From an uncultured Sulfurovum sp. (GTDB lineage Bacteria > Campylobacterota > Campylobacteria > Campylobacterales > Sulfurovaceae), in NCBI GenBank assembly GCA_902727915.1, contig CACVAU010000047.1:1-27380 (forward strand): a DNA stretch of 27,380 nt, written 5' to 3'. Below the pieces are notes generated by a model that searched no databases, was not told the DNA's origin, and saw only the letters and a list, made by a program, of their open reading frames with translations. Positions 1-27,380 of the stretch are shown here, piece by piece. A program made the translations under genes and the position numbers. Position 1 is the stretch's first letter. The number at the start of each line of letters is the position of its first letter.

Positions 1-98
1 GTACTATCCATCTATTACTTCTTATTTAAACTCAATCCAAATCAGAGATTGAAATATTCTGATTTGGGTTTGTTGCTTTTTAGGATGGTTGGGGAAAA

Positions 99-497
99 TT
101 GATATTGGGTTTTTCAGGGTTGACTAAGTACTTTGACAGAATGGATGCTGGAAGCCTTATACACATAGTAAGAGGTGGAAAAGGTATGAGAGCTGTTAAT
201 AAGCCAGACAAGCTTTTACTGGATAATCCAAATCTTTTTACTGTATTATGTGCTGATGCAAATATTGGTTCTATTCGTGAAAGCTTTTTTGTTTCGCAAG
301 TTGGACTAAAACAACAAGTACATTATCATGATAAAGGTGATTTTATTGTTGATGATAAAAGGGTTTTTGAAATTGGTGGAGCATCTAAAACTTCTGCTCA
401 GTTAGAAGGAAATCCTAATGGCTATGTTGTGGCTGATGATATTGAAATAGGGTTTGAGAATAAAATACCACTTTGGTTATTTGGGCTTTTATATTAA
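99..497 (+). pseudogene. C-terminal remnant of an AAA+ ATPase (COG1373 / DUF4143-type)
   Basis: The 132 codons match the C-terminal third of the COG1373 predicted ATPases (AAA domain plus DUF4143 plus nuclease-like tail). The family-typical blocks are visible in order: a KPDKLLLDNPNL strand, NIGSIRESFF, GDFIVDDKRVFEIGG and the terminal YVVADDIEIG...IPLWLFGLLY. Complete members are roughly 380-400 residues, so the P-loop ATPase and about 260 residues are absent. An in-frame TAG lies at 81-83, and the only start before the homology is a TTG at 99 without a Shine-Dalgarno sequence; an ATG at 141 lies inside the conserved part. Nothing at 1-98 in any frame resembles the missing part. It is probably a degraded gene left by a deletion or rearrangement. 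The family assignment is from memory of its motifs. Confidence 0.62.
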
Positions 498-581
498 GTT
501 TTTTGGGGATAGAGTTTAGTGAAAGAGAAGCTATGAACATTTTCATAACCTCTTGGGTGGAGAAAGAAGAAAAAAGAAAGG

Positions 582-598
582 GTAGGTAAAAAACCTAC
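582..598 (-). terminator. Weak hairpin over the tsf stop codon
   Basis: On the minus strand GTAGGT and ACCTAC form a 6-bp stem around a five-T loop. The stem overlaps the TAG stop of tsf and is followed by a pyrimidine-rich tract (CCTTTCTTTTTTCTTC). It resembles a short intrinsic terminator for rpsB-tsf, though the stem is marginal. Confidence 0.4.
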
Positions 599-1650
599 GC
601 CATTTGCTTCGCAACTTCTGCTGCGAAATCTTCTTCTTCTACTTCAATACCTTCACCAACTTCAAGACGAATTAGTTCAGTAATCTCAGCTTTACCAGCA
701 GATACTTTTTCAATATGCTCAGCAATAGTTACAGAGTCGTCCATAACATATTTCTGATCAAGAAGAGCAAGTTCTTGGTCTAGTAAAGTGTTGTCAGAGA
801 TGTATCTTGCAAGTTTACCTGGAACAATTTTGTCCCAAATTTTCTCTGGTTTACCCTCGGCAGCCAATTCAGCTTCAATCGCTGATTTTGCAGTTGCTAA
901 AACTTCTTCTGTAAGTTGAGACATAGAAACGTATTCCGGTACATTTTTAAGAGGTTTACCTAGTCTTACTAGCTCTTCATTGTCTTTTTTAACTTTTTCA
1001 ATTCTACCAGCTGTTTCATCAGCTACAAACTGAGGATCAAAGTCTTTGTACGAAAGTGTACTTGGACTCATTGCAGCAGCGTGCATTGCAACGTTTTTAA
1101 GCTCAGCAGCTACTTTTGTAGCTGTTTGGGCATCGTCACATTTAGCAGAAAGTAAAACAGCTACTTGAGAGTTAGCATGAACGTAACCGTTAACAGCTAC
1201 TGTATCATCTTCTGCAACAACCATTCCAGCTCTTCTTACTACTAGGTTTTCACCAATAGAAGCAATTTTAAGTGAAAGGTATTCGCTAAATTCTTGACCA
1301 TTGATTTCAGAAGCGTTAATCGCTTCTTCACCATTAAGGTTATTGTCAAAAGCATGTTGTGTAATTTCAGCAACAACACCTTTGAAAACGTCATTTTGAG
1401 CAACGAAGTCTGTTTGAGAGTTAATCTCAACAATAACAGCTTTGTCACCAGCAACTTGAACAGAAACAACACCTTCTGCAGCTACTTTAGAAGCTTTCTT
1501 TGCAGCAGCTCCAAGACCTTTTTCTCTTAACCATGCAATGGCAGCGTCAAAATCACCATCTGTTTCTTTTAATGCATTTTTACAATCCATCATTCCAGCA
1601 GAAGTAGTCTCTCTTAATTTTTTAATGTCTTTTGGTCCAAAGTTTGCCAT
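595..1650 (-). CDS. tsf: Elongation factor Ts
   Basis: EF-Ts, the guanine nucleotide exchange factor that releases GDP from EF-Tu during cytoplasmic translation. The N-terminal UBA-like module (about residues 1-55) carries the signature LRETTSAGMMDCKNAL. The core that contacts EF-Tu follows, with SQTDFVAQND around residues 75-90. At 351 residues it is longer than the E. coli protein (about 283). The ATG at 1648-1650 has an AGGAG Shine-Dalgarno sequence inside the last codons of rpsB. Only two bases separate it from the rpsB stop, so the two genes are one transcript and probably translationally coupled. The upstream S2 partner confirms the call. Confidence 0.97.
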   Translation of the reverse strand: MANFGPKDIKKLRETTSAGMMDCKNALKETDGDFDAAIAWLREKGLGAAAKKASKVAAEGVVSVQVAGDKAVIVEINSQTDFVAQNDVFKGVVAEITQHAFDNNLNGEEAINASEINGQEFSEYLSLKIASIGENLVVRRAGMVVAEDDTVAVNGYVHANSQVAVLLSAKCDDAQTATKVAAELKNVAMHAAAMSPSTLSYKDFDPQFVADETAGRIEKVKKDNEELVRLGKPLKNVPEYVSMSQLTEEVLATAKSAIEAELAAEGKPEKIWDKIVPGKLARYISDNTLLDQELALLDQKYVMDDSVTIAEHIEKVSAGKAEITELIRLEVGEGIEVEEEDFAAEVAKQMA

Positions 1651-1652
1651 GC

Positions 1653-2702
1653 TTATGCTCCTGCTAATTCTTTTGCTTCTGCTACTGCTTCAGCTTTTAC
1701 TTTAGCAGCAGTTGCTTCTTCTTCTGTCATTGCAGCGATTTGTGCATAGGTTGTGATACCAGCAGCGTAAAGGTTGTCTTGACTAACTTTACCAATACCT
1801 GAAAGTTTAGTAAGTTCATCTTTGTCATTTTCAGCGTCAGCTACTGCTTCAGCCACAACTTCTTTTACTTCATCTTCTGTAGGTGCATCTGTTTTTACTT
1901 CAGCATCAGCAGGTACAGCTGTTGCAGCTACTACTTCTGGATCTTCTGTTTGTGCCATCATTGCTTCACCAAGTTCAGCATCAGCAGCTGGAGCATTGTC
2001 TGTTGCTACACCTTCTTTTTCAGCAAGTTCAGCTTTACCTTCAATAATTGCTTCAGCCATCTCTTTACAGAAAAGGTTGATTGATCTAATAGCATCATCG
2101 TTTCCTGGAATTGGGTAATCAACTACATCTGGATCACAGTTTGTGTCTAGTGGTGCAACAACTTTCATACCAAGTCTTCTAGCTTCTTTAACAGCAATGT
2201 GTTCTTTAACAGCATCGATAACAAACATCATCTCTGGAAGTTTTTTCATGTGTCTGAAACCTTCAAGGTAGGCAGAAAGCTTCTCTTTTTTTCTTTTAAG
2301 CATTAACGCTTCTTTTTTAGTTAAAAGCTCAATTTGACCATTCTCTTCCATTTGCTCAATGATTTCTAGTTTTCTAATAGATTTTTTCATTGTTGGGTAG
2401 TTTGTTAACATTCCACCTAACCATCTTGTAGAAACGTAAGGCATTCCACATCTCTCAGCATGTTCTTTAACTGCTGAACGAGCTTGTTTTTTAGTACCTA
2501 CGAAGATTACTGTTTGACCTTCAGCTGCTGCTTCTTTAACTACGTTGTATGTGTATTTGAAGTATCTAAGCGTTTTTTGTAAGTCAATGATGTAAATATT
2601 TTTTCTTTCTCCGAAAATGAACTTTTTCATTTTTGGGTTCCATCTTCTAGTTTGGTGTCCAAAGTGTACACCACATTCTAATAAATCTTTCATTGCTACC
2701 AT
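1653..2702 (-). CDS. rpsB: Small ribosomal subunit protein S2 with C-terminal helix-hairpin-helix tail
   Basis: Ribosomal protein S2. Residues 1-225 are the standard fold, with [15 protein letters not shown] near the start, the [11 protein letters not shown] motif at 91-101 and the [18 protein letters not shown] region. The start is placed at the ATG at 2700-2702 because AAGGAG lies seven bases upstream; a longer reading frame adds 17 unlikely residues. The protein is 349 residues against about 240 in E. coli. The extra part is an acidic Ala/Glu-rich linker (about 227-294) followed by a helix-hairpin-helix-like module (about 295-331, [17 protein letters not shown]) and an Ala/Glu/Lys helix. 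Such tails are known on some other bacterial ribosomal proteins; a role in binding rRNA or the ribosome periphery is inference. Confidence 0.96.
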
Positions 2703-2773
2703 ATTTTGCTCCTTGCAAAAGTCCAAAAATAGATAATAAATTATATATTTCAAGACAAAAATAATATTTTTAG

Positions 2774-2785
2774 AGACCGTAGTCT
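2774..2785 (-). promoter_or_regulatory. cUACGg tetraloop hairpin in the rpsB leader
   Basis: On the transcribed strand AGAC-TACG-GTCT forms a 4-bp stem capped by a UACG loop closed by C-G, a member of the extra-stable UNCG tetraloop class. It lies about 70 bases before the rpsB start, inside a 5' leader of roughly 185 bases. A related GACTACAGT occurs 25 bases further upstream (2801-2809). S2 leader autoregulation is established in E. coli; whether this element does the same is inference. Confidence 0.35.
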
Positions 2786-2894
2786 TTTTAGGTTTGTGCC
2801 ACTGTAGTCCTTAACACAAAAAGTGCAACCGTCCAAGGAATAACTACATGAGAATTTGCTTCTCTTTTATATAAAAGTTTATAAAAAGCTCGGG

Positions 2895-2900
2895 ATTATA
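2895..2900 (-). promoter_or_regulatory. rpsB-tsf promoter, -10 box
   Basis: A perfect TATAAT on the minus strand, in the context TTTCAGTATAATCCC, about 195 bases upstream of the rpsB ATG. No clear -35 box is visible, which is usual for sigma70 promoters in Campylobacterota. It implies a long untranslated leader. Confidence 0.6.
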
Positions 2901-2935
2901 CTGAAATTTTGGTTAATAAATGGAGAGGTAGTGAA

Positions 2936-2963
2936 CTATAACCCCATTTAAAAGGGGTTATAG
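2936..2963 (-). terminator. Strong hairpin after the DWIGIY-repeat gene
   Basis: A perfect 10-bp inverted repeat (CTATAACCCC / GGGGTTATAG) with an 8-base AT-rich loop starts three bases beyond the stop codon of the 2967-4136 gene. It is not followed by a clear T-run on either strand, so it may act as a weak terminator or as a 3'-end stabilising structure. It also separates this gene from the rpsB promoter. Confidence 0.6.
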
Positions 2964-2966
2964 AAT

Positions 2967-4136
2967 TTATAGGCTTATAGAACTTATCTTTGTAGAACTT
3001 ATTTTTTTAGTCTCACTTATGTTACTAATATCGTAGATATCCTCATAGGTTATCAATTCATCTATATCAAGGTCAAATTCTTGAGAGGTTATCTTTAACT
3101 TTTTACCATTTTCGAAGGTCTTAATTGTTCCTCTTAATGCAGTAGTATCAACTTCATTTTGATATATGTTTGTTTGAAATTGAAGTTTTCCAGAATGGTC
3201 ATAAAAATTAGTTTGATCCATAAGGTCACCACTGTCATGACTGTGGTCAATGGCTATTAACTCTGTATTCTTGAGAATACGAAAACGAACACGACTGGTA
3301 ACAGGATTAGGTTTATCTATTGAGGTAATCTCTTGGAGTTTTGAACCTTGCTTCAAGTCGGCATAGAATAAGGGAGCATAAAAAATGTCTGAAGTATCAA
3401 GAATATAAGCATTACCATCTTCAAAACAAAGAATTGATTCTGTACTTTTATTTTTTGTTGAATTGCTTTCTCCCATACATTGCTTTTGGGCCTCGGCAAA
3501 GAGATCTCTGACCTCATCTTTTATTGTAAACGTTGTTTTGGCATAGACAATAGCAGCAGAGTTATTATAAAAAGCTCTAATTTCATAGGTACCTTCTTCA
3601 TCTAAGGGATTAAAGATTAATGTACCATTGCTTTTCTCTTTCGTCCATTTCCAGTCAAGAACATTATTAAAATTATTACTTGCACCAGAAGGATAAATAG
3701 CAATCCAATCTTTATTATGATTGGTCATATTTTTAAAGTTTAGAATAATGTTTTCTGTAGAGCTAAATGTTTCTTTGTCAAGTTGAACAATTGGGGCTGT
3801 ACTAGACTTTTTGACTTCAAAAGCTAATTCTGCTTCTGTTTCATATGAATTGTTATAGAAAACTCTAGCATAATACTGACCTTCTATTAAATTCTCGAAG
3901 CTTACGCTTCCTGACTCTTTGTCCCCTGTCCATGCCCATTTAACAACGTTTTTCCACCTAGTAGATGTTGCTGATTGATGGTAAATACCTATCCAGTCTT
4001 TTTTTTGATTGTTTAATTCTTTAAAATTAATAGTAATGGTTTCAGTAGAAGTATACTGTGTTTTATTACTACTAAGTTTTGCTGCATTAATTGAACTTAT
4101 AAGAAGTATCGTAAGTGTAATTAAAATCTTTTTCAT
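2967..4136 (-). CDS. Exported protein with two tandem 'DWIGIY' beta-sandwich repeats
   Basis: A 389-residue secreted or periplasmic protein of unknown function. Residues 1-19 form a Sec signal peptide (MKKILITLTILLISSINAA). The start at 4134-4136 is chosen because AAAGGAAA precedes it and the signal peptide follows; the longer frame adds 22 residues. Two homologous repeats follow at about 22-109 and 114-206. Each has the pattern T-x-T-E-x-I-x-x-N-F-K, K-D-W-I-x-I-Y, W-x-W-T, G-x-Y and A/R-FYNNS. They resemble Ig-like or carbohydrate-binding-type domains attached to extracellular bacterial enzymes. The C-terminal 180 residues contain no motif I recognise. It has its own promoter and a 3' hairpin, so it is probably monocistronic despite lying beside murG. 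Confidence 0.8.
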   Translation of the reverse strand: MKKILITLTILLISSINAAKLSSNKTQYTSTETITINFKELNNQKKDWIGIYHQSATSTRWKNVVKWAWTGDKESGSVSFENLIEGQYYARVFYNNSYETEAELAFEVKKSSTAPIVQLDKETFSSTENIILNFKNMTNHNKDWIAIYPSGASNNFNNVLDWKWTKEKSNGTLIFNPLDEEGTYEIRAFYNNSAAIVYAKTTFTIKDEVRDLFAEAQKQCMGESNSTKNKSTESILCFEDGNAYILDTSDIFYAPLFYADLKQGSKLQEITSIDKPNPVTSRVRFRILKNTELIAIDHSHDSGDLMDQTNFYDHSGKLQFQTNIYQNEVDTTALRGTIKTFENGKKLKITSQEFDLDIDELITYEDIYDISNISETKKISSTKISSISL

Positions 4137-4167
4137 GAAGTTTCCTTTATTTATAATATAAAAGAAC

Positions 4168-4173
4168 ATTATA
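4168..4173 (-). promoter_or_regulatory. -10 box upstream of the DWIGIY-repeat gene
   Basis: TATAAT on the minus strand in the context CGTTTTATAATGTTC, 31 bases before the chosen ATG. A second AT-rich TATATTATAA lies between it and the gene. Confidence 0.5.
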
Positions 4174-4224
4174 AAACGTAAATATAAACGATTGATAAAC
4201 AATACTAAATGAAAAGTGAATGTT

Positions 4225-5232
4225 TCACATGGTTTCTAATAGCGTTGCAATTTTTAAAGCCCCATCTTTCTCAATCATACTTTGAAGTTTTTTACTTTTA
4301 TTTTCTAGGTTTTTATCTAAGAGTTCAATAACTTTGGGGACATTAAGTTCATTTTCTCGCATAATCCAAGCAACATTTTGGTCAACTAAAAACTTGGCAT
4401 TATGAAACTGATGGTCAGATGCTGCATAAGGGTAAGGAATGTAAAGTGCAGGACAAGCCATGGCAGAGAGTTCCCAAAGGGTTGAGGCACCAGAACGTGC
4501 AATGGCAAAGTCTGCTTCTTGCATGTAGTCTGATATTTTACTGCTAAAACCAAATACTTCAGCTTCTATATCTAATTGGGCATAAGCTTTTTGAACTTCT
4601 TTAATGTTTCGTTCACCAGCTTGATGAATGATTTTGATGTTTCTTTCTTTAAGGGTTGGGGCTAATTTTAATGCCAATTCATTAATGGCTTTAGCCCCTT
4701 GAGAACCTCCTAAAAACATAATGGTTTGAATGTTTTCTCTGATGCGTGATTTGTCAAAGTACTCATTTTTAATTGGATAAGCTTTAATGGGACTAGCATC
4801 TTCATAGGAAGAGATGAATGCTTTAGCACGTGAACGTAAAAGTTTGTTAAGTGAACCTATGGCTGCATTTTGTTCATGTATCACCAAAGGTATACCTAAT
4901 GTAATGGCTGCAAAAGAGGTGGGAGCTGCTGAAAAACCACCCACGCAAAAAACAGTTTTTGCTTTGGCTTCTTTTAGAATTTTTCTGGCTTTTATGCTTG
5001 CTTTAATAAGCATGAAAATAGATTTTACTTTACCTCCAAGACCTTGATTAACAACACCTTGGGTTGTTAAGAAGTGAACAGCTTTAAACTGTTGGTCAGT
5101 GGCAAACCATGCTTGGTCTTGTCCTTTAGTTGAACCTATGTAAACGAGTTCTTCTTCTAATAAATGTTCTTTTACAGCTTTGATGATGGTAAGATGTCCA
5201 CCTGTTCCTCCACCTGTCATAATAATACTCAT
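4225..5232 (-). CDS. murG: MurG, lipid II-forming N-acetylglucosaminyltransferase
   Basis: Transfers GlcNAc from UDP-GlcNAc to lipid I, giving lipid II at the inner face of the cytoplasmic membrane. It is a GT-B fold enzyme of 335 residues, close to the family size (about 350). Visible motifs are the N-terminal TGGGTGGHL loop (residues 6-14), GGFSAAP (98-104), HEQNAAIGSLN (119-129), the donor-site loop GGSQGA (175-180), and the C-terminal ARSGASTLWELSAMACPALYIPYPYA...DHQ block. It starts 14 bases after the ftsW stop, with AAAGG at the ftsW end as a likely ribosome binding site. Pairing with ftsW puts lipid II synthesis beside its polymerase. Confidence 0.96.
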   Translation of the reverse strand: MSIIMTGGGTGGHLTIIKAVKEHLLEEELVYIGSTKGQDQAWFATDQQFKAVHFLTTQGVVNQGLGGKVKSIFMLIKASIKARKILKEAKAKTVFCVGGFSAAPTSFAAITLGIPLVIHEQNAAIGSLNKLLRSRAKAFISSYEDASPIKAYPIKNEYFDKSRIRENIQTIMFLGGSQGAKAINELALKLAPTLKERNIKIIHQAGERNIKEVQKAYAQLDIEAEVFGFSSKISDYMQEADFAIARSGASTLWELSAMACPALYIPYPYAASDHQFHNAKFLVDQNVAWIMRENELNVPKVIELLDKNLENKSKKLQSMIEKDGALKIATLLETM

Positions 5233-5243
5233 ATTTTAAGTGC

Positions 5244-5277
5244 CTTTCAACTTTTTTGTCTTCTTTCAACTTTTTTG
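5244..5277. repeat. 19-bp-period tandem duplication at the ftsW/murG junction
   Basis: Two copies of CTTTCAACTTTTTTG (5244-5258 and 5263-5277) are separated by four bases. They lie at the 3' end of ftsW. Because 19 is not a multiple of three, the copies are read in different frames, encoding KKVER in the first and QKS-stop in the second. The second also supplies the putative murG ribosome binding site. Confidence 0.75.
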
Positions 5278-6404
5278 GAAATCATTAAGACAATACCAAT
5301 ACTAAGGGAGGAGGCAATGACCTGTGATCCTCCATAGCTTAAAAATGGTACAGCAATACCTTTAATAGGCGTAATCCCTGAAATACCAAAAGAGTTGATG
5401 AGAAAAGAAAATGTAATCAGTAAGGCAGCGCCAACACAATATAAATAATACATGGGGTTAGAGACTTTAGCAGCAATCTTAAAAATACGAAAGATAATGA
5501 AAAACATGGTGAAAGTAATTAAAATAATACTAACAAACCCAAGTTCTTCAGCAATACCTGCCAAAATAAAATCGGTATTGACTTCTGAAAGATGACCTAG
5601 CTTATATTGTCCATTTCCTAAACCTTGTCCAAAATATCCTCCATTACGAATGGCATCAATGGAATTAGAGATTTGATAGGTTTCAAGTTTATTCACTTCA
5701 TTATTAAAGGAGAGTAACCATTCTTCTATTCTCTTGATTCTATGTGGTTGACTTATGATGAGTATAATTAATGAAGTAACGCCTAACCCTAAGAGTATAA
5801 ATAAGAACCTCCAGCTAATGCCTACCATAAAAAAAAGTATAATAAGGGTGACAGTTAGTACAAGTGTTTGTCCTAAATCTTTTTGAAAAACGGCAATAAG
5901 TAGGGTGCTAATAAATAAGACTGTAAGATAAGGGATAAAGATTTTGATTTCTGACTTTAAGCCCATTTTGCCTCTTGGAAGCCTTGTTCTAACAAGTGAC
6001 CAAGACACAAACATGACAAAACCAACTTTATAAAACTCGACAGGGGTGATTGACACTGGACCAAGATTAATCCAGCGTTTTGCACCACCAATACTTCTTA
6101 CCAGTGTTTCAGGAAGTAAGGGCATGAGTAGTAACATGGCAAGAAAAAGAAAAAAAATCAGCATGGTAATGCGTGTGAACCATTTATCGGGGTCAAGTTT
6201 ACTAAGTCCTACCATGAGGGAAAACCCAATGATAATAGCCACAAGTTGTCTTATAAAAAAGTGCATGTCATTGTAGTTGTATTTCATAACAGCATAACTA
6301 GAGAGGGAATATGACATGATTAATCCTAATACTAGAAGCATCATCGTCGCGCCAAATAGAGGTTTATCAATCATTATTATATTCTTTATTGTTTTAGTGG
6401 GCAT
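5247..6404 (-). CDS. ftsW: FtsW, SEDS-family septal peptidoglycan polymerase
   Basis: A polytopic SEDS glycosyltransferase that polymerises lipid II at the division septum with a class B PBP. About ten hydrophobic segments are visible. Family signatures include GGAKRWINLGPVSITPVEFYK (about 106-126), the extracytoplasmic loop NTDFILAGIAEELGF that contains the conserved Asp, and the C-terminal GIAVPFLSYGGSQ. FtsW rather than RodA is favoured by the murG neighbour and the divergent FtsI-like gene. The start is uncertain: the ATG at 6404 has no good ribosome binding site, and the ATG at 6374 (MIDKPLFG), ten codons in, matches the usual FtsW N-terminus better. The last residues are altered by a 19-bp duplication. 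Confidence 0.93.
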   Translation of the reverse strand: MPTKTIKNIIMIDKPLFGATMMLLVLGLIMSYSLSSYAVMKYNYNDMHFFIRQLVAIIIGFSLMVGLSKLDPDKWFTRITMLIFFLFLAMLLLMPLLPETLVRSIGGAKRWINLGPVSITPVEFYKVGFVMFVSWSLVRTRLPRGKMGLKSEIKIFIPYLTVLFISTLLIAVFQKDLGQTLVLTVTLIILFFMVGISWRFLFILLGLGVTSLIILIISQPHRIKRIEEWLLSFNNEVNKLETYQISNSIDAIRNGGYFGQGLGNGQYKLGHLSEVNTDFILAGIAEELGFVSIILITFTMFFIIFRIFKIAAKVSNPMYYLYCVGAALLITFSFLINSFGISGITPIKGIAVPFLSYGGSQVIASSLSIGIVLMISKKVERRQKS

Positions 6405-6436
6405 ATTTTATCAGAATTTTAGTAAAATTTGTTTGT

Positions 6437-6442
6437 TATAAG
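6437..6442 (+). promoter_or_regulatory. -10 box for the ftsI-type gene
   Basis: TATAAG in the 64-base gap between divergent ftsW and the PBP gene, 27 bases before the PBP ATG. The opposite strand also contains TATAAC and TAAAAT candidates for ftsW, so the two promoters probably overlap. Confidence 0.4.
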
Positions 6443-6468
6443 ATAGACATTTTCTGATAAAGGTTAAT

Positions 6469-8352
6469 ATGCAAGAAAATAAAATGATAGATAATAGATC
6501 ATTAATATTATTAGGATTTTTTGTAGTAATATTTTTACTTTTTTTTATATTTTTGGTAAATTTTGCACAAAAAGTGGGTACGAGTGAGCATTTAAAAAAT
6601 AAAATAGTAAAACTTGAAAATAAAGCCATTCGTGGGAAAATAGTTTCAGCTGATAATTTTGTTGTGGCATACAGTGCTAAGCTTTTTCGTGCAGAAGTGA
6701 ATGTTCGGAGTATTGACCCTAAGAAAAAAACTTTATTTATAAAACTCTTCTCTATTTATGCTGGTATGCATGAATCTGATGTTGCTGCTAAGTTTATTAG
6801 CAAATCAGGTAAAGCATTCAAAAATCGTATTATATTAACGGACAATTTAAATTATAAGTTGGCAAGTGAATTAAAATCCTTGGCTTATAAAATGAATAAA
6901 CTTAAAATTTTTAGACCGTTAAATCCAGAAAAAGCACATATTGTTTATGGGTTAGACATTGTTCCTTCTAGTGAAGAGAGATACTTCCCTCATAAAAATA
7001 TTTTAACACCTGTTGTTGGTTATGTACATCAAAAAGGTACAAACTATCAAATAAGTAAAGGAATGAAAGGTTTAGAAAAAGCATACAGTGTTGAACTTTT
7101 GGCAGAAAAAAATGGTCTCATTCAAGGAAAGAGTGATGCCCTAAGCACTCCTTTACAAACAGGTGAAAGTCGAGATGTTCAGAGAGTAGATGGCTTGGAC
7201 TTACATGTTAGTATCAAACTCTCTTTTCAACAAAAAGTTGAAAAAGTACTTGATAAGATGAAACAGCAAACAGCAGCAGAAGAGGTTATGGCTGCTGTAA
7301 TGAATTCTCAAACAGGTCAATTATTGGCATTAGCAAGTTCAGAACGTTTTAATCCTGAACATATTTATCAAAAAGATGTTAAATCACTTAATCCAAACTT
7401 TACAGAATATTTGTACGAACCAGGTTCAGTGATAAAGCCTTTGGCGATGGCAATTGCTTTAGAGAATAAAAAGCTTGATCTTTCCAAGCAGATTCGTTTA
7501 GGAGGGAAGTTGAAAGTTTCAGATAGCTATACAATTTCAGATGACGATTTCTTTAAGGCATTAACGCCTAAAGGGATTCTTATGTACTCATCTAATATTG
7601 GAATTGCTAAGATTGCTTGGAAACTTTCTGGACAAGAACTTTATGATGGCTTTAAACGATTTGGTTTGGCTGAGTTATCAGGGATTGATCTCTCTAAGGA
7701 GCTTAGAGGAGAGATTAAGTCAGCATATCGTTTTAAACACAAAGTACATGCAGCTAATACTGCCTATGGTTATGGAATGTTAGCTAATTTTATGCAACTT
7801 GTTAAAGCGTATAGCGCTTTTAACAATAATGGTGTGGCTGTTACCCCTAAAATTGTGAATTATTTAAGTGATAAGAATGGAAATAAATATCAGCGTTCCA
7901 ATGGAAGTACTTCTCTTCAAGCCTGTTCTGCCACAACAGCTAAAAGCATTAAAGATATGTTAGAAGCGACAGTTAACAGAGGTACAGGTACCTCAGCACA
8001 GTATGATGGTTTAGAGATTGGAGGTAAAACAGGTACAGCTCATATTACTGAAAACAAACGCTATGTGGAGAAGTATCATAGTAGTTTTATGGGTTTTGCG
8101 AATGATAAAGAGGGACATAAATATACCATTGGTGTTTTTGTGATTAAACCTAAGAAAGTTTACTTTGCTTCTCAAACAGCAGCACCAACCTTTCAAAAAA
8201 TCATTGCTAAAATGGTTGAAGAGAAGTATTTGGTAGTTGATGAAGCATTGGCAAAACGACATTTAGCGAAACGGAAAGATATACGCGCTAGAAAACATGC
8301 TGCTTATGTTCGTAAAATTCAAGCCTACAATAAGAAACATGGTATAAAATAG
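6469..8352 (+). CDS. ftsI: Class B penicillin-binding protein, FtsI/PBP3-like transpeptidase
   Basis: A membrane-anchored D,D-transpeptidase that cross-links new septal peptidoglycan. One N-terminal membrane segment (about residues 10-33) is followed by a PBP dimerisation region (RGKIVSADNFVVAYS, about 50-200) and the catalytic domain. The three active-site motifs are intact: S320-V-I-K323 in EPGSVIKP, S374-S375-N376 in YSSNIG, and K520-T-G in GGKTGTAH. Length is 627 residues, within the usual class B range, and there are no PASTA repeats. The start ATG has AAAGG five bases upstream. Divergence from ftsW-murG supports FtsI rather than PBP2/MrdA, and it probably partners this FtsW. The C-terminus is Lys/Arg-rich. 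Confidence 0.9.
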   Translation: MQENKMIDNRSLILLGFFVVIFLLFFIFLVNFAQKVGTSEHLKNKIVKLENKAIRGKIVSADNFVVAYSAKLFRAEVNVRSIDPKKKTLFIKLFSIYAGMHESDVAAKFISKSGKAFKNRIILTDNLNYKLASELKSLAYKMNKLKIFRPLNPEKAHIVYGLDIVPSSEERYFPHKNILTPVVGYVHQKGTNYQISKGMKGLEKAYSVELLAEKNGLIQGKSDALSTPLQTGESRDVQRVDGLDLHVSIKLSFQQKVEKVLDKMKQQTAAEEVMAAVMNSQTGQLLALASSERFNPEHIYQKDVKSLNPNFTEYLYEPGSVIKPLAMAIALENKKLDLSKQIRLGGKLKVSDSYTISDDDFFKALTPKGILMYSSNIGIAKIAWKLSGQELYDGFKRFGLAELSGIDLSKELRGEIKSAYRFKHKVHAANTAYGYGMLANFMQLVKAYSAFNNNGVAVTPKIVNYLSDKNGNKYQRSNGSTSLQACSATTAKSIKDMLEATVNRGTGTSAQYDGLEIGGKTGTAHITENKRYVEKYHSSFMGFANDKEGHKYTIGVFVIKPKKVYFASQTAAPTFQKIIAKMVEEKYLVVDEALAKRHLAKRKDIRARKHAAYVRKIQAYNKKHGIK

Positions 8353-8375
8353 TTCATAAAATATAAAGGATAAAA

Positions 8376-8930
8376 ATGAAAAAAATGATAAAAAAAATAT
8401 TATTAGTAACGTTAGGATTAATGATTGGTTCTTTTACAGCTTGTGTGGGAGTTGATCCCCAAGGTAGAGGTTATTCAGTAGCTGTTCCTATGGGCATGAT
8501 AAACACTACATTAGCCAATCAATTTCCTGTAAAAGAGAGTAGAAGTTTTGGAACAGTTGAGATGTTAGACCCTAATATTTTAGGTCAAGCTGGTACACAA
8601 AAACTTTCGGTAGGAACTTCATTTAACATCACAAGTATGTTATTGCCAAATGGCATAGGAGGGTCATTAAATCTCTCTTCAGGTGTACGTTTTGACCCTA
8701 AAACACAAAATTTATATTTGGCAGATCCAATGGTTCAAGATTTGAAATTTCAAGATTTTTCATTGGCTAAATATTTAACCAATGATATGCGAAATGCTTT
8801 AGGTTTATTGATTGCAGAGACCATTTCTAAAAAGCCTATTTATAACATTTCAAAAGCTGGTGTGGGTTCTGGTTTTGTGCGTGGTATTGATGTACGTGAT
8901 GGTCAAATATTTTTAACTTTTGGTTTATAA
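8376..8930 (+). CDS. DUF1439 (YceB-like) lipoprotein
   Basis: A 184-residue envelope protein. A basic N-terminus and a hydrophobic stretch end in SFTAC (Cys23), a slightly atypical lipobox, so it is probably a lipoprotein. The body matches my memory of DUF1439/YceB: an N-terminal INTTLANQFPVKESRSFG segment, a middle beta region with LNLSSGVRFDPKTQNLYLADPMVQDL, and a C-terminal R-GIDVRDGQIFLTFGL strand. This fold is related to lipid-binding tubular domains in the envelope, and the function is not established. The start is preceded by AAAGGA. It lies 23 bases after the PBP gene and 3 bases before dgkA, so the three are likely co-transcribed. Confidence 0.72.
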   Translation: MKKMIKKILLVTLGLMIGSFTACVGVDPQGRGYSVAVPMGMINTTLANQFPVKESRSFGTVEMLDPNILGQAGTQKLSVGTSFNITSMLLPNGIGGSLNLSSGVRFDPKTQNLYLADPMVQDLKFQDFSLAKYLTNDMRNALGLLIAETISKKPIYNISKAGVGSGFVRGIDVRDGQIFLTFGL

Positions 8931-8933
8931 ATT

Positions 8934-9299
8934 ATGATAAACAATAAGCCAAAATACACGCTTGTAAAAAATGCTTCTTATGCTCTAGATGGTTTTGTAC
9001 ATGCTGTTAAAAATGAAACCTCGTTTAAATTAGAACTTATTATTGCTTTGGTGGTTTTACCACTTATTTATTTTATGCCTTTTACATTGGTTTACAAATT
9101 AATATTACTGATTACTTATTTTATGATTATGATTGCAGAATTATTAAACTCTGCTGTTGAAAATACTGTTGATTTAGTAACAAAAGAGATTCATCCTTTG
9201 GCAAAGTCAGCCAAAGATATTGGGGCAACAGCTGTTTTGTTTACGGTTATTTTACACTTGTTATGTTGGTTAATTATTGGAATAGATGCTTTTCTGTAA
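8934..9299 (+). CDS. dgkA: Diacylglycerol kinase (DgkA type)
   Basis: A small integral membrane kinase that phosphorylates diacylglycerol to phosphatidate, recycling lipid by-products of envelope synthesis. It has 121 residues (E. coli 122) and three membrane helices. The catalytic signature AELLNSAVENTVDLV is present with Glu69 and Glu76 at the E. coli positions, and Glu28 and the KSAKDIGATAV motif are also conserved. It starts 3 bases after the stop of the YceB-like gene, which implies one operon with the PBP gene. Confidence 0.94.
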   Translation: MINNKPKYTLVKNASYALDGFVHAVKNETSFKLELIIALVVLPLIYFMPFTLVYKLILLITYFMIMIAELLNSAVENTVDLVTKEIHPLAKSAKDIGATAVLFTVILHLLCWLIIGIDAFL

Positions 9300-9423
9300 G
9301 TAGGTTAAGAAAATTAATAAAAGTGCTAAGATAAAAAATTTTGAAGTGAATATCTTAAAATAGTTAAAAGTTGATATCTCTTATGAAGTGCTGTTATAGC
9401 TTGTGAAAATGATTTTATTAAAT

Positions 9424-9437
9424 AAAGAATATTCTTT
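9424..9437. repeat. AT-rich perfect palindrome downstream of dgkA
   Basis: AAAGAATATTCTTT is a 14-bp perfect palindrome in the 213-bp gap between dgkA and rlpA. It may be the core of a weak terminator for the ftsI-dgkA transcript or a dimeric protein site. The rest of this gap is very AT-rich and holds no gene that I can support. Confidence 0.35.
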
Positions 9438-9512
9438 TTATTTATAAAAACTTATAAAAATATTAATTTATTTTAAGTTATCATTTTTTAATTCATATAC
9501 AAGGATTAAAGA

Positions 9513-10202
9513 ATGAACTTTAAATTAATATTACTTTTGACAGTAAATGCTTCTTTTTTATTAGCTCAAAATATAGGTGATGCAAGTTGGTATGGTAAAA
9601 AATTTCAAGGAAAAACAACAGCTTCTGGTGAAGCTTTTGATATGTATGCTTATACTACTGCTCATCGTACTTTCCCTTTTGGAACTATTTTAACCGTTAC
9701 CAATCTTAGCAACAATAAATCAGTGGATGTTCGTGTGAATGATAGAGGTCCACATAAGTTAACACGTATTGTAGATCTTTCGTATCAAGCAGCCAAAAAA
9801 ATTGGTATTATAGAGGCTGGAATTGCGAAGGTAAGTGTTATTCAAAAAAGAACTAAGCCTTTAACTCAGAAAATTCAAGCTTTGTACCCTAAAGGAAATC
9901 CATATTTAACAGATGATGAAATAAAAAAATTAGACGGAAAAAGATCGTTAGGAAACTTTACTGTTAAAGCAAGTGAAGCAGAAGAGATTAAACTGCAAAT
10001 AGCTTCCTTTAATAGTTATAAGAATGCAAATAACTTTTTAAATGAAAAACAAGTCGATGGTGTGAAAATGGAAATTCTTAATAAAAGTTCAAAAACAAAG
10101 TTAAAATCACTTTATAAGGTAGTGATATTGTGTGACTCTAAGCTTTCTGCTAGTAAGATTATTGCTTCAAAACAGTATAATGGTGCTTACATACTTCCTT
10201 AG
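9513..10202 (+). CDS. rlpA: RlpA-like septal lytic transglycosylase with SPOR domain
   Basis: RlpA family proteins cleave glycan strands at the septum, and some act on denuded glycans bound through their SPOR domain. Residues 1-18 form a signal peptide with no lipobox Cys, so it is periplasmic. The double-psi beta-barrel (about 22-112) begins GDASWYGKKFQGKTTASGE and has the residues tied to catalysis in Pseudomonas RlpA: Glu40, His51 (TTAHRT) and Asp77 (VNDRGP). A C-terminal SPOR-like domain (about 158-229) starts IKLQIASFNSYKNANNFL. The ATG follows AAGGATTAAAGA. The EF-hand gene begins eight bases after its stop, so they form a small operon. The fit with the adjacent division genes is good. 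Confidence 0.88.
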   Translation: MNFKLILLLTVNASFLLAQNIGDASWYGKKFQGKTTASGEAFDMYAYTTAHRTFPFGTILTVTNLSNNKSVDVRVNDRGPHKLTRIVDLSYQAAKKIGIIEAGIAKVSVIQKRTKPLTQKIQALYPKGNPYLTDDEIKKLDGKRSLGNFTVKASEAEEIKLQIASFNSYKNANNFLNEKQVDGVKMEILNKSSKTKLKSLYKVVILCDSKLSASKIIASKQYNGAYILP

Positions 10203-10210
10203 GAGTTACA

Positions 10211-10453
10211 ATGAAAAAGTTTATTTTTATTAGCCTTCTTGTTTTATCTTCTCTTTTGTTTGCTGAAGAAGATAATAACCATAGTCAACATCCACTTATT
10301 CAAAAGTTTGACAAAGACAAAGATGGTCAAATATTTTATAAGGAAGCACCTGAAGAGCTTCAAGATGACTTTTGTCAATATGATGTGAACCAAGATGCTT
10401 ATCTTGATGAAGTTGAGATTGAAGCCATTGGAAGAGAAACTTCTAATAAGTAG
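10211..10453 (+). CDS. Small exported EF-hand protein
   Basis: An 80-residue protein with a clear signal peptide (residues 1-18, ending LLFA) and two calcium-binding loops. Loop 1 (34-45) is canonical, with Asp34, Asp36, Asp38, Gly39 and Glu45. Loop 2 (58-69) has Asp58, Asn60, Asp62, Asp66 and Glu69, with Ala replacing the usual Gly at loop position 6. It is predicted to be a periplasmic Ca2+-binding protein; the target is unknown. AGGAG overlaps the rlpA stop region five bases before the ATG, so co-translation with rlpA is likely, and a calcium link to cell wall cleavage is possible but only inferred. Confidence 0.82.
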   Translation: MKKFIFISLLVLSSLLFAEEDNNHSQHPLIQKFDKDKDGQIFYKEAPEELQDDFCQYDVNQDAYLDEVEIEAIGRETSNK

Positions 10454-10464
10454 AATGACTTGAA

Positions 10465-11307
10465 CTAGTTATCTTTCATTGTTTCAATCTCTTTATCATC
10501 ATCAAGTAGATGACAAAACTTCATACCATGTAAAAAAATAGCCCATGAAATGTAAATCCATAAGAAAAAGAATAGCAAGGTACTTAAACTCCCATAGATA
10601 CTCATGTAAGTCTTGTTATGGAACACATAGAAGATAAATCCACTTTTAGCAATGTACCAAACTAAAGAAGCAATAAAAGAACTAATCCCAGCAGATTTAT
10701 TAGATATAAGTGCATTTGCAGAAATTTTATAAGTTAGAAAAAAGATAGACCAAATAATGAAAAATGGTAAGATTTCAAGTAGATGGATTCCATCTGTAAA
10801 GTGATTTTTATTGAGTATAACTTGAATTTGCATCGAGACATAAAAAGAGAGAACCATCATAATGGGTGTAAGGGTTACGAGTGTCCAGTAAATCGTAACG
10901 GATGACCAAAAACTTCTACGCTTAGATTCAAAGATATCATTAACAATATAATCATAGTTTTTAAAGAACATCATTGAGGCGAAGAGGACATAAATAACCC
11001 CAACCATACCAAGTTTACCAGAGTTTTCTACAAAGCCATTTATATGGGTTAGAACTTCTTTAGAGTGTGTAGGCATAAGGTTTTCAAAGAGCAGGTTTTG
11101 AATGCCTAAATAAACTTCTTCAAAAAGTGGTAAATTGGTAAAAATTGAGAGGACTATAACAAGTAAGGGGATAATTGAAAATAGTGTGTAAAAACTTAGA
11201 CTTGCAGAGTAGTATGATAGTTTGTCTTGAAAAAGAGCAGAAAGAAAGTCCCGAATAAAGATGTAGTATTCTTTAACAAGTTTACGTATCTTTATGGGAT
11301 CTTTCAT
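10465..11307 (-). CDS. YihY/BrkB-family inner membrane protein
   Basis: A 280-residue protein with about six membrane helices matching the YihY/virulence factor BrkB family (formerly mislabelled ribonuclease BN). The N-terminal signature DKLSYYSASLSFYTLFSIIPLL is typical, as are the GVIYVLFASMMFFKN and C-terminal YGSLSTLLFFFLWIYISW segments. The molecular function of the family is not settled. The ATG lies 3 bases after the stop of the glcD-like gene, without a strong ribosome binding site, which suggests translational coupling. It ends 11 bases from the convergent EF-hand gene. Confidence 0.88.
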   Translation of the reverse strand: MKDPIKIRKLVKEYYIFIRDFLSALFQDKLSYYSASLSFYTLFSIIPLLVIVLSIFTNLPLFEEVYLGIQNLLFENLMPTHSKEVLTHINGFVENSGKLGMVGVIYVLFASMMFFKNYDYIVNDIFESKRRSFWSSVTIYWTLVTLTPIMMVLSFYVSMQIQVILNKNHFTDGIHLLEILPFFIIWSIFFLTYKISANALISNKSAGISSFIASLVWYIAKSGFIFYVFHNKTYMSIYGSLSTLLFFFLWIYISWAIFLHGMKFCHLLDDDKEIETMKDN

Positions 11308-11310
11308 TTA

Positions 11311-12684
11311 TTATAAACCCATTTTCCCAGGGTTTAAAATATTGTTTGGATCAAATGCTTTTTTGATGTCTTTAAAGAGGTTAATCTCTTGGTCATTAAA
11401 GGCAATACCCATAAATGGTGCCTTAGAAGTACCAATACCATGTTCACCAGAAAGCGTTCCACCCATGTCGACAACCAGTTGGAAAATCTCTTCAATACAT
11501 TTATGACCTTCATCCAGTTGAGAAATATCTATCATAACATTGACGTGAATGTTTCCATCACCTGCATGTCCAAAACATGGAACTTTAAAGCCATATTTTG
11601 CACCAAGTGCATAGATTTTTTCTAAAGCTTCAGGTAGCATTGAACGTGGAACAGAGATGTCTTCATTGAGTTTTTTATTGCCAAAAATAGTAATAGATTG
11701 AGAAGCATTACGTCTGGCATACCATAACTCTTTTGCTTCTGCATCATTTTGTGCAATTCTAAATTCAGTAGCACCATTTTCTTTAAAGGATGCCTCTAAT
11801 GTTTCTAGTTGAAAGGCAACTTCTTCAGGGACATTTCCATCTACATCACCAACCAAAACTCCACCAGCATCAGCAGGTAAGTCAACGCCTAGTTTTTCTA
11901 TAAGTGCTTCAATAACCAATTTGTCTAAAAACTCCATGGCAACAGGGTTTGCACCATTGGCTAGAGATTTGAAAACTGCATTCATGGCATTGTCCACAGA
12001 AGGAAAGATTCCCATGTAAGTTTTTTTGTATTTTGGTTTAGGAATGAGCTTTAAAGTAAGTTCTGTTAAAACAGCCAAAGTACCTTCTGAAGCAATTAAA
12101 ATACCAGCTGTGTTGTATCCAGCGACATCTTTGATGGTACGTTTTCCAGCTTGAATTACATCACCATTGGTACGAACAGCACGAAGTGCCATTACGTAGT
12201 CTTTGGTAATTCCATATTTGGCTGCACGCATACCACCTGCATTTTCAGAGACATTTCCACCTAGGGTAGAGTACTCTTCTGAAGCAGGATCTGGTGGATA
12301 AAAGAGACCACGTTCTTCAACATGCTTTTGTAAATCCATGTTAATAACACCTGGTTGAACTACAGCTACCATGTTTTCAGTGTCGATTTCAAGTATTTTG
12401 TTCATGTGCTTTTCCATGCCCAAAATGATGCCACCATTCGCAGGTAATGCACCACCTGTAAAACCAGAACCAGCTCCACGAGGAGTAATAACAATGAGAT
12501 TGTCATTACAATACTTTAAAATCTCAGATACATCTTGTTCATGTCTTGGAAAGATAACAGCATCTGGTTCATAACGTGTTCGGGTTGCATCATAAGAGTA
12601 AGCAAGCATGTGCGCTTTGTCATCATAAATGTTGTCATCACCCACAATTTTTGTAAAGGCGTTTAAATGTTTTTTATCTAGCAT
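11311..12684 (-). CDS. glcD: FAD-binding oxidase, GlcD/D-lactate dehydrogenase type
   Basis: A 457-residue FAD-linked 2-hydroxyacid dehydrogenase of the glycolate oxidase GlcD / D-lactate dehydrogenase family. The PCMH-type FAD domain (about 35-215) shows PRGAGSGFTGGALP, PGVINMDLQKHVEERGLFYPPDPAS and GGNVSENAGGMRAAKYG. The C-terminal substrate domain has the metal/substrate motif GHAGDGNIHVNV and SGEHGIGTSKAP. The substrate (glycolate, D-lactate or another 2-hydroxyacid) cannot be read from the sequence. No GlcE or GlcF partner lies in this window. It begins one base after the pgbA-like stop and is followed closely by yihY, so it is the middle gene of a three-gene transcript. Confidence 0.9.
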   Translation of the reverse strand: MLDKKHLNAFTKIVGDDNIYDDKAHMLAYSYDATRTRYEPDAVIFPRHEQDVSEILKYCNDNLIVITPRGAGSGFTGGALPANGGIILGMEKHMNKILEIDTENMVAVVQPGVINMDLQKHVEERGLFYPPDPASEEYSTLGGNVSENAGGMRAAKYGITKDYVMALRAVRTNGDVIQAGKRTIKDVAGYNTAGILIASEGTLAVLTELTLKLIPKPKYKKTYMGIFPSVDNAMNAVFKSLANGANPVAMEFLDKLVIEALIEKLGVDLPADAGGVLVGDVDGNVPEEVAFQLETLEASFKENGATEFRIAQNDAEAKELWYARRNASQSITIFGNKKLNEDISVPRSMLPEALEKIYALGAKYGFKVPCFGHAGDGNIHVNVMIDISQLDEGHKCIEEIFQLVVDMGGTLSGEHGIGTSKAPFMGIAFNDQEINLFKDIKKAFDPNNILNPGKMGL

Positions 12685-12685
12685 A

Positions 12686-13375
12686 CTATTTTAACCCAGC
12701 CATTGATTGAAAGTATGGGGTATAGACTCTTTCTGAAAAATTAAACAAGGAAAGATTGCTTTGTTTAAATCTTGCGTAGAAAGGTGTAATGGCAGAGTTT
12801 GGATTGGTTTTAAGTCCTGTACTCGTTATGATTTGTTTTGAAATAGGGTCAATCACTAAGAGTCTGTTTTCTGCAACAAGGAGTACCAGACCTATTTGAT
12901 GTTGTTTTGCAAAACGATTGAGAATATCCATATGCATTGTGGTTGCTCCTTCTTGCATGAAGTTTAAGGCAAAAGCATCAGGGTGAACCCAGGTACGTTT
13001 AAATTTTTTTATAATTTGCTGATAGGCTATTTGATTGGGTGCAATTACTAATGCATTGTTATAAAAGTTTCCAAAAATTACTTTATCACCAGCTGTTACA
13101 GGTGTTTTAATACTCGGAATATTTGAGTGTAATATGGCTGTGTAAGGGAGAATAGAAGCTTTACCATTGCCCAAAGAAATGGTTGAATGGGTGATGGCTG
13201 AGAGTCCATTGCCATAGTTATGAAGAATAATACCACTCATACCAGCTGGAATATTATTGTTCAGTTGAATGCTACCATTGTTAACTTTTTGTACGGAACT
13301 TTGCATACTATTTGGAAGAAAGTTTGCAAATAGTGTGGAGCCTGTAAGTAAAATAAAAAATAAAAATTTGTTCAT
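12686..13375 (-). CDS. PgbA N-terminal domain-like exported protein
   Basis: A 229-residue protein with a signal peptide (1-17, ending TLFA). The body resembles the N-terminal domain of the plasminogen-binding proteins PgbA/PgbB of Helicobacter and Campylobacter: SGIILHNYGNGLSAITHSTISL, a GDKVIFGNFYNNALVIAPN segment, then WVHPDAFALNFM. The family name comes from surface plasminogen binding in H. pylori, but the domain is widespread in free-living Campylobacterota and lacks the Lys-rich C-terminus here, so plasminogen binding should not be assumed. AAGGA precedes the ATG. It is the first gene of the operon with glcD- and yihY-like genes, behind a TATAAT box. Confidence 0.7.
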   Translation of the reverse strand: MNKFLFFILLTGSTLFANFLPNSMQSSVQKVNNGSIQLNNNIPAGMSGIILHNYGNGLSAITHSTISLGNGKASILPYTAILHSNIPSIKTPVTAGDKVIFGNFYNNALVIAPNQIAYQQIIKKFKRTWVHPDAFALNFMQEGATTMHMDILNRFAKQHQIGLVLLVAENRLLVIDPISKQIITSTGLKTNPNSAITPFYARFKQSNLSLFNFSERVYTPYFQSMAGLK

Positions 13376-13402
13376 ATTTGTCCTTAAAACGTAATTGTTA
13401 AG

Positions 13403-13408
13403 ATTATA
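13403..13408 (-). promoter_or_regulatory. -10 box of the pgbA-glcD-yihY operon
   Basis: TATAAT on the minus strand in the context AAGTATAATCTT, about 28 bases before the pgbA-like ATG. No recognisable -35 hexamer is present. Confidence 0.5.
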
Positions 13409-13432
13409 CTTAGTAAAGTTTAATCATAGGTT

Positions 13433-14605
13433 TTAAACCCCTTTAATACTTAGCATTTGTGTTTTACCTATAAAGAGTTCAATGCTCATTTTAGCCCTTT
13501 TAAAAACAGACTCTTGACGATACTCTATGTTGTGTTTTTGGCAAATTTCTTTGACTAGAGGTTGCATCTTTTGGTATTGACGTAGTGGTAAATTGGGAAA
13601 GAGGTGATGCTCTATTTGGTAGTTTAACCAACCATGAGAAAAGTCTCTTAAGTCACCCCCTGTGTTGTAGTTTACCGAACCCATAATTTGTCGTAAATAG
13701 AACTCTCCTTGACTTTGGTGAGGTTCATCAAACATGTAAATATCTTCAGCTGAGTGATTAGGAACAATGACAATAAAAGAGTGAACATTGGTTAAATATT
13801 CTGCAATGAGTACGATGATGAAAGCATTAAAAACAGCTGTAATTCCAAAGGGAATAAACAGTGCAGGAATGACGATAAACTTGATGGCTGCATAGGGTAA
13901 TATGTAATCCATCCAGAGTTCAAAACCATTTTTCTTTTTGATGTTCCATTCCAAATGGTTTATTCCTAGCTTGTCATCTTCTTTGAGTTTTTTATTGGCT
14001 AAAATTCTTAAGGTATTAGGTGCATAATAAAGAAGTTTCCACATACCCATAAAGCCATAGGCAAGAAGATAGCGTAAAAACATTGGTATTTTAGATTTGT
14101 GAATCCATACAGCATTACGTTGTACACAATCAGGGTCATCTTCTTCACCTAAATGGTAGTGGTGCATGATATTATGTTCATATGACCAAGCTTCTGGTTT
14201 GATCCAGTCTAGCCAGTCTAGGTAACGCCTACTTCCTTTGGCAAATGCTTTTCTTGTATAGCATTCAGGTATGTTAGGCACTTTGTCATAAGCACCATGT
14301 AAAATGGGATGTGTTACATTGGCCCAACGTGAAACATTTCCTGTACTAATTAAGAGAGCAGCAACTAAAGCGATGCTCCAAAATAATAGACCAGCCACCC
14401 CTAAAAAAAGTTCAAGTAAAGAGAGGATGGCAATCAGTGCATAGCCTGAAAAGGTCGCCATGCGTCCCCAACGTTCAAGTTTTAGTAGGTGTTGAAAATC
14501 TTCTTCATTGGGTAAACCAATATTTTCTTTTACATTTTCAATGTCTTTTTGTAGTTGTGTTTTATCTATTTGGTCATAGCTGGTAAATGTGAGTCGTTGA
14601 TTCAT
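13433..14605 (-). CDS. Membrane fatty acid desaturase
   Basis: A 390-residue integral membrane di-iron desaturase of the FA_desaturase family. All three histidine boxes are present: HPILH (99-103), HNIMHH (144-149) and QIEHH (330-334). The Gln-type third box is typical of the linoleoyl-CoA/delta-6-like branch, but there is no N-terminal cytochrome b5 domain, so an external electron donor is required. Hydrophobic stretches at about 52-88 and 235-282 bracket the boxes. It would introduce double bonds into acyl chains and change membrane fluidity; chain and position specificity are unknown. It has its own TATAAT promoter and a poor ribosome binding site. Confidence 0.88.
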   Translation of the reverse strand: MNQRLTFTSYDQIDKTQLQKDIENVKENIGLPNEEDFQHLLKLERWGRMATFSGYALIAILSLLELFLGVAGLLFWSIALVAALLISTGNVSRWANVTHPILHGAYDKVPNIPECYTRKAFAKGSRRYLDWLDWIKPEAWSYEHNIMHHYHLGEEDDPDCVQRNAVWIHKSKIPMFLRYLLAYGFMGMWKLLYYAPNTLRILANKKLKEDDKLGINHLEWNIKKKNGFELWMDYILPYAAIKFIVIPALFIPFGITAVFNAFIIVLIAEYLTNVHSFIVIVPNHSAEDIYMFDEPHQSQGEFYLRQIMGSVNYNTGGDLRDFSHGWLNYQIEHHLFPNLPLRQYQKMQPLVKEICQKHNIEYRQESVFKRAKMSIELFIGKTQMLSIKGV

Positions 14606-14642
14606 TCTATTATTAAGCCCTAAGTTTCTTTAATTGGGACGA

Positions 14643-14648
14643 ATTATA
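14643..14648 (-). promoter_or_regulatory. -10 box of the desaturase gene
   Basis: TATAAT on the minus strand in CAACTATAATTCG, 37 bases upstream of the desaturase ATG, in the 91-bp gap behind the kinase gene. Confidence 0.45.
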
Positions 14649-14675
14649 GTTGAAAATATCTTTATTTTTGTATCG

Positions 14676-14693
14676 CTTTAAACGTTTTTAAAG
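14676..14693 (-). terminator. AT-rich hairpin after the histidine kinase gene
   Basis: CTTTAAA and TTTAAAG form a 7-bp stem with a four-base loop, three bases past the kinase stop codon. There is no T-run and the stem is AT-rich, so it is at best a weak terminator. Confidence 0.3.
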
Positions 14694-14696
14694 GAT

Positions 14697-16115
14697 TTAA
14701 AAATTTAAAGTAAATTTTGTTTCATCTTTGTGGCTTTCTACACTTAAATTACCATTAAATTCTTTTTCTATAATTAATTTAGCAATGTGTAGACCAATCC
14801 CATCACTGTTTTTTTTAGTTGAAAAATAAGGTTTAAAAATATGTTTTAAGTTTTTTTTATCAATACCTCCAGCATTGTCCTTGATATTGATATTTTGTGA
14901 ATTAATGCTGATATAAATAAATCGTTTTTCTTGAATTTCACGTATTTTGAATGCATCTTTAGCATTAGAGATTAGGGTTAAAAAGACCTGTTCTAATTCA
15001 TTTTTATTGCCAAAAAGGTTAAAATCTTCTTTCACGTTAATATCCAATGTTATCTCCTCGTCTTCTAAAAAACTTCGCGCAATGGTTTGACTATTCATCA
15101 GGGCTTCATGAACACTAAAATGATGTTTTATTTTAGAAGGGTTATAAAAGTTTCTAAAATCTTCAATGGTACTGGACATGTATTGGAGTTGATTGTTTAA
15201 TTTTTGAATAATATCTATTACTTTTTGGTTTTCTTTACTCTGACGTTTAATGTTCATTAGCCCAAAAGAGAAAATATTTAGAGGTTGTCGCCATTGATGT
15301 GCAATACTGGAGACCATTTCACCCATATTGGCTAAACGTGATTGTTGTAGCAGTAAGGCTTGTTGATTGTGATGTTCTTCTTCTAAAAGTTTAAATTTAT
15401 AAGCAATCGCCAAGGAGAGGGCAATTGATTCGACAGCAATGGCAATGTGAAAAAAAGGAAAAGCAATTTTAAAATAATCCAAAACACCAATATATTGTAA
15501 ACTTACGGTCATTAAGACAAAAGACCAGCCCAGAATAATTAAATAAAAAGGGGTATCTTTTTTTTCAATTGTTCGGTAAATTTCACTCAGTATAAAGAGT
15601 ATAGGAATAAAAATTGGAATAAATTTGAAAATAAGCATATGAGAAAAGAAGAGTAAAAAAAAGCTATCAAATAGTATTAAGACAACAATGATATTAATCA
15701 TGGGACGTAGTTTTTCTATTTGGTAGCGTTTAAAAAAGCTTTGTAAAAAGAGGATGGAAAAAAAGAGCATAAGCAGTTGTGAAAAGTCAAAAAGCATCAA
15801 ACTTTTGAGATTAAAGAGTGTATCAAAAGGGCTAATATGTAGGGAATCTAAATTCATTAAAAAGAAAAAAGTTGAAAGTTGTGCTAAGGCATAGTACAGA
15901 TATTCTTGATGTTTTACATAAACATAGAGGGCTAAGTTATAGATAGCAGCTGAAATAATTATCCCAAAACAGATGTTAGCTACCATAAATGGTAACAAAT
16001 CATAATGGTAAAGTGTTTGGGTATTTGTTGGAAAGTGTGCGTCATAAAAATAGTTGATGGCAATAAACAGATAGAGTGTTATTAAAAAAAGTTTAAAAGC
16101 AATTACTTTATCCAT
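14697..16115 (-). CDS. Membrane sensor histidine kinase (7TM-DISM-like)
   Basis: A 472-residue two-component kinase. A first membrane helix (about 6-22) and a short extracytoplasmic loop of about 20 residues are followed by seven hydrophobic helices (to about residue 243) that resemble the 7TM-DISM sensor region, then a coiled coil. The dimerisation/phosphoacceptor motif QQSRLANMGEMVSSIAHQWRQPL carries His273. The ATPase domain has an N box (LISNAKDAF), G1 box (DNAGGID), F box (IFKPYFSTK) and G2 box (GIGLHIAKL). The large DISMED2 periplasmic domain common in this class is missing. The start at 16113-16115 overlaps the response regulator stop by eight bases; an ATG at 16148 is an alternative. 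It pairs with the adjacent regulator. Confidence 0.9.
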   Translation of the reverse strand: MDKVIAFKLFLITLYLFIAINYFYDAHFPTNTQTLYHYDLLPFMVANICFGIIISAAIYNLALYVYVKHQEYLYYALAQLSTFFFLMNLDSLHISPFDTLFNLKSLMLFDFSQLLMLFFSILFLQSFFKRYQIEKLRPMINIIVVLILFDSFFLLFFSHMLIFKFIPIFIPILFILSEIYRTIEKKDTPFYLIILGWSFVLMTVSLQYIGVLDYFKIAFPFFHIAIAVESIALSLAIAYKFKLLEEEHHNQQALLLQQSRLANMGEMVSSIAHQWRQPLNIFSFGLMNIKRQSKENQKVIDIIQKLNNQLQYMSSTIEDFRNFYNPSKIKHHFSVHEALMNSQTIARSFLEDEEITLDINVKEDFNLFGNKNELEQVFLTLISNAKDAFKIREIQEKRFIYISINSQNINIKDNAGGIDKKNLKHIFKPYFSTKKNSDGIGLHIAKLIIEKEFNGNLSVESHKDETKFTLNF

Positions 16116-16791
16116 CAATGTTGATTTTATACCCTGTTTTTGAGACATTTTCAATAATGTTTTTGTCAATAATTTTTCGTAAATCATAGACTAAGGAACG
16201 TAAGGCAGAATCACTCATGATTTTGTCTTTCCAAACATGGTATTGTATTTTTTCATAAGAGACAGATTGTTGTGCATGTTGGAGTAAAAGGTAAAGAAAG
16301 TCTGTCTGTTTTTTACTTAGGGGAATGATGTTGTCATCTTTGGTTAAAACCTTGTTAAACATCTCAAAATGATATATTTTTGTTAATTGTATGTTTGTTC
16401 CATAGCTATAATTGAGGTTTTCAAAGGCAGATATTAAGGCTTCTTGTAATTTTTTTTCATCAATGGGTTTAAGCAAATATTTTACCAATTGTAACTCTAC
16501 AGCTTCTAAAAGGTATTCGGTATCCGTGTAAGCTGTTGTGATAATAATGGGTATTTTCTTATTTTCTTGACGTATTTTTCGTGTTAATTCTAAACCATTC
16601 TTTTTTGGCATTTTAATATCAGTAATGATAATATCAGGAGCATATAAGAGATAGTGTTCTAGTGCTTGGACACCATCTTTAGCTACATAAATTTTATTGA
16701 AATAATCTGTGAGGTATTCTAAAACCATTTCACGTATAAATTCATCATCTTCACAATAGAGTAAGTTGTAGTTTGTTTTTTTTAAAATAAT
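16108..16791 (-). CDS. OmpR/PhoB-family response regulator, probable ATT start
   Basis: A 227-residue regulator with a receiver domain (about 1-120) and a winged-helix DNA-binding domain (about 140-227). The receiver has the acidic pair Asp15-Asp16 in LLYCEDDEFIREMV, phospho-acceptor Asp58 in DIIITDIKMP, Thr85/86 and Lys108 (KYLLKP). The first ATG in frame (16726-16728) would delete the acidic pair. The frame stays open upstream to a stop at 16810, and no ATG, GTG or TTG lies in any frame between the AAAGGGG at 16798-16804 and the receiver. I therefore place the start at the ATT at 16789-16791, six bases after that site. It overlaps the kinase gene by eight bases. It probably regulates the divergent lipoprotein genes. 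Confidence 0.85.
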   Translation of the reverse strand: MILKKTNYNLLYCEDDEFIREMVLEYLTDYFNKIYVAKDGVQALEHYLLYAPDIIITDIKMPKKNGLELTRKIRQENKKIPIIITTAYTDTEYLLEAVELQLVKYLLKPIDEKKLQEALISAFENLNYSYGTNIQLTKIYHFEMFNKVLTKDDNIIPLSKKQTDFLYLLLQHAQQSVSYEKIQYHVWKDKIMSDSALRSLVYDLRKIIDKNIIENVSKTGYKINIDG

Positions 16792-16797
16792 TTGTAA

Positions 16798-16804
16798 CCC
16801 CTTT
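16798..16804 (-). promoter_or_regulatory. Ribosome binding site that sets the response regulator start
   Basis: AAAGGGG on the minus strand, six bases from the ATT at 16789-16791. It is the only strong Shine-Dalgarno sequence before the receiver domain and decides the start in favour of an unusual initiation codon. Confidence 0.6.
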
Positions 16805-16838
16805 AATCTTCAAAGAAAATATACAATAATAAATATTA

Positions 16839-16844
16839 ATTATA
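16839..16844 (-). promoter_or_regulatory. -10 box of the two-component operon
   Basis: TATAAT on the minus strand in CGTTTATAATTAATA, 47 bases before the proposed ATT start. Confidence 0.5.
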
Positions 16845-16878
16845 AACGAATGTGATAAAGTTTAAAAATATTATTTTT

Positions 16879-16906
16879 TATACTTTTTATATGTTTTTTC
16901 TATACT
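16879..16906 (+). promoter_or_regulatory. Repeated TATACT boxes before the lipoprotein pair
   Basis: TATACTTTTT occurs at 16879-16888 and again at 16901-16910, exactly 22 bp apart, with a related TATATGTTTTTT between them. Either copy can serve as a -10 box. OmpR-type regulators bind direct repeats on one DNA face, so the 22-bp period could also be a binding site for the divergently encoded regulator; that is inference. Confidence 0.4.
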
Positions 16907-16953
16907 TTTTTTAGCTATGTTATTTGTCTAAAAGGTTATTAAGAGGAGTTTTT

Positions 16954-18318
16954 TTGTTCAAGAAAAGTTTAATTTATGGATTAGTATTGTTATTATTTGT
17001 GGCTTGTGGTACGGAGCATACAGATAAGACCCTAGTGGAAGAAAACAAGAGTATTATTTTTCCTAAAATTTTGAGTGTTAGCTTACCTCTCAAATTAGAA
17101 GCTAATCGTGAGATGTTAACAGAGTATAGTACTAAAAGTTATGATTATGAAACCATGCAATCACAAATTATTAAGTATCGTGATTCAAGTGAATTATTGA
17201 CATTTAATTTGGGATTGATTTCTAAAGTATTACCCTCTATTAGTCAACGCTGTGATGAACAGTTTTTAGAACAAAATTGTACTTTAGGAAGCAATATATT
17301 AGCGTTAAAGTTGAGTCGAGCAGAATTGAGAGCCTTAAAAAAGTTTCATGGGGTATTGGATTTTACATGGGATGTCAATGTTTCCCTTAATTTAGGAGAA
17401 GTCAAGTTTTTTCAGTCTAAAGAAGCCAATGAAACATCGTATTATCTTCAGGTAGACTTACTTCCTTTGTATGCTTCTTTATTGGGAGAAGCTTATGAAA
17501 GCTTTTACAATGAACAGTTAAGAAAATGGACACAATCTATTTATTGGCTTGAAGATAATCAAAGTGTGCAAAGTAGATTATCTACAGAGACCAATAGCTC
17601 CAAGAGGCAACTATTGTTAGAATATTCTAAGAGTAATAATCAAGAAACCCTAGAAGCGAATGAAGTTTATACAGATGTTAGCAGTGATATAAGAGATAAC
17701 TTTACTTTTATAAAAACAAATGATAGTCAAAATACTTATATATTTAAACATAATAGCAGTTTGTATTTCTCTAGTGAATTGGAGTATTATGATTCAGAGC
17801 ATTTGATGACCTATAATTATGGAAATATATCAGATGAGCTAGGGTTTCATGTGAAGAATAATGGCAAGGATAATAGTCAAAACATTGTTTTTTTTGATAT
17901 GAATGGTAGTGAATTAGGATCTTATGGTTGTGGTGCATATGATGAATGTAGTTTAACTGATAAATCTTCATGGAGTTATGGTTCAGAAAAGGAAGAGAAC
18001 GCTACGCGTTTAGATGAAAAACTAGCAGTAAACCTTTATAATTTAACAGCTATTAATCATAGCTTAGAAGAGGGTGATTATTTACTAATACCCCAAACGT
18101 CAATAAAGAAACCCATTAACATAAATCAAAGTGTTGGTTTTCTTTGGGTTTTTAAAGAGAAACTTTATGCTGTCTTATATGATAGTTCGTATGTGACGCA
18201 ATTGGAGAATTTGAAACTTTTTAAAAGGGTAAATTTTGTGGATAGCCAGAGTATTTATAAAGAAATAGCACAACAAGATTCTCCTACTTTAACAGTTGAA
18301 ACAGAGATATTACAATGA
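16954..18318 (+). CDS. Lipoprotein of unknown function, paralogue of the next gene
   Basis: A 454-residue predicted lipoprotein; I recognise no known family. The start is taken as the TTG at 16954 because AAGAGGAG lies five bases before it and the product then begins MFKKSLIYGLVLLLFVAC, a compact lipoprotein signal with Cys18. A longer frame opens at a TTG at 16924 without support. The rest is hydrophilic, rich in Ser, Asn, Tyr and Glu, with no membrane segment. It shares ordered blocks with the next gene: W-x-EDN-x-x-V near residue 200, a FFDMNGSELGSYGCGAYDEC block, a SLEEGDYLLIP block and WVFKEKLYAVLYDSS near the end. It overlaps that gene by four bases (ATGA) and diverges from a two-component system that may control it. 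Confidence 0.8.
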   Translation: MFKKSLIYGLVLLLFVACGTEHTDKTLVEENKSIIFPKILSVSLPLKLEANREMLTEYSTKSYDYETMQSQIIKYRDSSELLTFNLGLISKVLPSISQRCDEQFLEQNCTLGSNILALKLSRAELRALKKFHGVLDFTWDVNVSLNLGEVKFFQSKEANETSYYLQVDLLPLYASLLGEAYESFYNEQLRKWTQSIYWLEDNQSVQSRLSTETNSSKRQLLLEYSKSNNQETLEANEVYTDVSSDIRDNFTFIKTNDSQNTYIFKHNSSLYFSSELEYYDSEHLMTYNYGNISDELGFHVKNNGKDNSQNIVFFDMNGSELGSYGCGAYDECSLTDKSSWSYGSEKEENATRLDEKLAVNLYNLTAINHSLEEGDYLLIPQTSIKKPININQSVGFLWVFKEKLYAVLYDSSYVTQLENLKLFKRVNFVDSQSIYKEIAQQDSPTLTVETEILQ

Positions 18319-19757
18319 GAGAAATAGGATTAATTTTTTTCGGAATAGGGTTGATTATTTTTGGTTGTGGGGTACAAAACAATCCTCCAAAAAAGGAAAC
18401 TGTTTTGATACCTGAAAAGATTGCTGTGGAAATTCCTAAAGCATTTACAGAGCCAAGTGTTCAATATATACAAAAGACGCAAACGACTAAACATTCAAAA
18501 ATAGAAGTTGAGCCTCATGGAGGAATTTCAGAGGGCTATCAACGATTAGTGACGAATACTTTGGTAATTGAGGAGCTTATTAAGCGTATTAAATTTAATA
18601 TTATTCTTGAAAATACTGTCATGCCAGAGATCCAGAAGCTTTGTGAATCTGTTCCTCTTAATGTGGTTTGTACTATTCCAAGTAATAGTGTTGAGTTGAA
18701 TGTTACGGAAGCTTTAATTAGTGAATATGAAAAACTTTACCCTAAAGCATTTGACATTAATGAAGAAGTAGTTGGTAAAACCATTTCGTTTGGCTTAATG
18801 GAATTTGTACGTTATGACAATAATCAAAGTTATCAATATGCACTTAATGCAAATTTAACAGAAATTTATAATCAGCTTTACACCAAAGCATATATTTTTG
18901 ATACCAATTATAAACAGCTCATTCAAAATGTACAATGGTCAGAAGATAACCATACGGTACTCTCTACTTTAGATACAGGTTATGAAGAGAAAATTAGTGA
19001 ATATCCATGGACATTGCATTATAAAAAAGCACCAAGTATAGAAGAAACCATGCATCTTTTTCATAAAAGCTTGGTTGCCAAACCTGAACAGTCCTTGATG
19101 CTGAACTTTGATTTAACGACCAAAGAAGATGAAAATAAAACCACCATATTTAAAATGAATGATATTCAAGAAACTTTCTCTTTTGATTCGCTTTCATATT
19201 ATACACTCTCTTCGTATGGAGAGTTAAATCAGGCACAAGGTTTTGAACGTTATAGTCGAAATGAATATGATAATATCTATGGAGATACTAAATACCGACA
19301 AGATGAGGTTTTTGATGTCAATGGAACAAATATTGCCTCAAGTTACTGTTCTGATAGTGAGTATGATGAGTGTGCGCTTTATGATAGATCCACTTGGTAT
19401 ATTGATAGCAATGATAGTTCTCTTTTTGAACCTTTTAAAGATATTGGTTTTAATGAATTAAAAATTACAGGAGGGAATTTAGAAGAGGGCGAATACTTTT
19501 TAATGAAGCCTGATTTTAATCTTAGTAACCCTAGCGCTCAAGAGGTTTTAGCACAAAATATAGGAAGTTTTTTAGTTTTTAAGGAATCTCGACAAGGCGC
19601 AATATATGATAGTAGTTTATTGGAAAGCTTAAATGATTTACCGATTTTATATGCTAAATACAATCAAGTTTTAAAGGTACCTTTAGTGTCACGAGAAGTG
19701 CAACTTTTTGAGAAAGTAAAGGCTTCCGATACTCCTGAATTAACGCTTTATCCCTAA
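18315..19757 (+). CDS. Lipoprotein of unknown function, tandem paralogue
   Basis: A 480-residue predicted lipoprotein with a signal ending IIFGC (Cys18), then a Pro/Lys-rich linker and a large hydrophilic domain. It is homologous to the preceding protein over most of its length. Shared blocks are W-S-EDN-HTVLSTL (about residue 215), VFDVNGTNIASSYC...YDECALYDRSTW, NLEEGEYFLMKP, SFLVFKESRQGAIYDSSLLESL and a C-terminal SDTPELTLYP. Two cysteine pairs (KLCES...VVC and YC...DEC) have counterparts in the paralogue, suggesting disulfides in the periplasm. Its ATG overlaps the upstream stop, so the two are translated together and may form a hetero-complex; that is inference. A bidirectional hairpin follows. 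Confidence 0.8.
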   Translation: MREIGLIFFGIGLIIFGCGVQNNPPKKETVLIPEKIAVEIPKAFTEPSVQYIQKTQTTKHSKIEVEPHGGISEGYQRLVTNTLVIEELIKRIKFNIILENTVMPEIQKLCESVPLNVVCTIPSNSVELNVTEALISEYEKLYPKAFDINEEVVGKTISFGLMEFVRYDNNQSYQYALNANLTEIYNQLYTKAYIFDTNYKQLIQNVQWSEDNHTVLSTLDTGYEEKISEYPWTLHYKKAPSIEETMHLFHKSLVAKPEQSLMLNFDLTTKEDENKTTIFKMNDIQETFSFDSLSYYTLSSYGELNQAQGFERYSRNEYDNIYGDTKYRQDEVFDVNGTNIASSYCSDSEYDECALYDRSTWYIDSNDSSLFEPFKDIGFNELKITGGNLEEGEYFLMKPDFNLSNPSAQEVLAQNIGSFLVFKESRQGAIYDSSLLESLNDLPILYAKYNQVLKVPLVSREVQLFEKVKASDTPELTLYP

Positions 19758-19788
19758 AAGTACAAGCCTTATTACTGGCATGTACTTT
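19757..19788. terminator. Bidirectional hairpin terminator between convergent genes
   Basis: AAAGTACA pairs with TGTACTTT (8 bp). An A/A mismatch and a further GCC/GGC stem enclose an 8-base loop. It starts at the stop codon of the second lipoprotein gene and lies 31 bases from the end of the convergent AhpD-like gene, so it can serve both, although the T-tails are short. Confidence 0.65.
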
Positions 19789-19819
19789 AGGTTAAGACTT
19801 CAACTCATTCATTTGTGTA

Positions 19820-20440
19820 TTAAAAGTCTTTTTGAAGTTTTAAGGCATCAATTAACAGTGTTGCTGCAATTACATTGCTTCCTGATTTTACTCCTTCAAA
19901 AATGTCCTTGTCTGACCAACCCAATTTTTTAAGTGCTTGAATATCTTGACTGCTTGTTTCATGAGGGGTTTTCGCAGCTTTTAATATAAAGAGTAACATT
20001 GCCTTTTGCTTGTCATCTAGTTTGGCTGTACTCGCATCTTTACTAAGCGCAATAAGTTCATCCATAGGGACTTTAAACATGTTTAAAAGCATCCCTTTAT
20101 TAAGACCTAAACAGTAGGTACAAGCTTGAGCTTCACCCAGAAGCATACGCATCATGGTAAGCATTTTGGGATCAAAGTTTTTGTTAGTGCCTAATTCTTT
20201 ATAAAGTTCCCATTGTATTCTAAGTAGTTTGGGGTTTAAGCTGTATTGTTTTATGACCACAGGGACAAATCCCCAAGTTTTAGTAATTTCATCATAAACT
20301 TTTTTGATTTCACCTTTGGCATCTTTTTCCTCTACAAAAGAGAGGAGTGATGGCATTGGTTTTTCTGCTACTTTTGTTTCAGAGGCAAAAGCTGTGAAAG
20401 TAAGGGCTAGTGTTAAAATACTGCTGTTGAGTAATGTCAT
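19820..20440 (-). CDS. Exported AhpD-like / carboxymuconolactone decarboxylase-family protein
   Basis: A 206-residue all-helical protein of the CMD/AhpD family. The family's redox motif appears as EAQACTYCLGLNKG, with Glu103, Cys107 and Cys110; the position of the usual His in CxxCxxxH is Asn114. AhpD members act as alkylhydroperoxidases or peroxidase-linked disulfide reductases, while CMD members are decarboxylases without the Cys pair, so a thiol redox role is favoured. Residues 1-20 look like a Sec signal peptide (LTLALTFTAFAS), which would place it in the periplasm; that is unusual for the family. AAAGGAAAACC precedes the ATG. A perfect 16-bp palindrome lies upstream and the neighbouring TetR gene is the likely repressor. 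Confidence 0.82.
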   Translation of the reverse strand: MTLLNSSILTLALTFTAFASETKVAEKPMPSLLSFVEEKDAKGEIKKVYDEITKTWGFVPVVIKQYSLNPKLLRIQWELYKELGTNKNFDPKMLTMMRMLLGEAQACTYCLGLNKGMLLNMFKVPMDELIALSKDASTAKLDDKQKAMLLFILKAAKTPHETSSQDIQALKKLGWSDKDIFEGVKSGSNVIAATLLIDALKLQKDF

Positions 20441-20487
20441 GGTTTTCCTTTTAGTTGTGTTAATAATCTTTAATCTTTAATTTAAAA

Positions 20488-20503
20488 TGTACTGTATAGT
20501 ACA
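20488..20503. promoter_or_regulatory. TetR operator-like palindrome before the AhpD-like gene
   Basis: TGTACTGTATAGTACA has perfect 6-bp arms (TGTACT / AGTACA) around a 4-bp spacer. It lies 48 bases upstream of the AhpD-like ATG and overlaps a possible -10 (TATACA on the minus strand). A degenerate copy occurs in the tetR promoter. Confidence 0.6.
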
Positions 20504-20544
20504 AAAATAATGAAATAAAAAAGATAACAGAGTGGTTGTTAAAA

Positions 20545-21138
20545 CTACTCTAGTATCTCGTTTAAACTTTCTATAATATCGGTTATTTGTTCTTCGGAAA
20601 TACCTGCTTGAATCGAAACAATAAGACCATTGAGTGTATTCATGTAGCGTCCAGAAATTTGTTGGGCGCTTTTAGGGTTTAGAATCTCATTTTTATTTTG
20701 TCCTTCTTGTACCAAGGTGGTAAAAAGTTTTTGAAAGAAGGTAAATTCTAAAGTAATTTGTTCACTTAATTGTGAATATTTTTTATAGCACTCTTGTCCT
20801 GAATTGACAAGCAAACAACCTTTTACTTTACCACTTTCTTTAAGTTCATTAATAATCATATTGCTAAGGGTGAGGAGTGTTTTTTTGGGACCAATTTCTT
20901 GATTTAAGCTATTGAGTTGGCTTAACATTAGCTCTCTATAGAGGACTAATGATTTGGAAAAAATGTTTTCTTTACTTTTAAAAGTGGCATAGAATGAACT
21001 TTTTTTAATCTGCATGGTATCTAATAAATTATCAAGACTTGTATTATCATAACCATGATCCCAAAAGTAGTGCATCGCAGCCGTTAATGCTTCTTGTTCA
21101 TTAAAAGTTTTAGGTCGTCCACGTGATTCTGTTTTCAT
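20545..21138 (-). CDS. TetR/AcrR-family transcriptional regulator
   Basis: A 197-residue repressor-type regulator. The N-terminal TetR helix-turn-helix occupies about residues 10-58 (ALTAAMHYFWDHGYDNTSLDNLLDTMQIKKSSFYATFKSKENIF, in two parts), and a helical ligand domain follows with KGCLLVNSGQE, the pattern of the TetR_C subgroup typified by YezE/AcrR-like regulators. The ligand is unknown. The gene lies directly upstream of the AhpD-like gene on the same strand. The ATG is only five bases from a TATAAT box and lacks a Shine-Dalgarno sequence, so the mRNA may be leaderless. An operator-like palindrome sits between its -35 and -10, suggesting autorepression. Confidence 0.9.
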   Translation of the reverse strand: MKTESRGRPKTFNEQEALTAAMHYFWDHGYDNTSLDNLLDTMQIKKSSFYATFKSKENIFSKSLVLYRELMLSQLNSLNQEIGPKKTLLTLSNMIINELKESGKVKGCLLVNSGQECYKKYSQLSEQITLEFTFFQKLFTTLVQEGQNKNEILNPKSAQQISGRYMNTLNGLIVSIQAGISEEQITDIIESLNEILE

Positions 21139-21143
21139 GAAAC

Positions 21144-21173
21144 ATTATAGACTAAGTGGTACATAAAAGTCAA
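21144..21173 (-). promoter_or_regulatory. tetR promoter with embedded operator
   Basis: On the minus strand TTGACT (21168-21173) and TATAAT (21144-21149) are 18 bp apart, the clearest -35/-10 pair in the window. The 16-bp stretch TGTACCACTTAGTCTA (21148-21163) occupies the spacer and matches the palindrome at 20488-20503 at TGTAC, TAGT and the final A. Transcription would begin at about the A of the tetR ATG. Confidence 0.62.
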
Positions 21174-21185
21174 GGGCTTTATATT

Positions 21186-22106
21186 TTAGGAATTAACTAA
21201 GCCTTTAAGCTTCCGTTCTAAACTTTTTTTAACCATCTTTTTTAAAGGGCGAGGTGACATAATTTTAATTTTTGGTAGCCACTTTATGATTAACTCTTCT
21301 AGCTCTTTTAAACTTGAAACTTTATATTGTACTTCAATATCTCCATTGTCAAAATGAGCCACAACTTTTTGACTGGGTAAGTATTTTTTTAAAATGAAAT
21401 AACGCCGTATGGATTGGTCGACACGTAAGCGAACGGTGCTTTGTTCTCGTCCAAAAACAGCCCAAGGTGTTTGAATACTTTTTATAAAATCATTGATCTC
21501 TTTATGTACAAAAAAAGTTTTTTTAGTATGGATAAGCTCTTCTATGAGAGAGATACGTAAAAACTCAAAGGTAGATTTACTAACATTCTCTCCTACAAGG
21601 TAAAAATTTTCGTTGAGAAAGAGTATCTTATAAGGATGAAAGTTTCGTTTGCCTATAAAGTATTCTGTTTTATAGACCAGTTTAATCTCTTTATTAAACT
21701 TAATGGCATGTTCTAATTGTCTAATAAGTTCTCTATTTTTTATGTTTTCAAAAGGGCGCGATTTAAAATCATAAACCAACATAGATTTTTGAATTAAGGC
21801 AGAAGTTTCTTCTGAAATAGTACATTCTTTTGAAGTAATGCCAAAAATATTAACAATGTTTGCCAAAGTCATTAAGTCTGTTGCACAAAGTACCTCTTGA
21901 AGCAGTACTTTTTTATAAGCTTGGTAACACTCTCCTTCTTTGGACATAAAGTCACCAAAAAGTTCACGTATAAGTTCAAAATCACGTCGAATGGTTCGGT
22001 CACTCACTTCATAAATGTGTGAAAGTTGGGTGACACAAAGTTTTTTGCCATCGTTAAGCTGTTTTAAGATTTCTATGCTTCGGTATAGACTTGATTTTTG
22101 ACCCAT
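21186..22106 (-). CDS. WYL-domain transcriptional regulator
   Basis: A 306-residue regulator of the DeoR-HTH plus WYL type. An N-terminal winged helix (about residues 8-60) includes the recognition region YEVSDRTIRRDFELIREL. A WYL-like sensor region (about 140-205) has IKLVYKTEYFIGKRNFHPYKILFLNENFYLVGE, where FYLVGE stands in the position of the WYL strand. A C-terminal WCX-like region (about 220-300) follows. Such proteins sense nucleic acid or nucleotide ligands in several known cases, including regulators of phage defence and DNA damage; the ligand here is unknown. The start codon overlaps the stop of the small membrane protein gene by one base (TAATG), so the two are co-expressed. Confidence 0.88.
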   Translation of the reverse strand: MGQKSSLYRSIEILKQLNDGKKLCVTQLSHIYEVSDRTIRRDFELIRELFGDFMSKEGECYQAYKKVLLQEVLCATDLMTLANIVNIFGITSKECTISEETSALIQKSMLVYDFKSRPFENIKNRELIRQLEHAIKFNKEIKLVYKTEYFIGKRNFHPYKILFLNENFYLVGENVSKSTFEFLRISLIEELIHTKKTFFVHKEINDFIKSIQTPWAVFGREQSTVRLRVDQSIRRYFILKKYLPSQKVVAHFDNGDIEVQYKVSSLKELEELIIKWLPKIKIMSPRPLKKMVKKSLERKLKGLVNS

Positions 22107-22441
22107 TAATCACGCCACCATTCTTTTGTTTTAGAATCGTATCCACCCACACCTAGTCCTTCAGAATAGTAAAAAGTATAAGCTTCTTCACTGCTTTGGT
22201 AGCCACAGTCTTTAGGATTATACCTAAAATTGAAACCTGTTTTTCCTCCAGCAAGTTCTAAAAGGTTTTGAGGATATTTATGATGTTTTTCACGGTAATA
22301 TTCTAAATCAATAATAAATTGAGAACAGTAAGATTTGTAATTTCTGAAGCCATCAGAAATAAAATAGTTGATAAAAGTGATATAGCTAACAAAGCTCAAA
22401 ATAAGAGCAAATATGATTTTGAGTAATAAATTTTTTTTCAT
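22106..22441 (-). CDS. Small membrane-anchored protein, pseudopilin-like tail
   Basis: A 111-residue protein of unknown function. One N-terminal membrane helix (about residues 6-26) is followed by a short periplasmic domain with DLEYYREKHHKYPQNLLEL, then YNPKDCGYQ and a YTFYYSEGLGVGGYDS region ending EWWRD. The helix-YPxxLxEL-Y-S-G-Y arrangement recalls the C-terminal half of GspG-like pseudopilins, but no prepilin peptidase site is visible, so homology is uncertain. The start at 22439-22441 is chosen because AGGAAG lies nine bases upstream; a longer frame adds ten residues. It is the first gene of a pair with the WYL regulator. Confidence 0.72.
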   Translation of the reverse strand: MKKNLLLKIIFALILSFVSYITFINYFISDGFRNYKSYCSQFIIDLEYYREKHHKYPQNLLELAGGKTGFNFRYNPKDCGYQSSEEAYTFYYSEGLGVGGYDSKTKEWWRD

Positions 22442-22484
22442 AATGATTCTTCCTGAATTTTTTTGACACAAGGTGTTCTAAAAA

Positions 22485-22490
22485 ATTATA
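22485..22490 (-). promoter_or_regulatory. -10 box of the small protein / WYL operon
   Basis: TATAAT on the minus strand in ATTGTATAATTTT, 44 bases before the small-protein ATG. Just downstream AACACCTTGTGT contains a short inverted repeat (ACAC / GTGT) that could be an operator. Confidence 0.5.
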
Positions 22491-22531
22491 CAATTTAACT
22501 ATTAAAAATAAGAACTGTTTGATGCTTATGC

Positions 22532-22537
22532 TATAAT
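22532..22537 (+). promoter_or_regulatory. Extended -10 promoter of the kinase-half gene
   Basis: TATGCTATAATCC is an extended -10 (TGnTATAAT) 42 bases before the chosen ATG of the downstream gene, divergent from the promoter at 22485-22490. Confidence 0.6.
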
Positions 22538-22578
22538 CCTCAATTTTAAAAATTAAATCCATGTTAAGGAAAAACCAA

Positions 22579-23571
22579 ATGAATAAAGAACATCAGTTAG
22601 CTATCGGAGATAAACTTGCTGGTCATTATGAGATTATTAGTATTGTAGGTGAAGATGAATTTGAAATTCTTTATTTGGTCAAAGATTTACATATGGCAGA
22701 GCAAAAGTTTGTGTTGAAAGAACTTTTTTTAAATGACTATTCTTCTCGTAATGAAGATAAAAGTGTACAGGTAATGGCAAAGTCACAAGAAGTATTTAGG
22801 CAGACAAAAAAAGATATTATTGCTGAAGTAGAACATTTAAAAAAGGCTCAACGTAATGAGGGAGCAAAATATTATGGTTATTTTGAAGAGAATGCCACAG
22901 TCTATACCATTATGGAGTTTGTGAATAGTTCAGACTTTTCTACTTATCTTAAAGCCCCTTCTTCCATATACAGCAATGCAGTGAGTACTGAAGCAGAGGT
23001 ATTTGAACCTAAAGATCTTAATGAATCTATTCCTGTTGACGAACCCACTCCGAAAGAAAAACCTAAATCTAAAATATTTTTAAAAATTTTAATTGTGATG
23101 GTTGTCATATTTTTAGCACTTTTTTATTACAGTTATAACATGATTGAAGAAGAGAAAGAGAGAGTTAAAAATAAAACAGTAGCCGTTGTTGTTAGCACGG
23201 AACCCATGAGACATCCCCCTTTAGAGGATAAACAAGCAAGAGAAGAGGCAAAAAAGTTTGAAGAAGAGGCGAATCTTTCTTCAACAATGAAAGAAAAGAG
23301 TGTTCAAGTAAAGCCAGAAGGAGCAAGTTATGTGGCAACAGGGGAAATGGAGGAAGGCGTTGATACGGTTTCTGAAGAACTTGAAACACCCAGTGTGATT
23401 ACAGAAGATTTATCCAACTTACCAATGGCAAAAACTTATGATTTAGAAATTTTGCCCACAGAAGTTTCTCCGACAGAAGTACCTGTAGTGCCTTATGAAC
23501 CAAATATTGTTGAAACCTCTATCCCTCAAAGTGAAGTTCCAAATCTTTCTTTGGGAACGAGAATTAATTAA
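22579..23571 (+). CDS. Kinase N-lobe fused to a membrane segment (C-lobe absent)
   Basis: A 330-residue protein whose first 125 residues match the N-lobe of bacterial Hanks-type Ser/Thr kinases: YEIISIVGEDEFEILYLVKD (17-36, degenerate glycine loop), the VAIK-type Lys47 in FVLKEL, a helix C region with Glu83/Glu85, and the hinge YTIMEFV (109-115). It ends there. No HRD, DFG or any C-lobe sequence follows. Instead there is a linker, a membrane helix (about 166-186), a charged coiled segment and a Glu/Pro/Val-rich low-complexity extracytoplasmic tail. It cannot be an active kinase of the known type. The start at 22579 is chosen because AAGGA precedes it; an ATG at 22561 overlaps that site. The frame is uninterrupted, so the architecture looks real. 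Confidence 0.78.
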   Translation: MNKEHQLAIGDKLAGHYEIISIVGEDEFEILYLVKDLHMAEQKFVLKELFLNDYSSRNEDKSVQVMAKSQEVFRQTKKDIIAEVEHLKKAQRNEGAKYYGYFEENATVYTIMEFVNSSDFSTYLKAPSSIYSNAVSTEAEVFEPKDLNESIPVDEPTPKEKPKSKIFLKILIVMVVIFLALFYYSYNMIEEEKERVKNKTVAVVVSTEPMRHPPLEDKQAREEAKKFEEEANLSSTMKEKSVQVKPEGASYVATGEMEEGVDTVSEELETPSVITEDLSNLPMAKTYDLEILPTEVSPTEVPVVPYEPNIVETSIPQSEVPNLSLGTRIN

Positions 23572-23612
23572 ATAGCATGATTGTAATTCTTAGTTTTTAA
23601 AGGGGTTGTTGG

Positions 23613-24212
23613 GTGTTTGAAGTAGCAGAATATATAGGAACCATTGCTTTTGCGATTAGTGGTTTCTTTGTCGGAGTACGAGCAAAATTAGATTTTTTAG
23701 GGGTATTAATCTCGGTGTTTTTAACAGCATTTGGAGGTGGTGTGATTCGTGATATTATTGTGGATAGAGTACCTTACTCTTTTACCCACATTATGCCAGG
23801 TATTATTGTTATCTCACTTATGTTTTTATTGATACTTTTTAAATTTCATAAACGTCAAGATATTGAAAATAAAGCACTGTTTATTGTGAGTGATTCGATT
23901 GGTTTGGTTTCCTTTAGCATTACAGGGGCTATTATTGCGCTAGAGTCAGGCATTAATATGACAGGAGTATTAACTTTAGCCTTCATCACAGCTGTTGGAG
24001 GAGGAATCACACGAGACATTACCATTAATGAAGTTCCCTTTGTTTTTAAAACAGGTTTTTATGGTACGGTAGCATTGTTGGTTGGCATATGGATGTATTT
24101 ATTACATATGTTTGATTGGATTAATTTTTACACAACAAGCATTGTTTTTGTATTGGCTGTGATTATTCGTGTGGTGGCTTATTATAAGAAGTGGTCAATT
24201 CCTTTGATTTAA
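23613..24212 (+). CDS. TRIC/UPF0126-family membrane channel protein
   Basis: A 199-residue protein with about seven membrane helices, of the UPF0126 (YicG/YadS) family, now grouped with trimeric intracellular cation (TRIC) channels. Two internal repeats are visible, each with a glycine-rich kinked helix: FGGGVIRDIIVDRVP (first half) and VGGGITRDITINEVP (second half). Prokaryotic TRICs conduct monovalent cations, but a substrate transport role has also been suggested for YicG relatives. The start is a GTG at 23613 with AAAGGGG about eight bases before it. It lies 41 bases after the kinase-half gene. Confidence 0.88.
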   Translation: MFEVAEYIGTIAFAISGFFVGVRAKLDFLGVLISVFLTAFGGGVIRDIIVDRVPYSFTHIMPGIIVISLMFLLILFKFHKRQDIENKALFIVSDSIGLVSFSITGAIIALESGINMTGVLTLAFITAVGGGITRDITINEVPFVFKTGFYGTVALLVGIWMYLLHMFDWINFYTTSIVFVLAVIIRVVAYYKKWSIPLI

Positions 24213-24255
24213 GTAACTTTCGCCTAGGAATGTTAAGTTGGAAGTCCCTATTTGT

Positions 24256-24261
24256 TATAAT
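24256..24261 (+). promoter_or_regulatory. -10 box of the T5orf172 gene
   Basis: TATAAT in TTTGTTATAATTTTT, 30 bases before the ATG at 24292. Confidence 0.5.
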
Positions 24262-24291
24262 TTTTTTAATTAAATTATTTTAAAGATTGTA

Positions 24292-24654
24292 ATGACATAT
24301 GTATATTTTATTGTGAATGAACAACAAAGTGTGGTGAAGATAGGGGTGGCAAATAAGCCTATGAGAAGACTTAAAACATTTCAAACAGCAAACCATGAAG
24401 CCTTAAGTATTTTGAAAGTTATTCAAATGGCTGATAGAAGCACAGCTTTTGAGCTTGAATCAGCTTTGCATAAAAAGTTTAAGAAATATCACGTTCGTGG
24501 AGAGTGGTTTAAATTAACATCTCCATTACTTAATTTTATTGAAACCTATCAAGAGACAAAACCTCCTTTTATAGATCAGCTTATTGTTTATTTAAAGACC
24601 CTTGCCATTGGTTTAGGACTCACTTTGTTTATTGTGTTTCTGCTGAATAAATAA
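24292..24654 (+). CDS. T5orf172 (GIY-YIG-like) domain protein with C-terminal membrane anchor
   Basis: A 120-residue protein. Residues 1-85 match the T5orf172/MUG113 domain, a branch of the GIY-YIG nuclease superfamily. VYFIVNE and VKIGVANKPMRRLKTFQTAN stand for the GIY-YIG strands and the Arg helix (Arg26). Glu54 in FELESALHKKF, with the HVRGEWFKL strand, completes the pattern. A hydrophobic helix at about 97-117 near the C-terminus, followed by Asn-Lys, would anchor it in the cytoplasmic membrane with the nuclease-like domain in the cytoplasm. Substrate and activity are unknown. It has its own promoter. Confidence 0.82.
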   Translation: MTYVYFIVNEQQSVVKIGVANKPMRRLKTFQTANHEALSILKVIQMADRSTAFELESALHKKFKKYHVRGEWFKLTSPLLNFIETYQETKPPFIDQLIVYLKTLAIGLGLTLFIVFLLNK

Positions 24655-24710
24655 GCTTAAACTTGCTTAGACGATAATAATATTGGACAAAATACGACCA
24701 AAAAACATTT

Positions 24711-24716
24711 TATAAT
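24711..24716 (+). promoter_or_regulatory. -10 box of rtcB
   Basis: TATAAT in CATTTTATAATACCC, 33 bases before the rtcB ATG. A strong AAGGAG (24737-24742) lies six bases from that ATG. Confidence 0.6.
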
Positions 24717-24748
24717 ACCCTTAACATTAAAATAATAAGGAGTCAAAA

Positions 24749-26086
24749 ATGGACTTAAGAGAATATGGATTTACCGATATTAATCATGAATTATTAGCAA
24801 AAACAAAAACACCCTATAGTATTTATACGGAGTGTTTAGAAGAGACAGCGCAACAACAATTCTTTGATGTATTGAATGAGCCTTATGTGACCTATGGGGC
24901 TTTAATGCCTGATGCCCATACAGGATATACCATGCCCATTGGTGGAGTTTGTTCTACCAAAGGAAAAGTTGTACCACAGTTTGTGGGTTTTGACATTGGT
25001 TGTGGTATGTGTGCTTATAAAACAGACTACAGTAAAGAACAGATAGAAGCAAAAGCAGAGATTATTTATGAACATATTGTGGAGAAAATTCCTTTAGGGT
25101 TTAAAACACATAAAGAGCATCAATCTTTGAAAATTGATTTGCCAAAAACTGCTTTTGCAGATCATGTGTTACAAACAAGTGGACTGAAGCAGTTAGGGAC
25201 ATTGGGTGGAGGTAACCACTTTATAGAAGTAGGTTATGGAGCAGATGAAAAAGCATGGATTGTAATCCACTCTGGTTCTCGTGGTTTTGGACATAAGATT
25301 GCCTCACACTATATGCTTCAAGCCTATCTATTAAAAAATCCAAGTGAAGGAAAACTTGAAGCCATTGTGGAAGATTTTAAACAACGAAATATAAAGTTTA
25401 AAGAGAAGAATCCTGAAGGTTTTGAGAAAGCATTAGCAAAGTTCAGAGAAAAGCAAAAGTTGGCCCTAACTAAAGTAGCAAAGTTAGACAATATTAAAGA
25501 GATTTTACCTCTTGAGGTAGAGAGTGAACTTGGTCAAGACTACATTAAAGACCAAAACTTTGCACTTCAATTTGCCATAGAGAATAGAAAGAGAATGATT
25601 GCCAAGATTCATGACATAATGAATGAGGTTATAGGGGGTACATTTAGCTTTCAAGATAAGGATGAGGTACGATTTATTAACCGTAATCATAACCATGCAG
25701 ATTATGATGAAAAGAGAGATGAATGGATTCATAGAAAAGGAGCTACCCATGCTGAAAAAGGTATGAGAGGAGTAATTCCTGGAAATATGAGAGATGGTTC
25801 TTTTGTGGTTATTGGAAAAGGAAATGCAGACTCTTTAGCATCTTCTTCTCATGGAGCTGGACGTGTTATGAGCCGTAATAAAGCAAAGAAACATATTTCT
25901 ATGGAAGACTTTGAAGCTTCAATGAAAGGTATTACAGGAACCGTTGATGAAAATACTTTAGATGAATCACCTTTTGCTTATAAAGATATTTTTGAAGTGA
26001 TGCAACTACAAGATGATTTAGTAGAGATTGAAGAGCATATTAAAGTGCTTATTAATGTCAAAGATAATGCTAAAAGTAGATTTTAG
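24749..26086 (+). CDS. rtcB: RtcB-family RNA-splicing ligase
   Basis: A GTP- and Mn2+-dependent ligase joining RNA 2',3'-cyclic phosphate or 3'-phosphate ends to 5'-OH ends in RNA repair or tRNA healing. At 445 residues it is close to family size. Visible motifs are MPDAHTGYTMPIGGV (53-67), the metal site FDIGCGM with Asp82 and Cys85, LGGGNHFIEV, IHSGSRGFGH, and SSSHGAGRVMSR with His368 as the expected guanylylated histidine. All metal and nucleotide ligands appear present. No archease or RtcA/RtcR partner is in the window. It is driven by its own TATAAT promoter with a strong AAGGAG. Its stop overlaps the stop of the convergent glycosyltransferase. Confidence 0.95.
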   Translation: MDLREYGFTDINHELLAKTKTPYSIYTECLEETAQQQFFDVLNEPYVTYGALMPDAHTGYTMPIGGVCSTKGKVVPQFVGFDIGCGMCAYKTDYSKEQIEAKAEIIYEHIVEKIPLGFKTHKEHQSLKIDLPKTAFADHVLQTSGLKQLGTLGGGNHFIEVGYGADEKAWIVIHSGSRGFGHKIASHYMLQAYLLKNPSEGKLEAIVEDFKQRNIKFKEKNPEGFEKALAKFREKQKLALTKVAKLDNIKEILPLEVESELGQDYIKDQNFALQFAIENRKRMIAKIHDIMNEVIGGTFSFQDKDEVRFINRNHNHADYDEKRDEWIHRKGATHAEKGMRGVIPGNMRDGSFVVIGKGNADSLASSSHGAGRVMSRNKAKKHISMEDFEASMKGITGTVDENTLDESPFAYKDIFEVMQLQDDLVEIEEHIKVLINVKDNAKSRF

Positions 26087-27312
26087 CAGTTGCATTTAGA
26101 CTTCACCTCTATCCATTGTGACATATACTTAGTACTTTGCATAGAGTGATGTTTGAGCATGGCTCCTGTAAAATTATTGAGTCGATGTTCTTCTAAGTTT
26201 TCTTCTATATTTACAATCTTTTCAATGAGTTGATTGCCCAGTTTGTCACCATTGTATTTCGCATGAAGAAGTTTAATCGCATTCTTTTGTGCTTGTTCCC
26301 ATTTGTCTTCTTGTGTATAAAGCAATACCGAAGCCTCAACAAATAATTCAACATCATCTTCAACAGCACCACCCCAAGACTCTTGCTCATGCATTCCTTC
26401 ACTGCCGATGCTACTTGTTACCGAAGGGGTTTGGCAGATTATGGCATCTAAAAGTTTTCCTTTTATACCAGCACCAAAACGAATGGGGGCTAAACATACT
26501 TTTGCATTTTCCATGACTTCATGAGCATCCTCTGCCCAACCTTTAATGTGAAAGCCAGTTTTAGGACTGTGCAGTTGCATGGCTTTGGGAGGAGGGTAGG
26601 AACCATAAACATGGAGTTCAGCTTTTGGAAGTTTTTTTCTTATGTCTGACCATATTTCTTTTAAATACAAAACAACATCCCAGTTTGGTGCATGTCGAAA
26701 GTTTCCGATGGTCATAAAGTGTTGACGCTCCTCAAAGGACTTTGTTTCTTTTGGGACTTTTTCTAAGTCTACCATGAAAGGAAGGTGATGAAGTAGGGCA
26801 TTGTCTACGTTAAACGTCTCTGTTAAGAGTTGCATTTCGTAAGAAGAGACAATAAGTGAAAGGTCACAACGTAAAATGGAGGCTATTTCTCTCTTTGCTA
26901 AGTCTGAGAATAGATCAGCCTTGCTCGTTTCTCTTTTAGCTTTGTGGGCTTGATGTCTGGCATTGCGTAAACATTGCAGGTCTTCGGTGTCTAAGATTTT
27001 AAGTGCCGTTGGACAATTCTTTTCAACTCTCCAGCCAAATTGTTCTTCCATCATGAAACGGTCAAAAAGAACAATGTTGGGTTGTAGACTACTGATGTAT
27101 TGGTCAAAACTGTCACAGTTTAAGGTAATGGGTTGTGAGTCTATGCCTTCAGATGCTAAGTCAATGGCGTGTTCAGATTCTTGTGCTGGTGTGGAAAAGG
27201 TTACGTCCCAATGCTCTTTTTTGAAACGTCGCATAATGGAGAGTATATGGGTTCCAGCAGCAGATGAGTTGGGTTCTGGGTAGACGTAGCCTATGACTAA
27301 TACTTTTTTCAT
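26083..27312 (-). CDS. Glycosyltransferase, GT4-like
   Basis: A 409-residue GT-B-fold glycosyltransferase. The N-terminal acceptor domain begins VLVIGYVYPEPNSSAAGTHI, typical of the family. The C-terminal donor domain (about 215-360) shows FMTIGNFRHAPNWDVVLYL, AELHVYGSYPP, and a nucleotide-sugar loop KVCLAPIRFGAGIKGKLLDAIICQTPSVTSSIGSEGM, where Gly-x-Gly-x-Lys and the following acidic position are usual for GT4-type enzymes. The sugar and acceptor are unknown, and no polysaccharide cluster is visible here. The C-terminus ends Cys-Asn-Cys. The ATG lacks a clear ribosome binding site. It is convergent with rtcB with no room for a terminator. Confidence 0.85.
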   Translation of the reverse strand: MKKVLVIGYVYPEPNSSAAGTHILSIMRRFKKEHWDVTFSTPAQESEHAIDLASEGIDSQPITLNCDSFDQYISSLQPNIVLFDRFMMEEQFGWRVEKNCPTALKILDTEDLQCLRNARHQAHKAKRETSKADLFSDLAKREIASILRCDLSLIVSSYEMQLLTETFNVDNALLHHLPFMVDLEKVPKETKSFEERQHFMTIGNFRHAPNWDVVLYLKEIWSDIRKKLPKAELHVYGSYPPPKAMQLHSPKTGFHIKGWAEDAHEVMENAKVCLAPIRFGAGIKGKLLDAIICQTPSVTSSIGSEGMHEQESWGGAVEDDVELFVEASVLLYTQEDKWEQAQKNAIKLLHAKYNGDKLGNQLIEKIVNIEENLEEHRLNNFTGAMLKHHSMQSTKYMSQWIEVKSKCNC

Positions 27313-27380
27313 GAATGAATTTTAGCGTAATTGGGTAAAATTAGACAATTATATAAATGTGACAATAAGGCGATACTATG
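27313..27380. promoter_or_regulatory. Divergent promoter region at the window end
   Basis: The last 68 bases contain TATAAT on the minus strand (27348-27353) facing the glycosyltransferase gene. On the plus strand AAGG lies eight bases before a terminal ATG at 27378-27380, which may start a divergent gene beyond the window. Confidence 0.4.

What the first reader, a model, noticed from the sequence alone, without database searches (positions are those of the whole stretch)
16108..19757. Candidate undescribed system: paralogous lipoprotein pair facing a two-component system
Two large co-translated lipoproteins (454 and 480 residues, ATGA overlap) are diverged paralogues sharing at least five blocks and cysteine pairs, and match no family I know. 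They are divergent from a kinase lacking a sensor domain and its OmpR-type regulator. A coherent reading is an envelope sensor or scaffold in which a heterodimer of lipoproteins is both regulated by, and perhaps signals to, the kinase.
Basis: partly seen in the sequence, partly recalled or inferred. Interest (0 to 1): 0.7.

Follow-up and report, generated by a model that had tools for sequence, protein, structure and literature searches.

The report
Lipoproteins paired with sensorless 7TM kinase
In a Sulfurovum-like bacterium two related envelope lipoproteins of no known family sit opposite a two-component system whose membrane kinase has no outside sensing domain, and in relatives this kinase type keeps a lipoprotein gene beside it, so it looks like an undescribed way for these cells to manage their surface.

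Summary
Lipoproteins A (454 aa) and B (480 aa) overlap by ATGA, are paralogues (26% identity, E 2e-28) and match no Pfam, NCBIfam or PDB sequence. They face an OmpR-type regulator and a kinase that does have a 7TMR-DISM membrane domain; it lacks only a folded periplasmic one. In relatives this is a cassette: of 37 clade kinases (window, 18 in 175 family genomes, 18 more in 398 order genomes) 33 have a lipoprotein gene nearby; 4 lie at contig ends. The lipoproteins belong to several unrelated families, and only 3 of 17 window-family cassettes carry two full-length ones, so the heterodimer is not the core. Six homologues lack the system beside them. An 11-bp direct-repeat operator recurs: 31 exact sites in 19 cassette genomes against 3 in 58 without; 21 at cassettes, 10 beside envelope or surface genes. 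The window's version is degenerate. Best reading: a surface-remodelling system whose regulator drives its lipoproteins, one of which may feed back on the kinase; contact is inferred. One lipoprotein in 24 of 25 clade I cassettes has M or Q at Cys+3. New variant of the accessory-lipoprotein theme.

The parts
14697..16115 (-). Histidine kinase, 472 aa: N-terminal helix, loop of about 15-20 residues, 7TMR-DISM_7TM module, HisKA-like and HATPase_c; no folded periplasmic domain
   Evidence: Pfam PF07695 E 6.6e-20, PF02518 E 7.2e-12, PF00512 E 4e-5 (below its cut-off); start by overlap with regulator stop; hydropathy
16108..16788 (-). OmpR/PhoB-type response regulator, about 226 aa, probable ATT start
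   Evidence: PF00072 E 2.1e-22, PF00486 E 6.2e-12; N-terminus by comparison with L001 and L002
16874..16910 (.). T-rich triple repeat at 11-bp spacing upstream of A; degenerate form of the operator of relatives
   Evidence: Triple score at lag 11 is 26 against a maximum of 22 in 60 shuffles, but lag 13 also beats all 60 and the two-copy score at lag 11 does not stand out; two overlapping operator matches with 3 mismatches at 16880 and 16891, of 6 such places in the whole window
16954..18318 (+). Lipoprotein A, 454 aa, TTG start, lipobox VACGTEH
   Evidence: no Pfam or NCBIfam match near cut-off
18315..19757 (+). Lipoprotein B, 480 aa, lipobox FGCGVQNNP; carries the C-G-x-[MQ] signature
   Evidence: AlphaFold2 model pLDDT 87.0, pTM 0.86

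Best explanation
A dedicated envelope-signalling cassette of Campylobacterales. The kinase is a 7TMR-DISM-type receptor without a folded periplasmic domain. Its OmpR-type partner binds 11-bp tandem repeats and controls its own divergent promoter region, the lipoprotein gene(s) beside it and, in relatives, surface genes elsewhere (DUF4214 and secreted beta-propeller proteins). Shown by comparison: the cassette, the missing domain, the shared operator. Inferred: that the regulator acts at these sites, and that one lipoprotein (the one with C-G-x-[MQ], B here) acts back on the kinase in place of the missing periplasmic domain, closing a feedback loop on the state of the cell surface.
For: Lipoprotein beside 33 of 37 clade kinases, 4 undecidable, against 2 of 16 longer relatives within about 1.5 kb. 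Several cassettes per genome, each with its own lipoprotein (four in bin170; three in G388). Same order in L001 with different flanks. All 17 window-family kinases have the 7TM module and none a DISMED match; nine longer relatives have 135-190 residues before it. Near-invariant intergenic block in 10 loci; exact operator 31 sites in 19 cassette genomes, 10 of them beside envelope or surface genes, against 3 sites in 58 genomes without the cassette. Kinase and lipoprotein distances correlate, r 0.85. Lipobox signature in 24 of 25 clade I cassettes, 0 of 39 other lipoproteins.
Against: No physical or transcript evidence. Lipoproteins of unrelated families serve related kinases, which suits outputs better than a fixed binding partner. 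Six homologues have no clade kinase beside them, and G174 has a pair but no clade kinase found. The window's own operator is weak and its subgroup has a half-site in only 2 of 5 regions. 6 of 19 cassette genomes have no exact operator. The kinase-lipoprotein correlation does not remove species history. Other short 7TM kinases (430-465 aa, 265-325 bits) exist whose neighbours I did not read.
Confidence: 0.6

Rival explanations
1. The lipoproteins are outputs only: the kinase senses a membrane or periplasmic signal with its own 7TM module, and the regulator switches on surface lipoproteins and S-layer-like proteins.
For: Lipoproteins differ in family between kinase lineages; some cassettes carry operons of three or more envelope genes, including a small barrel-like protein; the operator also stands before surface genes that can hardly be sensors.
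Against: Each cassette has its own lipoprotein even with several in one genome; one lipoprotein per clade I cassette keeps the C-G-x-[MQ] signature across two lipoprotein families; the 64-66 aa lipoproteins of L045 and L054 have hardly any domain to be an effector.
Confidence: 0.33
2. One reading: A and B form a heterodimer that is the envelope sensor or scaffold of the kinase.
For: Co-translated paralogous pairs in window, L001, L002 and L040; and two metagenome contig lengths (5551 and 6963) carry both an A and a B protein.
Against: 14 of 17 window-family cassettes do not have two full-length lipoproteins; unrelated lipoproteins elsewhere. No complex was modelled.
Confidence: 0.08
3. Chance neighbours or shared inheritance of a gene region without functional link.
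For: Five cassettes (L013, L042, L046, L047, L053) share a neighbouring cell-wall amidase gene, and four (L043, L044, L050, L075) the genes after the kinase, so part of the linkage is common descent.
Against: Flanks of window and L001 differ while the four genes stay together; orientation differs (divergent, convergent in L002, same strand in L124 and L129); the operator is shared across clades.
Confidence: 0.03

Closest known systems
QseE-QseG-QseF (enterobacterial two-component system with accessory lipoprotein)
   Same: A lipoprotein encoded with a kinase and regulator; QseG binds QseE's periplasmic part and activates it (PMC12691602, abstract and section 9 read).
   Different: QseE has a four-helix periplasmic sensor domain that QseG grips; this kinase has none and is 7TM. 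QseF acts at sigma-54 promoters (abstract start of PMC6075780 in the listing); this regulator is OmpR-type. The lipoproteins show no sequence match.
NlpE-CpxA-CpxR
   Same: A lipoprotein signals to a kinase with an OmpR-type regulator; only a small N-terminal part of NlpE is needed, while it passes the inner membrane (PMC6538781, abstract and passages read).
   Different: No Pfam match of these lipoproteins to a known family. That nlpE is not encoded with cpxRA and that CpxA has a periplasmic domain is recalled.
7TMR-DISM receptors such as RgsP (with partner RgsM), RetS, LadS
   Same: 7TMR-DISM_7TM membrane module feeding a cytoplasmic signalling domain; RgsP works with a separate membrane-anchored cell-wall-binding partner (PMC6107284, passages read).
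   Different: RgsP keeps a periplasmic DISMED2 domain and is a cyclic-di-GMP enzyme; here that domain is absent and lipoprotein genes stand beside the kinase.
OmpR/PhoB family regulators
   Same: Receiver plus Trans_reg_C and tandem direct-repeat operators at 11-bp spacing in relatives.
   Different: Target genes are lipoproteins and surface proteins of unknown function; binding is not shown.

Membership tests
7TMR-DISM histidine kinases | 7TMR-DISM_7TM domain (PF07695) | tested here: met
   17 of 17 window-family kinases
7TMR-DISM histidine kinases | N-terminal extracytoplasmic DISMED1 or DISMED2 domain (common, not universal, in the family) | tested here: not met
   No such match in 17 of 17, and only about 15-20 residues between first helix and 7TM block in the kinases plotted. 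Pfam called none in 9 longer relatives either, although these have 135-190 residues there
7TMR-DISM histidine kinases | Cytoplasmic signalling output domain | tested here: met
   HATPase_c in 17 of 17, HisKA in 15 of 17 at E 0.001
OmpR/PhoB response regulators | Receiver domain followed by winged-helix Trans_reg_C | tested here: met
   PF00072 and PF00486 above cut-off
OmpR/PhoB response regulators | Binding to tandem direct repeats | not testable with these tools
   11-bp repeats are present in relatives, a weak form in the window; binding itself not tested
QseEGF accessory-lipoprotein system | Sigma-54 type regulator QseF | tested here: not met
   The regulator is receiver plus Trans_reg_C only
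QseEGF accessory-lipoprotein system | Lipoprotein directly binds and activates the kinase | not testable with these tools
   No complex modelled; only alignments or single proteins could be folded
NlpE-type sensor lipoproteins | Sequence match to a known lipoprotein family | tested here: not met
   15 A/B homologues scanned, no Pfam match better than E 0.014 and none to a lipoprotein family
NlpE-type sensor lipoproteins | Shared fold | tested here: inconclusive

The most novel reading that the evidence does not exclude
The kinase reads the membrane-proximal tail of a dedicated lipoprotein rather than a soluble ligand. Residues just after the acylated cysteine (C-G-x-[MQ], often C-G-V-M-N-N-P) mark the partner lipoprotein whatever domain follows, so the system reports lipoprotein processing, sorting or load at the inner membrane and adjusts the cell surface. 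The 64-66 aa lipoproteins of L045 and L054, little more than signal peptide and tail, would be minimal reporters.
Probability: 0.22. Interest if true: 0.82.

Novelty: new variant of a known kind. Interest (0 to 1): 0.6.

Why it matters
It is a recurring case of a 7TM kinase without a folded periplasmic domain that keeps a lipoprotein gene beside it, with several lipoprotein families to compare. That makes a general question testable: how such a kinase is told about the envelope, and whether a short lipoprotein tail can be the signal. It also gives a predicted operator and surface regulon (DUF4214 and beta-propeller proteins) in a widespread, little-studied group.

Tried and rejected
VIA rows to porins and OspA were taken as a common beta arrangement. 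No DISMED-type entry was seen among the rows shown, which excludes nothing. The C-terminal part was not folded alone (2 of 2 jobs used).

Peptidoglycan sensing: five cassettes lie next to a cell-wall amidase (two of these genes tested by Pfam, L013 and L053; the others by likeness of sequence), L013 also next to NamZ; the lipoproteins without the system of L048 and L041 lie near a lytic transglycosylase and a penicillin-binding protein. The amidase genes are convergent and look like one inherited neighbourhood. Kept as a weak lead.

RNA: nothing at gathering score; one sub-threshold microRNA match, E 0.76, rejected. In the intergenic regions, words of 8-12 with mismatches were no more shared than in shuffles; exact 7-mers and the alignment showed the operator.

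Limits of the counts. The genome searches scored at most 9 or 4 first-look candidates per genome, so members can be missed; assemblies may be incomplete. The Mantel test uses 15 of 17 cassettes (L012 broken, L054 cut) and does not remove species history. The Fisher value of 1e-16 for the lipobox signature is post hoc and ignores kinship; L040 was dropped because its kinase cannot be seen. My lipobox detector missed L002:111-1526 and the L132 lipoprotein; both were added by hand. L086 is not in that count; its lipobox reads C-G-G-S. Two of three dN/dS methods failed and dS was undefined. The 58 control genomes were not matched for base composition, and the neighbours of its 3 sites were not read.

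Weak order-level lipoprotein hits in G404, G432, G030 and G345 (E 5e-5 to 9e-4, N-terminal part only) were rejected; I read the first two, not the regions of the last two hits.
Full report
What is in the window. Lipoprotein A (TTG start 16954, 454 aa) and B (18315, 480 aa) share an ATGA overlap and diverge from an OmpR-type regulator and a kinase. A and B are paralogues: 26% identity, E 2e-28. The lipobox Cys and four more cysteines are invariant in 15 homologues; in a wider set of 37 only two of the four are. Neither matches Pfam or NCBIfam near cut-off or a PDB sequence (best E 0.069). Among about 5.8 billion proteins the searches gave 11 proteins for B and 4 for A, the window's own included; a profile of 37 rows added four more, P0017-P0020. 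The one with an organism name is uncultured Sulfurovum.

The kinase. It starts at 16115 inside the regulator's stop and carries 7TMR-DISM_7TM, HATPase_c and a HisKA match below cut-off. Hydropathy gives one N-terminal helix, a loop of about 15-20 residues, then the 7TM block; two longer relatives plotted have a signal peptide first, and in nine the 7TM match begins at residue 135-190. Pfam names no DISMED domain in those nine either. So the kinase is not without an input domain, but without a folded periplasmic one.

The cassette in relatives. A scan of genome contigs gave two named loci. L001 (uncultured Sulfurovum MAG) has the same four genes in the same order, and no other gene of its 21 kb matches the window. 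L002 (Sulfurovum sp. bin170) has two lipoproteins convergent to kinase and regulator; the same genome has three more cassettes, each with a lipoprotein. In 175 genomes of that family, 16 have a lipoprotein match at E 0.001 and 13 have clade kinases, 18 in all at E 1e-120. Of these 18, 16 have a lipoprotein nearby; 2 (L075, L076) end at a contig edge on the regulator side. Of the 16 lipoprotein genomes, 11 have the cassette, 4 (G165, G166, G167, G170) have only a lipoprotein without it, and G174 has a pair at a contig end with no clade kinase found in the genome.

Beyond the family. In 398 genomes sampled from the order, 18 further kinases score 544-723 bits; the next match is at 373 bits, and the matches just below are mostly proteins of 565-635 aa. 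Of these 18, 16 have a lipoprotein gene at the regulator; two of them on thinner evidence: L117 through a lipoprotein start cut by the contig end, L121 through another contig (L140) that carries the front of what looks like the same regulator, sharing 27 identical residues. Two (L126, L127) are cut. With the window: 33 of 37, 4 undecidable, none negative. In the first cassette of L128 a small barrel-like protein lies between; in L012 the lipoprotein is about 1.2 kb from the kinase and broken; the L129 kinase is broken. Control: 2 of 16 kinases of the longer group have a lipoprotein-like gene within the fetched flanks of about 1.5 kb; the cassette regions read were larger, but there the gene is usually the regulator's direct neighbour.

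Lipoprotein types. The kinase tree gives a clade I (support 0.92) with the window family and a 186-204 aa family, beside lineages next to operons with LVIVD-repeat and other lipoproteins. By BLAST the 186-204 aa family joins the window family only through the N-terminal region, as far as I could see by eye. Two full-length window-family lipoproteins occur in 3 of 17 cassettes (window, L001, L002), and in L040. L045 has a full-length lipoprotein downstream of the kinase and a 64-aa one divergent from the regulator; L054 has a matching 66-aa one and a lipoprotein cut by the contig end. The two short genes end alike (WYN), are 41% identical, with 56, 68 and 37% identity at codon positions 1, 2 and 3 and dN 0.475; dS could not be computed, which fits saturation, so purifying selection is likely.

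Operator. In 10 divergent intergenic regions 46 of 136 alignment columns are invariant, most within about 75 columns that hold TCTACACTTTT-TCTACATTTTT, an 11-bp direct repeat. A half-site within one mismatch is present in 9 of 9, 8 of 8 and 3 of 4 regions of three groups with different lipoproteins (shuffles 30-33%), 2 of 5 in the window's subgroup (23%), 1 of 2 and 0 of 1 in two small groups. The exact pattern ACAYTTTTTNNACAYTTTTT has 31 sites in 13 of 19 cassette genomes, none for the reversed pattern; in 58 family genomes without the cassette it has 3 sites in 3 genomes, the reversed pattern 1. By position 21 are at cassettes. The other 10: 4 before DUF4214 genes (G150 twice, G162, G169), 3 before beta-propeller proteins (PF09826 in two; the third by its shared KGWQLIG start), one each before a secreted subtilase and a lipoprotein, and one between a TolB-like gene (PD40 repeats; the name TolB is recalled) and an NlpC/P60 gene. 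In the window the best matches lie about 44 bp before A with 3 mismatches each, among 6 such places in 27 kb; the triple repeat at lag 11 beats 60 of 60 shuffles, but so does lag 13, and the two-copy score does not.

Lipobox signature. The DNA pattern for C-G-x-M-N-N-P was found 8 times in 398 and once in 175 genomes (sets overlap), each time in a lipoprotein next to a regulator of this family; the reversed control had 1 match. More loosely, M or Q at Cys+3 occurs in exactly one lipoprotein of 24 of 25 clade I cassettes and in 0 of 39 other lipoproteins of the loci scanned. In the window it is B, not A. The exception is L013. The count is post hoc and relatives are not independent.

Structure. 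With 37 rows AlphaFold2 gives pLDDT 87.0 and pTM 0.86 for B: helix 73-109, ten strands from 199 to 346 and an alpha/beta end; the conserved IPEKIAVEIP segment behind the tail is ordered. No convincing known fold.

Mechanism. Shown by comparison: linkage from the kinase side wherever testable, absence of the periplasmic domain, a shared operator at cassettes and surface genes. Inferred: the regulator controls lipoproteins and surface proteins; the signature lipoprotein acts back on the kinase. Precedents: QseG on QseE (PMC12691602, abstract and section 9), NlpE on CpxA, where an N-terminal part suffices while passing the inner membrane (PMC6538781, abstract and passages), RgsP with RgsM (PMC6107284, passages). 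The rival that the lipoproteins are outputs only stays at about one third.

Print status. No paper holds 7TMR-DISM with Sulfurovum, 7TMR with Campylobacterota or DUF4214 with Sulfurovum; four hold Sulfurovum, two-component, lipoprotein and histidine kinase (listing only), none by title about this. The library holds open-licence papers only.

Noticed in passing
L045:5444-5638 and L054:2431-2631: Lipoproteins of 64 and 66 aa with lipobox, tail and the P-x-x-I-x-x-x-I-P segment only, both ending WYN, divergent from the regulator.
   Followed up: partly
L171, L172, L173, L174, L148, L175, L170: Operator sites far from cassettes stand before DUF4214 genes of 719-910 aa and secreted beta-propeller proteins (about 820 aa where complete): a candidate surface regulon.
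   Followed up: partly
L013:141-2840, L042:6316-6546, L046:8986-11529, L047:4448-6915, L053:9095-9751: Five cassettes lie next to a cell-wall amidase gene, three of them also near a NamZ-like muramidase; convergent to the lipoprotein.
   Followed up: partly
L132:1014-2836 (G180): A third cassette of G180 whose kinase frame stops after 162 aa and whose end does not look like a kinase.
   Followed up: no
window 16786-16788: The regulator has no ATG, GTG or TTG at its expected start; ATT at 16788 fits the homologues.
   Followed up: partly
window 12686-13375: Match to the plasminogen-binding protein pgbA N-terminal family (PF15436, E 4.5e-40) in what seems an environmental bacterium.
   Followed up: no
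window 22561-23571: Protein with a weak partial protein-kinase match (E 5e-5), a membrane helix and a long acidic tail; may be a degenerate Ser/Thr kinase.
   Followed up: no
L118:8995-16619 (G388): Two neighbouring cassettes with near-identical regulator and kinase N-termini but different short lipoproteins: a recent duplication in which the lipoprotein differs.
   Followed up: no
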